Assembly: GCA_016195985.1 (NCBI GenBank)
Contig: JACPYP010000016.1
Location: forward strand, 186,001-250,000
Origin: Acidobacteriota bacterium
GTDB taxonomy: Bacteria; Acidobacteriota; Holophagae; Holophagales; Holophagaceae
DNA: 64,000 nt
Reading direction: 5' to 3'
Part shown: positions 1 to 64,000 of the stretch, one piece after another
Position numbering within the stretch: position 1 is the first letter of the stretch
Layout: each line of letters starts with the position of its first letter
Made by a program: the position numbers and the translations under genes
The notes under the pieces: model-generated
What the model was told of the DNA's origin: nothing
What the model saw: the letters and a program-made list of their open reading frames with translations, nothing else
The model's database searches: none

Positions 1-29
1 GTGGTGATCAGTTGTTCTAAACCGCGACC

Positions 30-1139
30 CTAGTTGACGATCACGGTGGCTTCGACGTTCATGCCGGGGCGCAGGATGACTTTCTTGGCTTCCTCTTCGT
101 CGATGCGGATCTTCACGGGGATGCGCTGGACCACCTTCACGAAGTTGCCCACGGCGTTTTCGGGGGGCATCAGGCTCATGCGCGAGCCCGTGGATCCGGA
201 AATGGAATCCACATGGCCCTTGAGCACCAGGCCGTTCATGTCGACCTTGATCTCGGCCTCCTGGCCGGGTTTCATGCGCGCCAGCTGCGTTTCCTTGAAG
301 TTGGCCGTCACCCAGGTCCGGTGCAGGGGAATGATGGTGAGCAGGCCCTGGCCGGGCTGGATGGTCTGGCCCGCCTCCACGAGCTTGCGGGTGACCACGC
401 CGTCCACGGGCGCCACGATGCTGGTGTAGCCCAGCTGCAGGTCGAGGCCGGTCTGGCTGGCGCGGGCGGTGTCCACCTGGGCCTTGGCCGCGGCCAGGCG
501 GGCCTCGGCGGCACCCACGGCCACCTTGCGGATGTCGGCCTCGCGCTGGAGGGAGGCCAGGCGCTGCTGGGCGGCGCGCCACTCGCTGTCGGCCACGTCG
601 GCCTGGGTGCGGAAGCCGTCGAACTGCAAGGCAGAGATCTCTTCCCGTTCGGCCAGGGGCTTCATGCGCTGCAAGTCGGTCTTGGCCTTGTCGAGGCTCG
701 CCTTCTTGGCATCCACGTTGGCCTTGGCGGTCTCAAGGTCCGAGCTGCGGGCCTGCTGGTAGGCCACCTGGGAGCGCTCCAGCTCAGCGCGGGCGCCTTC
801 CACCTGGGCCAGGGACTGGGCCAGGGAGCCCTTGGTCTGGTCCAGCCGCGCCTGGATGTCGCGGGGATCCACGGCCACGAGCGGGTCGCCGGCCTTCACG
901 GCCTGGTTGTCCTCCACCAGCACCTTCTCGACGGTGCCGTAGACGCGGCAGGACACGGGCACCAGGTGGCCGTCCACCTGGGCGTCGTCGGTGCTCATCC
1001 GGTTCCGGGAGTGGAACCACATGCCCGCCGCGATGAGCAGCACGATGGGCGTGCCGATCTTCAAGGCCAGCATGGCCTTGCCGGATTCAGGGGCGCCAGA
1101 GGTGGAGGGAACGGGCTGGTCAGCGGCTTCTTGATTCAT
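30..1139 (-). CDS. HlyD/EmrA-family membrane fusion protein of an efflux pump
   Basis: Periplasmic adaptor linking an inner-membrane pump to a TolC-type channel. The 369-aa protein has an N-terminal membrane anchor (about residues 25-43), then a lipoyl-like half (VDGHLVPVSCRVYGTV, with VKAGDPLVAVDPRD), a long Ala/Gln/Lys-rich alpha-hairpin (about 95-220), a second lipoyl half (LGYTSIVAPVDGVVTRKLVEAG) and a beta-barrel domain. This order is typical of EmrA/HlyD. The ATG at 1139 is chosen because GGAG lies 6 nt upstream; an in-frame TTG at 1151 overlaps that site. It is the third gene of a MarR-TolC-HlyD run, so the pump itself (MFS EmrB or similar) probably lies beyond the left edge. Substrate cannot be read from sequence. 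Confidence 0.9.
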   Translation of the reverse strand: MNQEAADQPVPSTSGAPESGKAMLALKIGTPIVLLIAAGMWFHSRNRMSTDDAQVDGHLVPVSCRVYGTVEKVLVEDNQAVKAGDPLVAVDPRDIQARLDQTKGSLAQSLAQVEGARAELERSQVAYQQARSSDLETAKANVDAKKASLDKAKTDLQRMKPLAEREEISALQFDGFRTQADVADSEWRAAQQRLASLQREADIRKVAVGAAEARLAAAKAQVDTARASQTGLDLQLGYTSIVAPVDGVVTRKLVEAGQTIQPGQGLLTIIPLHRTWVTANFKETQLARMKPGQEAEIKVDMNGLVLKGHVDSISGSTGSRMSLMPPENAVGNFVKVVQRIPVKIRIDEEEAKKVILRPGMNVEATVIVN

Positions 1140-1205
1140 CGGAATCTCCAACGGAGCAAAGGGTTCTGGGTCGTGGACTGGGCGGTGCTGAAGGGAGCCC
1201 CCGGC

Positions 1206-2594
1206 TCAGCGGGCGGAAGCCGCAGGATGGTCCTGGGGCAGGTACATGTTCTCGAGCCGGCCCGTGGCCCGGGCCAAATCCGCGCGGGACTGGTTCAGGC
1301 GGTAGAGGGCGCTGATCTGGCTGTCGTTGGCCTTGGCCAGTTCATCCTGGGCATTGATCACTTCGATGTTGTTGCTGACGCCGGCCTCGAAGCGGTGCCG
1401 GGCCTGGCTCAGGGCTTCGGTGGAGAGGGCCACGGCCAGATTGGCCACTTCCACCTCGTGGGCGGCGGCGTCCAGTTCTGCCTGGGCCACCTGGATCTCG
1501 AAGCCCACCTGGGAGCGGACCTCGCGCCGGGCCTCCTGCACGCGGCTCTGCTCGGACTTGGCCCTGGAGACCTGGGCGGAAACCAGGCCGCCGGTGAAGA
1601 GGGGCACCCGCAGGCCCACGGTGACCTGGTAGGTGCGGGTGGAGGGATGGGATTCCAGCCCGGCGGACCCGTAGAAGCCCGAGGCCACCAGGGTGGGCAG
1701 GCGCAGGGCCTGGGCGGCTTCCTGCATGTTCGCGGCGGCCTTCTCCCGGGCTTCCAGCGCCGCCAGTTCCGGGCGCTGCGCCAGGCTGGCGGCGAAGCTC
1801 TCCTGGAAACCCGTTGCCGGCAGCGCGGGCGTAGCCAGGGCATCCGTCAGCTCGATGCGGGTGCCGGGCTCCAGGCTCAGGGCCCGGCCCAGGCCGGCCA
1901 GGGCCGTGGCGCGCTGGGTCTGGGCCTGGATGAGGCGCTGCCGCTCGGTCTGCAGCTGCACCTGGGAGCGCAGGGTGTCGAGCTTGGTGCCCACGCCCTG
2001 CTTCTGCTGGTTTTCCGCGAGCTTGGCCAGGGCTTCGGCCAGTTCCACGCGGGATTCGCCGGCCTGCACAGAGGCGGCGGCGCGAAGGGCGCGAAGGTAC
2101 TGGCCCACCACGATGGCGGCGACTTCCTCTCTCACCGCGCGGCCCTGGGCCCGGGCTGAGTCCTCGCCGTGCTGCGAGGCCCGCCACTTCTTCCAGAGGC
2201 TCAGATCGAAGAGGGAGACCTGGGCCTCCAGCCCGGTGCGGCTCCAGTTGTAGGGGCCCACCTCCTTGGGGAAGCCCGGAACGGACATGCCCATCTGGGC
2301 TTCCAGGTTGTATTTGTTGCGCTGGCCCAGGGCCTCGGCGGCCACGGTGGGCATGAGGGCGGCGGCGGCGGAGCGGCGCTCGTCCCCGCTTTCCGCGATG
2401 GCCAGCAGTGATTGCTGAACGCGGGGGCTCTGATCCAGGGCCGTGCGGAGGGCCTGGGCTAGGCTCAACGACACGGTGCGGACCGGGGCGGGGGGGGCGG
2501 TGGGCGCCTGAATGGGTGCCTGGCCCCGGGCCGGACTGGGGCAAAGCAGGGTGACAAGGGGGACGCCAAGGGCCAGTGGGGTGCTTCGGAGCAT
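1206..2594 (-). CDS. TolC-family outer-membrane efflux protein
   Basis: Outer-membrane channel of a tripartite efflux pump. The 462-aa protein starts with a signal peptide (MLRSTPLALGVPLVTLLCPSPARG), then shows the two TolC-type repeats: LSLAQALRTALDQSPRVQQS at the start of the first and RPELAALEAREKAAANMQEA in the second. Both continue as long coiled-coil helices, and the second half ends with SNNIEVINAQDELAKANDSQ, a typical OEP motif. AGGAAGG lies upstream of the ATG. It sits 73 nt after the MarR gene and 66 nt before the adaptor, so the three are likely cotranscribed. Confidence 0.92.
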   Translation of the reverse strand: MLRSTPLALGVPLVTLLCPSPARGQAPIQAPTAPPAPVRTVSLSLAQALRTALDQSPRVQQSLLAIAESGDERRSAAAALMPTVAAEALGQRNKYNLEAQMGMSVPGFPKEVGPYNWSRTGLEAQVSLFDLSLWKKWRASQHGEDSARAQGRAVREEVAAIVVGQYLRALRAAASVQAGESRVELAEALAKLAENQQKQGVGTKLDTLRSQVQLQTERQRLIQAQTQRATALAGLGRALSLEPGTRIELTDALATPALPATGFQESFAASLAQRPELAALEAREKAAANMQEAAQALRLPTLVASGFYGSAGLESHPSTRTYQVTVGLRVPLFTGGLVSAQVSRAKSEQSRVQEARREVRSQVGFEIQVAQAELDAAAHEVEVANLAVALSTEALSQARHRFEAGVSNNIEVINAQDELAKANDSQISALYRLNQSRADLARATGRLENMYLPQDHPAASAR

Positions 2595-2667
2595 GGGGGC
2601 CTTCCTAGGGGAAATCTGGGCTGGAATGAGTCATGGAGAGGGTTCAACGGCCTGGAATCCCGCTTCT

Positions 2668-3171
2668 TCAGCAGGCGCCGCCACCGCCGGCGACCTGGGC
2701 GAGCCGCTCGCTGTTGGTCCGCATCCGGCTGAGGAAGCCCTTGAAGAGATCCAGTTCCTCGCGGCTGAATCCCTGGAGATGGGCGTTCAGAACCTTCACG
2801 GCCACGGGCGGCAACTGGGGATGCAGCTCCAGGCCTGCCTCGGTGAGTTCCAGATGAATGACGCGGCGGTCCTTGCAGCTGCGGGTCCGGCGGATCAGGC
2901 CCTTTTCTTCTAGGCGGTCCAGCATGCGAGTCATGGAGCCCGTGTCGTAGCGGCTGAAGCGGGAGAGCTCGGCGGCGGTGGAGCCGCATCCGCGGGCGAT
3001 GCGCATGAGGATCACCCACTGCGCTCCGGTGATGCCCATGCCCGCCATTTCCTCGTCGAAGGCCGCCAGCAGTCGCCCGGACACCTCGGCGATGAGGCGC
3101 CCGATGCTGTCCTCCTGGTTGTAGTTCTCGGAGGTGTAGAGCGGCTCGCTTTCCTGGGCCCGCGAAGTCAT
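2668..3171 (-). CDS. MarR-family transcriptional regulator
   Basis: Winged-helix regulator of 167 aa. Visible family features are the central helix-turn-helix (GITGAQWVILMRIARGCGSTAAELSRF, about residues 48-74) followed by the wing MTRMLDRLEEKGLIRRTRSCKDRR and a C-terminal dimerisation helix (LDLFKGFLSRMRTNSERLAQ). As first gene of the efflux operon it probably represses its own operon and responds to a small-molecule ligand, as in EmrR/MarR systems; that role is inferred from context. The C-terminus ends in Gly/Ala/Cys (VAGGGGAC). The Shine-Dalgarno sequence is weak. Confidence 0.9.
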   Translation of the reverse strand: MTSRAQESEPLYTSENYNQEDSIGRLIAEVSGRLLAAFDEEMAGMGITGAQWVILMRIARGCGSTAAELSRFSRYDTGSMTRMLDRLEEKGLIRRTRSCKDRRVIHLELTEAGLELHPQLPPVAVKVLNAHLQGFSREELDLFKGFLSRMRTNSERLAQVAGGGGAC

Positions 3172-3186
3172 GTTGAGAAATCCAAG

Positions 3187-3204
3187 TTAATGCCTAAGCA
3201 ATGA
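3187..3204 (-). promoter_or_regulatory. Candidate MarR operator
   Basis: Imperfect palindrome TTAATGC-CTAA-GCAATGA (5 of 7 arm positions symmetrical), 16-33 nt upstream of the marR start and just downstream of the predicted transcription start. Position and size fit a MarR autorepression site. No binding evidence. Confidence 0.4.
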
Positions 3205-3218
3205 CTGCCGTGACAGTG

Positions 3219-3247
3219 ATATTAGGGGTGGACCCGTCTCCTGTCAA
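3219..3247 (-). promoter_or_regulatory. Sigma70-type promoter of the marR-tolC-emrA operon
   Basis: Read on the minus strand: TTGACA (3247-3242), 17-nt spacer (3241-3225), TAATAT (3224-3219). This is near-consensus in sequence and exact in spacing. Initiation would fall near 3212, about 40 nt upstream of the marR start codon. Confidence 0.75.
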
Positions 3248-3385
3248 GCAGCGGTGCGGGCCGCAGGGGCATGGCGGATATTGGCGGTCGCTTGATTTCG
3301 ATGGTTCGAACCTTTTCGAGATGTCGCCGGCCTTCCCTCCAGCCTGCTGTCCGCATTCCGGGCGAACCTTTCGAGCCTTCCTCTC
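3248..3385. other. Intergenic region upstream of the hydrolase; nothing further recognised
   Basis: Between the marR promoter and the next possible start codon I see no terminator, repeat or convincing promoter. Open frames here lack start signals. Confidence 0.5.
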
Positions 3386-3487
3386 ATGCTTCTTCCAGTG
3401 TCGGCGGCGATGGTCTATGCCTATTGGTTGCGCCACCGCCTGGAACAGCCCCTTGACCAGGACGCCACGCCTCCGGAGCCCCGATGA
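3386..3487 (+). CDS. Possible 33-aa membrane peptide coupled to the hydrolase
   Basis: A 33-codon frame beginning MLLPVSAAMVYAYWLRHRLE has one short hydrophobic segment, a basic stretch and an acidic/proline tail. Its stop overlaps the hydrolase start as ATGA (3484-3487), the arrangement expected for translational coupling. There is no Shine-Dalgarno sequence and no recognised family, so it may simply be a chance frame that places the next start codon. Confidence 0.22.
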   Translation: MLLPVSAAMVYAYWLRHRLEQPLDQDATPPEPR

Positions 3488-4827
3488 ACCGAGCCACTTG
3501 CCTGCTCATGACGCTTTCCCTGCCTGTCCTGGCCCAGGCCCAGGGCCCAATCCAGCCGGGCCGCTGGGAGGGCGCGCTCCAACTGCCCGGCGGAAACCTC
3601 AGCCTGATCCTGGACCTCTGGACCACGGGCGGCACCTGGCAGGGCGTCATCTCGGTGCCCGCCCAGGGATTGAAGCTCCACCCGCTCGGCAAGGTCGGCG
3701 CGGAGGGGGGCCGGCTGCGCTTCACCCTGCCGGGCATTCCCGGCGAGCCCTCTTTCGACGGGGCGCTGGGCCCGGATGGGGCCGCGGCCAGCGGCACATT
3801 CTCCCAGGGCGGAGCGCAGCTGCCCTTGAGCCTGCGGCGCACGGGGGATTCGCCCGCCGAGGCCCGCAAGCCCGCCGAGGCCAGCAGCACCCAGGGGTCC
3901 CGCCGCGGCGAACGGGTGCTGCGTTTTCCCGGTTTCAACGGCCTCCCCCTGAACGGCGCCGTTCTTTCCGGGGGCGCCCACCCGTATTTCGCGGTGATGG
4001 TGGCGGGTTCGGGTCCCACGGACCGCGACTGGTCCAATCCCCTGATCCCCATGCCGAGCCACGGCGGGCGGGATCTGGCCGACTGGCTGCAGGCCCAGGG
4101 CCTGGGCAGCCTCCGCTACGACAAGCGTTTCATCGGGTCCAAGGATCCCAAGCTCGACATCTCTCTCGATGCCCAGGTGGGCGACATCCGGGCGGCGCTG
4201 AAGGCGGCCCGGGCCCTGCCTGAGGCCAAGGGGAAGAAGCTGCTGCTGGTGGGCCACAGCGAGGGCTCGCTGCTGTCGCTGCTGGCGGCGAGCGAAGCCG
4301 ACGCGGCGCTGCTGCTGGCCATGCCGGGCCTCACCATGGGCAAGCTCATCGTGGCCCAGGTGAAGGGGCAGCTGGCGGCGGCCCAGGCGCCCGCCGATGC
4401 GACGGCCTCCAACCTGGCCTATCTGGAGGCCGCGCTGGAGGCCATCCGGAAGGGCCAGGAGCTCGATCGCGACACTGCGGGCGTCGCCCCGGGTGTGGTG
4501 AACCTGGCCAAGGGCCTCGCCCGCCCCGAAAGTCGGGGCTTCGTGCGGGACCTGCTGGATCTGGATCCCTGGGGCGCCGCCCAGCGTCTGCCCATCCCCT
4601 GCGCCGTGGCCTGGGGCGACCGGGACGTGCAGACCTGGAGGCCTGAGACCCTGCCCGCGGATTTCAAGGGCGCAGTGATCGAGATCCCGGGCGCGAACCA
4701 CCTCTTCAAGCGGGAAACCCGGGCCAGGACGGGCCTCTCGGGGGCCGAAGCCATGAGCACCTACGGCGACAGCACGCCCCTGGCGGATCTCACGCTGCTG
4801 GCAGCCTGGCTGAAGGGCCTGAAATAA
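3484..4827 (+). CDS. Secreted alpha/beta-hydrolase
   Basis: Predicted exported serine hydrolase of 447 aa. A signal peptide (MNRATCLLMTLSLPVLAQAQ) precedes a beta-rich N-terminal domain (about 25-120; PGRWEGALQLPGGNLSLILD), a linker, and an alpha/beta-hydrolase domain from about 145. Catalytic signatures: oxyanion segment VAGSGPTDRD (173-182), nucleophile elbow GHSEGS with Ser259, an Asp in GDRDVQTW and a His in PGANHLFK. This layout occurs in secreted esterases/dienelactone-hydrolase-like proteins of unknown substrate. It stands alone between a minus-strand operon and an intergenic palindrome. Confidence 0.85.
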   Translation: MNRATCLLMTLSLPVLAQAQGPIQPGRWEGALQLPGGNLSLILDLWTTGGTWQGVISVPAQGLKLHPLGKVGAEGGRLRFTLPGIPGEPSFDGALGPDGAAASGTFSQGGAQLPLSLRRTGDSPAEARKPAEASSTQGSRRGERVLRFPGFNGLPLNGAVLSGGAHPYFAVMVAGSGPTDRDWSNPLIPMPSHGGRDLADWLQAQGLGSLRYDKRFIGSKDPKLDISLDAQVGDIRAALKAARALPEAKGKKLLLVGHSEGSLLSLLAASEADAALLLAMPGLTMGKLIVAQVKGQLAAAQAPADATASNLAYLEAALEAIRKGQELDRDTAGVAPGVVNLAKGLARPESRGFVRDLLDLDPWGAAQRLPIPCAVAWGDRDVQTWRPETLPADFKGAVIEIPGANHLFKRETRARTGLSGAEAMSTYGDSTPLADLTLLAAWLKGLK

Positions 4828-4867
4828 GAACGCAAAAGAGAAACACGGAGGGCGCAGAAATCCCGCG

Positions 4868-4918
4868 GAGGACACAGAGAAAAGAACACCGTGAGACGGG
4901 ATGTTTCTCTGTGTCCTC
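4868..4918. repeat. Intergenic palindrome (CACAGAGAAA type)
   Basis: Perfect 15-bp arms GAGGACACAGAGAAA (4868-4882) and its complement (4904-4918), 21-nt loop. It lies between convergent genes, so it could end transcription from both sides. One of several accordion-like palindromes in this window. Confidence 0.8.
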
Positions 4919-4943
4919 TGCGTTCCAGCTTTTTCGAGCCCGC

Positions 4944-5372
4944 CTACTTCGTCTTGGCTGGCACCGGCAGGAACAGGGTGTGGATGCCGCCGTGGTCGGA
5001 GGCCATGCCCGTGAGCGTGAGGGTCTGGGCCATGCGCTCGCTGAAGTAGGTGGCGAGGCTGGCCTTGCCATCACGCCTGGGATGGTGCGGCTCGGGCATG
5101 AGGATGTAGAGCGTGCCGTCCGCCGTGAGCAGGCCCGCGGGCGAACCGGAGGCCACGCAGCTGGCGCCGCAGGCCCGGTGGGCCTCGCCCCGCTTGCCCA
5201 GCTGGGTGTAGCAGGAGACATCCACCACCTCGCCGGTGATGGTGAGCGGCTTGGCCTCCGCCAGCACCTTCTTGTTCGCGTCGGTGGCCGCGGCCTCCAG
5301 AGTGGTGGCGGACCAGGCCGGAGATTGGGGGGTGGGAGCTTGAAGGAATAACAAGCCGGCAAGCAGAAGCAT
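4944..5372 (-). CDS. Small secreted Cys/His-motif protein of unknown function
   Basis: 142-aa protein with a short signal peptide (MLLLAGLLFLQAPTPQSPA). The core has a striking Cys/His pattern: GEVVDVSCYTQLGKRGEAHR then ACGASCVASGSPAGLL, i.e. C-x(11)-H-x2-C-x3-C, followed by a strand DGTLYILMPEPHH and a C-terminal beta segment with a further His pair. The spacing suggests metal or heme binding or a disulfide-stabilised OB-like fold, but I cannot name a function. AAGGAG precedes the ATG. The gene is monocistronic and convergent with the hydrolase. Confidence 0.7.
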   Translation of the reverse strand: MLLLAGLLFLQAPTPQSPAWSATTLEAAATDANKKVLAEAKPLTITGEVVDVSCYTQLGKRGEAHRACGASCVASGSPAGLLTADGTLYILMPEPHHPRRDGKASLATYFSERMAQTLTLTGMASDHGGIHTLFLPVPAKTK

Positions 5373-5450
5373 GGTGGCTCCTTGGAAAAGACCTTCAAAG
5401 TAGGCTTCCGTGATGAAAATGGCAAGCGCGCGGTCCCTCCTGCCGATGCT

Positions 5451-5471
5451 CCATCAACCATCAACCATCAA
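5451..5471. repeat. Short tandem repeat CCATCAA x3
   Basis: Three perfect 7-bp units upstream of fabG, followed by a direct repeat GGCTAGACTG at 5474-5483 and 5511-5520. Function unknown; it lies in the probable fabG promoter/leader region. Confidence 0.6.
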
Positions 5472-5544
5472 TTGGCTAGACTGGGCCTAGGGCGCGCCGC
5501 CTCCCGTGGGCGGCTAGACTGAACCTTCATCCTTTGGAGGTTCC

Positions 5545-6291
5545 ATGTTCCGCCTCGACGGCAAGATCGCCCTCGTCACCGGCGCCAGCCAGGGCATCGG
5601 CGAAGCCATCGCCAAGCTGCTGGGCGCCCAGGGCGCCACCGTGGTGTGCGCCGCCCGGACGCTGACCAAGCTGCAGGCGGTGGCCGATGCCATCCGCGCC
5701 GCAGGAGGACAGTCGGACGTGATCGAGGCCGATCTCAGCGACGGCGCCTCCGTGCGCTCGGCCATCGCCACCACGATCGAGCGCCATGGCGCCCTGCACA
5801 TCCTCGTGAACAATGCCGGCATCACCCGGGACAAGCTGCTCATCCAGATGAAGGAGGAGGACTGGGACGCGGTGGTGGACACCAACCTGAAGGGTGCCTG
5901 GACGGCCATCCAGGCCGTCACCAAGCCCATGATGAAGCAGCGCTGGGGACGCATCGTCAACATCGCCTCCGTGGTGGGGCAGATGGGCAATGCGGGCCAG
6001 GCCAACTACGTGGCCGCCAAGGCGGGCCTCATCGGCCTCACCAAGTCCGTGGCGCGGGAGCTGGCCAGCCGCAATATCACCGCCAATGTGGTCACCCCGG
6101 GCTACATCGAAACCGCCATGACCTCGAACCTGCCTGAGGACGTGAAGGCCGAATTCACTAAGCAGATCCCCCTCGGCCGCATGGGCACCGGGGCCGACAT
6201 CGCCTCGGCGGTGGTTTTCCTCGCCAGCGAGGAGGCCAACTACATCACGGGCCAGGTGCTGAGTGTCAACGGCGGCATGTTGATGGCCTGA
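5545..6291 (+). CDS. fabG: 3-oxoacyl-[acyl-carrier-protein] reductase
   Basis: NADPH-dependent reduction of 3-oxoacyl-ACP in type II fatty acid synthesis. At 248 aa it has the normal length, with the short-chain dehydrogenase signatures: nucleotide loop TGASQGIGEA (about 12-21), NNAG (89-92), catalytic Ser142, Tyr155 and Lys159 in QANYVAAKAG, and the FabG-like C-terminus FLASEEANYITGQVLSVNGG. TTGGAGG lies upstream of the ATG. It is not in a classical fab cluster; its stop overlaps the next gene by one base (TGATG), so it is coupled to a SpoIIE-type phosphatase gene. Another SDR activity is possible, but FabG fits best. Confidence 0.9.
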   Translation: MFRLDGKIALVTGASQGIGEAIAKLLGAQGATVVCAARTLTKLQAVADAIRAAGGQSDVIEADLSDGASVRSAIATTIERHGALHILVNNAGITRDKLLIQMKEEDWDAVVDTNLKGAWTAIQAVTKPMMKQRWGRIVNIASVVGQMGNAGQANYVAAKAGLIGLTKSVARELASRNITANVVTPGYIETAMTSNLPEDVKAEFTKQIPLGRMGTGADIASAVVFLASEEANYITGQVLSVNGGMLMA

Positions 6292-8222
6292 TGCGTTCCC
6301 CGCTGGATCTGATCCGACGCGGCTGGGCCGCCTTCCGCTTCCGCCGCCACTGGCCGTGGGTCCTGCTGGCCGTGGGCCTGCTGCTGGGCCTGCCGCCGGC
6401 GGACAACGGCTGCGCCCAGGCCCTCGGCTGGCTGGGCGGCCTGGTGCTGTTCTTCCGCGGGCTCCGCTGGATCTGGGTCAAGCTGCTGTTCCGCGTGTCG
6501 CGGCGCCTCTGGGTGATCCTCGCGTTGATGTCCGTGCTGCCCATGCTGGCCATGGTCGTCATGCTCATGGCCCTGGGCTGGCTGGGGCTGGGCGCCCAGG
6601 TGAGCCGTTCCACCCAGCAGGCGCTGGTGGCCTGGGAAGAGGCGCTGAAAACCGCCAACCGCGAACCATCCGATGCGGCTGCCTTGCAGGCGCTGCGCAC
6701 CTACGGCGGCGCCTGGATCGAGCGGTCGCGCACCTTGCCGGCAGGCGTTCCTGAAACATTCACTGGCATGGTGTGGGCCGAAGGCCGCGAGGCCGGCCGC
6801 ACGGGAAAGGACACGTACCTGCGGGCGGTGCGCAAGGAGCCAGGCGGCTACCGCATCCTGTCGCTCAACCTCGGCGTGCTGGGCGACCGGACCCAGGCCA
6901 TGGCCGGGGGCGAGGTGTCCTTCAGCCTGGTTTCGCGGAAGCTCCGCCGCGATGGAGAGGACGTCATCACCATCCAGACCGGCGGAAGGGAGGCCAGCAA
7001 ACCGGCGCCGATCCTGGTGGGCCGCGGCGGGAACGTGGCCAGCTGGACCAGAGGCCAGGCCCTCCACGGGAGCGGGCTTTTTGCGCCCTTCCATCTGCCG
7101 CCCCTGGCCTTCACCATCACGGACTGGTCCAGCGGCGAGGCCCTGGTGCTCACGGCCACGCCGGAGACGAATCTCTACGCCCTCTTCGCGGGTTTCCGTT
7201 CCGCCGAAAAGCAGTCGCTCTCGGCGGATACGGTGAAGGCCATCGCGGTGGTCATCCTGGTGCTGGTGGCCCTGGCGTCGGCCCAGGCTCTGGCCGCGGT
7301 CCTGGGCCTGGTGCTGGCCTGGTCCCTGGGCCGCGCGGTGAATGATCTCCACGGCGGCGTGGACCGTCTCAGCCTGGGCGATTTCTCCACCCGCATCCGG
7401 CTGCGCGGCCGCGATCAGGTGGCCCAGCTCTCCGCGGCCTTCAACGACATGGCCGCCCGCCTCCAGACCGCCGCCTCGGAGCGGGAGGAGCGGCTGCGCA
7501 TGGAGGAGGAGCTGCGCGTGGCCCGGGAAGTGCAGATGCGCCTGCTCCCGGATCTGGATGCGCTGCGCATGCCTTCGGTCCGCGCCACCATCCTGCCCGC
7601 GAGGGAAGTGGCGGGGGACTACTACGATCTCTTCCCCCTGTCGGACGGCAGCCTGGCCTTCCTGATCCTCGATGTCAGCGGCAAGGGCACCAGCGCGGCC
7701 TTCTACGCGGCGGAAACCAAGGGGGTGTTGTCTGCCCTGGACAAGCATGCCCTGGGGCCCGTGGACGTGGCCGACCGCCTGAACGCCATCTGGTGCCAGG
7801 GCCATGACCGCCGTCTCTTCCTCACGCTGGCCTACGGCACCTTCCATCCGCATTCAGGCCGCTACCAGTTCGTTCGCGCAGGCCATCCCTCCGCCTTCCT
7901 CCGCCACAGCGAGGGCCGGGTGTCGCGCCTGCATCCCCGGGGCCTCGGCGTGGGCCTCAGCGCCAAGCGCTTCCGGGAGACGCTGGAGCTGCACGAGGGC
8001 ACCCTCGAACCCGGCGACAGCCTCATTTTCTACACAGATGGCCTGTCCGAGGCCCAGGCCCCCGACGACAGCTTCTATGGGGAGGACCGGCTGGAAGCCC
8101 TGCTGGCCCGGCCCGCGGAGGATCTGCAGAGCGCCATCCTCGCCGATGTGGCCGTTTTCGCCCAGGGGCGCCCCTTGGCCGACGACTTGACCCTGCTCAT
8201 CCTGAGCCGGGGTTCAGCGTGA
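6291..8222 (+). CDS. Membrane-bound SpoIIE/RsbU-type PP2C phosphatase with HAMP domain
   Basis: Signalling Ser/Thr phosphatase of 643 aa. Several hydrophobic segments lie in the first 100 residues (WPWVLLAVGLLLGLPP; LWVILALMSVLPMLAMVVML). An extracytoplasmic region of about 200 residues follows, then a further membrane segment (AVVILVLVALASAQALAAVL), a HAMP domain (LGRAVNDLHGGVDRLSLGDF) and a C-terminal SpoIIE phosphatase domain. Metal-binding aspartates are visible in AGDYYDLF, LDVSGKGTS, FYTDGLSEA and DDLTLL. Such enzymes dephosphorylate anti-anti-sigma factors or similar STAS proteins; no partner of that kind is nearby. Coupled to fabG at its start and overlapping the kinase gene tail-to-tail by 9 bp at its end. 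Confidence 0.88.
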   Translation: MRSPLDLIRRGWAAFRFRRHWPWVLLAVGLLLGLPPADNGCAQALGWLGGLVLFFRGLRWIWVKLLFRVSRRLWVILALMSVLPMLAMVVMLMALGWLGLGAQVSRSTQQALVAWEEALKTANREPSDAAALQALRTYGGAWIERSRTLPAGVPETFTGMVWAEGREAGRTGKDTYLRAVRKEPGGYRILSLNLGVLGDRTQAMAGGEVSFSLVSRKLRRDGEDVITIQTGGREASKPAPILVGRGGNVASWTRGQALHGSGLFAPFHLPPLAFTITDWSSGEALVLTATPETNLYALFAGFRSAEKQSLSADTVKAIAVVILVLVALASAQALAAVLGLVLAWSLGRAVNDLHGGVDRLSLGDFSTRIRLRGRDQVAQLSAAFNDMAARLQTAASEREERLRMEEELRVAREVQMRLLPDLDALRMPSVRATILPAREVAGDYYDLFPLSDGSLAFLILDVSGKGTSAAFYAAETKGVLSALDKHALGPVDVADRLNAIWCQGHDRRLFLTLAYGTFHPHSGRYQFVRAGHPSAFLRHSEGRVSRLHPRGLGVGLSAKRFRETLELHEGTLEPGDSLIFYTDGLSEAQAPDDSFYGEDRLEALLARPAEDLQSAILADVAVFAQGRPLADDLTLLILSRGSA

Positions 8223-11009
8223 GAGTTCCTTCAATTCCCGCACGATTTCCGGCGCCTGGCCGCGCGCGCCGCTGAGGGCTTTGGCGAACAGCGCCTTGGC
8301 TTCGTCGGAGCGGCCCTCGGCCCGGGCCAGGCAGGCCAGGGATCGCAGGATGTAGGGCGTCTCCTCCGTGGAAAGGATGCGGCTGCGTTCGAGCAGGGCC
8401 TTGGCCATGCCGCGATGCCCGTCCCGGGCCAGGCATTCCGCTTCGCCGGCCAGGCAGTGGGCCTCCATGACCGCATCCTTAAGCGCCTCGTGGAGCGCCA
8501 GGGATTCACGGTAGAAACCCCGGGCGGCTTCGTAGCGGCCTGCGGCGCGGTTGAGCTCGCCCAGGTTGTAGATGGCCAGGGCCTCCATGGGGCGCAGGTC
8601 GGCCTTCCGAGCCCGGTCCAGGAACTGGCGCACCAGGCCCTCGGCCCGGTCCAGGTCTCCCCGGGCCTGGGATACGCTGGCCAGGCCCATCAGCGAGTAG
8701 ACCAGCCCGTTCTGATCGCCCAGGGCCTCCCGCAGGGCATGGGCCTTCCGGAAGAAGGACTCCGCGCGGTCCAGCCCGCCCTCCTGGGCCAGGGCCAGAT
8801 CGCCGAGGTTGTTGGTGAGAATGGCTTCGCCCCAGCGGTCGCCGTAGCTTTTCACCGTTTCCAGGGCGCCGTTGTATCGCGCTTCGGCGCCCTTGAGGTT
8901 GCCCCGCTCCTTTTCGATGACGGCCAGATTGTTGAGCACCCGGGTGGCGCTCAGCTTGTCGCCCACGGCTTGATAGAGGGCCAGGGACTCCTGGTAGGCG
9001 GCTTCGGCTTCAGCGGTCTTGTGCTGGCGCTGCAGATTCACGCCCAGGGTGGTGTGCGCGCCTGCTTCGTAGTCGAGCTGGCCCAGGGAACGGGCCAGGG
9101 TCAGGACTTCCTGACAGGCCAGGTCCGAGGCTTCCCATTGCCCCGTATCGCCGTACCGGATGGCGAGTTGATGCAGGGCCTTCATTTCCATCACGCGGTT
9201 CCCCTGCGCTCGGGCGGCCCAGCGGGCCCATTGGAACACGGGCTCGGGCGGCGCATCGCTCAGGCGGCTGAGCCCCCGGGCGTACCACAGCACGGCCACC
9301 GGGTAGTCCGGCGCCAGCCGTGTGGCTTCCTTGAGAGCCGGCACGGCCTCCTTGAAATCGCCCTTGTCGATCAGCGCGGCCCCGCGGAGGTAGGCCTCCA
9401 GTGCCTTCGGCGGAAGCTCGGGCACCGGGTTGCGGGCGTGGGAGGAGGCGAGAGGATCCACGGCCTTGAACAACTCTCCGATCACTTGGCGCGCCAAGGG
9501 GATGGAGGCGGGCACCGCGGGCAGCTGCCCGCCTTGCTGGGCCTGGCCGGATTGGCGGACGGCGCCGGCGGCGTCCATCAGTTCGTAGGCCAGGACGTAG
9601 GATCCGCCGGCGTCTTTCTTCAGGGCCCCCTTCAGCAGGAGCGGGGCGCCGAGGGCCGAGGCCAGACGCCCCAGATCCGTGGGGCTGAGCGAACCTTCCG
9701 GCAAGTGGAGGGCGCTCTGGGCCCGGATCACGCTTTCCAGATCCAGGGGCGCCAGCTTGGGGTGTTCCCGCAGGCCCGCTTCCAGCATTTCCGGCAGCAG
9801 ATGGCGCAGCACCGGGTCCAGGGACGGGTCCCCCGTCCGGTTCTGGAACGGAAGCACTGCCAAGCGCGCCGGGCGCTGGCGCACCAGGTCGGCGATGATG
9901 CCGCGGCCCAGGAACCAGTTCGCTCCAGCCGCGAGGGCCGCGGTGGCGGCCACGGCGATGGCGGTCCAGCGCAGCACGCTGTGGGGTCTCAGCAGGTGGC
10001 CGAGGGCTTCCGCCACCCGCGCGGCCGTGGGGCGCTTGAAGGGATGGGCGTCCAGCATGCCGCGCAGCAGGTCGGCGGCGCCCGAAGGCAGGCCGCGCAC
10101 CTTCAGCTCCCGGCGCGACCCTTCGATGATGGCGCGCATCCGCGCCTTGCCCTCGCCGGGGAAAGGATGCTCTCCAGCCAGCAGTTCCCAGGCCACGATG
10201 CCCAGAGAGAAGACATCGCTGGAGGGACCCGCCGCTTGGCCCTGGATCTGTTCAGGGGAGGCATAGCAGGGGCTGCCCATGAAGGTGCCTGCCAAGGTGA
10301 GCTGCTCCCAGCTGTGGGGCCCGGACGGATGGCGCCTGCCCCCTCCTGAGTGGCGCTGGGTCGATTCTCCCGGTTCCGGATCCTGCTTGCGCTCCGCCTC
10401 CTCAAGAGCCTGCAGCAGGGCGAGATTGGGAACGGGGCCCGGCGTGATCTGGGCTTCGCCGGGAAGGTGGGAGTCCGTAATCCGGGCGAGGCCGAAATCC
10501 AGCACCTTCACCAGGAGCCCCGGGTGCCCGCCCTTGCCGGGGGCGACCATGATGTTGCTGGGCTTCAGGTCGCGGTGGACCAGTCCCTTGGCGTGCGCGG
10601 CTTCCAGGGCCATGGCCACGCTGCGGATGACCTGAAGTTTGTCCCGCAGTTTAAGGTCGGGCGCCGCCAGATCCAGGGTCTGTCCTTCCAGCAGCTCCAT
10701 GGCGATGTAGGTGCCGCCGGGGCCGCTCACCCAGTCGTGCACTTGGCAGACATTGGGATGGTTGAGTTGCGCCAAAGCCAGGGCCTCGCGCCGGAATCGC
10801 TCCGGGCCGCCATGCTCGCGCTCTTCGCAGGTGCGCAGGGCCTTGAGGGCCACGGCGCGTTCCAGGGTGGGATCCCAGGCGCGGTACACCTCGCCCATGC
10901 CGCCGACTCCCAGCAATGTTTCCACCTGGAACCGCCCCACCTGGTCGCCCGGCTCCAGGAGCCGCCTCTCGGACGGGAGGGCAGACGCAGGCTGTGGGTC
11001 GTTGGACAT
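8214..11009 (-). CDS. Ser/Thr protein kinase with C-terminal TPR-like region
   Basis: Membrane-anchored Hanks-type kinase, 931 aa from the ATG at 11009 (an in-frame GTG at 11039 is possible). Kinase features: glycine loop LLGVGGMGEVYRAW, Lys56, catalytic loop HRDLKP (145-150), DFG 171-173, SPE in place of APE at 251-253, and FSLGIVAWELLAGEHPF. A transmembrane segment at about 347-367 is followed by a FlgO/TolB-like domain (LAVLPFQNRTGDPSLDPVLR) and many TPR-like helical repeats (e.g. AEAAYQESLALYQAVGDKLSA) to the end. The DFG-to-SPE stretch is about 80 residues, much longer than usual, with a polar insertion. Convergent with the SpoIIE phosphatase gene. Confidence 0.9.
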   Translation of the reverse strand: MSNDPQPASALPSERRLLEPGDQVGRFQVETLLGVGGMGEVYRAWDPTLERAVALKALRTCEEREHGGPERFRREALALAQLNHPNVCQVHDWVSGPGGTYIAMELLEGQTLDLAAPDLKLRDKLQVIRSVAMALEAAHAKGLVHRDLKPSNIMVAPGKGGHPGLLVKVLDFGLARITDSHLPGEAQITPGPVPNLALLQALEEAERKQDPEPGESTQRHSGGGRRHPSGPHSWEQLTLAGTFMGSPCYASPEQIQGQAAGPSSDVFSLGIVAWELLAGEHPFPGEGKARMRAIIEGSRRELKVRGLPSGAADLLRGMLDAHPFKRPTAARVAEALGHLLRPHSVLRWTAIAVAATAALAAGANWFLGRGIIADLVRQRPARLAVLPFQNRTGDPSLDPVLRHLLPEMLEAGLREHPKLAPLDLESVIRAQSALHLPEGSLSPTDLGRLASALGAPLLLKGALKKDAGGSYVLAYELMDAAGAVRQSGQAQQGGQLPAVPASIPLARQVIGELFKAVDPLASSHARNPVPELPPKALEAYLRGAALIDKGDFKEAVPALKEATRLAPDYPVAVLWYARGLSRLSDAPPEPVFQWARWAARAQGNRVMEMKALHQLAIRYGDTGQWEASDLACQEVLTLARSLGQLDYEAGAHTTLGVNLQRQHKTAEAEAAYQESLALYQAVGDKLSATRVLNNLAVIEKERGNLKGAEARYNGALETVKSYGDRWGEAILTNNLGDLALAQEGGLDRAESFFRKAHALREALGDQNGLVYSLMGLASVSQARGDLDRAEGLVRQFLDRARKADLRPMEALAIYNLGELNRAAGRYEAARGFYRESLALHEALKDAVMEAHCLAGEAECLARDGHRGMAKALLERSRILSTEETPYILRSLACLARAEGRSDEAKALFAKALSGARGQAPEIVRELKELSR

Positions 11010-11075
11010 GGCGCACCGGGGTCGCGTTAAACGTATCACATCGCTGTGGGTCCGGTTCCCACTTCCTCGGCGGCT

Positions 11076-12395
11076 TCACTCGTCCAGCGTGGCCTTCCGC
11101 TCACCGTCCTTCCACCGGAGCCGGAGCTTGGCCCCCGCGGGGAGGCTGGCCGAGGCGGTGACGGGCCGGCCCTCGGGTCCCAGCGCCAGCACGAAACCCC
11201 GTTGCAGCGGGCCCGTGGGGTCCAGGCCCTGCATGCGTTCTGTCTGCACGGCCAGGCGCTGCTCGCGGCGTTGCAGCAGGCGCTGCAGCGCCGGCCCCAG
11301 CCGTCGCTGGGCCTCCCGCACCCGGGGCAGGTCCAGTTCTCCCGCGGCCAGGGATCCGGCGTGGCGGAGCCGTTGCTGCAGCAGGGCCAGACGGCCGGCG
11401 GCCCCATCGAGGCCGCGGCTGGGGTGGGCCAGGGCCAGGCGCTGGGCCAGCGCAGCGAAGCGGGCGGCGAGGGGCGCCAGGGGCTCGGCCCGTTGAAGAC
11501 CATGGTCGGTGAGCAGGTTCAGGTTGGTCTCCAGGCCCCGCAACCGCCAAAGGGTTTTGGCCGTGAGGGCTTCCACGCGGCGAAGCAGCTCGGCGGAGAG
11601 GGCGGCGCGGTCCGGAGTCGCCCATTCCGCGGCCTGGCTGGGGGTGGCGGCGCGGCGGTCCGCGGCAAGGTCCACCAGGGTGGTGTCGATCTCATGACCG
11701 ACGCCGGTGATGACGGGGATCCTGCATTCCGCCACGGCCCGCACCAGCTCTGGGTCGTTGAAGGCCCAGAGGTCCTCCTGGCTGCCGCCGCCCCGCACCA
11801 GCAGCAGGGCCTCGCAGCCCCAGTGCGCATCCTGCGCTTCCTGGATGGCGAGCAGGGTTTCGGGCACGCAGCGGTCGCCCTGCGCGGCGGCCGGCGCGAT
11901 GAGCAGGTCGATGCCCGGCGCGCGGCGGGAGGTCACTTCCAGCACATCCCGGAGGGCGGCGCCGCCCAGGGCTGCCACCACCCCAAGCCGCTTGGGGAAG
12001 CGGGGCAGGGGGCGCTTGGGCCGGTCGAAGAGGCCGCAGGCCCTCAGCTCCGCCTCCAGCTGGCGCAGGCGCGCCTGCAGATCCCCCGCGCCGGCGAGTT
12101 CGCAATGGGTCACGGCCAGGGTGAGGGTGCCGCCCGCCACGTAGAGATTCAGACTGCCCTTCAATACCACCCGCTGCCCGTCCGCGGGCCGGTGCTGGAT
12201 GAAGCGCTGCTGGCTGGCCCATACCGCGCAGGACAGGGCGGCGCCCTCTTCCTTCAGCGTGAAATACCAATGCTTGCCCGAGCCGCGGAAATTGGAGACC
12301 TCGCCTACCACGCACAACGCGGCGAAAGGCGGCTCCAGGCGCGCCTTGACCTGCTCCAGCAGGCGCTTGACCGAAAGGGGCGCGGGTTCGTTCAT
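11076..12395 (-). CDS. xseA: Exodeoxyribonuclease VII large subunit
   Basis: Large subunit of the nuclease degrading single-stranded DNA to oligonucleotides, 439 aa (usual length). N-terminal OB-fold ([20 protein letters not shown]) is followed by the catalytic domain with [20 protein letters not shown], the ARG-less variant [17 protein letters not shown], the motif [20 protein letters not shown], and [22 protein letters not shown]. The C-terminal coiled coil ends with [17 protein letters not shown]. No xseB is seen next to it in this window. Confidence 0.95.
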
Positions 12396-12583
12396 GGCGT
12401 GGACACCGGTCTGGATCCATGGAAGGGACGGAGGAAGGGAAGAGGCAGAGGGGATTCCGAGGCCCTTCCAGGCTAGCGGATCAGCGGGCCATGCGGCAGC
12501 TTGTGCCGCGCCTTTTCATGGCGGTTTCCACCGGCGCCGATGACGGGGTGGACCGCGCCTTGGAAGGGTCTGGGAGGGAAGCC

Positions 12584-14170
12584 ATGTCATTGAGGGGTAT
12601 CCGGAAATGGTCCCAGGGGCTTTCGGGCCGGATCGTCCTGCACAGCCTTCTCCCGGTGGGGCTCTTCCTGATGCTGCTCTTCGCGGTGTTCCTGCCGCGG
12701 CTTGAGCGGTCGGCCATGGCCACCAAAAAAGCCGGGCTCCGCAACCTGGTGGAACTGGCCATGGGCATCCTGGAAAACCAGGAGGTGGAGGTCCGGGCTG
12801 GCCGCCGGACCCGCCAGTACGCCGAGTCCCGGGCCAAGGAGCTCATCGCCAACCTCCATTTCGACGGCAAGAACTATTTGTGGATCCAGGCGGAAGGCCC
12901 GCGCATCGTCCATCACCCCATGGCCAACCTGGTGGGCAAAGCCACGGATTCCCTGGAACCGCGCATGGCGAAGCTGTTCCGCGACATGGACCAGCTGGCC
13001 GTTTCCGCCGAAGGCGGATTCATGGAGTACGAGTGGCCCCGCCCCGGGGAATCGGGCCTCATCCCGAAGATCTCCTATGTGAAGCGCTATGGCGACTGGG
13101 GCTGGATCCTCGGGGCCGGTGTGTACACGGATGACGTGAAAAGAGACGTGACCGCCACCTTTTTCTGGATGCTGGGGGCCACTCTGCTGCTCGCCGGGGC
13201 CGTGCTCATCCTTTCGCTCCGGTTCGCGGGGAAAATCACCCGGCCCCTCGGGCGCCTGGTGGAGGGGCTGCAAAACAGCGACCTGTCCCGGGAGCTGGCC
13301 ATCGAAACCGAGGACGAGGTGGGAGCCGCGGCCCGCGCCTTCAACACCTACAACGCGGATCTTCGCGGCACCGTGCTGGAGGTCAAGCAGCTGGCGGAAA
13401 GGGTGGCTTCGGGAAGCACGGAATTGGCCGCCTCATCCGAGCAGATGGCGGTCTCCGTGGAGGAGATCGCCCGGGTGGGCGAGGCGATGCGGACCTCCGG
13501 GGAGCAAGTGGTTCAGGCCATGAAGGGCCTGATCCGGAATCTGGGGGAGGTGAGCGCCCAGACCCAGCAGGTGGGCGAGCGCAGCAGCCTGGCCGTGACC
13601 GAAACGGAGAAGGGCAGCCGCTCCGGAGAAGCGGCCACGGAAGGCATGGGCAACATCCAGAAAGTCACGGGAGACATTTTCCAGGCGGTCCAGGTGATCC
13701 AGGAGATCGCCAACCAGACCAACCTCCTCAGCCTGAACGCCGCCATCGAGGCCGCGAAGGCGGGCGAACAGGGCAAGGGCTTCTCCGTGGTCGCCGAGGA
13801 GGTGCGCAAACTGGCGGAGCGCTGCGCTGAAGCCGCCAGGGACATCGAGCAGCTCATCGAACAGGCCCAGGGTACGGTTTCACAGGGCACGGACCGGGTG
13901 GCCGAGACCCTGCGCAACCTGGAATCCATCCGGGGCCAGATCGGCGCCATCGCCGCCAACATCCAGGAAGTGGACAAGCTGGGCCAGCACGAAGCCCAGA
14001 CGGGCGCCTCGGTGGAAGCGCTCATGGACCGGACCGTCGGGCAGCTGGGGCAGAATGCCGCGGCCACCCACCAACTCGCCACCAAGGTGCGCGAGGTCAC
14101 GGCCACTTCGGAAGAATTGTCCAACGTGGCCGAAGGCCTGGGAGAGGTCGTGCGCGGGTTCCGGTTGTAG
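12584..14170 (+). CDS. Methyl-accepting chemotaxis protein with single Cache sensor domain
   Basis: Chemoreceptor of 528 aa. TM1 about 20-37 ([18 protein letters not shown]), a periplasmic sCache_2 domain with the family motif [13 protein letters not shown] and [18 protein letters not shown]2 about 187-206, a HAMP segment ([13 protein letters not shown]), then a signalling hairpin whose tip carries [20 protein letters not shown]. sCache_2 receptors often bind small carboxylates; ligand not assignable. The ATG at 12584 is preferred over an upstream in-frame start at 12419 because TGGGAGGGA lies just upstream and the extra 55 residues look non-coding. No che genes nearby. Confidence 0.92.
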
Positions 14171-14215
14171 TTCACCCGCCGGCGGAAACGGTCTACCATG
14201 GGCCCACGAGGATGG

Positions 14216-14290
14216 ATGCCTATTTACCTGAAAGTCGTGGTTGAAATGAGGACGGACGCTGAAGAAGCGCGCTGGGACGGGATCCGCTGA
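14216..14290 (+). CDS. Possible 24-aa peptide
   Basis: A 24-codon frame, MPIYLKVVVEMRTDAEEARW and four more residues, with GAGG four nt upstream of the ATG. The residue pattern looks protein-like (strand then amphipathic helix) and could be the remaining N-terminus of a lost gene. No family recognised; chance is quite possible. Confidence 0.22.
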   Translation: MPIYLKVVVEMRTDAEEARWDGIR

Positions 14291-14320
14291 TCCACGTCCC
14301 AGGCCGCTGACGCTTTCATC

Positions 14321-14334
14321 GCCCCGCGAGGGGC
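14321..14334 (+). terminator. Small GC hairpin upstream of rsgA
   Basis: GCCCC-GCGA-GGGGC stem with a GNRA-like loop, followed after about 7 nt by a TTTT run. It may end transcription from the chemoreceptor gene, or may be incidental. Confidence 0.3.
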
Positions 14335-14361
14335 CTGTCCGTTTTCTATCTGGAGTTTTCC

Positions 14362-15411
14362 ATGACTTGCCATCCGGAGCTGGCCCCTTGGGGCTGGCGA
14401 TCCGCATTTGAATGCCATGTCCCCGAGGGGTTCCGTCCGGCCCGCGTGCTGGCCCGCCACCGGGCCTTTTGGACGGTGCATGACGGCCGGTTCCCGCAGC
14501 GCGCCGTTCTGCGGGGGACCTTCCTCCATGACGCCGACCCGGGCGCCCTTCCGGTCACCGGGGATTGGGTGCTTCTGGCCGCCGATCCCGCCGATGTCCG
14601 CATCCACGGGCTGCTGCCGCGCTCGGGGCTGCTCCGCCGCCGGGAGCCCGGTTCTCCGCCCCGCGCCCAGGCGCTTGCGGCCCATGTGGAAACGGCCCTC
14701 CTCGTCGGCGCCTTGAACGGCGATTTCAACCTCCGCCGCCTGGAGCGGACTTTGGTCCAGGTGGCCGCCGAAGGGATCCGTGCGGTTCTCGTGCTGACCA
14801 AGGCCGACCTGCGTCCGGATTGGCAGGCCTGCCTGAGGGATGCCCGGGCCCTGGGAGCGGCCGGGGCGCTAGCGCTTTCAGTCCGCGAGGGATGGGGGCT
14901 GGAGGGGCTGGAGCCCTTCTTGTGCCCAGGCGACACCTTGGCGCTGCTGGGATCCAGCGGGGCGGGCAAATCCACCCTGCTGAATGCGCTCCTGGGCGAA
15001 GCCCGGCAACAGGTGGGCGACGTGCGGCGGGGGGACGGCAAAGGCCGCCACACCACCACCCACCGGGAGCTTTTCCCCTTGCCGGGGGGCGCCCTGATGG
15101 TCGATACCCCGGGCCTGCGGGAATGGCAGCTCTGGAACGCCGGTGAAGGAGTGGACCACGCTTTCGCAGACCTCGAAGAGATGGCGGCAGGTTGCCGGTT
15201 CAGCGATTGCACCCACACGGCGGAACCCGGCTGCGCGGTGCTGGAGGCGGTGGCCCAGGGGAGGGTGTCGGCCGGGCGCCTGGAGAGCCAGCGGAAACTG
15301 GCCCGTGAATCGGCCTTTCAACAAAGCCTGGAGGACAGGAGCCTCCAGCAGGACCGCAAGGCGAGGGAAAAAAGGCTGTCTCGCGCCATTCGGAGTTTCA
15401 AGAAACACTGA
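14362..15411 (+). CDS. rsgA: Small ribosomal subunit biogenesis GTPase RsgA
   Basis: Circularly permuted GTPase acting late in 30S maturation, 349 aa. An N-terminal OB-fold (VLRGTFLHDADPGALPVTGD) precedes the G motifs in permuted order: G4 TKAD (146-149), G1 SSGAGKST (198-205), G2 region GRHTTTHRELF, G3 DTPG (248-251). The C-terminal zinc-binding segment CRFSDCTHTAEPGCAV supplies Cys, Cys, His, Cys. The start has GGAG nearby (TATCTGGAGTTTTCC). Length and motif order leave little doubt. Confidence 0.95.
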   Translation: MTCHPELAPWGWRSAFECHVPEGFRPARVLARHRAFWTVHDGRFPQRAVLRGTFLHDADPGALPVTGDWVLLAADPADVRIHGLLPRSGLLRRREPGSPPRAQALAAHVETALLVGALNGDFNLRRLERTLVQVAAEGIRAVLVLTKADLRPDWQACLRDARALGAAGALALSVREGWGLEGLEPFLCPGDTLALLGSSGAGKSTLLNALLGEARQQVGDVRRGDGKGRHTTTHRELFPLPGGALMVDTPGLREWQLWNAGEGVDHAFADLEEMAAGCRFSDCTHTAEPGCAVLEAVAQGRVSAGRLESQRKLARESAFQQSLEDRSLQQDRKAREKRLSRAIRSFKKH

Positions 15412-15478
15412 TCGTTCTACACTGGCGTTCCATCGCCTTACGATGCTCGGCCAAGAGGCCATTCTGTGGGGAGGAATC

Positions 15479-18400
15479 ATGCAGCAGCCCGTTCGGACTT
15501 TATGGGTTCTGGTGGCGGGGCTGGGCCTTTCGGCCCTGCCCGCCCTGGCCCAGACCAAGCTCTTGCGTTTTCCGGATATTCACGGCGACAAGGTGGCCTT
15601 CACCTACGGCGGGGACCTCTGGACGGCATCCGCCGCGGGTGGCGCGGCCGTGCGGCTCACCGCCCATCCCGGCCTGGAACTCTTCGCGAAGTTCAGCCCC
15701 GACGGGAAGTGGATCGCCTTCACGGGACAGTACGACGGCGACGAGCAGGTCTACGTGATTCCCAGCGGCGGCGGCATCCCGCGCCAGCTCACCTTCGATC
15801 CCGCCGCTGGCCCGCTGCCTCCGCGGGGGGGCTACGACCACCAGGTGGTGGGGTGGACGCCGGACGGCAGCAGCGTGCTCTTCCGCGCGGCCGCCGACGC
15901 GGATGGCGTTCTCAGCCGCACGGCGCTCTACACCGTGAGCCTGGGTGGCGGCCTGCCCAAGAAGCTGCCCATGCCCACGGCGGGGCCCGGTTCCTACTCG
16001 CCCGATGGCAAACGCATCGCCTATGCGCCCATGTTCCGCGACTTCCGGCACTGGAAGCGCTACGAGGGCGGATGGGCGCAGGATCTCTACGTCTTCGACC
16101 TGGCCACCCGCCAGCAGAAAAAGGTGGCCGCCAGCAAGCGCACCGAGCGCGATCCCATGTGGATCGGGGACAAGGTCTACTTCGCCTCCGACCGCGACGG
16201 CACCCTGAACCTCTATTCGGTGGAGCCCAGCTCCGACGCCGTCAAGCAGCTCACCTTCCAGAAGACCTGGGATGTCCGCTGGCCCTCCAGCGACCACCAG
16301 TCCCGCATCGTGTACGAGTTGAACGGCGAGCTGCGCGTGTTCAACGTGCAGGACGGCAGCGACCGCGGGATCTCCATCACGGTGCCCACGGATGGCGGGG
16401 CCTCGAGGCCCTCCCACATCAGCGTGGAGCGCAACATCGAGGGGTTCGCCCTTTCGCCCAAGGGTGAGCGCGCCCTCTTCGTGGCCCGGGGCGATGTCTT
16501 CACCGTGCCCATCGAGAAGGGCCCCACCCGCAATCTCACTCATAGCTCCGGGACCCACGACAAGCATGCCCGCTGGTCGCCCGACGGCAAGAAGATCGCC
16601 TTCGTCTCGGATCAGAGCGGCGAGGAGCAGCTCTACCTGATGGACCAGGAGGGCAAGGGCAAGCCCGAGGCCCTCACCACCGGCCTGGCCGTGCCCCTCA
16701 ACGCGCCGGTGTGGGCGCCGAACGGCAAGCACCTCGCCTTCACGGACAAGGACGGGGTGGTCTACGTGCTCGCCCTGGCCGACCGCAAGCTGGTGAAGGC
16801 CGCCAAGGATGAATTCGGCCAGGCCGGCGACCTGGCCTGGTCGCCGGACGGCCAGTTCCTCGCCTTCTCCCTGGGCAACCTGAACGGCATGCGGAGCCTT
16901 CACGTCTGGGGCCTGGGGGACCAGCAGCTGCACCGTCTCACGGGCGACCTGTTTTCCGTCACGGAGCCGGTTTGGGACCCGGACGGGAAGTACCTCTACA
17001 CCCTCAGCCGCCGCGACTACGCGCCCCAGATCAGCAACCTGGAATTCGATTATGCGGGCAACCGCAACGTGGACGTGATCGCCTACAGCTTGCGGAAAGA
17101 CGTGCCCCATCCCTTCCCGCCCGAAAGCGACGAGGTGGGCGCGGCCCCGGAGAAGAAGGAGGAGGGAGACAAGAAGGCGGAGGCCCCCAAGGGGCCGGTG
17201 TCCGTGCGCGTCGATTGGGATGGCTTTGAGCAGCGCGGCACCCGGGTGCCCGTGCCCGCGGACAATCTGGCCTCCCTGGAAGCGGCGCGGGGCTTCCTGC
17301 TCTACGCCAAGCAGCAGCCCTTCGTCTACGGCGAGATCAACGGGCGGCGCAGCGGGGGCAGCAGCCTCTGGATCTTCGATCTGAAGAAGCGCCAGGAAAG
17401 CGAACTGCTGCCGGATGTCCAAGGCTGGACGCTGAGCCAGGACGGCAACAAGGTGCTGGCCCGAACGGGCCAGGGACCGGCGGCCTCGTACCAGCTCATC
17501 GACGCCAAGCCCAAGGCCGCGGAGAAGAAGACGGTCTCCACCAAGGATCTCGCCGTGGACCGCATTCCGGCGGAGGAGTGGCGGGAGGTCTACGACGAGG
17601 TGTGGCGGCGCTTCCGCGACAACTTCTACGTGAAGAACATGCACGGCTACGACTGGAAGGCGCTCCGCGAGCAGTACCGGCCCTGGCTCCAGCACGTGAC
17701 CCACCGCTCGGACCTCACCTACCTCATCACTGAGCTCATCGCCGAGCTGAACATTGGCCACACCTACACGGAGGGTGGCGACGCCTTCCTGCCCGAGCGC
17801 GCCCGCGTGGGCCTTCCCGGCGCCCATCTGGAGCTGGATGAAGCCGCCGGACGCTACCGGCTGGCGCGCATCTACCGGGGCCACAACGAAGAGCCCAAGT
17901 ACCGCAGCCCCCTCACGGAAGCGGGCGTGGACGCCCGGGAGGGCGACTACATCCTGGCCATCGACGGCGCGGAGCTGAAGGCCACGGACAACCCCTATCA
18001 GATGCTCCGCCACAAGACCTTCGCCGTGACCCTCACCCTTAATGGCAAACCCACCCTGGAAGGCGCGCGGCAGGTCACCTACAAGCCCATCGACAACGAT
18101 GCTTCCTTGCGCTACCTGGACTTCGTGCTGCGCTCCAAGGAGACCGTGGACAAACTGAGCGGCGGCAAGGTGGGCTACCTCCACATTCCCGACATGGGAG
18201 CGCCGGGGCTCTATGAGTTCGTCAAGTGGTACTACCCCCAGATCCGCAAGGAGGGCCTGGTGATCGACGTCCGCGCCAACGGCGGCGGCAACACCAGCCA
18301 GATGTTCCTGGAGCGTCTGGGCAAGAAGCTGCTCGGCACCCGCTTCGGCAACAACAGTGAGCACCCGAGCACCTATCCCAGCACGGTGTTCCACGGCCAC

Positions 18401-18769
18401 ATGGTGGCCCTCATCAGCGAGACCAGCGCCAGCGACGGCGACATCTTCCCCTACCACTTCCGCTTCGCGGGCCTCGGTCCACTCATCGGCAAGCGGACCT
18501 GGGGCGGCGTGGTGGGCGGTGGCAATTCGCCGCTCATTGATGGCGGCGCCGTCTTCGTGCCGCGCTCGGGCACCAATGCGCCCACCGGCGAATGGATCAT
18601 CGAGGGTGAAGGCGTAAGCCCTGACATCGAGGTGGAGAACGATCCCGCATCCATGCTCGCGGGTCACGACCTCCAGCTGGAGCGGGGCGTGCAGGAGGTG
18701 CTGAAGCGCATCGCCGAGAAGCCCATGCACCTTCCGAAGCGGCCTGCGGATCCAGTGAAGACGAAGTAG
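15479..18769 (+). CDS. Tricorn-like S41 protease, exported
   Basis: 1096-aa homologue of the Tricorn core protease, which in archaea trims proteasome peptides; bacterial exported versions probably act on periplasmic peptides. A signal peptide ([20 protein letters not shown]) leads to a beta-propeller ([16 protein letters not shown]), a second propeller ([20 protein letters not shown]), a charged linker, a helical bundle, a PDZ domain (about residues 790-860) and the S41 domain. The active-site segment is [16 protein letters not shown], with the nucleophilic serine preceding ASDGD. The ATG at 15479 has GAGGAATC upstream; the frame extends further but overlaps rsgA. Neighbouring peptidase genes support a role in peptide use. 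Confidence 0.92.
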
Positions 18770-18790
18770 TCTCGGCTACAGGAAAAACAT

Positions 18791-18869
18791 CACCACGAAG
18801 ACGCGAAGGCACGAAGAAAAGCGGGTAAAACGAAGCCAGCTTCCTTCGCGTCTTCGTGACTTCGTGGTG
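18791..18869. repeat. Intergenic palindrome (CACCACGAAG type)
   Basis: CACCACGAAGACGCGAAGG (18791-18809) pairs in two blocks with CCTTCGCGT (18843-18851) and CTTCGTGGTG (18860-18869), the right arm carrying an extra CTTCGTGA-like unit. Accordion-like structure between the protease and glycerate kinase genes. Confidence 0.8.
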
Positions 18870-18895
18870 AATCTGTTTCAGGGAGGCCTGAACCC

Positions 18896-20047
18896 ATGCG
18901 AATCATCGTCGCGCCTGACTCCTACAAAGGCAGCCTACCGGCCCTGGGCGTGGCCGAGGCCATGGCGCGCGGCATCCGGGCCGTGTTCCCCGATGCCGAA
19001 ATCCTCAAGGTGCCCATCGCTGACGGCGGAGAGGGCACCGTGGAGGCCCTGGCGGCGGCTACCGGAGGGCGGATCGTGCGCACGGAAGTCCGCGGGCCCC
19101 TGGGCGAGCCAGTGCAGGCGCACTGGGGCGTCTCGGGCGATGGCCGCACGGCCTTCATCGAAATGGCCGCGGCCTCGGGCCTTCCGCTGGTGCCGGAGGG
19201 CCGCCGCGATCCAAGGATCACCAGCACCTACGGCACGGGCCAGCTCCTGAAAGCGGCCATGGACGCGGGCCTGGCCCGGCTGGTGGTGGGCATCGGCGGC
19301 AGCGCCACCAATGATGGCGGCGCGGGCATGGCCAGGGCCCTGGGCGCCCGCTTTCTGGACGCGGAAGGTCGGGAACTGCCTGAAGGAGGCGCGGCCCTGG
19401 CCCGCCTCGCCCGCATCGATCTGAGCGGCCTGGATCCCCGGTTGCGGGAAGCCTCCATCCTCGTGGCCTGCGATGTGGACAATCCGCTCTGCGGGCCGCG
19501 GGGCGCCTCCGCCGTGTACGGCCCGCAGAAGGGCGCGACCCCGGAGATGGTGGCTGAACTGAACGCGGCCCTGGCGGTTTTCGCCCGCGTGGCTGCCGCG
19601 GCCACCTACCGCGAGGTGGCTCAGCGTCCCGGCGCCGGGGCGGCCGGAGGCCTGGGCGCCGGCCTGCTCTTTTTCACGGACGCGAAACTGCAGCCTGGCG
19701 TTTCCGTCGTTCTGGACGCCACCGGATTCGATGCCCTGGTCCAGACCGCGGATCTGATCATGACCGGTGAGGGGCGCACGGACGTACAGACGGCCATGGG
19801 GAAGGCTCCCCTGGGGGTGGCCGAAGTGGCCAAGCACTACGGCGTGCCGGTCATCTGCCTTTCGGGCGGCCTGGGAGAAGGCGCGGACGAGCTGCTGGCG
19901 CACGGCATCGACGCCCTCGCCAGCGTGACGCCTGGGCCCATGGCGCTGGAAACATGCCTGGCCCAGGGCGAAACCCTGGTGGAGGCCGCCGCCTCGCGGG
20001 TCTGCCGCCTACTGAAAGTAGGCATGTTCCTACAGTCATTTCCGTGA
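18896..20047 (+). CDS. Glycerate kinase (GarK/GlxK family)
   Basis: Phosphorylates D-glycerate, feeding glyoxylate-derived C3 units to glycolysis. The 383-aa protein has the family N-terminus IIVAPDSYKGSLPALGVAEA, the IADGGEGTVEAL motif, the conserved VGIGGSATNDGGAGMARALG segment (about 123-142) and the C-terminal PLGVAEVAKHYGVPVICLSG. GGGAGG is 9 nt before the ATG. A malate synthase gene follows 58 nt downstream, suggesting a glyoxylate/glycerate pair. Whether the product is 2- or 3-phosphoglycerate cannot be judged here. Confidence 0.9.
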   Translation: MRIIVAPDSYKGSLPALGVAEAMARGIRAVFPDAEILKVPIADGGEGTVEALAAATGGRIVRTEVRGPLGEPVQAHWGVSGDGRTAFIEMAAASGLPLVPEGRRDPRITSTYGTGQLLKAAMDAGLARLVVGIGGSATNDGGAGMARALGARFLDAEGRELPEGGAALARLARIDLSGLDPRLREASILVACDVDNPLCGPRGASAVYGPQKGATPEMVAELNAALAVFARVAAAATYREVAQRPGAGAAGGLGAGLLFFTDAKLQPGVSVVLDATGFDALVQTADLIMTGEGRTDVQTAMGKAPLGVAEVAKHYGVPVICLSGGLGEGADELLAHGIDALASVTPGPMALETCLAQGETLVEAAASRVCRLLKVGMFLQSFP

Positions 20048-20105
20048 ACAATGGGAGCACCCAACCATCGGCTTCATAGGCCATCGGCTCCATAGGGAGG
20101 CTGTC

Positions 20106-21980
20106 ATGAGCATCGACCTCGAATTCCGTTCGGGGGTTCTGGAGGATTACGCCGACGTCTACACGCCGGAGGTGCTGCGGACCCTGGAGGCCCTGGCGCC
20201 CCTGGATGCGCAGCGGCGCGAGCTGATGGCCCAGCGCGCGGCCCGCCGGAAACGCCGCGCGGAAAACGGTGAACGCATCGGTTTCCTCGATCCCGGTTCG
20301 CTCGTTCCAGGCACCTCCATCACCGTGGCCGATGCCCGGGCCGGGCGCTTCGACGGCGCGGTGATTCCGCCCGACCTTCAGCGGCAGTGGATCCAAGGCA
20401 CCGGCCCCGCCACCAAGCCCCGCTCGGACGTCCGCGCGGGTATCCGCAACGTGGCCTATGCGCTGCTTTCCGGCGCCGACGGATGGATGTTCGACGGCGA
20501 AGACGCCCTGGGCCAGGTGGACACCATGTCCCTGGACAACCACCGCAACCTCAAGCTGGCCCTCGTCCGCAGCCCGCTCTTCCTGGAGGTGGCCGAAGAG
20601 GTCTCCCGCGAGATGAACCAGTGGGCCCAGGGCTTCTTCGGGCGCCCCATCATCGCTGACTGGCGCCAGCAGCTGGACTTCACCACGGTCATCTACCGGG
20701 TGCGCGGCCTGCACCTGGACGACCGCCACATCCGCCTGGACGGCCATGGCTTTTCCGCCTCCCTCGCCGACATGGCGCTCTACGTGGTGAACAACCACGA
20801 CCGCCTGCGCGCCGCGGGCCGCAGCATCGTCCTCTACCTGCCCAAGACCCAGACCGCCGGCGACGCCGCCTGCTTCAATGCCTTCATCCTGGCGCTGGAA
20901 TCCCACCTGGGCCTGCCCGTAGGAACCATCAAGTGCTACGTGCTGGTGGAGCAGATCGAGCAGTGCTTCCAGCTCATGGAGATCCGCGCCGCGCTCTCGC
21001 CTCACTTCGTGGGTTTCAACACCGGCCGGTGGGACTACATCAACAGCGTCTCCGACGCCATGGCCTGGGACAGGGCCTTCGTGAATCCCAACATCTCCTC
21101 GATCACCATGACCTACGCCTACATGCGGGCCTACGAGGACCGCGTGCGCCGGGCCATGAACACGCCGGACAGGAACGGCCGCTTCGCCCTCTGGCAGGGC
21201 GGCATGGAGCCCAACATCCCTGTGGGCTCCGAAGCCGGTGTGTCCGCCAGCATGAAGAAGGCCGTGGCGGGCGCGGAACGCGAGCAGCGTGAAGGCGCTT
21301 CGGGGAAGTGGGTGGCCCACTGGAAAATGGTCCACATCGTGCGCCCCGTGTGGGAGAAGGCGGGCCAGGACAACCAGGCCGGGCGGGCCTTCCCGCCCCT
21401 CACCCACACGGCCGGGGACGCGGCCAGCCTCGTGCAGCTGGAACCCGCCCCCCGCACCATCGCCGGCGCCCGTGATCTGCTCTCCGTGGCCCTGCAATAC
21501 GGCAATGCCTTCCTGCGCGGCTTCCAGGCCGCCGCCCTCAAGCCCGCGGACTTCTTCGGCAACGACGATGTGCTCTACCTCATGGAGGACATGGCCACGG
21601 GCGAGATCCGCCTGTCCATTCTCTGGGAGTGGATCCACAAAGGAGCCCTGCTCACCGAGGCCGACGCTGGAATGGGCTGCGCCGCCGGAGACGCCTTCAC
21701 CCCGGCCCTTTTCGCGCGCCTGCTGGAAGAGGAATACGCCAAGCTCCAGAAGGCCAGCAACCGCGACGTGCATGACGACTCCAAGGAAACCACCCTGCCC
21801 ATCGCCCGCGCCATCGTGCAGACCTACGTGCAGAGCGGCATCAAGGCGCCCTGGTACGTGGATCTGCTGAACCTCAATCTGGGCGTGGAAAGCCTCGCCG
21901 AAGCCGAGCGGCGCATCGCGCGGTACCTCGATACGTTCAGGAAAGAGGGCCTCCGGATGACGGAGAATTTGGATTTTTAA
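20106..21980 (+). CDS. Malate synthase (long A-type)
   Basis: Condenses glyoxylate with acetyl-CoA to malate. Family evidence: RNVAYALLSGADGWMFDGED, IVLYLPKTQTAGDAACFNAF, the signature HFVGFNTGRWDYINSVSD, and the C-terminal LYLMEDMATGEIRLSILWEW that carries the catalytic acid region. At 624 aa it is about 90 residues longer than typical malate synthase A. No isocitrate lyase is in the window, so glyoxylate may come from glycolate or glycine oxidation instead of the glyoxylate shunt. GGGAGG precedes the ATG. Probably cotranscribed with glycerate kinase. Confidence 0.88.
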   Translation: MSIDLEFRSGVLEDYADVYTPEVLRTLEALAPLDAQRRELMAQRAARRKRRAENGERIGFLDPGSLVPGTSITVADARAGRFDGAVIPPDLQRQWIQGTGPATKPRSDVRAGIRNVAYALLSGADGWMFDGEDALGQVDTMSLDNHRNLKLALVRSPLFLEVAEEVSREMNQWAQGFFGRPIIADWRQQLDFTTVIYRVRGLHLDDRHIRLDGHGFSASLADMALYVVNNHDRLRAAGRSIVLYLPKTQTAGDAACFNAFILALESHLGLPVGTIKCYVLVEQIEQCFQLMEIRAALSPHFVGFNTGRWDYINSVSDAMAWDRAFVNPNISSITMTYAYMRAYEDRVRRAMNTPDRNGRFALWQGGMEPNIPVGSEAGVSASMKKAVAGAEREQREGASGKWVAHWKMVHIVRPVWEKAGQDNQAGRAFPPLTHTAGDAASLVQLEPAPRTIAGARDLLSVALQYGNAFLRGFQAAALKPADFFGNDDVLYLMEDMATGEIRLSILWEWIHKGALLTEADAGMGCAAGDAFTPALFARLLEEEYAKLQKASNRDVHDDSKETTLPIARAIVQTYVQSGIKAPWYVDLLNLNLGVESLAEAERRIARYLDTFRKEGLRMTENLDF

Positions 21981-22070
21981 GACTATTTTATTATATTAAA
22001 TCGATATTCAACTTGTATGGATTCTCCTTGTTGATCGGATGTTTTTTGCAAGCGCATGCGATGCGTTGAA

Positions 22071-22134
22071 TTGAAAAACACCCCGTAAATCCCCTTTTAT
22101 GCAGGGAGTTGCTTGTTAGTAAAAAAAATATACT
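22071..22134 (+). promoter_or_regulatory. Candidate promoter(s) in an AT-rich leader of the TonB receptor
   Basis: The gap 21981-22197 is far more AT-rich than its surroundings. Candidates are TTGAAA (22071-22076) with an 18-nt spacer to TTTTAT (22095-22100), and a good -10 TATACT (22129-22134) with only a poorly spaced TTGCTT (22109-22114) upstream. No riboswitch recognised; I looked for cobalamin-box features and did not find them. Confidence 0.35.
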
Positions 22135-22197
22135 AGGCAGATTCAGTTGTTTAGGCTAGGGCCGATACAAGGGGCACTGATTCATCAGGAGGACCCC

Positions 22198-24216
22198 ATG
22201 ATCAAGTCACTGCCCTTGCTCCTTGTCACCGGCGCGGTTGTGGTGGCGCAAACCCCAGACAAATCCCAGCAGGATGTGGAGGAGGAGCTCCTCGCCCTGC
22301 TGAACACACCCATCACCGTCGCGGGGAAGAAAGCCCAGAAAATCAGCGAGGCGCCCGCCATCATCTCCGTCATCACCGCCGAGGACCTCCGCAACCAGGG
22401 GGTCACCAGCGTGGCGGAAGCCCTCAGCCTGCTGCCGGGCATCAACCTGACGGAAACCTTCTTCGGCTACACGTCGGTGAGCTTCCGCGGAAACCTGCAG
22501 ACCCACTACAACAACAAGTGGCTGTTCATGCTGAACGACCATCCCATGTTCGAGCCGGTCACGGGGGACAGCAGCTTCAATGGCGTGCCCCTGAGCCAGA
22601 TCAAGCGCATCGAGGTCCTGCGCGGGCCGGGGTCGGCCATCTACGGGACCAACGCGTTCACCGGCGTGGTCAAGGTCATCACCTTCAATGGGGAGGAAGG
22701 CCCGGCCGCCAGCGCTTCCGCGATGGGAGGAAGTTTCGGGACTCGCGGTGGAGAGGGCCGCTACGCGATGAATTCGGGGAAATTCCATCTTTCGGTGGGG
22801 GCCTCGGCTCAGAAATCCGATGGATATCCCTACGAGGTGAAGCGGGACGAGAACGGCCGCAGCGGCGAGATCCCCTACAAGAACGACCTCTACACCGGAT
22901 CCCTTTCCCTCGGCTACGGCGACTGGACGTTCAACGCCGGCGACTTCTCGAACCGGAAGAGCAAATTCGGCTTGATCCCCACCCTGGTCTCCACGGGGGA
23001 CCGCACCATGGACGGCTACTACCTGGATTCCGGCTACACCTGGCGGGTTACGGAGAAGTGGGACGTGAACGCCTACGGCTACTATGATTCGCTGAAAAAG
23101 GACGATCTCATGGGCTGGTACCCGCCTGCCTGGGCCCAGCAGCAGGCGGGGGTGGGCGGCCCCGAACGCGCGCGCTCCGAGGGCACCAAGTACGGACTCA
23201 TCCTGCACTCCTCCTATCAGCTCAGCCAGGACTGGCGCCTGACGGGAGGGCTGTTCGGAGAGTTCCAGAAGACCGGCCCCTATGACTGGCGCAAGCCAGA
23301 CGGCACCTTTTCAGCCTTCAAGACGTCCGCCTGGCTCGTGGACTACGATTCCAACACCAAGGGCGGCTACTTCCAGGCCGACGCGCGCCTCAGCCACTCC
23401 TTCGCGGCGGTGGCGGGCGTCCGCTACACCCACAGCAGCGTCTATGGCGATTCGGTCAGCCCCAGCGCCGGTCTCGTGTTCAACGCCACGCCCAAGCTGA
23501 GCTTCAAGGCCCTCTACGGCACGGGCACCCGCGATCCCAATTTCTTCGAACTCCACGTGGCCACGGCCAACGTCGTCAACGGCAACACGGACCTGAAGCC
23601 TGAAAAGGTGAAGTCCTATGAACTGGGCATGGACTATCTGACGGGAAGCAGCAGCCTGCGCCTGAACGCGTTCTGGGCCAACACCAACGATCTGATTTCA
23701 CGCTCCCTTCTCGCGCCCGCCGGCGTGAACGGCAATACCCGGCCCACGCCCCAGTACGGCAACATCCAGGGGCAGAAGCTCTCGGGCATCGAGGGTGAAA
23801 TCAAGGGCTCCATCTTCGCCAGCGAGCGGCATTTCCTGAACGTCTCGCTCCTGCAGGGCACGGAGAAAAAGGATTCCTCCGATGTCATGTTCATTCCGAA
23901 AGTGCTTGGAAACTTCGGAATCAACCTGCTCCTGGGAAAGAACCTCACCCTCTCGCCCTATGTGCAATACGTCGGCGCGAAAGAAGGCACCCTGCTGCTT
24001 TCCAACGGAACTCAAGGAGGGCCCATCCACGTGGGAGGCTACTCGCTCACCAACCTGAACCTGGAATACCGCTTCTCGGCCTTCTGGCTTTCCGTCACCG
24101 GGAAGAACCTGTTCGACAAGGTCTACGCGAGCCCTGAGTACATCCGCCGTCTGGTTCCCGAAACGCCGGGAGGCCCCGGAAGGTCCATCTACTTCCAGAT
24201 CGGATACCGGGGTTAG
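22198..24216 (+). CDS. TonB-dependent receptor (CirA/colicin I receptor-like)
   Basis: Outer-membrane active transporter, 672 aa. A signal peptide (MIKSLPLLLVTGAVVVAQT) is followed by a helix-containing N-terminus, the plug (APAIISVITAEDLRNQGVTS; IEVLRGPGSAIYGTNAFTGV) and a beta-barrel with alternating strands, including the receptor signature LSFKALYGTGTRDPNFFELH and the NTDLKPEKVKSYELGMDYLT segment. It ends in a polar-aromatic strand (SIYFQIGYRG). Family members import siderophores or vitamins; substrate unknown. CAGGAGG is 5 nt before the ATG at 22198, favouring it over an in-frame start at 22147. Confidence 0.92.
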   Translation: MIKSLPLLLVTGAVVVAQTPDKSQQDVEEELLALLNTPITVAGKKAQKISEAPAIISVITAEDLRNQGVTSVAEALSLLPGINLTETFFGYTSVSFRGNLQTHYNNKWLFMLNDHPMFEPVTGDSSFNGVPLSQIKRIEVLRGPGSAIYGTNAFTGVVKVITFNGEEGPAASASAMGGSFGTRGGEGRYAMNSGKFHLSVGASAQKSDGYPYEVKRDENGRSGEIPYKNDLYTGSLSLGYGDWTFNAGDFSNRKSKFGLIPTLVSTGDRTMDGYYLDSGYTWRVTEKWDVNAYGYYDSLKKDDLMGWYPPAWAQQQAGVGGPERARSEGTKYGLILHSSYQLSQDWRLTGGLFGEFQKTGPYDWRKPDGTFSAFKTSAWLVDYDSNTKGGYFQADARLSHSFAAVAGVRYTHSSVYGDSVSPSAGLVFNATPKLSFKALYGTGTRDPNFFELHVATANVVNGNTDLKPEKVKSYELGMDYLTGSSSLRLNAFWANTNDLISRSLLAPAGVNGNTRPTPQYGNIQGQKLSGIEGEIKGSIFASERHFLNVSLLQGTEKKDSSDVMFIPKVLGNFGINLLLGKNLTLSPYVQYVGAKEGTLLLSNGTQGGPIHVGGYSLTNLNLEYRFSAFWLSVTGKNLFDKVYASPEYIRRLVPETPGGPGRSIYFQIGYRG

Positions 24217-24227
24217 CGGCAACACCC

Positions 24228-24262
24228 GTCCGTCGCCTGGGCCCATCACCTAGGCGACGGAC
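24228..24262. terminator. Bidirectional stem-loop between convergent genes
   Basis: GTCCGTCGCCT (24228-24238) and AGGCGACGGAC (24252-24262) pair perfectly; a GU and two GC pairs extend the stem inward. No T-tract on either side. It overlaps the 3' end of the small CxxC gene. Confidence 0.6.
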
Positions 24263-24411
24263 ACCCGGTTGGGGAAATGCGTCCGGATGCATTCGGGGCA
24301 GACGCCGTGGGTTTGCGCCAGTTCCGGGTGGTCGAACAGAAGCCGGTGGGCCGGCGCCCAGATGCCTCGCCGGTTCCGTGTCCGGTGGCACCAGCTGCAG
24401 ACCGACGCCAT
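24250..24411 (-). CDS. Small protein with two CxxC motifs
   Basis: 53-aa protein beginning MASVCSWCHRTRNRRGIWAP and containing a second pair in GVCPECIRTHFPNR. The two CxxC knuckles 35 residues apart are typical of a zinc-ribbon-like fold. No Shine-Dalgarno sequence is obvious, and the frame is open upstream, so the start is uncertain. Similar short zinc proteins are common and mostly uncharacterised. It lies between two strong stem-loops, downstream of the GCL-like/M20 fusion gene on the same strand. Confidence 0.5.
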   Translation of the reverse strand: MASVCSWCHRTRNRRGIWAPAHRLLFDHPELAQTHGVCPECIRTHFPNRVSVA

Positions 24412-24559
24412 CTTTGAGCGGGGCTGGCGGGGGGACTTCACAGGCCGAAGGCTTGGAGCCAATCCAGGCTCCGTCTCCGGCCCCAGGAATTCCGCCAGGG
24501 GCTCGAGGCATGGGGTCCACGATTCCACGGGATTGATGGTGCGACAGTCGGTGGCGCTT

Positions 24560-24596
24560 GGCAAGGCGGGGGCCGGATCCAGGCCCCCGCCTTGCC
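24560..24596 (-). terminator. Strong stem-loop after the GCL/M20 fusion gene
   Basis: Perfect 15-bp arms GGCAAGGCGGGGGCC (24560-24574) and complement (24582-24596) with a 7-nt loop, starting 12 nt after the stop codon at 24609. No clear T-tract, so it may act as a Rho-assisted terminator or 3'-end protector. Confidence 0.65.
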
Positions 24597-24608
24597 GGTC
24601 CGGGAACC

Positions 24609-27422
24609 CTACTCCACCGCCCGCAGCTGCGCGGCGAAGGCGTCCAGGGCTCTGTAGTAGGGATCGACGCTGGGGATGTAATGGCGTTCGCCGGCGGCAT
24701 GGGGACCAATGCCGGTCTGGCCCCAGACCACGGCCTGGCCGCCCGGGGCGAACCGCGCGGAGGTTCCCGCGCCCTTGCGGCCGATGCGGACCTCGCCCCC
24801 GGCGCTCTCGATGCCCGCCAACAGGGCCTTCAGATAGGGGTTCCCGGGATCGCAGGCCACGCCGGGCTCCCAGGCGGAGGGAATGAACTCCAGCTGGCGT
24901 TCGGCCACCAGGGCTTCGATCTCGAGCCGCATCTTCGACACATCGTCCTGGGGGATGGGGCGGATCTCCACGCCCAGGGCGCCACGGTCCGGCGTGATGT
25001 TGAAGATGCCGGGCGTGCCCACCTGGATGTAGGCGAAGCGGGCCAGGGACTGCCAGCCGTCCGCCGACTTCAGGGTGAGGTGCCTGGCGAAGAGCTCGCG
25101 CAGGGCCTCCCGGGCGCTGAGCAGGCGCTCGGTGAGATCGCTGCCGCCCACCAGGCCGCTGTGGCCGCGGGTGCCGTGGGCCACCAGCTCGAAGCGGAGG
25201 ACGCCGCGGTTCTGGGTGCACACCTCGCCCCAGAGTTCCGTGCCCTTCTCCCCGGTGCGCTCGCCGGCGATGAGGAAGGCAGGCTCGTAGCCGCTTTCAT
25301 CCTTCAAGACCTTCAGGACGTGGGGCGTGCCCATGGGCTCCTGCTCGCCGTTCTCCTCGTTGCCCAGCAGCAGCAGGTTGACGGGCGGGTAGGGGGCGCC
25401 CTTCTTGAGGGTGTCCTTCATCCACACGAGGTAGGTCGACACCACCGTCTTCATGTCGGCGGCGCCGCGGCCCCAGAGGTAGTCGCCTTCGATCTTCGGC
25501 TCGAACTGGCTGTCATCGGGCTCGGGCGCCACCACGTCAAAGTGGCCGCAGAGCATGGCCGGGGCCTGCTCGCCGCCGGGGAAATGGGCGAACACGGCGG
25601 GGAAGGGGCCCCCGTCGAACATCCGCACGGGCACGCCGTGGTTGCGGAGGTAGTCGTAGACGAAGGTGGCGGCGCGGTGCACTTCCGGCAGCCGCTCTTC
25701 AGGGCAGGCTGTGACGCTGGGGATGCGCACCAGGCGCTGGGAGAGATCCAGCACCTCGGCGGTCTTGTCCGTGTATTCCGTCTCCACCAGGCTCTCGGGG
25801 CGGGGCTGGAAGCGCACGGGGGCCTGGGGATCCAGGTGGACTTCATCACGGGCGTGCTCCACGAAATCGCGCAGCTTGCCCTGCTCGCCGCCCAGGTCGG
25901 CCAGATGGGCCGTGATGGTTTCCACATCGCCCCGGACCTGGTCCTTGCGGGCCTCGGCCAGCTCCACCAGGAGGCCGGCGGGCACGATGTCCGAGCTGCC
26001 GATCTTGGCCTTCAGGCGCTGGCGGATCTTCTCGGCGGTGCTGGGCGCGCCGGCGGCCAGGGCCACCAGGGGCTGCAGGTCCTCCCAGAGGCCGAGGGCC
26101 TCCGCCATGGGCCGCATCTGCTGGAGGGTCCAGGCCAGGAACGCTGATAGCGCGACAGGCTTGGCCGTGAGGGGATCCTCGATGACGGCCTTCAGGCCCT
26201 CCTTGGCGGCCAGGTTCTCGTTGCGGCGGGCCCGCTTGATGTCCTCGGCGTCGTAGCGGAAGCCGCGGGCAAAGTCGGGATCGGCGTAGAAGCGGAGCAG
26301 CAGCAGGTGCTTCAGGGTGAGGTTCGCCACGTCGAGGGCCAAATCGTGGCAGGGGTCGTCTGTGCGGACTTCCACGCGGGCCATGGGCAGGTCGATGCGG
26401 GCGAAGAGGTTCTGGCGCTCGATCTGCGCGGCCATGTCCTCCACGTTTCGCGTCTCGCCGGCGGCGAAGAGGCCCCGGGCGTAGATGTCATGGAGCTGGT
26501 CGCTGGTGACCTGGATGAGGCGTTCCACGGGCTCCGCCTGGGAGCGGGCGCGCACGGGGATCCAGTTGTTGTTGCCGAAGCGGACGCCGCTGCGCACCAG
26601 CTCGTAGGACAGGCGCAGGTAGTCCGGGTGGCTGCGGTTGAGGTCCGGCACGTCCAGGGCGGGCGGGTTTGGGAAGGTGAGGTTGCGCACGGATTCGAAG
26701 GGCGTGAGCCGGACGACCGGCTTGCCGTTCTCTTCGGAGGCCTGCAGGGGCGTGCTGGCGCTGGCGGCGATGAAGACGGCCGCGAAGGCGCGCATGAAGC
26801 GGGTGCCCGTGATGTAGACGTGGTTCTTGTAGTCGTCGAGGTGCGTGTCGCCCCGCTCGGCGGCGGGCAGGTGCATGAAGTCCCAGGCCAGCATGGGTTC
26901 GGGCAGGCTCAGGTTGGAGTGGGTGCCGGCCGTGGCCAGCTCGGTGCCGTACATGTCCACGCAGCGCTGCAGGTAACGGCGCTTGGCCAGGTGCCAGGAC
27001 TCGGGCACGCAGTCCGGACCGATCTTGGGCAGCACGAGGAGGTTGCCGTGCCAGTAGTTAAGGGGTTCGCCGAAGGCGCGTCCGGCCTTGGCCAGGGCGT
27101 TGATGAGGGCGCCCTCCAGCAGGCGCCCCTCGTACACGGCGCCCTTGGGCGTGTGGTAGGGCTTGGTGACGAACTCGATCATCCAGTGGAAGACTTCCAG
27201 CTGGTGGTATTCCTCGGTCCAGGGTGCCAGCACCTTGGCCCGCAGGTGGTCCACGAAGGACATGCGGTCCGGCCCCGTGCCCACGGTGAGCAGGGGGCGG
27301 AACTGGGGATCCATGAGGTTCCACTCCAGCTCCAGGCCGCAAAGCCCGCCCGTGGGGCGGGTTTCCAGCGCCGTTTGGCGGGCCAGCTGGAACTTCTCGA
27401 CGAAGGCATTCAGATCAAACAT
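24609..27422 (-). CDS. Fusion: glutamate-cysteine-ligase-like domain plus M20 metallopeptidase
   Basis: 937 aa from the ATG at 27422 (CGGAG upstream). Residues about 1-540 resemble the GCS2/GshA ligase family: acidic pair in CGLELEWNLMDP (Glu31, Glu33), ATAGTHSNLSLPEPM (about 163-177) and RVEVRTDDPCHDLALDVANL (about 349-368). Residues about 555-937 form an M20 zinc peptidase with GHFDVV (His627, Asp629), GRGAADMK (Asp656), GNEENGE (Glu689, Glu690) and a late His in IGPHAAGERHYIP. M20 enzymes hydrolyse peptides or N-acyl amino acids. The combination suggests making or breaking gamma-glutamyl-type amide bonds, but activity is unproven. It precedes an accordion palindrome and follows the aminotransferase gene on the same strand. 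Confidence 0.8.
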   Translation of the reverse strand: MFDLNAFVEKFQLARQTALETRPTGGLCGLELEWNLMDPQFRPLLTVGTGPDRMSFVDHLRAKVLAPWTEEYHQLEVFHWMIEFVTKPYHTPKGAVYEGRLLEGALINALAKAGRAFGEPLNYWHGNLLVLPKIGPDCVPESWHLAKRRYLQRCVDMYGTELATAGTHSNLSLPEPMLAWDFMHLPAAERGDTHLDDYKNHVYITGTRFMRAFAAVFIAASASTPLQASEENGKPVVRLTPFESVRNLTFPNPPALDVPDLNRSHPDYLRLSYELVRSGVRFGNNNWIPVRARSQAEPVERLIQVTSDQLHDIYARGLFAAGETRNVEDMAAQIERQNLFARIDLPMARVEVRTDDPCHDLALDVANLTLKHLLLLRFYADPDFARGFRYDAEDIKRARRNENLAAKEGLKAVIEDPLTAKPVALSAFLAWTLQQMRPMAEALGLWEDLQPLVALAAGAPSTAEKIRQRLKAKIGSSDIVPAGLLVELAEARKDQVRGDVETITAHLADLGGEQGKLRDFVEHARDEVHLDPQAPVRFQPRPESLVETEYTDKTAEVLDLSQRLVRIPSVTACPEERLPEVHRAATFVYDYLRNHGVPVRMFDGGPFPAVFAHFPGGEQAPAMLCGHFDVVAPEPDDSQFEPKIEGDYLWGRGAADMKTVVSTYLVWMKDTLKKGAPYPPVNLLLLGNEENGEQEPMGTPHVLKVLKDESGYEPAFLIAGERTGEKGTELWGEVCTQNRGVLRFELVAHGTRGHSGLVGGSDLTERLLSAREALRELFARHLTLKSADGWQSLARFAYIQVGTPGIFNITPDRGALGVEIRPIPQDDVSKMRLEIEALVAERQLEFIPSAWEPGVACDPGNPYLKALLAGIESAGGEVRIGRKGAGTSARFAPGGQAVVWGQTGIGPHAAGERHYIPSVDPYYRALDAFAAQLRAVE

Positions 27423-27457
27423 CGAAACTCCGTGCTCATCATGGGAACTGCAACCGA

Positions 27458-27529
27458 TCACCACCAAGTCACCAAGACACCAAGAAAATCCAAAACTGCC
27501 TTGCTCTGTTCTTGGCGCCTTGGTGGTGA
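27458..27529. repeat. Intergenic palindrome (CACCACCAAG type)
   Basis: TCACCACCAAG (27458-27468) and CTTGGTGGTGA (27519-27529) form perfect 11-bp arms; further CACCAAG/CTTGG units lie inside. Between two minus-strand genes. Confidence 0.8.
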
Positions 27530-27534
27530 GTCTT

Positions 27535-28845
27535 TTAATGCTGGAGGGCCTTCAGCGCATCGATCAGCCGTTTCGCCGCGCCCTGGGTGCGTTCGACGGG
27601 GGTGGCGTAGGAGAAGCGGATCCAGTCGGCGCCGTAGGGGCTGAAGAAGGCGCCGGGCACCACGGCCACGCCATGGTTCTCGGCGAAGTGCTGGCCCAGG
27701 GGCTCGGAGTCCGCCCAGCCCTTGGCCTTCAGGCCCTCGGCCACGTGGATGAAGGCGTAGTAGCCCTGGCCGATGATGTGCGTGAGGCCCTGGGTTTTCA
27801 AATACTCGCGGATCCAGGCTCGGCTCGCGCGGCAGGGCCCCACGATGGGGGCGGCGGCTTCCTGCAGGCCCTTCTCGTAGGCGGCCATGGCCACGGCCAG
27901 ACTGAAGAACGACGGGATGACGGTGTGGGAGGCCTGGGCCACGATGGTCTTCACCACGTCGGCGTCCGCCAGCAGGTGGCAGTTGCGGATGTTGGATCCG
28001 CCCAGGCTCTTGGTGATGCCATCGAGCACCATGAGGCGCTTGCGCTGGGCCGGCTCGAAGGCGCGCAGCAGCACGTTCACGTCATAGGGCTCATCGTCGC
28101 CCACCGCGTGGTACATCCAGTCGAAGAGCACGAAGGCGATGCCCGCTTCCAGGGCCGCGCGGGCCAGCTCGATCTGGCGCTGCAGCGTGAGGGTCTGGCC
28201 CGTGGGGTTGTCGGGGCTGGTGATGACGAGGCCGGCCACCTTGCGGCCCGTCTTCGCGGCTTCGGTGACGCAGGCGCGAAGGCCGTCTTCGGTGTAGGCC
28301 CAGCCCTCTTCGGCGCGGCCCGGCGCCCACATGACGTTGGCGCCGATGCCGTAGGGGCCCCAGTTGTAGCTGATCCAGGGCACGCGGCTCACGACGATCA
28401 CGTCGCCCTGGCGGCCGTGGCCCAGGGCCAGCATGGCCTGGTAGGCCTTCTGCAGGCCATCGCGGCCGCCCTGGGTGCCGATGACGTTGGCCGTGCCCCA
28501 GCCCGTGTCCGGCGCCAGCTTCCAGTAGGACTCGGCCACGATACGGCGGTAGGCCTCGGTGCCGAAGGGCATGTCGTAGGCCGTGCCGTGCTGCTTCTGC
28601 AGCTCGAAGGCGCGATCGAGCAGGGCCCCGGGCACGCCGGGCAGGGAGGCGCCGCCATCGCCCTGGCTGGCGTCGAAGACCGGCACGCCGGGCTGTTTCT
28701 CCTGGAACACCTTCAACGATTTGTTGATGAGGAACATGCGCGAAGCGGGAATGGGCGCCATTCGGCCCAGGTGATCGCTCACGGGGACGAGGTTCGCTTG
28801 AGGTACGGCGAAGGCTGGGGTCTCGGGAGAGAGCAGGTGGGACAC
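27535..28845 (-). CDS. PLP-dependent aminotransferase, class I/II
   Basis: Fold-type I aminotransferase, 436 aa. The start is a GTG at 28845, where GGAGG lies 4 nt upstream; upstream in-frame codons look non-coding. Recognisable elements: SYNWGPYGIGANVM, the substrate/PLP segment ITSPDNPTGQTLTLQRQIEL, YDVNVLLRAFEPAQRKRLMV and the Schiff-base lysine in LDGITKSLGGSNIRN. The unusual N-terminus (FLINKSLKVFQEKQPGVPVF) and the TQGGRDGLQKAYQAM segment resemble a poorly characterised subgroup. Substrate unknown. It follows proBA on the same strand after a 248-nt gap. Confidence 0.85.
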   Translation of the reverse strand: MSHLLSPETPAFAVPQANLVPVSDHLGRMAPIPASRMFLINKSLKVFQEKQPGVPVFDASQGDGGASLPGVPGALLDRAFELQKQHGTAYDMPFGTEAYRRIVAESYWKLAPDTGWGTANVIGTQGGRDGLQKAYQAMLALGHGRQGDVIVVSRVPWISYNWGPYGIGANVMWAPGRAEEGWAYTEDGLRACVTEAAKTGRKVAGLVITSPDNPTGQTLTLQRQIELARAALEAGIAFVLFDWMYHAVGDDEPYDVNVLLRAFEPAQRKRLMVLDGITKSLGGSNIRNCHLLADADVVKTIVAQASHTVIPSFFSLAVAMAAYEKGLQEAAAPIVGPCRASRAWIREYLKTQGLTHIIGQGYYAFIHVAEGLKAKGWADSEPLGQHFAENHGVAVVPGAFFSPYGADWIRFSYATPVERTQGAAKRLIDALKALQH

Positions 28846-29093
28846 GGATCCTCCAGGTGCGTGGGAACGCAGGTGGGCCGATATGAAAAGGTCGCCCCTG
28901 CGAAACCGCAAGGACGACAAACTCAATTCAAGAATAGCAGTGGATGGGCTCGCTCGAAGACTGGGAATTTGACAAAGGCAATTCCAAAGAACGAAAACCT
29001 TACAAATTGTTCAATTGGTGATCCATCGATCGGATGCGCCGTGGATCCGCTGCGGCCTAATAAAAGCCGTGATTATCTTCTTATAAGCGGGCC
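28846..29093. promoter_or_regulatory. AT-richer intergenic region upstream of the aminotransferase
   Basis: 248 nt between proA and the aminotransferase, less GC-rich than the genes. It holds a small palindrome GGAATT (28964-28969)/AATTCC (28980-28985). A promoter for the aminotransferase is likely here, but no box pair is convincing. Confidence 0.35.
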
Positions 29094-30416
29094 TTATGGC
29101 TGGTTGATGTCCTTGTCTTTGTGTCGGAAAAGACGGGCACCCTGGCCGGTGTAATCCGCCACTTGATGGCCGTTCCCGCGCAGCAGGTAGCGATGGCTGA
29201 GCAGGCCTTCCAGGCCCACGGGCCCCCGCGCATGGATGCGGCCGGTGCTGATGCCCACCTCGGCGCCGAAGCCGTAGCGGAAGCCGTCGGCGAAGCGGGT
29301 GGAGGCGTTGTGGAAAACGCCCGCCGCATCGACCTCTGCCAGGAAGCGCGCGGCGGCGGCGCTGTCTCCGGTGACGATGGCCTCCGTGTGGCCGCTCCCG
29401 TGGGCACGTATGTGGGCCAGGGCCTCGTCCAGATCCGCCACGATTTTCACGGCGAGGATGGGCGCGCCGTACTCGGCGTCCCAATCATCTTCCGTGGCGG
29501 GGAGAAGGTCGGGGATGAGTGCGAGGCAGCGGGCGCAGCCCCGCAGCTCCACGCCTCGCGGGCGCAGGTCTTCCACCAGCCTGGGCAGAAGCCGCGCCGC
29601 GGCCCGCTGGTGGATGAGCACCGTCTCCACGGCGTTGCAGGCGGCGGGGTACTGCAGCTTTCCATCCCGCACCAGGGCCAGCGCCATGGCGGGGTCGGCG
29701 GCCTCGTCGAGCACCATGTGGCACACGCCGTCGGCGTGGCCCAACACAGGAATGCGGGTGGAGGACTGGATGGCCCGCACCAGCGCCTTGGACCCGCGGG
29801 GGATGACGAGATCCACCAGGTCGGGCCGTTGCAGCAGGGCGTGGACGGCTTCGCGGCCAGGCAGGCTCTGGACGGCTCCTTCGGGCAGCTGCGCTTCCCG
29901 CAGCGCCGCTTGAACCAGTTCCACGAGCAGGGCGTTGGAACGGCAGGCCTCGCTGCCACCCTTGAGCAGCGCCGCATTGCCGCTCTTGAGGGCCAGGGAG
30001 GCGATCTGGACGAGGGCGTCGGGGCGGGCCTCGAAGATCACGCATAGCACGCCGAGGGGGCAGGTGACGCGGGTGAGTTCCAGGCCCTCGTCCAGCTCGC
30101 GGCGCAGCTGCACCTGGCGGAGAGGGTCGGGCAGGGCGGCCACGGCGCGGACGCCTTCCGCCATGGCCGCCACCTTGGCAGGATCCAGGCGGAGCCTTTG
30201 CAGGGTGGCGGCATCGAGGGCCCCGGCCTCCCGGAGGTCTTCGGCCCCGGCCTCCCGGAGGTCTTCGGCATTGGCCTCCAGCAGGGCGGCGGCCCGTCCC
30301 TCCAACAGGCCGGCAAGATGCTGCAGCGCGGCGTCGCGCTGCCCGGCGGGGGTGATGGCGAGGCGGCGGGAGGCCTGCCGGGCGGCTTCGGCCATGGCCT
30401 GGGCGGTGGCGGTCAT
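29094..30416 (-). CDS. proA: Gamma-glutamyl phosphate reductase
   Basis: Reduces gamma-glutamyl phosphate to glutamate-5-semialdehyde in proline synthesis. 440 aa from the ATG at 30416, which overlaps the proB stop as ATGA. Family segments: [20 protein letters not shown], the [16 protein letters not shown] loop, [16 protein letters not shown], catalytic cysteine in [17 protein letters not shown] and [15 protein letters not shown]. Near residue 60 the peptide AEDLREAG occurs twice in a row, from a perfect 24-bp tandem duplication, adding eight residues to the N-terminal helix; the frame stays open. Confidence 0.95.
30219..30266. repeat. Perfect 24-bp tandem duplication inside proA
   Basis: Units 30219-30242 and 30243-30266 are identical and in frame, encoding AEDLREAG twice. 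Looks like recent replication slippage. Confidence 0.95.
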
Positions 30417-31300
30417 GAGGAAACCCCCTTCATGGCGCATTGGAAGAAGGTGCCCACGGGTTCGCCGGCGAGGATCTGATCGAGGATGCGGGGCGCCAGT
30501 CCCGAGGCCAGGGCCACGGGAACGCCCGCCTGCGCGGCCTGCCGGGCAGCCGCCACCTTGCTGGCCATGCCGCCCCGTCCGCCCGCGGAGGTGCCCGCGA
30601 GGTTCACGGAGAGATCGGCTTCGAAGGGAACATGGACGAGGGGAGTGGCGCCGGGATTCAAGCCCGGATCCTCCGTGTGGAGGGCGCTCACATCCGAAAG
30701 CAGGATGAGCAGGTCGGCCTCCAGATGCGCGGCCACCAGGGCGGAGAGGTGGTCGTTGTCGCTGAAGACGGGACGCGGGCCGGGGCCGGACTCGGGGTTG
30801 GGTCCGGGGCCTGGTCGCTCCAGTTCCAGGGTGGAGACGGTGTCGTTCTCGTTGAGCACCGGAACGGCGCCCAGTTCCAGCAGGGTTTCCAGCGTGTGCC
30901 GCAGGTTGAGGTGGCGCAGGGAGTCGGTGAAATCATCCTCGGTGAGCAGCACCTGGGCGGCCCGAAGGCCCAGCCGGGCGAAGCCCTCCTGGTAGAGGGC
31001 CATGAGCAATCCCTGGCCCACCGCCGCACAGGCCTGTTTCTGGACCAGGGTCCGAGGCTGGAGGCCCAATTGGCGGGCCCCGAGCCCCACGGCCCCGGAG
31101 GAGACGAGCAGCGGCTCTCCACCTCGCCGCCGCAGGGCGGCCACGCTTTCCATGAGGCTGTACAGGCGGCTGAGGGCAGGGCGGCCCTCGGCATCCACCA
31201 CCACCAGGGTGCCCAGCTTCACGACGATGCGTCGCGCTGTGGTGCAGGGGGCGCGGGGATTCACAACCGTGGGTTCGTGGGCGGATTGAGGCGAGGCCAT
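30413..31300 (-). CDS. proB: Glutamate 5-kinase without PUA domain
   Basis: Phosphorylates glutamate, the first committed step of proline synthesis. 295 aa, with the kinase segments [68 protein letters not shown] and the [20 protein letters not shown] nucleotide region. It ends soon after, so it lacks the C-terminal PUA domain of the E. coli enzyme. Insert residues rich in Pro/Gly ([15 protein letters not shown]) interrupt the substrate region. The ATG at 31300 has GGAAG 5 nt upstream; an in-frame TTG at 31312 is less likely. A terminator-like hairpin ends only about 19 nt before this start codon. Confidence 0.93.
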
Positions 31301-31310
31301 GGGCGCTTCC

Positions 31311-31345
31311 AAAGAAAAACCCCCGATCCGTGTGCGGGTCGGGGG
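31311..31345 (-). promoter_or_regulatory. Intrinsic terminator just upstream of proB (putative attenuator)
   Basis: On the minus strand CCCCCGA-C-CCG-CACA-CGG-A-TCGGGGG is followed by TTTTTCTTT (31319-31311), then the proB Shine-Dalgarno (31310-31306). With about 19 nt between stem and start codon there is no room for a promoter downstream, so proB mRNA must read through it. It may alternatively end the upstream decarboxylase mRNA, but then proB would have no visible promoter. Confidence 0.7.
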
Positions 31346-31373
31346 GCGGGAAACAGGGTCGGCTGCTGCTAGA

Positions 31374-31442
31374 TCAGACGCTCCCTCCGGCCACCGGCTG
31401 GCTGTGGCTAGGGCGCGGGTTGGGGGTCAGGAGGCGGGACAT
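31374..31442 (-). CDS. Putative proline-rich leader peptide of proBA
   Basis: A 22-codon frame, MSRLLTPNPRPSHSQPVAGG plus two residues, with four proline codons (ccc, ccg, cct, ccg), three of them within five codons. Its stop is 28 nt upstream of the terminator stem, the geometry of amino-acid leader-peptide attenuators. The Shine-Dalgarno is weak; an in-frame ATG at 31505 (with GGAG about 10 nt upstream) would give a 43-residue version. The link to proline control is inferred from codon content and the downstream gene. Confidence 0.4.
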   Translation of the reverse strand: MSRLLTPNPRPSHSQPVAGGSV

Positions 31443-31555
31443 GATGCTGCCAGTGTGGAAGGTGCCGGTCCCGGACACAAGTGGTTGTTCAGACAGGATG
31501 GCCATCTTCTGCCCGCTCCGGGCGTTGCCAGCCATGCGGCGTGGCTGCGAGCGGT

Positions 31556-32968
31556 TCAGGCCCGGGCTGCTGCTTGCAGAGCATCCCACAGGGCCTGCAC
31601 GTGAGGCCGCTCGGTGGTCTCAGCGCCGATGCTCACTCGAAGCATCTGCTTGCCCTTGAGCAGGGAGGGCGTGAGGTAGGCCTTGCCGCCCTCATTGAGG
31701 CGGCGCGCCAGGTCCAGGTTGTGGGCGGCCAGGGCCGCTTCGTCCAGGCCGGGTTTCAGGTGCCGGATGCACACGGTCTGCAGGGGCACGGGGGCCAGCC
31801 GCTCCCAATCCGCGGTCCCGTCCACCTGGGCCCTGAACCACTGCGCGTTCTCCAGGTCGCGGCGCAGGCGCCCCTGCAGGCCCTCCACGCCCACGTCCAT
31901 GAGGAAGAACCACAGCTTCAGCGCCCGGAAGCGCCGTCCCAGCTGGATGTGCCAGTCCCGGAAGTTGCTCACTTGGCCGTCCTGCGCGGTGCGCAGGTAG
32001 CTTGGGTTGGTGCTCATGACGCGGATGAGGTGCTGGGGGTCTCGCACGTAGTAGGCGCTGAAATCGAAGCCCACGCCCATCCACTTGTGGGGGTTGAAGA
32101 TCACGCTATCGGCTCTCTCGACGCCCTCCCACATCCAGCGGCATTCGGGCAGAACCATGGCCGTGCCCGCCAGGGCGGCGTCCACGTGGAGCCAGAGGCC
32201 ATGCTGTTCGGCGAGGTCGGCCATGGCCGCCACGGGATCGATGGCCGTGGTGCCCGTGGTGCCCACGGCGGCCACCAGGGCGCAGGGGCGCAGGCCGATC
32301 TCCAGATCCTTCTCAAGGGCTGCCTTCAGCAGATCCAGGCGGATGGCGTGGTTCCCATCCGTGGGGATGAGGCGCAGGAAGCTGCGGCCGAAGCCCGCCA
32401 GCAGGGCGGCCTTCTCGATGGAGCTGTGGCCCTGGTCCGAGGCGTAGACCACCAGGGGCGCCTCGCCGCTCTGCAATCCCTCGGTGTCCTGGGCGTAGGC
32501 CGAGGCCTTTTCCCGGGCGCAGAGCAGGGCCGTGAAAGTGGCGGTGCTCGCGGTGTCGTGGATGACGCCCGTGAAGGCGGGGCTGAGGCCCACCATCTGC
32601 CGCAGCCAGTCCATGACCACCTCTTCCACTTCCGTGGCAGCGGGGCTGGTCTGCCAGCTCATGCCCTGGGCGCCGATGCCCGAGGCCGCGAGGTCGCCGA
32701 GGATCGAGGCGTAGGTGGTGTTGCTGGGGAAGTAGGCGAAGAAGGAGGGATGGTTCCAGTGCGTGATGCCGGGCATCACGTCCCGCTCCAAGGCCGCCAG
32801 AGCCTGGGCCATGCGGCCCCCCTGCTGGGGCGGATGGTCCGGGAAGGCCGAGCGGATCTCGCCGGGCAGCGCCCGGCTCATGACGGGCAGGCGTTCCATC
32901 CCTTCGCGGTAGTCCGCGATCCAATCGACGAGCTGATAACCGAGGCGGCGGAATTCTTGGGCGTCCAT
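31556..32968 (-). CDS. Group II PLP-dependent amino acid decarboxylase (AADC-like)
   Basis: 470-aa pyridoxal-phosphate decarboxylase of the aromatic-L-amino-acid/DOPA decarboxylase group. Typical N-terminus (FRRLGYQLVDWIADYREGME), SPAATEVEEVVMDWLRQMVG, the YASDQGHSSIEKAALLAG segment, LWLHVDAALAGTAMVLPECR and the PLP lysine in VIFNPHKWMGVGFDFSAYYV, followed by WHIQLGRRFRALKLWFFLMD. Length is typical. Substrate (Trp, Tyr, Phe or DOPA) is not assignable. It is divergent from a LysR gene 92 nt away, a common regulator-target arrangement. CTGGAGAGCCC precedes the ATG. Confidence 0.9.
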   Translation of the reverse strand: MDAQEFRRLGYQLVDWIADYREGMERLPVMSRALPGEIRSAFPDHPPQQGGRMAQALAALERDVMPGITHWNHPSFFAYFPSNTTYASILGDLAASGIGAQGMSWQTSPAATEVEEVVMDWLRQMVGLSPAFTGVIHDTASTATFTALLCAREKASAYAQDTEGLQSGEAPLVVYASDQGHSSIEKAALLAGFGRSFLRLIPTDGNHAIRLDLLKAALEKDLEIGLRPCALVAAVGTTGTTAIDPVAAMADLAEQHGLWLHVDAALAGTAMVLPECRWMWEGVERADSVIFNPHKWMGVGFDFSAYYVRDPQHLIRVMSTNPSYLRTAQDGQVSNFRDWHIQLGRRFRALKLWFFLMDVGVEGLQGRLRRDLENAQWFRAQVDGTADWERLAPVPLQTVCIRHLKPGLDEAALAAHNLDLARRLNEGGKAYLTPSLLKGKQMLRVSIGAETTERPHVQALWDALQAAARA

Positions 32969-33060
32969 GGGCTCTCCAGAGGAGTGGACGCCCAGAGTAG
33001 CGCTGGAGGATGACCGTTTAGAATCCGTATAATGGGTATGAAATTGTCCAAAAAGGCCGG

Positions 33061-33957
33061 ATGATGCTGCTCGATGCTGAATCCCTCCATTGCTTCGAGG
33101 CCGTGGCCAGCCGCTTGAACTTCCGGGCCGCGGCCCGGGAGGTGGCCCTGTCGCCCACGGCCCTCAGTGAGCGGATCCGGCGGCTGGAGGCCCAGCTCGG
33201 GACAAGCCTTTTCCTGCGCACCACCCGCACGGTGGCCCTCAGCGATGCCGGCGCCCGGCTTCTGCCGGAAGCCCGCCGGGTGCTGGAAGCCCATGCCCGG
33301 GCCCTGGCCGTGGCGCAGGAAGCTGGGGGAAGGGCGCCCCTGGAGCTCCGATTGGGCACCCGCTACGAGCTGGGGCTGTCCTGGCTGGTGCCAGCGCTGC
33401 CCGAATTGGAGGCCGAGGTGCCGAGCCGGATCATCCACTTGCAGTTCGGCGATATGCCCGAGCTGCTGGGGTTGTTGGCCGAGGGCAAGCTGGATGCCCT
33501 CATCACCAGTGCCCGGGTGCCCAGGGGGCGCCTTGAGGCCCGGGATCTGCATGCGGAAGCCTATGTGCTGGTGGGTGAAGCAGGCTACTTGGCCCGCCAG
33601 CCCTTCCGCGGGTCAGGGGACGCCCCGGCCCACACCCTCATCGATTTGCGGGCGGACCTGCCTCTCAGCCGCTACTTTCTGGATGGAGCTGGCGGCCCGG
33701 GGCTCTGGCCCTTCGCCCGCATTGAACACCTGGGCACCCTCGCCGCCGTGCGTCTGCGCGTGCTGCAGGGCAGGGGTGTGGCCGTATTGCCCGCCTACTT
33801 CGTGGCGGAGGACTTGCGGCACCGGCGGTTGCGGCGCCTCCTCCCCAAGGTGCGGTTGCCTGAAGACCAGTTCCGCCTCATCTGGCCCCGGGGCCATCGG
33901 AAGGCGAGCGCCCTGTCTGAATTGGCTGAAAGCCTGGCCCGGCGCCCGCTGGCCTGA
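33061..33957 (+). CDS. LysR-family transcriptional regulator
   Basis: 298-aa regulator. The N-terminal winged helix-turn-helix is standard: SLHCFEAVASRLNFRAAARE, VALSPTALSERIRRLEAQLG and FLRTTRTVALSDAGARLL. The effector-binding half includes LRLGTRYELGLSWLVPALPE and GVAVLPAYFVAEDLRHRRLR. Divergent from the decarboxylase gene; it probably controls that gene. The intergenic region has TATAAT at 33028-33033, without a good -35 in either direction. Two ATGs (33061, 33064) are possible starts. Confidence 0.92.
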   Translation: MMLLDAESLHCFEAVASRLNFRAAAREVALSPTALSERIRRLEAQLGTSLFLRTTRTVALSDAGARLLPEARRVLEAHARALAVAQEAGGRAPLELRLGTRYELGLSWLVPALPELEAEVPSRIIHLQFGDMPELLGLLAEGKLDALITSARVPRGRLEARDLHAEAYVLVGEAGYLARQPFRGSGDAPAHTLIDLRADLPLSRYFLDGAGGPGLWPFARIEHLGTLAAVRLRVLQGRGVAVLPAYFVAEDLRHRRLRRLLPKVRLPEDQFRLIWPRGHRKASALSELAESLARRPLA

Positions 33958-33981
33958 ACCCGGAACTGCCCGGGAGGGCGA

Positions 33982-34803
33982 TCAGTGGTGGGCGGGCGCT
34001 GCCGGGGCGAGGGAAAGGGGCTTGAAGAACTGCACCTTTCCGCTGGCCAGGTTGTAGAGGGCAGGGACGACCCACAGTTTTTCCTCCGTCACCAGTCCGC
34101 GCAGCAGGCTTGAGCGGTCGAGGATGGCCTGGGCCTGGCGCCGCGCATTGGTCTCTTCCAGGCGGGCCAGGTGGGCCTTGACGTCTTCGTTGGGATCGTG
34201 GGGCGTGCTTTCCAGCAGGCCCGACATGCCGGCCTGGAGGGCCCAGAGGTTGCCGGGCAGGGGTTTGCCGTTGGCTTCGCGGATGGCCTTCACGGCGCCG
34301 CAACTGGTGTGACCCATGACGACCACGAGCTTGGAGCCCAGGTGCTCGGCCGCGTATTCGGCGGAGGCGATGCCCTGCAGGTCCGGCGCATTGCCCGCTT
34401 CACGGATGGTGAAGAGGCGGCCGGCCTCCTGATCGAACACCAGCGCGTCGGGCACCCGGCTGTCCGAGCAGGTGACGACCACGGCGAAGGGAGCCTGACC
34501 GCCCACCAGGGCCGCGCGCATGGATGCATCATGACCGGTATCGAGGGTGCGCACGCGCTTGCCCGCCACGAAGCGGGCATTGCCTGCGGCCAGTTCCGTG
34601 AGCGCGGCGCTGGGGCTGTCGGGTCCCTCGGGGGCGGAAGCGGGCCCGTGGGCCGCCGGGGCGGCAGCAGGCGCGGTGGCCGGGGTGGTGGCCGGGGTGG
34701 TGGCATGGTGCTGGGGCTTGGCCTTGGCGGCCTGATGGGTGGCGGGTTCATCCGCGAGCAGCGTGAACGAAGCGGCGGCAAGGAGGAAGGGCAGGGCTCG
34801 CAT
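33982..34803 (-). CDS. Periplasmic beta-carbonic anhydrase
   Basis: Zinc enzyme interconverting CO2 and bicarbonate. 273 aa from the ATG at 34803 (GGAG 5 nt upstream). A signal peptide (MRALPFLLAAASFTLLA) is followed by a low-complexity Ala/Pro/Thr/His linker (about residues 20-60), then the catalytic domain: VVTCSDSRVPDALVFDQEAG (first Cys, and Asp-Arg dyad) and VVVMGHTSCGAVKAI (His and second Cys ligands). Export and the low-complexity linker distinguish it from cytoplasmic versions. Convergent with the LysR gene, 24 nt apart. Confidence 0.92.
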   Translation of the reverse strand: MRALPFLLAAASFTLLADEPATHQAAKAKPQHHATTPATTPATAPAAAPAAHGPASAPEGPDSPSAALTELAAGNARFVAGKRVRTLDTGHDASMRAALVGGQAPFAVVVTCSDSRVPDALVFDQEAGRLFTIREAGNAPDLQGIASAEYAAEHLGSKLVVVMGHTSCGAVKAIREANGKPLPGNLWALQAGMSGLLESTPHDPNEDVKAHLARLEETNARRQAQAILDRSSLLRGLVTEEKLWVVPALYNLASGKVQFFKPLSLAPAAPAHH

Positions 34804-34914
34804 GGCGACTCCAAAGGAACGGACCTTTGGATCATCGGAGGGAGGGGCCGGGTCCATGAATCGCGGCCGGACCGGCGCAGGGTTTCTGCCGCCGGTCCAT
34901 TGTAAAAACTGACC

Positions 34915-35607
34915 CTATTTGGACGTGGCGCTGCGTTGCTGGAGTTGGTCCATCAGGCCGCTCCAGGCGCTCTGCGTGGAACTGAGGTCTCCAGCATCCA
35001 GAGCCGTTCCGATGGCCGAGAGGGCGGACCTTCCTCCGTTTTGGGAGCCTTCTTGAGGCGGCGGCTGATGGGCCTTCATGCGCGCCTGCATGGTTTGGAA
35101 CAGGGCCTTGGCGCCACTCAAGTCGCCGGAATCGATGCGCTTGCCGAGCTGGGTCAGATCCTGCTCGAAGGGGTTTGAACCGGACTGGCCCGCGCCAGGG
35201 GCGCCCAGGCTGGCCAGCTGCGTCTGCAGGGATTGAAAAGCGGTCTTCGCGGCGGTCTCGTCCCCGGAATCGAGGGCCTCGCCGATGGCGGTGAAGGCTC
35301 CTGCCAAGGGATCGTCGCCGCCCTCGGCGGGGCGATGCGCCTGCATCTTTTCCTGCAAGGCCGCGTAAGCCTTCTTCGCGCCGGACAGATCGCCGGAATC
35401 GATGAGCTTGCCCAGGTTTTCCAGATCCGTCTGGAAGGGATTGGACCCCTGGGGCCGGGCCATCGCCTGGGCCGTCAGGGAAAGGCTCAGGGAATCGGTG
35501 GCAGCGTCCCCGCCGCTGCTGGCGCCGGTGGAAGAGGCCCGGCGCTTCGTGGCCAGAAGGGACACGAGGTCGAGGCTTTGGGAAGACCCGATGGCTGAAA
35601 CGGTCAT
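34915..35607 (-). CDS. Internally repeated protein (DSGDLSGAK repeats), function unknown
   Basis: 230 aa from the ATG at 35607 (GGAGGG 4 nt upstream). After a Ser/Thr/Ala-rich N-terminus (MTVSAIGSSQSLDLVSLLAT), four related units follow: GKLIDSGDLSGAKKAYAALQ, GEALDSGDETAAKTAFQSLQ, GKRIDSGDLSGAKALFQTMQ and GTALDAGDLSSTQSAWSGLM. Units 1 and 3 are preceded by NPFQTDLENL or NPFEQDLTQL, so the protein is an A-B-A-B duplication. Each unit predicts a helix pair with a D-x-G-D turn, somewhat TPR-like. No signal peptide. It sits divergently next to a LytS/LytTR system. Confidence 0.75.
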   Translation of the reverse strand: MTVSAIGSSQSLDLVSLLATKRRASSTGASSGGDAATDSLSLSLTAQAMARPQGSNPFQTDLENLGKLIDSGDLSGAKKAYAALQEKMQAHRPAEGGDDPLAGAFTAIGEALDSGDETAAKTAFQSLQTQLASLGAPGAGQSGSNPFEQDLTQLGKRIDSGDLSGAKALFQTMQARMKAHQPPPQEGSQNGGRSALSAIGTALDAGDLSSTQSAWSGLMDQLQQRSATSK

Positions 35608-36038
35608 ACAACCCTCCGTGGTGGATGTGGAGCACGGCTCCGCCGTGCCCCCGCAAACGGCCGGCCAAAGGCCGACCATCCTTCCTCGGCACGGGCGCTC
35701 CGGGGGGTGACCGGTCCGGGCCCAACTGCATCCCGCCGCCGCCGGATGTGGAAGGAGCGCCGCCGGATGGGGATCCTCGTCCGGCGCCCCGGAAGGATCT
35801 GGCTTCGCCTCGGCGGTTTGGTTCATGCTCGGGGCCTGGATCGGTACGGGTGGGGGGCAGGAACGGCCAGGCGCCCGTCGCGGAATGCTCCCAGCGGGAC
35901 CGCCCGGACACCTTTCGCGGATCCGCTGGACGGCCCTCTGGCAACACTCGGCGGCTTGGATTCGACGTTGGGCGTTCCGATCATGCGATTGGACCGGAAT
36001 CCTGGTTTGCTGGTATCCGACGTTCGTCCGGAGTGCGC
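35608..36038. other. 431-nt GC-rich gap before the LytS-type kinase
   Basis: No convincing gene. It holds a perfect small hairpin GCACGGC-TCC-GCCGTGC (35633-35649), a nearby GGCC-rich inverted segment, and a short direct repeat CGCCGCCGGATG. Frames open on both strands extend from the kinase gene and look like composition shadows. No clear promoter for the divergent genes was found. Confidence 0.45.
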
Positions 36039-37133
36039 GTGCGGCAAGAAGTGATCCTTCCATCCCTGCGGCGGCGCCTGGCGGACCGGGGGAACATCGC
36101 CCTTGTGCTCCTCATCGGGGGGATGTTCTGCCTCCTGCGGATGCTGGACGGGCGGCACCCGCCCTCCCCGGTGGAGTGGCTGCTGCCCTTCCTCATGGTG
36201 TACTTCCATCTGGCCCTCGCCCCGGTGCCCTGGCAGTGGGCCCCGGAACCGGGGCGGCAGCTTTCCTTCGCCCGGGGATTGATGCTTTCGGTGCTGTTCA
36301 ACGCGGTTTGGATCGCCGCCTTGTTCCTGGCGGCCCGGCTTTTCCTTCCGGCGCCGGATCCCTTCCGCCTTCCGCCGGAGTGGCCCGCGCACCTGCCGCC
36401 ACCGCCCTTCCGGCCGCGGCCGCTCAATCCAGGCTGGGGCCTGGGCCTCATCAACCTTGCTTTCGCCATGCTGGTGGGGGGCGTGCTGGCGGAGAAGGAG
36501 GCGGTGGAGGCGCGGGAGCGCGAGACCGCGGGCCTGCTCCGCCAGGCCGAGGCCAAGGCGTTGCAGAACCAGCTGGAGCCCCACGTGCTCTACAACGCCC
36601 TGAGCAGCCTGGCGGAACTCATCCACGAGGATCCCCTCGCGGCCGAAGAAGTGGCCACCCAGTTGGCGGATCTGTACCGGAGCCTCACCTGGCATGGCAA
36701 GCGCGACCGCGTGACCCTGGGGGAGGAGCGGCGCCTGGTGGAGGCCTACCTGGCCATGGAACAGATGAGGCTCGGGGAACGCCTGCGGGTGGCCTGGACA
36801 TGGCCCCCCTGGGCCGAGGGCCTTTCCATCCCGCCCTTCTTCCTGCAGCCCCTGGTGGAAAATGCGATCAAGCACGGGATCGGGCCCTGCGGCGCAGGCG
36901 GGGACCTGCGGATCTCCTGCTCGCGGCAGGGCGCGCGGATCAGCCTGCGGGTGGAGAACACCGGAGTGATTCCGCCGGAGAGTGGCGGGAAGGGCGCCCA
37001 GCTGGGCATCGGCCTGGGCAATCTGCAAGCGAGGCTGGCCCTGTGGCACGAGGCTGGGGGGGCCTTCCAGCTGGTCCGGGAGGCGGGCTGGTCCGTGGCG
37101 CTGCTGAGTTGGAACGCAGCGGAGGCAGCATGA
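36039..37133 (+). CDS. LytS-type sensor histidine kinase
   Basis: 364-aa membrane kinase of the His_kinase (LytS/AlgZ) type. About four transmembrane segments in the first 160 residues (NIALVLLIGGMFCLLRML; WLLPFLMVYFHLALAPVPW; GLMLSVLFNAVWIAALFLAA; GLINLAFAMLVGGVLA), then the phosphoacceptor motif LQNQLEPHVLYNALSSLAEL and an HATPase domain (LQPLVENAIKHGIGP; GIGLGNLQARLAL). Start is GTG at 36039 with GGAG 5 nt upstream; the frame is open further upstream but looks non-coding. It overlaps the response regulator gene by ATGA, so they form a pair. Confidence 0.88.
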   Translation: MRQEVILPSLRRRLADRGNIALVLLIGGMFCLLRMLDGRHPPSPVEWLLPFLMVYFHLALAPVPWQWAPEPGRQLSFARGLMLSVLFNAVWIAALFLAARLFLPAPDPFRLPPEWPAHLPPPPFRPRPLNPGWGLGLINLAFAMLVGGVLAEKEAVEARERETAGLLRQAEAKALQNQLEPHVLYNALSSLAELIHEDPLAAEEVATQLADLYRSLTWHGKRDRVTLGEERRLVEAYLAMEQMRLGERLRVAWTWPPWAEGLSIPPFFLQPLVENAIKHGIGPCGAGGDLRISCSRQGARISLRVENTGVIPPESGGKGAQLGIGLGNLQARLALWHEAGGAFQLVREAGWSVALLSWNAAEAA

Positions 37134-37858
37134 ACGCCCAAGGCATGCGGGTGGTGGTGGCCGAGGATGAGGCCCTCAGCCTCAAGCGGCTGGTGCGGCT
37201 GCTGCAGGAGGCCGGCTGCCAGGTGGCCGCCACGTTTCCCGAGGGACGGAGCCTGCACGACTGGCTGCAGGCGCCCCGGGAGATCGACGCCATCTTCCTC
37301 GACATCCACATGCCCAATCTGGATGGACTGGAGATCCTGAAATCCGTCCAGGGCCGCTTTCCCGTGGTGCTCACCACGGCCTTCTCCGAGCACGCGGTGG
37401 AGGCCTTCGACGCAGAGGCCGTGGACTACCTGCTCAAGCCCATCACGGCCTCCCGGCTGGGCCGGGCGCTCCACCGCATCCTCGCCCGGCGTTCGGTTGC
37501 CGCGGCCCCCCGGCCGCCGGACCCCCCGGCCCACCACCGCTACCCGGTGCAGGCCGGCACCGGCGTGGTGCTGGTCGATCTGACGAAGACCACCCACTTC
37601 GAGGTGGAGAACGAAGTGGTGTGGGCCCATGCGGGAAGCCGCCTCCGCACCCTCTGGACCAGCCTGGGCGAGGTGGAGGGAGCCTTCCTGGGCGCAGGCC
37701 TGCTGCGAATCCACCGCCACCTGCTGGTGCGTCCCGAGGCGGTGGTCGGCCTCAAGCCGGCGCCCGGAGGCCGGGTGCTGGTGCGGCTCCAGGGCGGCGC
37801 CGAGGTCGAAGCGAGCCGGGGCGGCGCACCACGGCTGCGGGAGCGGCTGGGATTGTAG
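37130..37858 (+). CDS. LytTR-family response regulator
   Basis: 242-aa partner of the kinase. Receiver domain with acidic pair (VVVAEDEALSLKRL), phosphoacceptor in AIFLDIHMPNLDGLEIL, and FSEHAVEAFDAEAVDYLLKP. A Pro-rich linker (about 125-140) leads to a LytTR DNA-binding domain (VWAHAGSRLRTLWTSLGEVE; LLRIHRHLLVRPEAVVGLKP). GGAGG lies 4 nt upstream of the ATG inside the kinase gene. Target genes are unknown; the flanking repeat protein and EF-hand-like protein are candidates by position. Confidence 0.92.
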   Translation: MNAQGMRVVVAEDEALSLKRLVRLLQEAGCQVAATFPEGRSLHDWLQAPREIDAIFLDIHMPNLDGLEILKSVQGRFPVVLTTAFSEHAVEAFDAEAVDYLLKPITASRLGRALHRILARRSVAAAPRPPDPPAHHRYPVQAGTGVVLVDLTKTTHFEVENEVVWAHAGSRLRTLWTSLGEVEGAFLGAGLLRIHRHLLVRPEAVVGLKPAPGGRVLVRLQGGAEVEASRGGAPRLRERLGL

Positions 37859-38174
37859 AGCTCGGCTTCACCACAGAAAGCTGGTTGGCCACGGATTAAC
37901 ACGGATGTACACGGATGAAAGGAAAGCGCCTGATCCATCCCGTTCCTCTTGGCTGAACAGGTTTTTTGCCGGGGCGGAGGGGACGAAGGGGCTGTGGACA
38001 AGGGCTGTCCGGCCCCATCAATTCGACGTTCAGCCGCCTGCCCGAGCCATTGGGCGGAAAGGCCTTCGTTCGGCTCACGGATGGATGCCCGCAGCCGATA
38101 GCCATTGACAGGGGGGGGCATACGGCGTTTCCGGTTTGGGGGCGCGTCAGGCCCGGCGAATCAGGGAGGGATCC
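37859..38174. other. 316-nt gap after the LytTR gene; degenerate repeat tracts only
   Basis: Contains direct, unpaired CACGGAT units (CCACGGATTAACACGGATG around 37890-37910) of the same flavour as the intergenic palindromes but with no opposite arm, and TTGACA (38105-38110) followed by eight G and no usable -10. No gene recognised. Confidence 0.5.
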
Positions 38175-38390
38175 ATGTCTGTGGGAAGCATCGGCGGCGT
38201 GTGCGGGGGGGCCCAGGCTTGTACGGATCCCAGGGACCTGAACCGCGATGGCAAGGTGACCGAAGCGGAGGTCGAGGCCTACGGCCGCCTGCACCCGAAG
38301 CCGAAACCTCCGGAGGAGTCGCAGGCTCAGGGCATTGAAACGCGCGCCCACCCCGTGGCGGCTTCCGGCGGAATCGACCTCAGCGTGTAG
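38175..38390 (+). CDS. EF-hand-like mini-protein
   Basis: 71-aa protein from the ATG at 38175 (GGGAGGG upstream). It opens MSVGSIGGVCGGAQACTDPR and carries one calcium-loop-like motif, DLNRDGKVTEAEVEAYG, with D-x-N-x-D-G-x-V-x3-E spacing as in EF-hands and dockerins. The rest is a Pro/Lys/Glu-rich tail. No signal peptide. Function unknown; a calcium-binding or protein-tethering peptide is possible. Its stop codon abuts the left copy of a 117-bp direct repeat. Confidence 0.65.
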   Translation: MSVGSIGGVCGGAQACTDPRDLNRDGKVTEAEVEAYGRLHPKPKPPEESQAQGIETRAHPVAASGGIDLSV

Positions 38391-38505
38391 GCGCCGTGCG
38401 TGAGGCGAAGCCGAATGCCCAGGCGCTGGCCCCTGGGGCAAGGTGATGGCTACTCGTAGCGGAGGGCCTCGATGGGATCCTGTTTCGCGGCTTTCATGGC
38501 GGGCC
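38389..38505. repeat. 117-bp direct repeat, left copy
   Basis: Identical to 38587-38703 (offset 198). Carries a displaced copy of the last 18 codons and stop of the MacB-like permease plus 61 bp of its downstream flank, abutting the stop of the EF-hand-like gene. Confidence 0.95.
38450..38505 (-). pseudogene. Orphan 3' fragment of the MacB-like permease gene
   Basis: Minus-strand reading gives the permease C-terminus PAMKAAKQDPIEALRYE and its TAG stop, without the rest of the gene. It arose with the 117-bp duplication. Confidence 0.9.
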
Positions 38506-38551
38506 GCGGGACCCGCTCCGCGAGGCCAAGCAGCGCGCAGGCCGAGTGGGA

Positions 38552-38572
38552 GGACGCGCCGGTGGCGCGTCC
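38552..38572. repeat. Perfect 9-bp hairpin between the direct repeats
   Basis: GGACGCGCC-GGT-GGCGCGTCC within the 81-bp spacer separating the two 117-bp copies. Confidence 0.85.
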
Positions 38573-38647
38573 GTTCGCGGGGGAGCAGGCGCCGTGCGTG
38601 AGGCGAAGCCGAATGCCCAGGCGCTGGCCCCTGGGGCAAGGTGATGG

Positions 38648-39943
<1,296 letters not shown>

Positions 39944-39951
39944 GGCTTCTC

Positions 39952-41181
<1,230 letters not shown>

Positions 41182-41184
41182 GGG

Positions 41185-42417
41185 CTAACCCTTCTTCTCT
41201 TCCTTCTTGTCGTCCTTTTTCTTGCTCTTGTCTTCCCGCACCAGCTCGCCGCCCTTCAGGTCGCGCAGGGTCCGGAAGGGGCCGGTGATCACCGTCTCGC
41301 CGCCCTTCAGGCCGCTCAGCACTTCCACGTTGAGATCGCCCAGCAGGCCGGTCTTCACGGGGACAAACCTGGTTTTCCCGCCCTCGAAGAGCCACACGCC
41401 CTCTTCATCCCGGGGCGCTCCGGGCTTGAGGGTTTCGCCGGGCTTGGCCTTGATCTCGCGGGTGACCAGGGACTGGATGGGAATGGCGAGCGCCTGGTCG
41501 CGGTTGCCGGTGTAGATGTCGGCCTGGGCGGAAAGGCCGGGCTTGATGGTGAGGGGCGGGTTCTTGATCCAGACCTTCACCTTGAACTTGATGGCCTCGT
41601 TCACATTGGCCTTCAGGATGGGGCTGCCGCCCACTTCGGTGACTTCGCCATCGAAGGTCTGGTTGGGATAGGCGTCGATGCGCACCTGGGCCTTCTGGGC
41701 CAGCTTTACCGTGGGGATGGAGGCCTCGTCCACTTCCATCTCGGCTTCCACCTTGCTCATGTCGGAGATCGTGAGCAGGACGGTTCCGGGCTGGTTCTGG
41801 ATGCCGGGAACGGCCGTCTCGCCCAGCTCGATGCGGCGGGCGGTCACCACGCCGTCCATGGGCGCGGAAATGGTGGCATAGCCCAGGCCCACGTGGGACT
41901 GGGCCAGGGTGGCCTTGGCCTGGTCGCTCCGGCGGCGCGAAGTCTCCTGAGCGGCCTGGGTCGTCTCGAAGGCGGTCTTGGCGCGCTCGAATTCCGCCGC
42001 GGCGATGATGCCCGCCGCGCGGTTGGCCTTGGCCCGCTCGAAGTCCGCCTTGGCCTGAGCCAGGTTCGCCGTGGCCGAGGTGAGGTCGGACAGGGCGGCC
42101 TGGAGGCTGGCCTGCATGGCGTCGGCGTTGGCCCGGGCACTGCGGGGGTCGATCTCCATGAGGAACTGGCCCTTGCTGACCCGGTCGCCCTCCTTGACGA
42201 CCAGCCGCGTGACCTGGCCCATGACGTTGGCAGAGATGTCGGCCTTGGTGACCGCCTGGACTTTGCCGTTGGCGCTCACCTTCGATTGGAGGTTCTCGCG
42301 CCCCACGGTGGCGATCTGCACGGGCAGGCCCTTGTCCTGCATGCCGGCGACACTCAGTCCGCCAATCAGAACCGCGGCCAGACCGCCGCCCAGAATCCAT
42401 AATTGCTTGCGCTTCAT
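41185..42417 (-). CDS. MacA-like periplasmic adaptor of the ABC exporter
   Basis: 410-aa membrane fusion protein. N-terminal anchor (KQLWILGGGLAAVLIGGLSV), lipoyl half (LQSKVSANGKVQAVTKADIS; VKEGDRVSKGQFLMEIDPRS), alpha-hairpin (about 85-170), second lipoyl half (GLGYATISAPMDGVVTARRI), beta-barrel and a C-terminal domain ending in a Lys-rich tail (EDKSKKKDDKKEEKKG). GGGAGG lies upstream of the ATG. First gene of the operon, and divergent from a TonB receptor across a region with Fur-like boxes. No ATP-binding subunit follows in the window. Confidence 0.92.
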   Translation of the reverse strand: MKRKQLWILGGGLAAVLIGGLSVAGMQDKGLPVQIATVGRENLQSKVSANGKVQAVTKADISANVMGQVTRLVVKEGDRVSKGQFLMEIDPRSARANADAMQASLQAALSDLTSATANLAQAKADFERAKANRAAGIIAAAEFERAKTAFETTQAAQETSRRRSDQAKATLAQSHVGLGYATISAPMDGVVTARRIELGETAVPGIQNQPGTVLLTISDMSKVEAEMEVDEASIPTVKLAQKAQVRIDAYPNQTFDGEVTEVGGSPILKANVNEAIKFKVKVWIKNPPLTIKPGLSAQADIYTGNRDQALAIPIQSLVTREIKAKPGETLKPGAPRDEEGVWLFEGGKTRFVPVKTGLLGDLNVEVLSGLKGGETVITGPFRTLRDLKGGELVREDKSKKKDDKKEEKKG

Positions 42418-42497
42418 GTCAAAGGCCTCCCCAAGGGGCTAAAGATGCATATGCTTCGCCCGTGGGGGCAAGTGGTTTAGTGAACATTGAGATCGTA

Positions 42498-42516
42498 AAT
42501 GGAAATAATTTTCATT
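42498..42516. promoter_or_regulatory. Fur-box-like palindrome 1
   Basis: AATGGAAATAATTTTCATT: 9-1-9 palindrome with 8 of 9 arm pairs, close to the AATGATAAT-N-ATTATCATT core of Fur boxes. It borders the predicted -35 of the receptor gene. Confidence 0.65.
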
Positions 42517-42543
42517 GACGAGAACGCGCTAATGGAAAATGAT
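42515..42543 (+). promoter_or_regulatory. Candidate promoter of the TonB receptor
   Basis: TTGACG (42515-42520), 17-nt spacer, AATGAT (42538-42543). The -35 touches palindrome 1 and the -10 lies inside palindrome 2, the layout expected for repression by Fur or a relative. Confidence 0.5.
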
Positions 42544-42549
42544 TCCATC
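42531..42549. promoter_or_regulatory. Fur-box-like palindrome 2
   Basis: AATGGAAAATGATTCCATC contains ATGGAA-N5-TTCCAT with perfect 6-bp arms, the same arm motif as palindrome 1 and 33 bp (about three helical turns) from it. Confidence 0.6.
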
Positions 42550-42563
42550 TGGCGGTGATTCTG

Positions 42564-44957
42564 ATGGTTCGATCCTTGACGCGCACATCCTTGTTTTGCC
42601 TGCTGGCGGCGGGATCGATCATGGCTGCTTCCGCGAGCAGCGGCGTGCTTTCCGGCCGGGTGGCCGATGAGCAGGGCCGTCCCGTGGCCGGGGCCACGCT
42701 CCTCTTGTCCAACCCGGTTTCAGGCTACCGGCAACGGGTGCGGAGCGATGCCAAGGGCGGCTTCTCCTTCCAGAACGTCCCCTTCAATACCTACCACCTG
42801 GACACCCGGGCACCGGGCCTGCTGCCCGGGCATCTCGATGTGGACATCCACAGCCAGCTTCCGCAAGTGGTGGCCGTCGCGCTGAAACCGGAAGGCGCGG
42901 TGGTGGCCGTGGAGGAGAACCTCCGGCTGGTGGAGGATCATCCCTCCACCCACCTGGATATCGACAAGAGCGCCATCGAGCGCACGCCGACCGCGGTCCA
43001 GAGCCGGGCCATGGAGAGCATCCTCCTGGCCACGCCCGGTTTCATCGCCGACGAAAACGGCCGCTTCCATTTCCGGGGCAGCCACGGCCAGATGACCTAT
43101 GTGGTGGACGGAATCCCCGTGTCCGACCAGATGCACGCCACGTTCAGCAACAGCATGGACCCCTCCCAGGTGGAGAGCATGGAGGTCATTACCGGGGGCA
43201 TTTCCGCGGAGTACGGCGGCAAGCCGGTGGTGGTGGTGAACCTCACCACGAAATCCGGCCTCGGAGCGGCCAACGGCTTTGAAGGGGAGGCCTCCTTCGG
43301 CGCCTCCCGGTTCAGGACCTTCGAGGCGGGGTTCAATGCCCGCGGCGGCTCCTCCTCCTTCGGCTGGTTCGTGAGCGGCGCGGCCAGCGAAAGCGACCGT
43401 TTCCTGGATCCCGTGAACTTCGAAAACCTGCACAACCACGGCGAGACCGGCCGGCTCTTCTCCCGCTTCGACTGGATTCTCGGCAGCGCCGACACCCTCC
43501 GCTTTTCGCTGTCCGGCGGCCGCACGGACCGGCAGGTGGCGAACCTGGCCTCCCAGCAGGCCCAGGGCCAAGACCAGCGAGCCAGCACCTCGGACCTGAA
43601 CGCGAGCCTCGCCTGGACGCACCTCCTCAGCGCCGCCCAGAGCCTCGAAGCCTCCTTGTTCTACCGGGCCTCGAGGGCGGAGCTGAAGCCCACGGAAACC
43701 CTGGCGGAGGGCTTCGGCGCGGCCGGGCATCCTGATTTCCCGTACTGGGCCCGGCAGGACCGGCGCCTGGACAACCTGGGGGCCCAAGCCTCCTTCACCC
43801 AGCGCTGGAGCGGGGAGAACCTGCTGAAAGTCGGCCTCCAGCACATCGTCTTCCCCCTCCATGAACGCTTCCAGTTCGCCATCACGGATGACGCCGCCTT
43901 CCCGGATCCGGCCGACCGGCTTTATCCCTACACGCCGTCCGGGGGAGGGCACCTCTTCCGTTTCGACGAGGGCCTGCGCCCCACGCTCACCTCGGCCTAC
44001 GTGCAGAACGACATCCACCTGGGCGCCTTCTTCCTGGCCCTGGGCCTGCGCCACGACGCCTATACCGTGGCCGAGATATCCGACAATCAGCTGCAGCCGC
44101 GGATCGGACTCAGCTACCGCCTGGACGCCACGGGGACCGTGCTGCGCGCCAGCTACGACCGGCTCATGATCCTCCGGGAACACGAGAACCTTGCGCTTTC
44201 GCTTTCCCAGCAGGCCTGGGATCTCGGACCCCAGGCGGGAACGGCCCGCCAGCCCCTGCGCCCCGAGCACCAGGACTCCTACAGCTACGGCGTCGAGCAG
44301 CAGCTGGGCAAGGCCGGGCGGGTGATGGTGGAATATTGGGAGAAACGCAGCCGGAACGCCGGCGACAACGCCCAGTTCCTCAATACGGGCGTACTGTTCC
44401 CCGTGGGAGCCGACCGGGGCATCTTCCGGGGCATGAACCTCCGGCTGGACCTGGTCCCCGTGAACGGGTGGTCGGGCTACCTGAGCCTAGGGAAGACGCG
44501 CGCCATCTTCCAGGCGCCCCTGGTCGGCGGGCTGCAGCTGGAGGCTCCCGAGGCGGCGCCCGGAGAGCGCTTCCTCATCGATCACGATCAGAAGCTCAGC
44601 GCCCAGGCGGCCATCGCCTACGAGCGCGAGGGTTTCACGGCCCAGGTGATCGGACGCTACGATTCGGGCTTGGTGGCTAGCGATCCCCAAGAGGCCAGCG
44701 GCAATCCCGACTACGCCTTCGGCGCCGGCTACGTGCGCCAGGATTCGGAAGGAACCTGGCGCATCAAGCCCAGGACCACCTGGGACCTGGGCCTGAGCCA
44801 AAGCTGGAAGCTGGCCTCGGGAAAGCAGCTCACGGCGGGTCTCGACCTGCTCAACGCCACTGACGAGAAGGGCCTCTACAATTTCCTCAGCACCTTCGGA
44901 GGCACCCACGTGATACCGCCCCGCGCCCTGGCCGCCAGGGTGAAGTGGAAGTTCTAG
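42564..44957 (+). CDS. TonB-dependent receptor with N-terminal carboxypeptidase-like domain
   Basis: Outer-membrane transporter, 797 aa from the ATG at 42564 (a GTG at 42555 is also possible). A signal peptide (SLFCLLAAGSIMAASASS) is followed by a CarboxypepD_reg-like beta-sandwich (SGRVADEQGRPVAGATLLLS; SDAKGGFSFQNVPFNTYHLD), the plug (RFHFRGSHGQMTYVVDGIPV; VESMEVITGGISAEYGGKPV) and a barrel ending in VIPPRALAARVKWKF with the terminal Phe of outer-membrane proteins. Two Fur-like palindromes overlap its promoter, suggesting uptake of an iron or other metal complex. The next gene is convergent, 4 bp away. Confidence 0.9.
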   Translation: MVRSLTRTSLFCLLAAGSIMAASASSGVLSGRVADEQGRPVAGATLLLSNPVSGYRQRVRSDAKGGFSFQNVPFNTYHLDTRAPGLLPGHLDVDIHSQLPQVVAVALKPEGAVVAVEENLRLVEDHPSTHLDIDKSAIERTPTAVQSRAMESILLATPGFIADENGRFHFRGSHGQMTYVVDGIPVSDQMHATFSNSMDPSQVESMEVITGGISAEYGGKPVVVVNLTTKSGLGAANGFEGEASFGASRFRTFEAGFNARGGSSSFGWFVSGAASESDRFLDPVNFENLHNHGETGRLFSRFDWILGSADTLRFSLSGGRTDRQVANLASQQAQGQDQRASTSDLNASLAWTHLLSAAQSLEASLFYRASRAELKPTETLAEGFGAAGHPDFPYWARQDRRLDNLGAQASFTQRWSGENLLKVGLQHIVFPLHERFQFAITDDAAFPDPADRLYPYTPSGGGHLFRFDEGLRPTLTSAYVQNDIHLGAFFLALGLRHDAYTVAEISDNQLQPRIGLSYRLDATGTVLRASYDRLMILREHENLALSLSQQAWDLGPQAGTARQPLRPEHQDSYSYGVEQQLGKAGRVMVEYWEKRSRNAGDNAQFLNTGVLFPVGADRGIFRGMNLRLDLVPVNGWSGYLSLGKTRAIFQAPLVGGLQLEAPEAAPGERFLIDHDQKLSAQAAIAYEREGFTAQVIGRYDSGLVASDPQEASGNPDYAFGAGYVRQDSEGTWRIKPRTTWDLGLSQSWKLASGKQLTAGLDLLNATDEKGLYNFLSTFGGTHVIPPRALAARVKWKF

Positions 44958-44961
44958 GGGC

Positions 44962-45831
44962 CTATTTCGCCTTGCCGAAGGGGTGCTCGAAGCTCAGATA
45001 AAGGAAGACGGCCTTTTCCCCGCGGCTGGCGCCCACGCCGATGGGCACGGCGATGCCCGGCACGACCTGGAGGCCGCTGGGGAAGTTGTAGGCCCAGCGG
45101 ATGCCGGGGCTGAGGTAGGTGGCCGTCTGCAGCTGGGTGCGGTCAGGACCCGCCACCCCCTGGCTGCGGGTGTGGACGTATTCCAGCATCACGTTGAAGC
45201 GCGGATGAGCCAGCCAGATGAAGCTCTGGCCGAAGCTGAGATCCTGGGTGGCGGCCTTCTCCCCATCCGTGTTCTTGGCGTTGGGGGTGCGGGTGGCGCC
45301 CACATTCCAGTGGGAAACCAGGGATTCGGATATCGCCCAGCTCAGGGGGAGGTTGACCTGGATCCCCGTGGCGCCCCGTCCGTAGCCGGTCTTTTCATCG
45401 CCCGTGGGAAGCATCACGGAGACGCGCGGTGAAATGGCCACCTTGGCGTCGCCGTCGCCCAGCAGCTGGTAGCGGTAGTTCAGGGCCACGTCGCCGAAGG
45501 CCTGCTTGCCATCCAGGGACGCGCCCAGGCGCTGCCAGGGGAGCGTGAAGCTGAATTGGTGCTTCTGGCTGAAGACGGGCCATTCCTGGGTGAAGGTGTA
45601 GAGCCAATCCTTGCTTTCCCGGTAGCGGGTGAAGGTGCTGATGTGCTGCACCACGCCCTCTTCCTGGTTGTAGGCCTCCTCGACGAGGAAGGAGTTGTCC
45701 TGGATGGGGCCCTCCTTCTTCTCTTGGGCCAGCAGGGGGGTGGCCGGGAGCAGGGCCAGGAGCATGGCCGGAAGCAGGAGGGCGCGGAGGGAGGGGGCCG
45801 GGTTCGTCATGCCGATGATACTGAGTCTCAT
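44962..45831 (-). CDS. Outer-membrane channel-like protein (MetA-pathway phenol-degradation family type)
   Basis: 289-aa exported beta-rich protein. Start ATG at 45831 with GGAG upstream; a signal peptide runs to about SLRALLLPAMLLALLPATPL-LAQ. The mature part shows amphipathic beta strands: FTRYRESKDWLYTFTQEWPV, FGDVALNYRYQLLGDGDAKV, ISPRVSVMLPTGDEKTGYGR and the C-terminal AVFLYLSFEHPF. PRVSVMLPTG is typical of the transporter/MetA-pathway beta-barrel family, whose members are thought to pass hydrophobic or small substrates. Substrate unknown. A CRP/FNR-like palindrome lies 33 nt upstream of the start. Confidence 0.65.
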   Translation of the reverse strand: MRLSIIGMTNPAPSLRALLLPAMLLALLPATPLLAQEKKEGPIQDNSFLVEEAYNQEEGVVQHISTFTRYRESKDWLYTFTQEWPVFSQKHQFSFTLPWQRLGASLDGKQAFGDVALNYRYQLLGDGDAKVAISPRVSVMLPTGDEKTGYGRGATGIQVNLPLSWAISESLVSHWNVGATRTPNAKNTDGEKAATQDLSFGQSFIWLAHPRFNVMLEYVHTRSQGVAGPDRTQLQTATYLSPGIRWAYNFPSGLQVVPGIAVPIGVGASRGEKAVFLYLSFEHPFGKAK

Positions 45832-45863
45832 CCGATCTCCATTCAAGATGCCTGGGTAAACAA

Positions 45864-45877
45864 GTGATATCGATCAC
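45864..45877. promoter_or_regulatory. CRP/FNR-family-like palindrome
   Basis: GTGATATCGATCAC fits the CRP core GTGA-N6-TCAC and also GTGAT-N4-ATCAC, close to FNR half-sites. It lies between the channel-like gene (minus) and the first S46 peptidase (plus). No promoter boxes were located with confidence. Confidence 0.4.
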
Positions 45878-46026
45878 CAGGTCATGAAACACCGGCCTCG
45901 AAGACCCGCATAACGGCTTATCAAACCTGGATATTTCCGCTTGATTCTGACTGGGGGAGCCCCCCTCGGGGAAGGGGTGGTGAATACTTAGTGATACGAT
46001 GTTCCTTCCGCCTGTAAGGAGAAACC

Positions 46027-48108
46027 ATGAAGCCCCGTTCCCTCGTCCTGTCCCTTCTGGCCTTGTCCCTGGCCGGCGCCACCCTGCGGGCCGAGGAAGG
46101 GATGTGGACCTTCGACAACCTGCCGATGAAGAAGATCTCCGAAAAATACGGCTGGGCGCCGGATCAGGCCTGGCTGGACCATGTGCGCCTCTCCGCCCTC
46201 CGCTTCCCCGGCGGCTCCGGATCCTTCGTGAGCAAGGACGGCCTGGTGCTCACCAACCACCATGTGGGCCGCGGCTGGATCCAGCGCGTGAGCAGCAAGG
46301 AGGCCGACTACGTGAAGAACGGCTTCTCCGCGGCCACCCGCGAGCAGGAGATCAAAGTGCCGGGCCTCGAGGTGATGACCCTCATGGCCATGGACAACAT
46401 CACGGAACGCCTGGCCAAGGCCGTCAAGGCCGGTTTGCCCGAGAAAGAGGCCCTGAAGGCCCGCGAGGCCGAGATCGAGAAGATCAAGAAGGAGATGCAG
46501 GAGAAGGGCGGCCTCACCTGCGAGCACGTCACCCTCTACCAGGGCGGCGAGCATTGGATCTACAGCTACAAGAAGCACACCGACGTGCGCCTGGTCTTCG
46601 CGCCCGAGCAGCAGATCGCCTTCTTCGGCGGCGATCCCGACAACTTCACCTTCCCCCGCCACAACCTGGATTTCTCCATCTTCCGCGTCTACGAGAACGA
46701 CCGGCCCTACCAGCCCAAGGATTTCCTGCACTGGACGCAGACGGGCGTGAAGGCCGGCGATCTGACCTTCGTGACCGGCCACCCGGGCCGCACCAGCCGC
46801 CAGGACACCCTGGCCCAGATGATCTACTCCCGCGACTTCGCCATTCCCATGCGCCTGAAGTCCATGGAGCGCCGCAAGGACGCCCTGGTGGCCTACGCGA
46901 AGACCTCGTCCGAGGCCGCGCGCCAGGTCAACACCCAGATCTTCGGCATCGAGAACAGCATCAAGGCCACCACGGGCTACTGGTCCGGCCTGAAGAACGT
47001 GGAGGCCATGGCCCGCATCGCGGCCGCCGAAAAGGACCTGCGCGCCAAGGTGGCCAAGGATCCCAAGCTCACGGCCCAGACAGGCCAGAGCTGGGGCAAG
47101 ATCGAGGAGGCCGTGAAGCTGGCCAAGGGGATGGCCAAGGACAGCCTGAACGTGGGCACCGCCAACTCCTCGCTGCTGGGCTATGGCCTCGCCCTCGTCC
47201 GCATCACGGATGAGGAAGCCCTTCCCAGCGAGAAGCGCCTGCCCGAGTACAGCGACGCGAACCTGAAGACGGCCAAGGCCCGCCTCGGCGTGCCCGCCCC
47301 GTACTACAAGGAGCAGGAGATCTTCCTCTTCACCCGCGGCCTGGAAGAGGCGGCCAAGGAATTGGGCCCCCAGCACAAGTACGTGAAGGCCATGCTGGGC
47401 GGCAAGTCTGCCGCCGAGGTGGCCAAGGCCGCCGTGGAGGGCTCCAAGCTGGCCGATCCCGAAGCCCGCAAGGCCCTGCTGGCGGGCGGCAAGAAGGCCA
47501 TCGCCGAGAGCGCGGATCCCATGATCCTCCTGGCCAAGAAGCTGGATCCCATCAGCCGCGAGCTGCGCAGGAAGCAGGAAGACCTGGTGGCCAGCGTCAT
47601 CACCGAGCACGGCACCCGCATCGCCAAGGCCCGCTTCGCCGTCTACGGCAAGAACACCTATCCCGATGCCACCTTCACCCTGCGTCTCTCCTACGGCCCC
47701 GTGGCCGAGTACAAGGGCAACGGCACCCTCATCCAGCCCTTCACCACCTTTGGCGGCCTCTTCGACCGCTACGACGCCTGGGGCGGCAACGAGGCGAAGG
47801 TCCATGGCGGCGCCTGGACCCTGCCGCAGCGCTGGGTGGACAAGCGGGCCGACCTGAACCCCTCCTTGCCCTTCAACTTCGTCCACAAGGTCGACATCAT
47901 CGGCGGCAACTCCGGTTCCCCCGTGGTGGACAAGAAGGGCGAGCTGGTGGGCCTCATCTTCGACGGCAACATCGAGAGCCTGCCCGGCAACTACTTCTAC
48001 GATGAGGCCGTGAACCGCGGCGTATCCGTGGACGCCCGCGCCATCGTCCACGCCCTCGACAAGGTCTACGGCGCCACCGCCCTGGCCGCCGAGCTGACCG
48101 GCAAGTAG
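46027..48108 (+). CDS. S46 dipeptidyl-peptidase, copy 1
   Basis: Periplasmic serine exopeptidase removing N-terminal dipeptides (DPP7/DPP11 family), 693 aa. Signal peptide (MKPRSLVLSLLALSLAGATL), then the shared mature N-terminus EEGMWTFDNLP. Catalytic regions: TNHHV (76-80), RHNLDFSIFR with the putative Asp, and GGNSGSPVV with Ser629. The specificity position 18 residues after the serine is Gly (FDGN), as in DPP7-type enzymes that prefer hydrophobic P1 residues (family knowledge, recalled). A helical insertion domain lies between. TAAGGAG precedes the ATG. First of four tandem paralogues. Confidence 0.93.
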   Translation: MKPRSLVLSLLALSLAGATLRAEEGMWTFDNLPMKKISEKYGWAPDQAWLDHVRLSALRFPGGSGSFVSKDGLVLTNHHVGRGWIQRVSSKEADYVKNGFSAATREQEIKVPGLEVMTLMAMDNITERLAKAVKAGLPEKEALKAREAEIEKIKKEMQEKGGLTCEHVTLYQGGEHWIYSYKKHTDVRLVFAPEQQIAFFGGDPDNFTFPRHNLDFSIFRVYENDRPYQPKDFLHWTQTGVKAGDLTFVTGHPGRTSRQDTLAQMIYSRDFAIPMRLKSMERRKDALVAYAKTSSEAARQVNTQIFGIENSIKATTGYWSGLKNVEAMARIAAAEKDLRAKVAKDPKLTAQTGQSWGKIEEAVKLAKGMAKDSLNVGTANSSLLGYGLALVRITDEEALPSEKRLPEYSDANLKTAKARLGVPAPYYKEQEIFLFTRGLEEAAKELGPQHKYVKAMLGGKSAAEVAKAAVEGSKLADPEARKALLAGGKKAIAESADPMILLAKKLDPISRELRRKQEDLVASVITEHGTRIAKARFAVYGKNTYPDATFTLRLSYGPVAEYKGNGTLIQPFTTFGGLFDRYDAWGGNEAKVHGGAWTLPQRWVDKRADLNPSLPFNFVHKVDIIGGNSGSPVVDKKGELVGLIFDGNIESLPGNYFYDEAVNRGVSVDARAIVHALDKVYGATALAAELTGK

Positions 48109-48121
48109 CTCGAAGCGTTTC

Positions 48122-48196
48122 TATCCACAGATTTCATGGATTCACACAGATTCCGTTCGCTTTTTCAATCTGTGTCATCTGTGGAATCTGTGGATA
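48122..48196. repeat. Intergenic palindrome (TATCCACAGATT type)
   Basis: TATCCACAGATT (48122-48133)/AATCTGTGGATA (48185-48196) plus inner ACACAGATT (48144-48152)/AATCTGTGT (48167-48175). Double-stem structure between S46 copies 1 and 2. Confidence 0.85.
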
Positions 48197-48219
48197 AATC
48201 TTTTCCTCCTGGAGCCCCC

Positions 48220-50277
48220 ATGCGCCTCACGGCTTTGACCCTTCTTCTGGCCCTGCCCGCCCTTCACGCCGACGAGGGCATGTGGACCTTCGACAACCTG
48301 CCCACCAAGAAGATCCAGGCTCAGTACGGCTGGGCGCCGGACCAGGCCTGGCTCGACCACGTGCGCCTTTCCGCGGTGCGCTTCCCGGGTGGTTCCGGAT
48401 CCTTCGTGAGCAAGGACGGCCTGGTGCTCACGAACCACCACGTGGGCCACGGCTGGACCCAATCCGTTTCCGACCCCAAACACGATTACGTGAAGAACGG
48501 CTTCGTGGCCATGAGCCGCGAGCAGGAGATCAAGGTGCCGGGCCTGGCCCTCTTCACCTTGCTGGAGATGGAGGACGTCACCGCGCAAATCGAGAAGGCC
48601 GTGCCCGCGGGCGCCGACGAACAGGCGGCGGCCAAGGCCAAAGCCGCGGCCCTGGCGGCCCTGGTGAAAGAGCAGAGCGCCAGGACGGGCCTGGACTGCC
48701 AGTCCGTCTCCCTCTACCAGGGCGGACAGGTCTGGATCTACCGCTACAAGAAGCACACCGACGTCCGTCTGGTCATGTCCCCCGAGTACGGCATCGCCGC
48801 CTTCGGCAAGGATTGGGACAACTTCAGCTGGCCCCGGCACGATCTGGATTTCAGCCTCTTCCGCGTCTATGAGAACGGCAAGCCCTACGCGCCCGCGCAC
48901 CACCTCGCCTGGACCGCCAAGGGCGTCTCCTTCGGAGATCTCACCTTCACCGTGGGCCATCCCGGCCGCACCTCCCGGCTGGAAACCCTGGCCCAGATGG
49001 AAGCCAAGCGGGACGTGACCAATCCCATGGCCATCCGTTCGCTGGACCGGGGCCGCGCCGCGCTCCACGCCTACGCGGCCAAGGGCGAGGAACAGGCCCG
49101 CCAGGTCTCGGCCCAGATCATGGGCATCGAGAACGGCTACAAGGTGGTGGTGGGCGAAACCGAGGGCCTGAAGGACAAGGAGGCCATGGCCAAGGTCGCC
49201 GCCGCCGAGACGGAACTGCGCGCCAAGGTGGCGGCGGATCCCAAACTGAAGGCTCTGGCGGGTGACAGCTGGACCAAGATCGAGGAGGCCGTGGCCCAGC
49301 AGAAGGGGCTGGCCCGGGAGACCTTCCTGGCGGGAGCCTTCCGCGACGAGGTGATGGGCACCGCCATCGCCCTCACCCGCTACGCCGCCGAGATGCAGAA
49401 GCCCGCCGACCAGCGCCTGCCCCAGTACCGGGACGAAAAGGGGCTGGCGGCCATGAAGCACCGCATGAAAGGGGAGGAGTCCCTCCAGGCGGAGCAGGAG
49501 CGGCTGATGCTGCAGGGAGCGCTGACATCCGCGCAGCAGGAACTGCCTGCGGACCATCCGGTGGTCCAGATGCTCCTGGGCGGGAAGACGCCCGAGGCCG
49601 CGGCCAAGGCCCTGGTGACCGGTACCAGGCTGCTGGATCCGGCGGCCCGCGCCGCCCTGATCGACGGCGACCCCAAGGCCATTCTGGAAAGCTCCGACCC
49701 CGCCTTGGCCCTGGCCCGGCAGCTGGCGCCCCGGCTGGAGGCCACGCAGAAGAAACAGCAGGCCTTGCAGGCGGTGATCTCCGAGCATCTCACCCGGATC
49801 GCCAAGGCCCGCTTCGCGGCCTATGGCACTTCCACGTACCCCGACGCCACCTTCACCCTGCGCCTGTCCTACGGCGCCGTGGCCACCTATCCCAGCGCCG
49901 GGACCCTGGCCCAGCCCTTCACCACCTTCGCGGGCCTGTACGACCGCGCCGCGGCCTGGGGCCCCAAGGCCGAGGAGGGCTCCTGGGAACTGCCCCAGCG
50001 CTGGGTCGAGCGCCGCGACAAGCTGAACCTCTACACGCCCTACAACTTCATTTCGTCCAATGACATCATCGGCGGCAACAGCGGCAGCCCCGTGGTGGAC
50101 AAGCGCGGCGAACTGGTGGGCCTGGCTTTCGACGGCAACATCGAAAGCAATGCGGGTCGCTACTACTTCGATTCCCGCGTGAACCGCTGCCTGTCCGTGG
50201 ATGCCCGCGCCATCGTGGAAGCCCTCGGCAAGGTCTACGACGCCAAGCACCTGGTGGCCGAACTGACCGGAAAGTAG
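48220..50277 (+). CDS. S46 dipeptidyl-peptidase, copy 2
   Basis: 685 aa, start at 48220 (GGAG 5 nt upstream; the frame is open further upstream but covers an intergenic palindrome). Signal peptide MRLTALTLLLALPALHA, then DEGMWTFDNLPTKKIQAQYG. Catalytic regions TNHHVGHGWTQ, RHDLDFSLFR and GGNSGSPVV are intact, and the specificity position is Gly (FDGNIESNAG). Separated from copy 3 by only 30 nt, so these two are probably cotranscribed. Probably works on peptides entering the periplasm, together with its paralogues. Confidence 0.93.
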   Translation: MRLTALTLLLALPALHADEGMWTFDNLPTKKIQAQYGWAPDQAWLDHVRLSAVRFPGGSGSFVSKDGLVLTNHHVGHGWTQSVSDPKHDYVKNGFVAMSREQEIKVPGLALFTLLEMEDVTAQIEKAVPAGADEQAAAKAKAAALAALVKEQSARTGLDCQSVSLYQGGQVWIYRYKKHTDVRLVMSPEYGIAAFGKDWDNFSWPRHDLDFSLFRVYENGKPYAPAHHLAWTAKGVSFGDLTFTVGHPGRTSRLETLAQMEAKRDVTNPMAIRSLDRGRAALHAYAAKGEEQARQVSAQIMGIENGYKVVVGETEGLKDKEAMAKVAAAETELRAKVAADPKLKALAGDSWTKIEEAVAQQKGLARETFLAGAFRDEVMGTAIALTRYAAEMQKPADQRLPQYRDEKGLAAMKHRMKGEESLQAEQERLMLQGALTSAQQELPADHPVVQMLLGGKTPEAAAKALVTGTRLLDPAARAALIDGDPKAILESSDPALALARQLAPRLEATQKKQQALQAVISEHLTRIAKARFAAYGTSTYPDATFTLRLSYGAVATYPSAGTLAQPFTTFAGLYDRAAAWGPKAEEGSWELPQRWVERRDKLNLYTPYNFISSNDIIGGNSGSPVVDKRGELVGLAFDGNIESNAGRYYFDSRVNRCLSVDARAIVEALGKVYDAKHLVAELTGK

Positions 50278-50307
50278 TGAAAACCTTCATCCACTATTGG
50301 AATGCCC

Positions 50308-52377
50308 ATGCGCCTCACGACCCTCGCCCTGCTCCTCGCCCTTCCGGCCCTTCGCGCCGACGAGGGCATGTGGACCTTCGACAACCTGCCCACGAAGAAG
50401 ATCCAGGCCCAGCATGGCTGGGCGCCTGATGGGGCTTGGCTGGAGCACGTGCGCCTGTCGAGCCTGCGCTTTCCCGGCGGCAGCGGTTCCTTCGTCAGCC
50501 GCGACGGGCTGGTGCTCACCAACCACCACGTGGTCCGCGGCCTGGTGCTCGGCCTGTCCACCCGCGAGCGCGACCTCCTGAAGAACGGCTTCGTGGCCGC
50601 CGACCGCGCCCAGGAATTGAAGGTTCCGGGGCTGGAGCTGATGCAGCTGGTCGACGCGCAGGACATCACGGCGCGCGTCGGAGCCGCGCCGGGCCGCACC
50701 GAGACCGAGCGGTTCCGGGCCCGGGAACTGGAATCCCAGAAGGCGCGGGAGGAACTGCGCGCCAAGACGGGCCTCACCGTGGAGATCGTCACCCTCTACC
50801 AGGGCGGCGAGACCTGGCTCTACGTCTACCGCAAGTTCAAGGACGTGAGGCTGGTGATGGTTCCCGAGGTCTCCGTCGCCCGTTTCGGGGGCGATTTCGA
50901 TAACTTCACCTACCCCAGGCACCATCTGGACTGCGCCCTGCTGCGGGTTTACGAGAAGGACAAGCCCTACCAGCCGGAGCATTTCCTGCGCTGGACCCAG
51001 GGCGGCCTGAAACAGGGAGATCTGACCTTCACCTCCGGGCACCCCGGCAGCACCAGCCGTCTCTGGACCCTGGCGCAGATGCGCCATGCCCGCGACCATG
51101 CCACGCCCCGGCAGATCCGGACCATGGAGCGCCGCCGCGCCGTGCTGGAGGCCTTCGCCGCGCGCAGTTTCGAAGCGAGGACGCTGGTGGGCGGGCAGAT
51201 CTACGGCATCGACAACGGGCTCAAGGCCACCCGCGGCTACCTGGCCGGCCTGAAGGACGCCGAAGGCATGAAGCAGGTGGAGGCCGCCGAGGCCAAGCTC
51301 CGCGCCGAGGTGATGGCTGATCCCAAGCTCCGGGCCGAAGCCGGAGGCAGCTGGAAGAAGATCGAGCAGGCCCTCGCCCGGTCTGAGGCGCTGGCCAAGG
51401 AAAACCTCATGATCAACGCGCGGGGCTCCGAGCTGCTGGGCACGGCCCTCAACCTGGTGAGGGTCCCCGTGGAGCGGGCCAAGGCGGAAAAGGACCGCCT
51501 GCCTGAGTTCTCCGAGGGCGGGCTCAAGGCCATGCAGGAGCGGATGCTGAAGCCCCGTTCCATCCCCTACAACGCGGAACTGGAGATCCACCTCCTCACC
51601 GAAGGGCTCAAGGAGGCCCGTGAAACCTTGGGCGCCAAGCATCCTTTCGTGGCGGCCCTGCTGCGTGGCCAGGCCCCTGAAGCGGTGGCCCGGCTGGCCG
51701 TCGAAGGCAGCCGCCTGCAGGATCCGGCCGAGCTGAAGCGGCTTCTCGAAGGCGGCGCCCAAGCCCTGGCGGCCAGCGATGACGCCATGCTCAAGCTGGC
51801 CCGCATCCTGGATCCCTTCCAGCGCGCCCTGCGGAAGAAGACGGAAGAGCAGGTCGAGGGCCCGTTGAAGGAGCATGCCACCCGCATCGCCCGGGTCCGC
51901 TTCGCCCGCTACGGGAAGGCCACGTATCCCGACGCCACCTTCACCCTGCGCCTCTCCTACGGCGCGGTGGAACCCTATGCGGCCAACGGCACCCTCGTGC
52001 AGCCCTTCACGACCATGCACGGCCTCCTGGACCGCTTCGAAGGCTGGGGCGGGCAGGGCGCCAACCAGGGCCGCGACACCTGGCGCCTGCCCGAGCGCTG
52101 GCTCGCCAAGCGGAGCGCGCTGGATCTGGCCACGCCCTACAACTTCATCACCAGCAACGACATCATCGGCGGCAATTCGGGCAGCCCCGTGGTGGACCGC
52201 AAGGGCGAGCTGGTGGGGCTGGCCTTCGACGGCAACATCGAAAGCCTTTCCGGCCGCTATTTCTACGAGGGGCGGACCAACCGCACCGTCAGCGTGGACG
52301 CCCGCGCCATCCTGGAAGCGCTCGCCAAGGTCTACGAAGCCCCGCACCTCGTGGCCGAACTGACCGCCAAGCAATAA
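50308..52377 (+). CDS. S46 dipeptidyl-peptidase, copy 3
   Basis: 689 aa from the second of two close ATGs (50302, 50308), matching the MRL start of copies 2 and 4. Signal peptide MRLTTLALLLALPALRA, then DEGMWTFDNLPTKKIQAQHG. TNHHVVRGLVLG and RHHLDCALLR are more divergent around the catalytic His and Asp than in the other copies (Cys-Ala after the Asp), while GGNSGSPVV and FDGNIESLSG are kept. The enzyme should be active; altered kinetics or specificity are possible. Confidence 0.92.
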   Translation: MRLTTLALLLALPALRADEGMWTFDNLPTKKIQAQHGWAPDGAWLEHVRLSSLRFPGGSGSFVSRDGLVLTNHHVVRGLVLGLSTRERDLLKNGFVAADRAQELKVPGLELMQLVDAQDITARVGAAPGRTETERFRARELESQKAREELRAKTGLTVEIVTLYQGGETWLYVYRKFKDVRLVMVPEVSVARFGGDFDNFTYPRHHLDCALLRVYEKDKPYQPEHFLRWTQGGLKQGDLTFTSGHPGSTSRLWTLAQMRHARDHATPRQIRTMERRRAVLEAFAARSFEARTLVGGQIYGIDNGLKATRGYLAGLKDAEGMKQVEAAEAKLRAEVMADPKLRAEAGGSWKKIEQALARSEALAKENLMINARGSELLGTALNLVRVPVERAKAEKDRLPEFSEGGLKAMQERMLKPRSIPYNAELEIHLLTEGLKEARETLGAKHPFVAALLRGQAPEAVARLAVEGSRLQDPAELKRLLEGGAQALAASDDAMLKLARILDPFQRALRKKTEEQVEGPLKEHATRIARVRFARYGKATYPDATFTLRLSYGAVEPYAANGTLVQPFTTMHGLLDRFEGWGGQGANQGRDTWRLPERWLAKRSALDLATPYNFITSNDIIGGNSGSPVVDRKGELVGLAFDGNIESLSGRYFYEGRTNRTVSVDARAILEALAKVYEAPHLVAELTAKQ

Positions 52378-52382
52378 AGATC

Positions 52383-52456
52383 CACCACGAAGACACGAAG
52401 GCTCGAAGAAAAGCTGTTCTTACTTTTTAACTTCGCGTCTTGGTGTCTTCGTGGTG
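52383..52456. repeat. Intergenic palindrome (CACCACGAAGACAC type)
   Basis: Perfect 14-bp arms CACCACGAAGACAC (52383-52396) and GTGTCTTCGTGGTG (52443-52456), with further GAAG/CTTC units inside. Between S46 copies 3 and 4. Confidence 0.88.
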
Positions 52457-52500
52457 AATCGGTTGTTTTGTTTTTTATCTTTTCTGTTTTTGGAGTCCCG

Positions 52501-54570
52501 ATGCGCCTCCGTGCCCTGACCCTTCTGCTCGCCCTTCCGGCACTGCGCGCCGACGAGGGCATGTGGACCTTCGACAACATCCCCGTGCAGAAGATCAAGG
52601 CCAAGTACGGCGTGGCCCTTGAACCGGCCTGGCTGAAGAACGTGCAGCTGGCCACGGTGCGTTTCCCGGGCGGAACGGGCGCCTTCGTGAGCCGCGACGG
52701 CCTGGTGGTGACCAATCACCACGTGGGCCGGGGCGCCATCGCCCAGGTGTCCAGCACCAAGGCGGACTACGTGCGGGACGGCTTCACCGCCGCCAGCCGG
52801 GCCGAAGAGATCAAGGTGCCGGGCCTGGAGCTCATGATGCTCGTCTCCATGGAGAACGTGACGGCCCAGGTGAACGGGGCCGTGAAGCCCGGAGCCGCCG
52901 AGAAGGATGCCCTCACGGCCCGGCGCAACGCCCTGGCGGACCTGCGCAAGCAGGAAGAGGCCCGCACCGGCCTCACCTGCGAACCGGTGACGCTGTATCA
53001 GGGCGGCGAGTACTGGCTCTACCGCTACAAGAAGTTCACGGACGTCCGTCTCGCCGCGGCGCCGGAGCTGCAGGTGGCGGCCTTCGGCGGCGATGCCGAC
53101 AACTACACCTACCCGCGCCACAATCTGGATTTCGCGCTCTTCCGCGTCTACGAGAACAACCAGCCCTACCGCCCCGAGGCCATCCTGCCCTTCGCGTCCA
53201 AGGGCGTGGCCATGGGCGAGCTGACCTTCATCTCCGGCCATCCCGGCACCACCTTCCGGCAGCAGACCCATGCCCAGATGGTCTACGCCCGCGACATCGG
53301 CATCCCCTTCCAGCTGAAATCCATGAACCGCCAGAAGGCCGCCCTGCAGGCCCTTTCGGCCACCTCGCCCGAAGCCCGCCGCGTGGCCGCCGAGGTGATC
53401 TACGGCATCGAGAACGGCTACAAGCGCCTCAGCGGCCAGTTGCTGGGCCTGGCCAAGCCCGAGAATCTCAAGAAGGTGGCCGATGCGGAGGCCTCGCTGA
53501 AGGCCGCCGTGGCCAAGGATCCCGCCCTCATGGTCCGCATCGGCGGCAGCTGGGACCGCGTCTCCCTGGCGGTGGAACGGCAGAAGGCCCTCCTGAAGGA
53601 ATCCACCTTCACGGGGACGGGCCGCGTCACCCTGCTGGGCCATGCCCTCACCCTGGTGCGGCTGGCGGAGGAAGAAGCCAAGCCCACGGCCCAGCGGCTC
53701 ACGGAATTCAGCGAAGGCAACCTCAAGGCCACCAAGGCCCGGCTGCTGTCCTCGCGTCCGGTCCAGAAGGCCGTGGATGCGGTCCTGCTGGCGGCCGGCC
53801 TGCAGGAAGCCAAGGATGAGCTGGGCGCCAATCATCCCTTCGTGGTGGCCATGCTGGGCGGCCAGACGCCTGAGGCCGTGGCCAAGGCGGCGGTGGAGGG
53901 CACCCACCTTGAGGACGCCGCGCTGCGCAAGCAGCTGGCCGAAGGCGGCAAGGCCGCCCTGGAGGCCAGCGGGGACCCCATGCTCCGGTTGGCGAAGAAG
54001 CTGGATCCCTTCAACCGCGCCATCCGCAAGCAGATGGAGGACGAGGTCACCAGCGCGTTCACCGAGCACGGCGGCCGCATCGCCGAGGCCCGCTTCAAGG
54101 CTTTCGGGAAATCGCTCTACCCCGACGCCACCTTCACGCTGCGCCTGGGCTATGGCCCCGTGACCACCTATCACAACGGCACCGGCACCCTGGCCCAACC
54201 TTTCACCACGTACATGGGCATGTATGACCGGCACCTGGGCTGGGGCGGCAACGCCGCCGCCGCCGAAGGAGGCGCCTGGACGCTGCCGCAGCGCTGGCTG
54301 GACCGGCAGGCCAAGCTGGATCTCACGACCCCCTTCAACTTCATCTACGCCTGCGACACCGTGGGCGGCAACAGCGGCAGCCCCGTGGTGAACGTGAAGG
54401 GCGAATTCGTGGGCATCAACTTTGACAGCGTCTACGAAGGGCAGGGCGGCTACTACGTCTATGACGCCGACACCAAGCGGGCCGTGGCCACCGACTCGCG
54501 GGCCATCCTGGAGGCCCTGCGCAAGATCATGGATGCCGGCCGCCTCGCGGAAGAAATCACCGGGAAATAA
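52501..54570 (+). CDS. S46 dipeptidyl-peptidase, copy 4, with altered specificity position
   Basis: 689 aa from the ATG at 52501 (GGAG 5 nt upstream). Signal peptide MRLRALTLLLALPALRA, then DEGMWTFDNIPVQKIKAKYG. TNHHVGRGAIAQ, RHNLDFALFR and GGNSGSPVV are intact. It departs from the others after the serine: the segment reads VGINFDSVYEGQGGYYVYD, placing Ser where copies 1-3 have Gly and P. gingivalis DPP11 has Arg. This suggests a different P1 preference. Most divergent of the four. Confidence 0.92.
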   Translation: MRLRALTLLLALPALRADEGMWTFDNIPVQKIKAKYGVALEPAWLKNVQLATVRFPGGTGAFVSRDGLVVTNHHVGRGAIAQVSSTKADYVRDGFTAASRAEEIKVPGLELMMLVSMENVTAQVNGAVKPGAAEKDALTARRNALADLRKQEEARTGLTCEPVTLYQGGEYWLYRYKKFTDVRLAAAPELQVAAFGGDADNYTYPRHNLDFALFRVYENNQPYRPEAILPFASKGVAMGELTFISGHPGTTFRQQTHAQMVYARDIGIPFQLKSMNRQKAALQALSATSPEARRVAAEVIYGIENGYKRLSGQLLGLAKPENLKKVADAEASLKAAVAKDPALMVRIGGSWDRVSLAVERQKALLKESTFTGTGRVTLLGHALTLVRLAEEEAKPTAQRLTEFSEGNLKATKARLLSSRPVQKAVDAVLLAAGLQEAKDELGANHPFVVAMLGGQTPEAVAKAAVEGTHLEDAALRKQLAEGGKAALEASGDPMLRLAKKLDPFNRAIRKQMEDEVTSAFTEHGGRIAEARFKAFGKSLYPDATFTLRLGYGPVTTYHNGTGTLAQPFTTYMGMYDRHLGWGGNAAAAEGGAWTLPQRWLDRQAKLDLTTPFNFIYACDTVGGNSGSPVVNVKGEFVGINFDSVYEGQGGYYVYDADTKRAVATDSRAILEALRKIMDAGRLAEEITGK

Positions 54571-54571
54571 G

Positions 54572-55003
54572 GTGGACCTCTACTTCTCCTGCTCCCTCAC
54601 CGGGGGCCGCCAGGATCAGCCGGCCTACGCGGCCCTGGTGGCCCATCTCAAGGCGCTCGGCCACCGGGTGCTGACGGAGCATCTGGCTTCTCCGGTGATC
54701 GGGGAGGAGGAGGGGAAGGCCTCGCCGAAGCAGATCTACGAACGGGACATGGCCTGGCTGTGGACCTGCGAGGCCCTCATCGCCGAGGTGTCCACGCCCT
54801 CCCACGGCGTGGGCTTCGAAATCGCCTCCGCCCTGGGGCGCGGCAGGCCCATCCTCTGCCTGGCCAGGGCGGGCGTCCGGGTCAGCAAGATGCTCACGGG
54901 CATCCAGCACCCGGGTTTCGTATTCCGCACCTACCAGACTCTGGATGAGGCCTGCGGGCAGATGGAGGCCTTCCTGGGCGAGGCCGAACGGATGACTTGG
55001 TAG
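54572..55003 (+). CDS. Rcl/DNPH1-like 2'-deoxynucleoside 5'-phosphate N-hydrolase
   Basis: 143-aa member of the nucleoside 2-deoxyribosyltransferase superfamily; the Rcl/DNPH1 group cleaves the N-glycosidic bond of deoxynucleotides, removing modified ones. Matching features: VDLYFSCSLTGGRQDQPAYA at the N-terminus, HRVLTEHL, IYERDMAWLWTCEALIAEVS with Asp59, and SHGVGFEIASALGRGRPILC with the presumed catalytic Glu83. Length is typical. Start is GTG at 54572, two bases after the S46 copy 4 stop, so it is cotranscribed with, though functionally unlike, the peptidases. Confidence 0.82.
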   Translation: MDLYFSCSLTGGRQDQPAYAALVAHLKALGHRVLTEHLASPVIGEEEGKASPKQIYERDMAWLWTCEALIAEVSTPSHGVGFEIASALGRGRPILCLARAGVRVSKMLTGIQHPGFVFRTYQTLDEACGQMEAFLGEAERMTW

Positions 55004-55043
55004 CGGCTCGTTTCGGGAGCGTTCAAAAAAAACGAAGAAAGAC

Positions 55044-55149
55044 CACCACCAAGCCACCAAGTTTCTTTTTGTCTCGTGTATCGCCGCAGGCGATACACGA
55101 GAAGAACTGCACGAATGGTGGCTCCGGTTTTCTTGTTGTCTTGGTGGTG
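55044..55149. repeat. Nested intergenic palindromes
   Basis: Outer arms CACCACCAAG (55044-55053)/CTTGGTGGTG (55140-55149) enclose a second, perfect 14-bp hairpin TCTCGTGTATCGCC (55072-55085)-GCA-complement (55089-55102). Between convergent genes. Confidence 0.85.
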
Positions 55150-55177
55150 TTCCTTATCTTTTGAATTCAAATCCGTA

Positions 55178-55837
55178 TTACAGCCCCCGGATCAGCTCCC
55201 GCAATCCGCCCCAGACGATCTGCACGCCGATGGCCAGCAGCACGAAGGCCGAGATCTGGGTGATGGTGGCCTCTCCCGTGGCGCCCAGTTTGCGGATGAC
55301 CTTGGTGCCGTAGCGGTAGAACAGGAACACCGTGAGCGCCGCCAGGCCGATGCCGCAGGTGGTCCCCAGGAAGCTCATGAGGGTCTGGGGATGCCAGATG
55401 GGGCCGCGGGGCACCAGGCTGAGGGTCACCGCCATGGCGCCGGGGCCCGCGGTCACGGGCATGGTGAGGGGGAAGAAAGCCTGGTCCAGCAGGTAGGTCT
55501 GCAGCTCCGCCTTGTCGGATTCGCTGAGTTTGGGATCGCGGTTCAGCATGTGCCAGGCGCTGTGGAAGAGCAGCAGGCCGCCCGCGATGGCGATGACGGG
55601 GATGGAGATGCCCAGCAGCTTCAGCATCCAGCCGCCCACCACCAGCAGCGTGGTGAGGAAGATCCAGGTGTAGAGCCCGATGAGGGCCGCCAGGTGGTTG
55701 CGCTGGGATTCCTTCACGCCCCCCGTGAGTTGGAGGAAGACCGGGGCCATGGCTGGCGGATTCAGGATGGGGAAGAGGGCCAGGAAGGCGAACATCATGG
55801 TGTTGATGAAGAGGGCCAAGTCGGACTCCGGGCTCAC
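55178..55837 (-). CDS. MarC-family integral membrane protein
   Basis: 219 aa from a GTG at 55837. Six hydrophobic segments are visible, starting DLALFINTMMFAFLALFPIL-NPP, then HLAALIGLYTWIFLTTLLVV, LLGISIPVIAIAGGLLLFHS, ALTVFLFYRYG and ISAFVLLAIGVQIVWGG. The NPP motif in TM1 and TMPVTAGPGAMAVTLSL are MarC/SnatA hallmarks. Members are proposed amino acid exporters; function here is unknown. An upstream start at 55891 would run through a 19-bp palindrome, so the GTG is preferred. Confidence 0.85.
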   Translation of the reverse strand: MSPESDLALFINTMMFAFLALFPILNPPAMAPVFLQLTGGVKESQRNHLAALIGLYTWIFLTTLLVVGGWMLKLLGISIPVIAIAGGLLLFHSAWHMLNRDPKLSESDKAELQTYLLDQAFFPLTMPVTAGPGAMAVTLSLVPRGPIWHPQTLMSFLGTTCGIGLAALTVFLFYRYGTKVIRKLGATGEATITQISAFVLLAIGVQIVWGGLRELIRGL

Positions 55838-55869
55838 GCGCTGAGATGATCCTACCCATTCCTGACCTA

Positions 55870-55921
55870 TGAGGCCGTAACAAACCCCCATGCGGCCCCG
55901 TCGGGGTTTGTTACGGCCTCA
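55870..55921. repeat. Perfect 19-bp inverted repeat between divergent genes
   Basis: TGAGGCCGTAACAAACCCC (55870-55888) and its exact complement (55903-55921) with a 14-nt loop. A second CCCC (55896-55899) can pair with the same GGGG, giving an alternative short hairpin. It lies where the marC and aldo/keto reductase promoters should be, so an ordinary terminator role is unlikely. Confidence 0.9.
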
Positions 55922-55969
55922 ATGGACCATATGGCGCGATACTAGGCCTTCCCCATCCAGGAGGGCGCC

Positions 55970-57043
55970 ATGCCGGAAGCCGGAACGACTCGCCGCGACT
56001 TGTTCAAGCTGGGAGCCGCCACCGCCGCCGGACTGATCGCCTCGAAGCTGGGGGCCGCCTCATCGGAAGAAACCCCGGCTGCCAAGCCTTCACCCTCGGC
56101 CCCGTTCAATCCCGTGACGGCTCTTGCCATGCCCACCCGGAACCTGGGCCGCACCGGGCACCTGGTGGGGCTCTTCAGCCTGGGCGGCCAGGCGGCCATC
56201 GAGAAGGCCGAGAACGAGAAGGTGGCTGTCCCTCTCATCGAGCGGGCCCTGGACCTGGGGGTGAACTACCTGGACACCTCCGCCCGTTACGGTGGAGAGG
56301 CCCGTTGGAGCGAGCGGTACTTCGGCCAGGTGATGAAGCGCCGCCGTAAGGAAGCCTTCCTCGCGACCAAGACCCATGACCGCACAGCGGACGGTTCACT
56401 GCGGCTGCTGGAAACCTCGCTGAAGCTGCTACAGACCGATCACGTGGATCTTTGGCAGCTCCACGCCATGAGCACCATGGACGACGTCGAGCGCGTCTGC
56501 GCCAAGGGCGGGGCGCTGGAGGCCTTCCAGAAGGCCCGCGACCAGAAGCTGGTGCGCTTCCTGGGGCTCAGCGGCCACACGGACCCCGACATCCTGGCCG
56601 AGGCCATCCGGCGTTTCCCTTTTGACACGGTGCTCATGGCTTTCAACGCCGCCGACACCTGGCACCTGCCCTTCAAGAAGACGCTGCTGCCCCTGGCCGT
56701 CGAGAAGGAAATAGGCATCATCGGCATGAAGATCCCTGCCCGGGGCCGCATCCTTGAGGGCGTCCAGCCCCCGCCGCCGGAGCAGCAGCGGGGCATAGCG
56801 AAGCATGACCGCCCAGGCACACTCACCATGCGGGAGGCCATGCGCTATACCCTCAGCCATCCCGTGAGCACGGTCATCATCGGCGTGGATACCATGGCCC
56901 AGCTGGAGGAGAACGTGGCCATCGCCCGGTCCTTCGTGCCGGCCAGCTCCACCCAGTTGGAGGCTTTGGAGCAGAAGGTGAAGCCCGTCTACGGGCAGGC
57001 CTCCTGGTACAAGCGCGACGCCCCGGCCAATCCGCCGAAGTGA
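55970..57043 (+). CDS. Tat-exported aldo/keto reductase
   Basis: 357-aa oxidoreductase. The N-terminus has a twin-arginine signal (TTRRDLFKLGAATAAGLIAS), so the folded, cofactor-loaded enzyme is probably exported. The AKR barrel follows: NLGRTGHLVGLFSLGGQAAI, the catalytic Asp and Tyr in VNYLDTSARYGGEARWSERY, Lys in AFLATKTHDR, and His in DLWQLHAM. The C-terminal YTLSHPVSTVIIGVDTMAQL is typical of the family. Substrate unknown. Exported AKRs of this kind occur in many acidobacterial and planctomycete genomes (recalled). GGAGGGCGCC precedes the ATG. Confidence 0.88.
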   Translation: MPEAGTTRRDLFKLGAATAAGLIASKLGAASSEETPAAKPSPSAPFNPVTALAMPTRNLGRTGHLVGLFSLGGQAAIEKAENEKVAVPLIERALDLGVNYLDTSARYGGEARWSERYFGQVMKRRRKEAFLATKTHDRTADGSLRLLETSLKLLQTDHVDLWQLHAMSTMDDVERVCAKGGALEAFQKARDQKLVRFLGLSGHTDPDILAEAIRRFPFDTVLMAFNAADTWHLPFKKTLLPLAVEKEIGIIGMKIPARGRILEGVQPPPPEQQRGIAKHDRPGTLTMREAMRYTLSHPVSTVIIGVDTMAQLEENVAIARSFVPASSTQLEALEQKVKPVYGQASWYKRDAPANPPK

Positions 57044-57085
57044 GGGCCGAAGGCCGCTACACTTGGGGGCCATTCCGAGGCTTCC

Positions 57086-58693
57086 ATGCGGTTCTTCCTC
57101 CTGGCTCTAGCGAGCCTCCTCGCCCTGCCGCCCCTGGCGGCCGACACCTATCCCCGCCAGCCCGGCATCGACGTCCAGCACTATGTGTTCCGCCTGGACC
57201 TGAGCGCGGATGTCGACAGCCTCCAGGGGCAGGCCACCGCCGTGGTCCGCCTGCGCCAGGATGGGGTGTCTGAGCTGATTCTGGATCTGGCGGCTCCGAA
57301 GGACGGTAAGGGCATGGATGTGGCTGCGGTGGCCGTGGAGGGCAGGCCCGCGGCTTTCCGGCGCGAGAAGGACCGTCTCCACATTCCTTTAGGCGAGGGC
57401 CGGAAGGCGGGGGAGGTGCTCTCGGTGGAGGTCCGCTACGGCGGCCGTCCCGCGGAGGGGCTGAAGTTCCTGGCCAACAAGCACGGCGAGCGCTGCGTCT
57501 TCAGCGACAGTTGGCCGGATCAGGCCCACCAGTGGCTGCCCGTGGTGGATCATCCGTCCGACAAGGCCACCGCCGAGATGATCGTGACCGCGCCCGCCCG
57601 GCACCAGGTGGTGTCCAACGGCCTGCTGGTGGAGACCACGGATCTGCCCGGCGGCAAGCGGCGCACCCACTGGAAGCAGGACCAGCCCCTGCCGGTCTGG
57701 CTGTACACCCTGGGCATCGGCCCCTTCGCGGTCCACCGCGCGGCGCCCATCGGATCACTGCCCCTCGAAAGCTGGGTGTTTCCCCAGGAGCGCGACAGCG
57801 CCTGGCAGGCCCTGGAGGAACCGGCGCGCCAGGTGGTGGCCTTCCTCAGCGCCCGCATCGCCCCCTTCCCCTACGACAGGCTGGCCAACGTGGAGGCCGC
57901 GGGCATCAGCGGCGGCATGGAGTCGGCCACGGCCATTTCCTATGGCGAAGCCTCCTTCAACGGCCGGCCGCTCCCTTCCCTGGTGGCCCACGAGGTGGCC
58001 CACCAGTGGTTCGGCGATGCGGTCACCGAGGCCGATTGGGATGATGTCTGGCTGAGCGAAGGCTTCGCCACCTACCTCACCAACTGCTTCCAGGAGCACG
58101 CGCAGGGGCGGGAGGCCTTCGTGGCTTCCCTGAAGCGGGGACGGCAAGGGGTCATCGCCGCGGAGGCGAAGATTCCCGACACCCCCATCATCCACCGCAA
58201 TCTGGCCGACATGGGCAGGGTGCTGAACCCCTTCGTCTACGAGAAGGCGGGGTGGGTGCTGCACATGCTGCGCACCAGCATCGGAGACGATGCCTTCTGG
58301 AAAGGCCTGCGGATCTACTTCCTGCGCCACCGGCACGGCAACGCCACCACCCAGGATTTCCGCCACGCCATGGAGGAGGCCTGCGGCCGGAACCTGGAGG
58401 CTTTCTTCCGGCAGTGGCTGACCCGCCCCGGTGTGCCGAGACTGACGGGAACCTGGAGCTACGATGCGGCGGGAAAGCAGGTGGTCCTGGATCTGCGGCA
58501 GGCCCAGAAGGAGGAGGCTTTCCACTTCCCCTTGGAACTGGATCTGGGAGGGCGAAAGGAAAGGGTGGACCTGTCCCAGAAGCAGCACCGGTTCACGTTC
58601 CCCGCCGAGGCCGCGCCCGCCTTCATCGACCTGGATCCCCGCACCGTGGCCCTGATCGATGCCCCCGGGCGGCTGGAGCGCGGCACGCCCTGA
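57086..58693 (+). CDS. M1-family zinc aminopeptidase, exported
   Basis: 535-aa metallopeptidase. Signal peptide (MRFFLLALASLLALPPLAA), N-terminal beta domain (about 22-210), and catalytic domain with HEVAHQWF (HExxH, 302-306) and the third ligand Glu325 in WLSEGFATYLTN. The exopeptidase motif reads GGMES (276-280) instead of the usual GAMEN, a modest change at the substrate-binding site. It ends after a short C-terminal beta module, lacking the large ERAP-type domain. Probably trims peptides in the periplasm with the S46 and Tricorn-like enzymes. 42 nt after the aldo/keto reductase gene. Confidence 0.92.
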   Translation: MRFFLLALASLLALPPLAADTYPRQPGIDVQHYVFRLDLSADVDSLQGQATAVVRLRQDGVSELILDLAAPKDGKGMDVAAVAVEGRPAAFRREKDRLHIPLGEGRKAGEVLSVEVRYGGRPAEGLKFLANKHGERCVFSDSWPDQAHQWLPVVDHPSDKATAEMIVTAPARHQVVSNGLLVETTDLPGGKRRTHWKQDQPLPVWLYTLGIGPFAVHRAAPIGSLPLESWVFPQERDSAWQALEEPARQVVAFLSARIAPFPYDRLANVEAAGISGGMESATAISYGEASFNGRPLPSLVAHEVAHQWFGDAVTEADWDDVWLSEGFATYLTNCFQEHAQGREAFVASLKRGRQGVIAAEAKIPDTPIIHRNLADMGRVLNPFVYEKAGWVLHMLRTSIGDDAFWKGLRIYFLRHRHGNATTQDFRHAMEEACGRNLEAFFRQWLTRPGVPRLTGTWSYDAAGKQVVLDLRQAQKEEAFHFPLELDLGGRKERVDLSQKQHRFTFPAEAAPAFIDLDPRTVALIDAPGRLERGTP

Positions 58694-58745
58694 GGCCCTC
58701 TGTGCCTTCTGTGTTCCCGCTTTTGATGGCCCGAGCGCAGGTTTC

Positions 58746-59552
58746 TCAGAGCGGGCGTTCCAGTGCCGCGTAGACCTCGGGCCTCCGGTCGCGCAGGGCC
58801 GGAAAGCGCTCGCGCCAGGCCCGCAGCTTCAGGAGGTCGAGGTCGCCGACCACAGGGCCTTCGGTGCCGTCGCCTGAGGCGATGATGTCGCCGGAAGCAT
58901 CGTGGATGGCGGAGCGGCCAGGATATTCCAGGTGGGGATCGCGGCCCACGCGGTTCACGCCGCATACGGCCATCTGGTTCTCGATGGCCCGCGCAGCCAA
59001 CAGGGTCGACCAGGCCGCGATGCGCCGCTGGGGCCAGTTGGCAGGGAGGAAGACCACTTCGGCGCCCCGCGCCGCCAGGCTGCGGAAGGGCTCGGGGAAG
59101 CGCAGGTCGTAGCAGATCTGCAGGCCGCAGGGGACGCCGTCGATTTCGAAGAGCGGGCATTCGGTGCCGCCGCTGTAGTGCCGGTTCTCCTCGCCGTAGG
59201 AGAAGGGGTGGATCTTGCGGTAGGCGGCCAGCAGCGCACCGTCGGGGCCCGTGACGAAGGCCGCGTTGCGCGGGTGGGGCGCATGGGCTTCCACGGCCGT
59301 GCCGATGAGGTAGAGGCCGAATTCCCGGGACAGCGCCGACAGAATGCCGCTCGTCCGCCCCGGAAGGCTTTCCGCGAAGGGTTCCGGCGCCATGGTGAAG
59401 CCCAGGGTGAAGAGTTCCGGGAACACCGCCACCCGGGCTCCGGCCTCGGCGGCCCCCTGGACGAACCCGCGGGCCCGGGCCAGGTTCGCCTCCGGGTCCT
59501 GCCAGACGGTGTCCTGTTGGATCAGGGCGATGCGAAGAGTGGATGCAGCCAT
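58746..59552 (-). CDS. Carbon-nitrogen hydrolase, omega-amidase-like
   Basis: 268-aa nitrilase-superfamily enzyme. The catalytic triad is visible: Glu46 in VFPELFTLGF, Lys113 in YRKIHPFSYGEE and Cys147 in GLQICYDLRFPEPFR. QTLANW-type context reads VVFLPANWPQRRIAAWSTLL, followed by GVNRVGRDPHLEYPGRSAIH. These segments resemble YafV-like omega-amidases, which hydrolyse alpha-keto acid amides formed by glutamine transaminases; the substrate is an inference. Divergent from the CitA-like kinase and convergent with the M1 gene. Confidence 0.85.
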   Translation of the reverse strand: MAASTLRIALIQQDTVWQDPEANLARARGFVQGAAEAGARVAVFPELFTLGFTMAPEPFAESLPGRTSGILSALSREFGLYLIGTAVEAHAPHPRNAAFVTGPDGALLAAYRKIHPFSYGEENRHYSGGTECPLFEIDGVPCGLQICYDLRFPEPFRSLAARGAEVVFLPANWPQRRIAAWSTLLAARAIENQMAVCGVNRVGRDPHLEYPGRSAIHDASGDIIASGDGTEGPVVGDLDLLKLRAWRERFPALRDRRPEVYAALERPL

Positions 59553-59764
59553 GCTTCGATCCTACCTTCCGGAAAGGCCGGATGGGAGACCGCCCGGCCC
59601 CATCGCTCCGGGGGGTTGTGTGGTTGAATGTCAGCAGTTCTTTCCCCACATGCAGTGCCCAGCGGAGAAGCCTTCCGGGAGGGTGCGGATTCCCGCCGTG
59701 GATCCGGCCTCCCCGGTGCGCCCGGCGCCGGGTTTCCTCGTTCACTCCCGGAAGGCGTTCCACC

Positions 59765-61399
59765 ATGTCCTGGAAGCGGCCCATCTTGCACCTGCGGGCC
59801 AGGATCACCCTCCTGGTGGCCACGGTGCTGGCTCTGGTGCTGGTGGCGACGGGCTTCATGGTGAACTGGAAGATCGAGCGGCAGACCCGGGAAGCCCTCA
59901 CCGAAAGGCTGGTGCTGCTGTCCCGGGCCGCGGCGGAATCCGATGCGGTGATCAAGGGCCTGGCAGGGCAGCGGCCGGCGGCCACCGTGCAGGCCTATGC
60001 CGAACGGCTCCGCCTGGACGCTAAGGTGGACTACATCACCGTCATGGACATGAAGGGGATCCGGCTGTCCCATCCCACCCCGGCCCAGATCGGGGCGCGG
60101 TTTGCAGGCGGGGATGAAGCGGAAGTCTTCAAGGGCCGCTCCTATGTGTCCGCGGCCCGGGGCACCCTGGGGCTCTCGTTGAGGGCCTTCACGCCGGTGG
60201 TGGATCCCTCCAGCGGGCGCCAAACCGGCGCGGTGGCCGTCGGCATCCTGGTGACGGGCCTGGACCGCACCGTTCTCAGCCTGCGGAAGCGGGTGGCCCT
60301 GGGCGTGTTCATCGGCTTCTGCGCGGGCACGGTCGGCGCCGTGGCCGTGGCGGGCCGCATCAAGCAGATCCTCCTGGGCATGGAACCTACCGAGATCGCC
60401 ACGCTGCTGCAGCAGCGCAGCGCCCTTCTCCACTCGGTGCGGGAAGGCATCGTGGCCGTGGATTCGAACCTGACCATCACGCTCGTCAACGAAGAAGCCG
60501 CCCGGCTCTTTTCCCTGGCTGGCATCCACGGAAGGCTGGTGGGGCGCCGCCACGACGAGGTGATTCCGCTCAAGGGCATGCGGGCTGTGGTCGAAACCGG
60601 CGAACCCCAGTACGACCAGGAGGGGGACATCAACGGGTTGAAAATCCTCACCAGCCGGGTGCCGGTGCTCGTGGCTGGCCGCATCGCCGGGGCGGTGGCC
60701 ACCTTCCGCGACAAGACGGAGGTGAGCCGGTTGGCCGAGCAGCTGACGGGGGTGCGCCATTTTGCGGAGGCGCTGCGGGTGCAGACCCACGAGTTCATGA
60801 ACAAGCTGCACGTGATTCTCGGCCTGGTGAAGCTGGGCGAGCATGAACGCCTGAAGGAGTACGTGGCGGGCATCGCGGGCCGTCTGGATGACGAGGTGGG
60901 CTACGTCCTGCAGCGGGTCAAGGATCCGGTGGTGGCGGGTTTTCTTCTGGCCCGCTTCGCCGCGGCCCGGGAGCAGGCGGTTCGACTGAAGCTGGACGAG
61001 GCCACCGCCGTGCCCCGGTGCCCCGGCGAATCCGAGGCTCACGACATCGTCACCATCGTGGGCAACCTGCTGGAGAACGCTGTGGAGGCCCTGCACGGCA
61101 CCCCCTCCCCGGAGATCCTGCTGGGCCTCTGGCAGGAAGGCGAGTGGCTGCGGTTGTCGGTGGAGGACAACGGTCCCGGCCTGCCCGAGGAGCATCTGGC
61201 CCGCATCTTCGAGCGCGGCTTTTCCACCAAGGGGGAGAACCGGGGCTTCGGCCTGTGGCGGGTCGCCCGGTCGGTGGAAGCCCTCGGCGGGCACCTGCGC
61301 GCGCGGAACCGGGCGGGCGGGGGTGCGGTCTTCGAGGCCTCCATCCGCCTGTTCAGCGAGATGGCGAGCGGGCCGTTCGGCGGGGAGGTGCTGCCGTGA
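59765..61399 (+). CDS. CitA/DcuS-type sensor histidine kinase
   Basis: 544-aa membrane kinase. TM1 about 14-33, extracytoplasmic sCache/CitA domain (37-175) with the carboxylate-binding style motif GIRLSHPTPAQIG, TM2 about 178-196, a PAS domain (about 215-315) and a SpoOB-type kinase core with phosphoacceptor His342 in THEFMNKLHVILGLVKLGEH, N-box NLLENAVEALHG and NGPGLPEEHLARIFERGFST. CitA/DcuS sense citrate or C4-dicarboxylates. ATG at 59765 has GGAAGG nine nt upstream. It overlaps the regulator gene by GTGA; a DctA-like transporter follows, strengthening the C4-dicarboxylate assignment. Confidence 0.9.
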   Translation: MSWKRPILHLRARITLLVATVLALVLVATGFMVNWKIERQTREALTERLVLLSRAAAESDAVIKGLAGQRPAATVQAYAERLRLDAKVDYITVMDMKGIRLSHPTPAQIGARFAGGDEAEVFKGRSYVSAARGTLGLSLRAFTPVVDPSSGRQTGAVAVGILVTGLDRTVLSLRKRVALGVFIGFCAGTVGAVAVAGRIKQILLGMEPTEIATLLQQRSALLHSVREGIVAVDSNLTITLVNEEAARLFSLAGIHGRLVGRRHDEVIPLKGMRAVVETGEPQYDQEGDINGLKILTSRVPVLVAGRIAGAVATFRDKTEVSRLAEQLTGVRHFAEALRVQTHEFMNKLHVILGLVKLGEHERLKEYVAGIAGRLDDEVGYVLQRVKDPVVAGFLLARFAAAREQAVRLKLDEATAVPRCPGESEAHDIVTIVGNLLENAVEALHGTPSPEILLGLWQEGEWLRLSVEDNGPGLPEEHLARIFERGFSTKGENRGFGLWRVARSVEALGGHLRARNRAGGGAVFEASIRLFSEMASGPFGGEVLP

Positions 61400-62112
61400 T
61401 CCGTGTGCTGCTGGTGGAAGACGATCCCATGGTGGCGGAGCTGAACCGCATCTACGTGGACCGGGTGGGCGGCTTCCAGGTGGTGGCCTCCGTCCGCAGC
61501 GCCGCCGAGGGCCTGTCGGTCCTGCGGGAGCAGCCCGTGGACCTGCTGCTGCTGGACATCTTCATGGCGGGCCAGACGGGCCTGGACCTGATGTCCGAAA
61601 TCCGCAGCCTGGCCCTGGATGTGGATGTCATTTTCGTCACCGCCGCCCGCGATGCGCGGACCATCGGCAGGGCCCTCAAACTTGGCGCGGTGGACTACCT
61701 GATCAAGCCCTTCGAGTTCGAACGGCTCCAGCAGGCCCTCGAGGGTTACCGCCAGACCCTGCGCCTGGTGCGCACGGAGCAGTCCCTGAGCCAGATGGAG
61801 CTGGACGCGGCCCTCAGCCGCCGCCTCCGGGAAAGCCCGGCCGAGACCGAGCTGCCCAAGGGGCTGGACCGGGCCACCCTGACGCGGGTCTGCCAATCCA
61901 TCCTCGACCTGCCGGGCGACTCCCCCTGGTTCACCTCGGAGGAACAGGCCGGGCTGGTGGGCATCAGCCGGGTGTCCGTGCGGAAGTACCTGGAGTACCT
62001 CTGCGGGCTGAAGGTGCTGAAGATGGAGCCGGGCTACGGCGGCATGGGCCGTCCCGTGCACCGGTACCGGCTGCCGGGCGGCCGGCTGGAAGACCTTCGG
62101 CGCTTCCTTTAG
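61396..62112 (+). CDS. CitB/DcuR-type response regulator
   Basis: 238-aa regulator starting at GTG 61396 inside the kinase stop (GTGA). Receiver domain with VLLVEDDPMVAELNRIYVDR and phosphoacceptor Asp54 in LLLLDIFMAGQTGLDLM, LGAVDYLIKPFEFERLQQAL, a linker helix, and a C-terminal HTH (SSEEQ-like FTSEEQAGLVGISRVSVRKY) ending in VHRYRLPGG, all typical of CitB/DcuR. GGGGAGG lies upstream. Its likely target is the dctA-like gene 88 nt downstream. Confidence 0.93.
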   Translation: MIRVLLVEDDPMVAELNRIYVDRVGGFQVVASVRSAAEGLSVLREQPVDLLLLDIFMAGQTGLDLMSEIRSLALDVDVIFVTAARDARTIGRALKLGAVDYLIKPFEFERLQQALEGYRQTLRLVRTEQSLSQMELDAALSRRLRESPAETELPKGLDRATLTRVCQSILDLPGDSPWFTSEEQAGLVGISRVSVRKYLEYLCGLKVLKMEPGYGGMGRPVHRYRLPGGRLEDLRRFL

Positions 62113-62200
62113 TTCCAATAGTCCGAATCAACTTCCGAAATCAGCGGAGGGTCCGCCGGCGGCGCAGCATGGGTCAACCACGCCTGAAAGGAAGACCGAC

Positions 62201-63508
62201 ATGATGAAACGATTCGCGTCGAAGCTGTACAACTGGGTCGCGGTGGCCATCATTCTCGGCGCGCTGCTGGGCCACTTCTATCCCATTGTCGCCGTGAAGA
62301 TGCAGCCGTTCGCGGACGGCTTTATCAGCCTCATCAAGATGCTCATCCCGCCGGTGATCCTCTGCAGCGTGGTGCTGGGCATCGCGGGCTCCGGCAGCAT
62401 CAAGAAGGCCGGGCGGGTGGGCGGAAAGGCCATCCTCTACTTCGAAGTGGTGAGCACCCTGGCCCTGGTGATCGGCCTCGCCATGGCCAATGTGTTCGGG
62501 CCCGGGCGCAGCTTCCACGCGGATCCATCCAAGCTGGATCCCAAGCTGGTGGCCGGGTACGTGGCCCAGGCCCAGCACCTGACGGTGACCGACCACCTGC
62601 TGAAGATGATTCCCAAGACGGTGTTCAGCGCTTTCACCGAAGGCGACGTGCTGCAGGTGCTGCTCATCTCGGTACTCTTCGGTTTCTCCGTGGCTGCCAT
62701 GAACGACAAGTACAAGGCGCCGCTCATCGGCTTCCTGGAGAACCTCAGCAAGATGTTCTTCGGGGTCATGAACCAGATCCTCTATCTGGCCCCCTTGGGC
62801 GCCGGCGCGGCCATCGCCTTCACCATCGGCAAGTTCGGGCTGCGGTCGCTGGTGCCCATGGCCCAGCTCATCCTGCTCTTCTACGCCACCTGCGCCATCT
62901 TCATCTTCCTGGTGCTGGGCTTCATCGCCCGGCTGGCGGGCTTCAACATCTTCAAGGTGGTGGGCTACATCAAGAGCGAGTTGCTGCTGGTGCTGGCCAC
63001 CAGTTCCTCCGAGTCGGCCCTGATTCCGCTCATGGAGAAGATGGAAAAGCTGGGCCTTTCGAAATCCGTGGTGGGCCTGGTCATTCCCACGGGCTATTCC
63101 TTCAATCTGGACGGCACCAACATCTACATGACCCTGGCCTCGATCTTCATCGCCCAGGCCCTGGGCATCCACCTCACCATCGGCCAGCAGATGGCCATCC
63201 TGGTGGTGGCCATGATCACCAGCAAGGGCGCGGCGGGCGTCACGGGTTCGGGCTTCATCACCCTGGCGGCCACGCTGGCGGTGGTGCCGGGCATCCCCGT
63301 GGCAGGCATGGCCCTCATCCTCGGCATCGACAAGTTCATGTCCGAAGCCCGCGCCATCACCAACCACATCGGCAACTGCATCGCCGCCGTGGTCATGGCC
63401 AGCTGGGAGAAGGAGCTGGACTGGGATACCTTCCACGCCACCCTCGGCCGGAAGAAGGAGGCTCAGCCCATGGTGAAAGCGCCCGTCCTGGCCGCCGGAG
63501 CGGAGTGA
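62201..63508 (+). CDS. C4-dicarboxylate:cation symporter, DctA-like
   Basis: 435-aa member of the DAACS family (glutamate/dicarboxylate symporters). About eight hydrophobic segments and two re-entrant loops; family motifs include LGALLGHFYPIVAVKMQPFA, FISLIKMLIPPVILCSVVLG, the serine-rich hairpin LLVLATSSSESALIPLMEKM, VVGLVIPTGYSFNLDGTNIY and SKGAAGVTGSGFITLAATLA. Transports succinate, fumarate, malate or related acids with protons or sodium. GGAAG lies upstream of tandem ATGs. It follows the CitA/CitB-type system, whose relatives DcuS/DcuR control dctA in enterobacteria. Confidence 0.93.
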   Translation: MMKRFASKLYNWVAVAIILGALLGHFYPIVAVKMQPFADGFISLIKMLIPPVILCSVVLGIAGSGSIKKAGRVGGKAILYFEVVSTLALVIGLAMANVFGPGRSFHADPSKLDPKLVAGYVAQAQHLTVTDHLLKMIPKTVFSAFTEGDVLQVLLISVLFGFSVAAMNDKYKAPLIGFLENLSKMFFGVMNQILYLAPLGAGAAIAFTIGKFGLRSLVPMAQLILLFYATCAIFIFLVLGFIARLAGFNIFKVVGYIKSELLLVLATSSSESALIPLMEKMEKLGLSKSVVGLVIPTGYSFNLDGTNIYMTLASIFIAQALGIHLTIGQQMAILVVAMITSKGAAGVTGSGFITLAATLAVVPGIPVAGMALILGIDKFMSEARAITNHIGNCIAAVVMASWEKELDWDTFHATLGRKKEAQPMVKAPVLAAGAE

Positions 63509-63519
63509 GCTTCAAAAGA

Positions 63520-63563
63520 CCCCCACGAAGGCGTGCTTTCCATCCCCGTCACCTTCGTGGGGG
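63520..63563 (-). terminator. Stem-loop terminator between convergent genes
   Basis: CCCCCACGAAGG (63520-63531) and CCTTCGTGGGGG (63552-63563), perfect 12-bp stem, 20-nt loop. On the minus strand it is followed by TCTTTT (63519-63514), so it is oriented to end the DAO-family gene; it may also act on the transporter mRNA. Confidence 0.75.
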
Positions 63564-63579
63564 GCCTGAAAACGCTGCA

Positions 63580-64000
63580 TCAGGCCCGGAACCGCGCCGG
63601 GTCCAGGGGGCCTCCGTGCTGGTGTCGGAGGAACCGCTCGGCCGCCTGGGCGCCCACGGCCAGGCCGCTGGTCATGCCGTGGCCGCCCAGGCCCGCGGAC
63701 CAGAACAGGCGGGGGTTCCAGGGATCCCAACCGAGGACGAAGCGCCGGTCCGGCGCGAAGGTGCGCAGACCGGTCCAGTAGCGGGTGACGGGGCGCTCGG
63801 CCAGATGCGGCGCCAGCTCCCGCAGGCTGCCATAGAGGCCTTCCAGCACGGAGGCGTCGGTGTCGGGCTGGCGGCCCCGGGGGGGCAGGGGCACGGCGGC
63901 CTCTTCGCAGGGGCACATCAGCAGGCCGCCGCTCTCTGGGCGCATGTAAAAGGGACGATCCACCCACCAGGCCCAGGGCTCGCTCTGGGGATGCGCCGCG
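63580..64000 (-). CDS. FAD-dependent oxidoreductase (DAO family), C-terminal part
   Basis: The window edge cuts this gene; 139 codons and a stop are visible. The segment RYWTGLRTFAPDRRFVLGWD, then RLFWSAGLGGHGMTSGLAVG and QAAERFL, is the FAD-binding C-terminus of the D-amino-acid-oxidase/glycine-oxidase family. The upstream part includes FYMRPESGGLLMCPCEEAAV, a typical substrate-domain strand. Members oxidise glycine, sarcosine, D-amino acids or proline-type substrates; which one cannot be told. Amino acid oxidation would fit the peptide-rich neighbourhood. Confidence 0.85.
   Translation of the reverse strand, partial: AAHPQSEPWAWWVDRPFYMRPESGGLLMCPCEEAAVPLPPRGRQPDTDASVLEGLYGSLRELAPHLAERPVTRYWTGLRTFAPDRRFVLGWDPWNPRLFWSAGLGGHGMTSGLAVGAQAAERFLRHQHGGPLDPARFRA

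Follow-up and report, generated by a model that had tools for sequence, protein, structure and literature searches.

What might a single bacterial protein do that carries a glutamate-cysteine ligase (GCL)-like fold in its N-terminal half and an M20 hydrolase in its C-terminal half? A gene of this kind, hereafter FUS, lies in the 64,000-nucleotide stretch of DNA analysed here (the window). The original prediction had described one continuous frame with a GCL-like domain of about 540 residues, an intact acidic motif, and a complete M20 domain with its metal ligands. It had named no strand; reading of the minus strand revealed a single open frame with exactly the predicted limits, from an ATG at 27422 to a stop at 24609, which encodes 937 residues plus the stop and contains no internal stop codon. 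The GC content by codon position was 0.71, 0.44, and 0.93, the pattern that a genuine gene should show in a window of 67% GC. A literature search by title and the start of the abstract, with most subscription papers and bioRxiv outside its scope, found no characterised enzyme of GCL-fold/M20 layout, and a viral scan gave 10 stretches that matched a pattern, none of which was confirmed as a relative. FUS combines known enzyme superfamilies in a new architecture. The features of the locus are summarized in Table 1.

Table 1. Coordinates of FUS, its parts, and the neighbouring features in the window
Feature	Position	Strand	Evidence
FUS, GCL-fold ligase/M20 hydrolase fusion	24609..27422	-	Open frame; 45/47 genomes of the genus, 12/400 Chloroflexota genomes
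N-half (residues 1-530), GCL/YbdK-type ligase fold	25833..27422	-	AlphaFold2 model and structure matches
GLELE (residues 29-33), GhExE Mg/ATP motif	27324..27338	-	G29, E31, and E33 invariant in 57/57 covering rows
VEVR (residues 350-353), acidic/Arg motif, late core strand	26364..26375	-	E351 and R353 invariant in 57/57 covering rows
C-half (residues 552-937), M20 hydrolase with lid domain	24612..25769	-	PF01546, 59.8 bits; structure
AT, AspAT-fold PLP aminotransferase, upstream of FUS	27535..28926	-	PF00155, 76.4 bits; start uncertain
20-bp inverted repeat in the AT-FUS gap	27458..27529	.	Long hairpin fold

Within the whole protein, the N-half gave no Pfam match at E <= 1, and when scanned alone it reached 12.3 bits (E 0.11) against GCS2 (PF04107), below the cut-off of 21, so that it is not filed as Pfam GCS2. 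Under a loose limit (E <= 10), GCS2 was matched by 12 of 21 family members (best 1e-5) and Glu_cys_ligase by 10 of the 21 (best 0.0011), and a sequence-based search of the PDB with the N-half profile gave no chain at E <= 10. Alignment with hhalign was weak evidence by itself, with a probability of 76 and an E value of 2.3e-5 over 139 columns for a GCS2 alignment and, for E. coli GshA alone, a probability of only 10 (E 0.003).

Because a structural search with the whole model returned mostly M20 rows, the N-half was modelled separately with AlphaFold2 from an input alignment of 28 rows, giving a pLDDT of 88.6 and a pTM of 0.92. This model matched 1tt4 (Z 29.6, 343 residues, 3.0 A), YbdK (1r8g, Z 29.2), GshAB (3ln7, Z 25.6), Francisella GshA (3nzt, Z 24.3), and E. 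coli GCL (1va6, Z 23.6, 417 residues, 4.1 A). Structure prediction, which had been proposed as the check that might refute a GCL fold, thus returned one, and the domain ends at about residue 530, close to the length first suggested. The GhExE signature of the first core strand, defined for the carboxylate-amine/ammonia ligase superfamily in the part of the source available (PMC2588565), reads GLELE in the N-half. Conservation was counted in a 59-row alignment, with 57 rows covering the N-half and 58 the C-half. In addition to the motif residues G29, E31, and E33, the positions E76, E83, H168, N170, W287, R291, R293, E351, and R353 were invariant in all 57 rows, and the VEVR motif resembles IEVR in E. 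coli GshA when compared by eye. On the basis of the GhExE motif, the relatives' weak matches, and the modelled structure, the N-half is assigned a GCL fold; since it lies below the GCS2 cut-off, its substrate could be other than glutamate. It resembles the YbdK/GCS2 ligases and GshA in fold, in the GhExE motif, and in conserved acidic, His, and Arg residues, but FUS differs from them in its score below the GCS2 cut-off, its C-terminal M20 half, and the tie of its gene to an aminotransferase.

The depupylase Dop (Z 21.5), PafA (Z 20.6), and the glutamine synthetases (about 14) were also among the structural neighbours. PafA and Dop are homologous and catalyse opposite reactions, as the accessible portion of PMC7947786 describes, and the N-half might likewise be a Dop-like hydrolase or deamidase of GS-like fold, so that FUS would hold two hydrolases. 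YbdK and the GCLs are closer to the model (Z 29 to 23), however, and we consider this reading extremely improbable.

The C-half scored well above the PF01546 cut-off of 24.6 bits. Its score against the lid/dimerisation family PF07687 was 17.6 bits vs a cut-off of 21, and structure matches span the whole of residues 549-937. The nearest structure was a Desulfovibrio metallopeptidase (2rb7, Z 37.6, 350 residues), and DapE (Z about 35), ArgE (34.7), carboxypeptidase G2 (32.1), and LysK (31.4) also matched. H627, D629, D656, E689, E690, E721, H754, and H908 were invariant in all 58 covering rows. All but H754 we take to be the M20 metal ligands, in agreement with the complete M20 domain originally described, and the lid-domain histidine is among the invariant residues. 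Positions in common with E. coli DapE include R739, H754, N808, and R821. Against the NCBIfam equivalogs, the C-half reached 86 of 284 bits for DapE, 36.4 of 297.7 for ArgE, and 37.4 of 363 for LysK, and it fell far below the cut-off of each of the 25 best-listed families. It is therefore like DapE, ArgE, and LysK in its M20 fold and metal ligands, and like DapE also in substrate-pocket positions, but it is far under their equivalog cut-offs and is fused to a ligase.

The full-length model had a pTM of 0.65, compared with 0.92 for the N-half alone, and a low-confidence stretch at residues 543-546 lies between the halves, so that their mutual placing is not reliably predicted. The models do not show the substrate channelling suggested in the original prediction; the salvage of gamma-glutamyl compounds that it also suggested is possible.

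The strongest functional clue for FUS is its pairing with an aminotransferase gene, AT, which adjoins it upstream across a gap of 112 bp and whose frame opens with TTG at 28926. The AT product matches PF00155 and is nearest to aspartate aminotransferases. Alignment of 12 module ATs with three aminotransferases from the same genome revealed that the PLP lysine, Asp, Asn, and carboxylate-binding Arg are kept, residues that we take to be those of amino-acid transaminases. A GntC/VioD-like reaction was considered for AT and set aside: GntC was the best NCBIfam row (95 bits of 415), and this match is uninformative because the same model gives higher scores, 222, 149, and 282 bits, to three further aminotransferases encoded in the genome.

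A scan of named genomes gave 154 relatives, the best 80 of which were examined as loci. AT adjoins FUS in 71 of these best 80; of the other nine loci, six start no more than about 310 bp from FUS, and L107, L111, and L133 show 1.0-1.9 kb of sequence upstream of FUS without AT. Both genes are visible in 123 loci, counting duplicates, and in every one of these AT and FUS lie on the same strand, with a median gap of 116 bp, and the pair is kept even with intervening genes, up to 5.9 kb. The genes were read in the 13 loci with gaps of more than 600 bp, and no common third partner was present between AT and FUS. AT is the sole gene conserved beside FUS across loci, and no kinase, reductase, transporter, or thiol-related gene was conserved beside the pair in the loci compared.

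The closest named relatives among the best 80 of 154 were Geothrix strains and Holophagaceae MAGs (84-94% identity), and the source genome belongs with Geothrix. The two genomes of the genus in which FUS was missed are MAGs, 80% and 71% complete; some rows from the genus are cut by contig ends, and the copy in G016 is in three pieces. We further performed profile searches in 396 Acidobacteriota and 400 Chloroflexota genomes, which score just a few best candidates per genome; the sampled genomes are related, and the counts are not independent events. Of the 396 Acidobacteriota genomes, 38 have an AT ortholog (E <= 1e-30), and these represent ten genera in four families; the ligase half was detected in 37 of these 38 and in no other Acidobacteriota genome of the sample. 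For 34 of the 37, the open frame that contains it is at least 936 residues long; contig-cut pieces in G177 and G202 still run into the M20 half, and in G420 two contig ends overlap inside the fusion protein. In the Chloroflexota genomes with the ligase half, every frame has at least 937 residues. AT-FUS is thus shared by Geothrix, other Acidobacteriota, and Chloroflexota. The phylogenetic profile of fused against separate genes, which had been proposed with the original prediction, showed the ligase half fused throughout, with no unfused copy in the 796 genomes of the two phyla.

The halves of FUS might nonetheless be unrelated enzymes that became fused by chance and act on separate substrates; the domain arrangement is not reliably predicted, and the functional readings rest on sequence and models. 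However, members of two phyla retain the fusion, with 45-67% identity and intact residues in both halves, and we regard a chance association as very improbable.

In the 38th genome, G344, AT and the gene next after it, which encodes a stand-alone M20 protein of about 388 residues, occupy L049 7500-10038, and the ligase half was not found in that genome. The M20 tree is compatible with either history, loss of the ligase half in G344 or a pre-fusion state that never had it. The ligase is dispensable in G344, since AT and the stand-alone M20 are kept without it. This lasting pair of AT and M20 alone would suit a breakdown or salvage route, in which the M20 half would release an amino acid from a peptide or an N-acyl compound, AT would deaminate it, and the ligase half would recapture or re-route part of it; the structural nearness of the M20 half to general peptidases and deacylases points the same way. 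The ligase must matter, however, because the other 37 of the 38 genomes keep it with invariant active-site residues, and no conserved transporter gene adjoins the pair in the loci compared. G344 keeps this reading alive by arguing against an essential ligase, but we judge it distinctly unlikely.

Phylogenetic analysis of FUS and AT (36 loci each) revealed in both trees a split, with an SH-aLRT of 100, between the other Acidobacteriota and a group of Holophagaceae and Chloroflexota, the Geothrix pair being closer to Anaerolineales than to other Acidobacteriota. Because both gene trees group Holophagaceae with Chloroflexota, AT and FUS were probably transferred together between the phyla. Holophagaceae fall among Chloroflexota in the FUS tree and beside them, with weak support (75), in the AT tree; the transfer may have run in either direction.

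The nearness of the M20 half to DapE raised the idea of a missing lysine step. This was rejected, as the genome has its own lysine operon, with a DapE-type M20 gene, asd, lysC, dapB, dapA, dapD, an aminotransferase, and lysA. A step in ornithine or arginine synthesis, considered in view of the neighbouring proBA, was likewise not supported: proBA adjoin the pair in just part of Geothrix, and the genome has its own arginine cluster, comprising argD, N-acetylornithine carbamoyltransferase, argB, an argE-like M20 gene, argG, and argC. With the lysine and arginine genes located elsewhere in the genome, FUS is not a stray DapE or ArgE. The arginine cluster (L193 3993-13043, contig C30) indicates an acetylcitrulline route because it includes the N-acetylornithine carbamoyltransferase (387.8 bits, cut-off 288). 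FUS is also independent of proA, which scored above its cut-off in 28 of the 47 genomes of the genus, compared with 45 for FUS.

Several further observations concern the surroundings of the pair. Where contigs allow, proA (window 29094-31312) adjoins AT-FUS, and G011, G020, and G035, listed as 100% complete, gave no proA match over the cut-off. A PLP decarboxylase, weakly diaminobutyrate-decarboxylase-like (161 of 900 bits), lies upstream in part of Geothrix (window 30413-32968), as does a short proB of 299 aa that covers positions 1-256 of a 363-position model. The inverted repeat in the AT-FUS gap is of a CTTGGTG type and folds strongly into a hairpin (-46.2 kcal/mol, z -4.6). The window contains further near copies (6 matches vs 0.02 expected, e.g. 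52438-52453 and 55047-55146), as do many Geothrix loci (e.g. L061, L062, L068, L150), which suggests that it is probably a dispersed intergenic repeat outside the function of the module.

Thiol chemistry was also weighed as a role for the pair. The ligase half would then make gamma-glutamylcysteine to serve as a cellular thiol, the M20 half would trim glutamate off its conjugates, and the PLP enzyme would be a C-S lyase acting on the cysteine conjugate. The nearest solved ligases include true GCLs as well as YbdK, to which a title in the reference list of PMC2588565 gives gamma-glutamyl:cysteine ligase activity. No GCS2 match was found in the source genome or in 17 other members of the genus, in a search that covered the GCS2 model. 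A precedent for the order of the later steps comes from Staphylococcus hominis, in which an M20-family dipeptidase precedes the final enzyme on a Cys conjugate, as far as the source available describes it (PMC11742315). However, AT is nearest to aspartate aminotransferases, no C-S lyase model was among its 25 best NCBIfam rows, and the loci compared have no conserved thiol-related gene beside the pair, which leaves thiol chemistry improbable.

From their superfamilies, ligation by the N-half and hydrolysis by the C-half are expected. AT-FUS probably belongs to an unrecognised small-molecule pathway, and our preferred reading, held tentatively, is that FUS is bifunctional and forms with AT a two-gene, three-activity pathway of gamma-glutamate masking, transamination, and unmasking. 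The N-half would act as an ATP-dependent carboxylate-amine ligase, coupling an amine to the gamma-carboxyl of glutamate, or of one of its close analogues, to give a masked amino group; AT would act on the gamma-glutamyl-masked compound; and the C-half, a putative dizinc M20 hydrolase, would cut the amide and remove the mask. We prefer this scheme because it gives each of the three activities a step and is closely paralleled in known pathways, but the order of the steps, and the action of both halves on the same bond, are guesses. The masking reading is favoured by both folds and their invariant catalytic residues, the co-occurrence with AT and the constant strand of the pair, the concordant deep split in both trees, the amino-acid transaminase residues of AT, the positions shared with DapE, and the likeness to LysK. 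Against it stand the lack of the ligase half in G344, the placing of the active sites, which is not reliably predicted, the N-half score under the GCS2 cut-off, and the absence of a conserved kinase or reductase, unlike in the LysW and ArgJ-type pathways.

The ligase of the LysW/ArgW pathway has a fold unrelated to that of the N-half. The pathway itself is otherwise like the masking proposal in its glutamate gamma-carboxyl mask, aminotransferase, and M20 release: in the portion of PMC10433800 available, LysX attaches the amino group of the substrate to the gamma-carboxyl of the terminal glutamate of LysW, and LysK, DapE, and ArgE are homologues. LysW/ArgW uses a carrier protein, a kinase, and a reductase, however, none of which is conserved beside AT-FUS in the loci compared. 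The N-acyl lysine and arginine pathways follow the same masking logic as that proposed here. A stronger form of the masking reading, rather unlikely in our estimation, is carrier-free: free glutamate would be a throw-away mask, added and removed by the same polypeptide, and the pair would be a portable unit exchanged between Chloroflexota and Acidobacteriota for an amino compound unrecognised in both.

The GCL and M20 folds of FUS differ from those of the trypanothione/glutathionylspermidine synthetase-amidases, which are ATP-grasp and CHAP, and we know of no aminotransferase partner of these enzymes. Like FUS, they combine a ligase with an amidase in a single polypeptide, and the opposed activities of trypanothione synthetase-amidase (PMC2784880, in the text accessible) make a regulated store a serious rival to masking. 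FUS would make and break a gamma-glutamyl store or signal, its two activities opposed on one bond, and AT would supply or remove the partner amino acid. That the ligase half is never unfused in the 796 genomes suits the keeping together of making and breaking, but the near-perfect tie to one AT would be left without a clear role and G344 would keep just the breaking half; on balance we think a store or signal unlikely. Among other members of the carboxylate-amine ligase superfamily, the Rv2566-type (papain-fold plus carboxylate-amine ligase) and CJD_1902-type families are fused to, or encoded near, a partner that is peptidase-like or cleaves gamma-glutamyl bonds (PMC2588565); their partners are of other folds, and neither M20 nor aminotransferase is mentioned in the part of that paper available.

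A ligase and a hydrolase in one chain, tied to one aminotransferase in two phyla, point to a pathway that annotation misses because the N-half lies under the Pfam GCS2 cut-off. Since named Geothrix strains carry AT-FUS, routine enzymology and metabolomics could reach its substrate. Should the masking reading prove true, free gamma-glutamate would join acetyl, succinyl, and LysW among the amino masks of amino-acid biosynthesis.

Follow-up and report, generated by a model that had tools for sequence, protein, structure and literature searches.

The proBA operon of this acidobacterium, a Geothrix-type soil bacterium, appears to be controlled by a ribosome-mediated transcription attenuator, in which a leader peptide senses the supply of charged tRNA-Pro, a reading that we hold with a probability of roughly 0.86. 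The initial annotation had proposed a proline-responsive attenuator at this position, and comparison with relatives supports the proposal through a small frame and Pro codons that recur from genome to genome, a predicted antiterminator, a sister leader upstream of proC, and further leaders in front of asnB and pheA.

The locus lies entirely on the minus strand of the 64,000-nucleotide stretch of DNA that was analysed (the window). A putative promoter, consisting of a -35-like box TTGTGT (31475..31480) and a -10-like box CACACT (31452..31457) separated by 17 nt, precedes a leader ORF of 69 nt encoding MSRLLTPNPRPSHSQPVAGGSV (31374..31442), with its ATG at 31442, exactly 9 nt from the -10-like box, and its TGA stop at 31374. 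Pro codons stand at positions 7, 9, 11 and 16, in line with an earlier count of three prolines in five codons plus a fourth. Region 1, CCGCGCCCTAGC (31407..31418), holds the candidate control codons Pro9-Arg-Pro11-Ser, singled out by codon conservation. Region 2 (31376..31397), in the 3' portion of the leader ORF, is the predicted 5' half of an antiterminator and forms a duplex of -22.1 kcal/mol with region 3 (31339..31361), the predicted 3' half, which is placed by folding and by the switch profile and overlaps the 5' arm of the terminator. The terminator hairpin itself (regions 3:4; 31320..31345) has a predicted stability of -19.0 kcal/mol and is followed by the T-run TTTTTCTTT (31311..31319), which ends 10 nt before proB, and by the likely proB ribosome binding site GGAAG (31306..31310). 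These coordinates agree with the initial description of a 7+3 bp stem that begins 28 nt after the leader stop, ends about 19 nt before the proB ATG at 31300, and directly adjoins the ribosome binding site.

The regulated gene, proB (glutamate 5-kinase, 30413..31300), matches TIGR01027 with 249.7 bits, and the second gene of the operon, proA (glutamate-5-semialdehyde dehydrogenase, 29094..30440), matches NF001221 with 525 bits, both identities having been checked against NCBIfam. The true start of proA probably lies a little inside the annotated frame. Upstream of the leader ORF, and on the same strand as proBA, is a gene for a pyridoxal-dependent decarboxylase (31556-32968).

We envisage that the RNA starts at, or a few nucleotides before, the leader ATG, and that the first ribosome would load on a nearly leaderless mRNA. 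When Pro-tRNA is ample, this ribosome would clear codons 9 and 11, reach the stop codon, and cover region 2; with region 2 covered, regions 3 and 4 would form the terminator, and RNA polymerase would halt before proB. When Pro-tRNA is scarce, the ribosome would be held up over the Pro codons of region 1, leaving region 2 free to pair with region 3, which would block the terminator and allow proBA to be transcribed.

The locus stands above chance because of its conservation among relatives and not because of single-sequence statistics; the minimum free energy of the whole leader, for instance, is not unusual (z +0.92). Our sample comprised 26 proB loci of the same genus, each with a high-scoring ProB and readable upstream DNA. 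On sequence grounds the genus is Geothrix, of the family Holophagaceae, and is so called because L132, from Geothrix oryzisoli SG189, carries the G009 sequence. All 26 loci have the leader ORF (22-23 codons, ending in TGA or TAG), the terminator and proB in the same order, with the start and stop of the ORF in the same place and an intrinsic terminator hairpin predicted between the ORF and proB. A lack of conservation of the small frame in relatives, which would have refuted the initial proposal, is therefore ruled out. The absence of a T-box was likewise borne out, as the window has no match to an Rfam family at gathering score, and no T-box turned up in a permissive scan of this stretch. A sub-threshold Rfam match to NsiR1 (24.6 bits against a cut-off of 39), which covers a C-rich stretch and the terminator, was rejected.

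Within the leader peptide, conservation is concentrated at two prolines. When the 26 proB leaders are mapped on the ProB tree, Pro is found at codon 9 in 25 of them and at codon 11 in all; between the two, codon 10 encodes Arg, Pro, Ile or Asn, and almost every other residue of the peptide is variable. Nine of the 10 inferred changes at Pro codons 9 and 11 fall in the third position (P 3.6e-4, for a pair of codons picked after inspection); codons 2-16 taken together have no third-position bias in these leaders. Codon 11 is CCT in 20 of 26 leaders, and CCT makes up 15 of the 176 Pro codons in six genes of the window. The 12-mer CCGCGCCCTAGC, encoding Pro-Arg-Pro-Ser, has only two copies in the 4.26-Mb genome, one in the proB leader and one in the proC leader. 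The Pro codons had been cited in support of attenuation from the outset, and this holds for their conservation at positions 9 and 11; their number alone is within compositional expectation, with 4 in the leader of this genome against a mean of 5.2 in dinucleotide-shuffled ORFs, and 4.65 against 4.21 by dinucleotide shuffle for proB and proC leaders. For the leader, pN/pS comes to about 0.97 whichever frame is taken, which is uninformative and leaves coding unproven by substitution pattern; constraint at the RNA level therefore clearly acts too.

A clear antiterminator had escaped inspection by eye, a conclusion overturned by the folding that the initial annotation had recommended, in which the leader ORF is predicted to pair by its 3' end with the terminator's 5' arm, so that antiterminator and terminator exclude each other. 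The folded RNA ran as far as the terminator loop, and a ribosome was placed over the Pro codons. In nearly all genomes, region 2, the final third of the leader ORF, then pairs into the terminator 5' arm (region 3), for example as GGGUGGGA:UCCCACCC in L007 and as GGGUCG:CGACCC in L023; in one clade, the stall-state minimum free energy structure still permits the terminator. In proB leaders, the mean probability that the arm is captured from upstream is 0.72 when codons 11-12 occupy the A site and drops to 0.25 once the ribosome is at the stop codon, against 0.45 to 0.40 in shuffled controls under the same stepping of the ribosome. Folding by ribosome position gives a fall from 0.89 to 0.05 for proC leaders, and asnB leaders go from 0.87 to 0.12 and then back up to about 0.3. 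The antiterminator is thus predicted to exclude the terminator in a manner that depends on ribosome position. The energy of the region 2:3 pairing goes modestly beyond that of shuffles (mean z -1.0; -0.65 against synonymous recoding), and swapping regions 2 and 3 between species has a weak effect (-25.0 kcal/mol for own pairs versus -23.9 for swapped pairs). The excess of pairing energy in these models is genuine, if modest, and depends on the clade, and the register of the pairing shifts from one clade to the next.

The 26 genomes have just two short conserved boxes in front of the leader ORF. In the -35-like box, a weak match to consensus, the TT of its TTG is invariant and the G nearly so, and the -10-like box reads CA(C/G)A(C/A)T and keeps its 9-nt distance to the ATG in every genome. 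A mechanical scan of the stretch for consensus promoters and terminators had no match here because of the weak -10 and a mismatch in the stem. Assuming an ordinary sigma-70 promoter, we infer that the RNA starts 0-3 nt before the leader ATG; translation of the leader would then begin on a nearly leaderless RNA, with no room for a Shine-Dalgarno sequence. With a conserved promoter-like pair in this position, the alternative start between 31345 and 31300 that had been named as a possible refutation is not indicated. The proC leaders have a TATGCT- or TATAGT-like box 7 nt ahead of their ATG.

A covariance model of the leader, searched in the same genomes, found further elements. In the genome under study, proC (its product matching TIGR00112) is preceded by MILVLTVHPRPSTLSAGGSYAR (HPRPST) and a terminator, and leaders of the same architecture, with Asn codons in MTLSLQRFNRNTNRNPRADRAWAGEGLS and Phe codons in MLTSRFYFAFSFRTSGARVGGV, precede asnB and pheA, respectively. 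These codons for the amino acid of each leader's own pathway are, in our view, the strongest evidence for the proposed codon reading. The PRPS motif is common to the proB and proC leaders, and with this sister element proline synthesis would be a two-operon regulon in this genome. Among relatives, a PRPST leader occurs at about 19 of 30 proC loci; at the rest the same search found none, and several of the proC genes lie directly behind another gene. An Asn leader of the NRNTNRN type, with a terminator, precedes asnB at 28 or more of 30 loci in Holophagaceae (leader regions L093 and L169-L198; G000:C18:222321-222448 in the genome under study), and these leaders carry 3.8 Asn codons each versus 0.9 in shuffles, a 4-fold excess. 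Three genomes without proB (L108-L110) retain the Pro leader before proC. Two genomes from outside the genus, G066 among them, have the gene order proC-proB with the leader before proC, the first gene, and in G065 the leader stands before proB.

Several other arrangements were observed in the course of these searches. Five nearly complete genomes of the Geothrix genus (G008, G011, G017, G020 and G032) have no ProB above the cut-off and keep proC, which in the first four is preceded by a Pro leader. An Asn-rich leader, MLKTSLTRQNNRNNANPSTDRAWGGEALV, precedes a gene whose product distantly resembles asparagine synthetase A, with a score under the NCBIfam cut-off (L101; G053:C9:53040-53163). Leaders with Phe, Ile and His codons, each with a terminator, precede pheA in the genome under study (L094), an ilvA-like gene in G030 (L105) and hisG in G066 (L223), respectively; the hisG of the genome under study sits inside an operon. 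No leader was found at leuA in four genomes. Upstream of proB in G069 (L064), a Pro-rich ORF, MLNLRPIPRPPFRPTGA, follows a TACAAT box and no clear terminator was found, which may reflect a degenerate or a different arrangement.

Other explanations must be weighed against this evidence. The hairpin could be the terminator of the decarboxylase gene, which does lie upstream on the same strand, or a constitutive partial terminator, with the ORF a chance frame in C-rich DNA of the kind whose expected Pro count the leader does not exceed. A promoter, however, would have no space between the terminator and proB, and a chance frame is at odds with an ORF, start, stop, -10-like distance and terminator that are kept in 26 genomes despite differing upstream DNA, as it is with the sister element before proC and the cognate-codon leaders before asnB and pheA. 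We regard this explanation as very improbable. It is also conceivable, if improbable, that the ribosome stalls on the nascent peptide or through slow Pro-Pro bond formation (an EF-P-type signal), with the same RNA switch downstream. One source indicates that Pro-rich leaders responsive to translation factors are known (PMC5021804), and the PRPS motif of both proB and proC leaders, together with the three consecutive prolines (NPPP) of five leaders, could be read in this way. Yet in most leaders the prolines alternate instead of following one another, nearly every other position of the peptide varies, and the sister leaders of the same genomes match the amino acid of their own pathway (Asn, Phe), as charging sensors do.

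Direct binding of a small molecule or protein by the leader RNA, in the manner of a riboswitch and with an incidental ORF, seems to us the least probable of these accounts and highly improbable in itself. The strong conservation of the nucleotides of CCGCGCCCTAGCCAC would suit such an RNA; against it stand the lack of an Rfam family match, the absence of conserved aptamer-like folding apart from stems 1:2, 2:3 and 3:4, and the sliding register of the 2:3 stem. A leader-peptide attenuator that reads the charging of tRNA-Pro is the explanation we prefer.

Over 297 genomes of the phylum, the covariance model (R1) found no full element outside Holophagaceae; the matches there, mostly to the terminator end of the model only and with low scores, were not taken as the element. 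Of another 17 proB loci from acidobacteria, 13 allowed a scan for Pro-rich leaders, with none at 12 of the 13. In another acidobacterial family (L213), proB is preceded by an unrelated Pro leader (MHLALDLRRSPAPAPARRPRLPDRLGSCIA; SPAPAPARRPRLP) with a predicted antiterminator GCUGGGG:CCCCAGC that is exclusive with the terminator CCCCCAGCGAG/CUCGCUGGGGG, consistent with an independent origin of this Pro leader. It is fairly likely that Holophagaceae place proBA, proC and asparagine synthesis under nearly leaderless attenuators of one design, that these form classes undescribed in the literature searched, and that a separate proBA leader arose in another acidobacterial family.

Proline genes of Bacillus are under T-box control, which shares with the proposed attenuator its signal (the charging of tRNA-Pro), its pathway and its use of transcription antitermination. 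A T-box, however, reads the tRNA directly and without translation, and the proB leader has no T-box match. The textbook examples of leader-peptide attenuation are the trp, his, leu, thr, ilv and phe (pheA) operons (PMC1183508). As in these systems, a short ORF with cognate codons and a terminator stand before the first gene, and the predicted antiterminator joins the 3' portion of the leader ORF to the terminator's 5' arm; unlike them, the present element concerns proline, acts on proBA and proC, belongs to an acidobacterium, and is apparently nearly leaderless, without a Shine-Dalgarno sequence. An RNA that starts at the leader ATG is known from the trpL attenuator of Sinorhizobium meliloti (PMC7298713), where the start was measured and not, as here, inferred; that system responds to tryptophan and belongs to an alphaproteobacterium.

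Leaders with Pro codons that sense charged tRNA-Pro are known from Salmonella, namely mgtL (mgtA) and mgtP (mgtCBR) (PMC3641672). They resemble the proB leader in that a short ORF reports the charging of tRNA-Pro and controls transcription into an operon, as predicted here. Their sequences are unrelated to the proB leader, mgtP has a Shine-Dalgarno-like site, and their targets are Mg2+ transport or virulence genes; the genes downstream of the present leaders are proB, proA and proC, and no mgt gene is among them. Our literature search, which reached few subscription papers, found no leader-peptide attenuator for proline or asparagine that acts on the genes making that amino acid, and a survey from 2010 noted that hardly any function had been assigned to acidobacterial attenuators (PMC2965389). 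The specificity for proline and asparagine, and the phylum, thus appear new in the literature searched, and the mechanism is already known. Whereas the known Pro leaders mgtL and mgtP control magnesium genes, the proline class described here would act on proline synthesis itself, closing a feedback loop and coordinating two unlinked operons, and an asparagine class would be added to it; the leaders also offer ready-made constructs for testing in environmental bacteria that are harmless. Within a single family, one leader design would thereby serve different pathways by means of different cognate codons.
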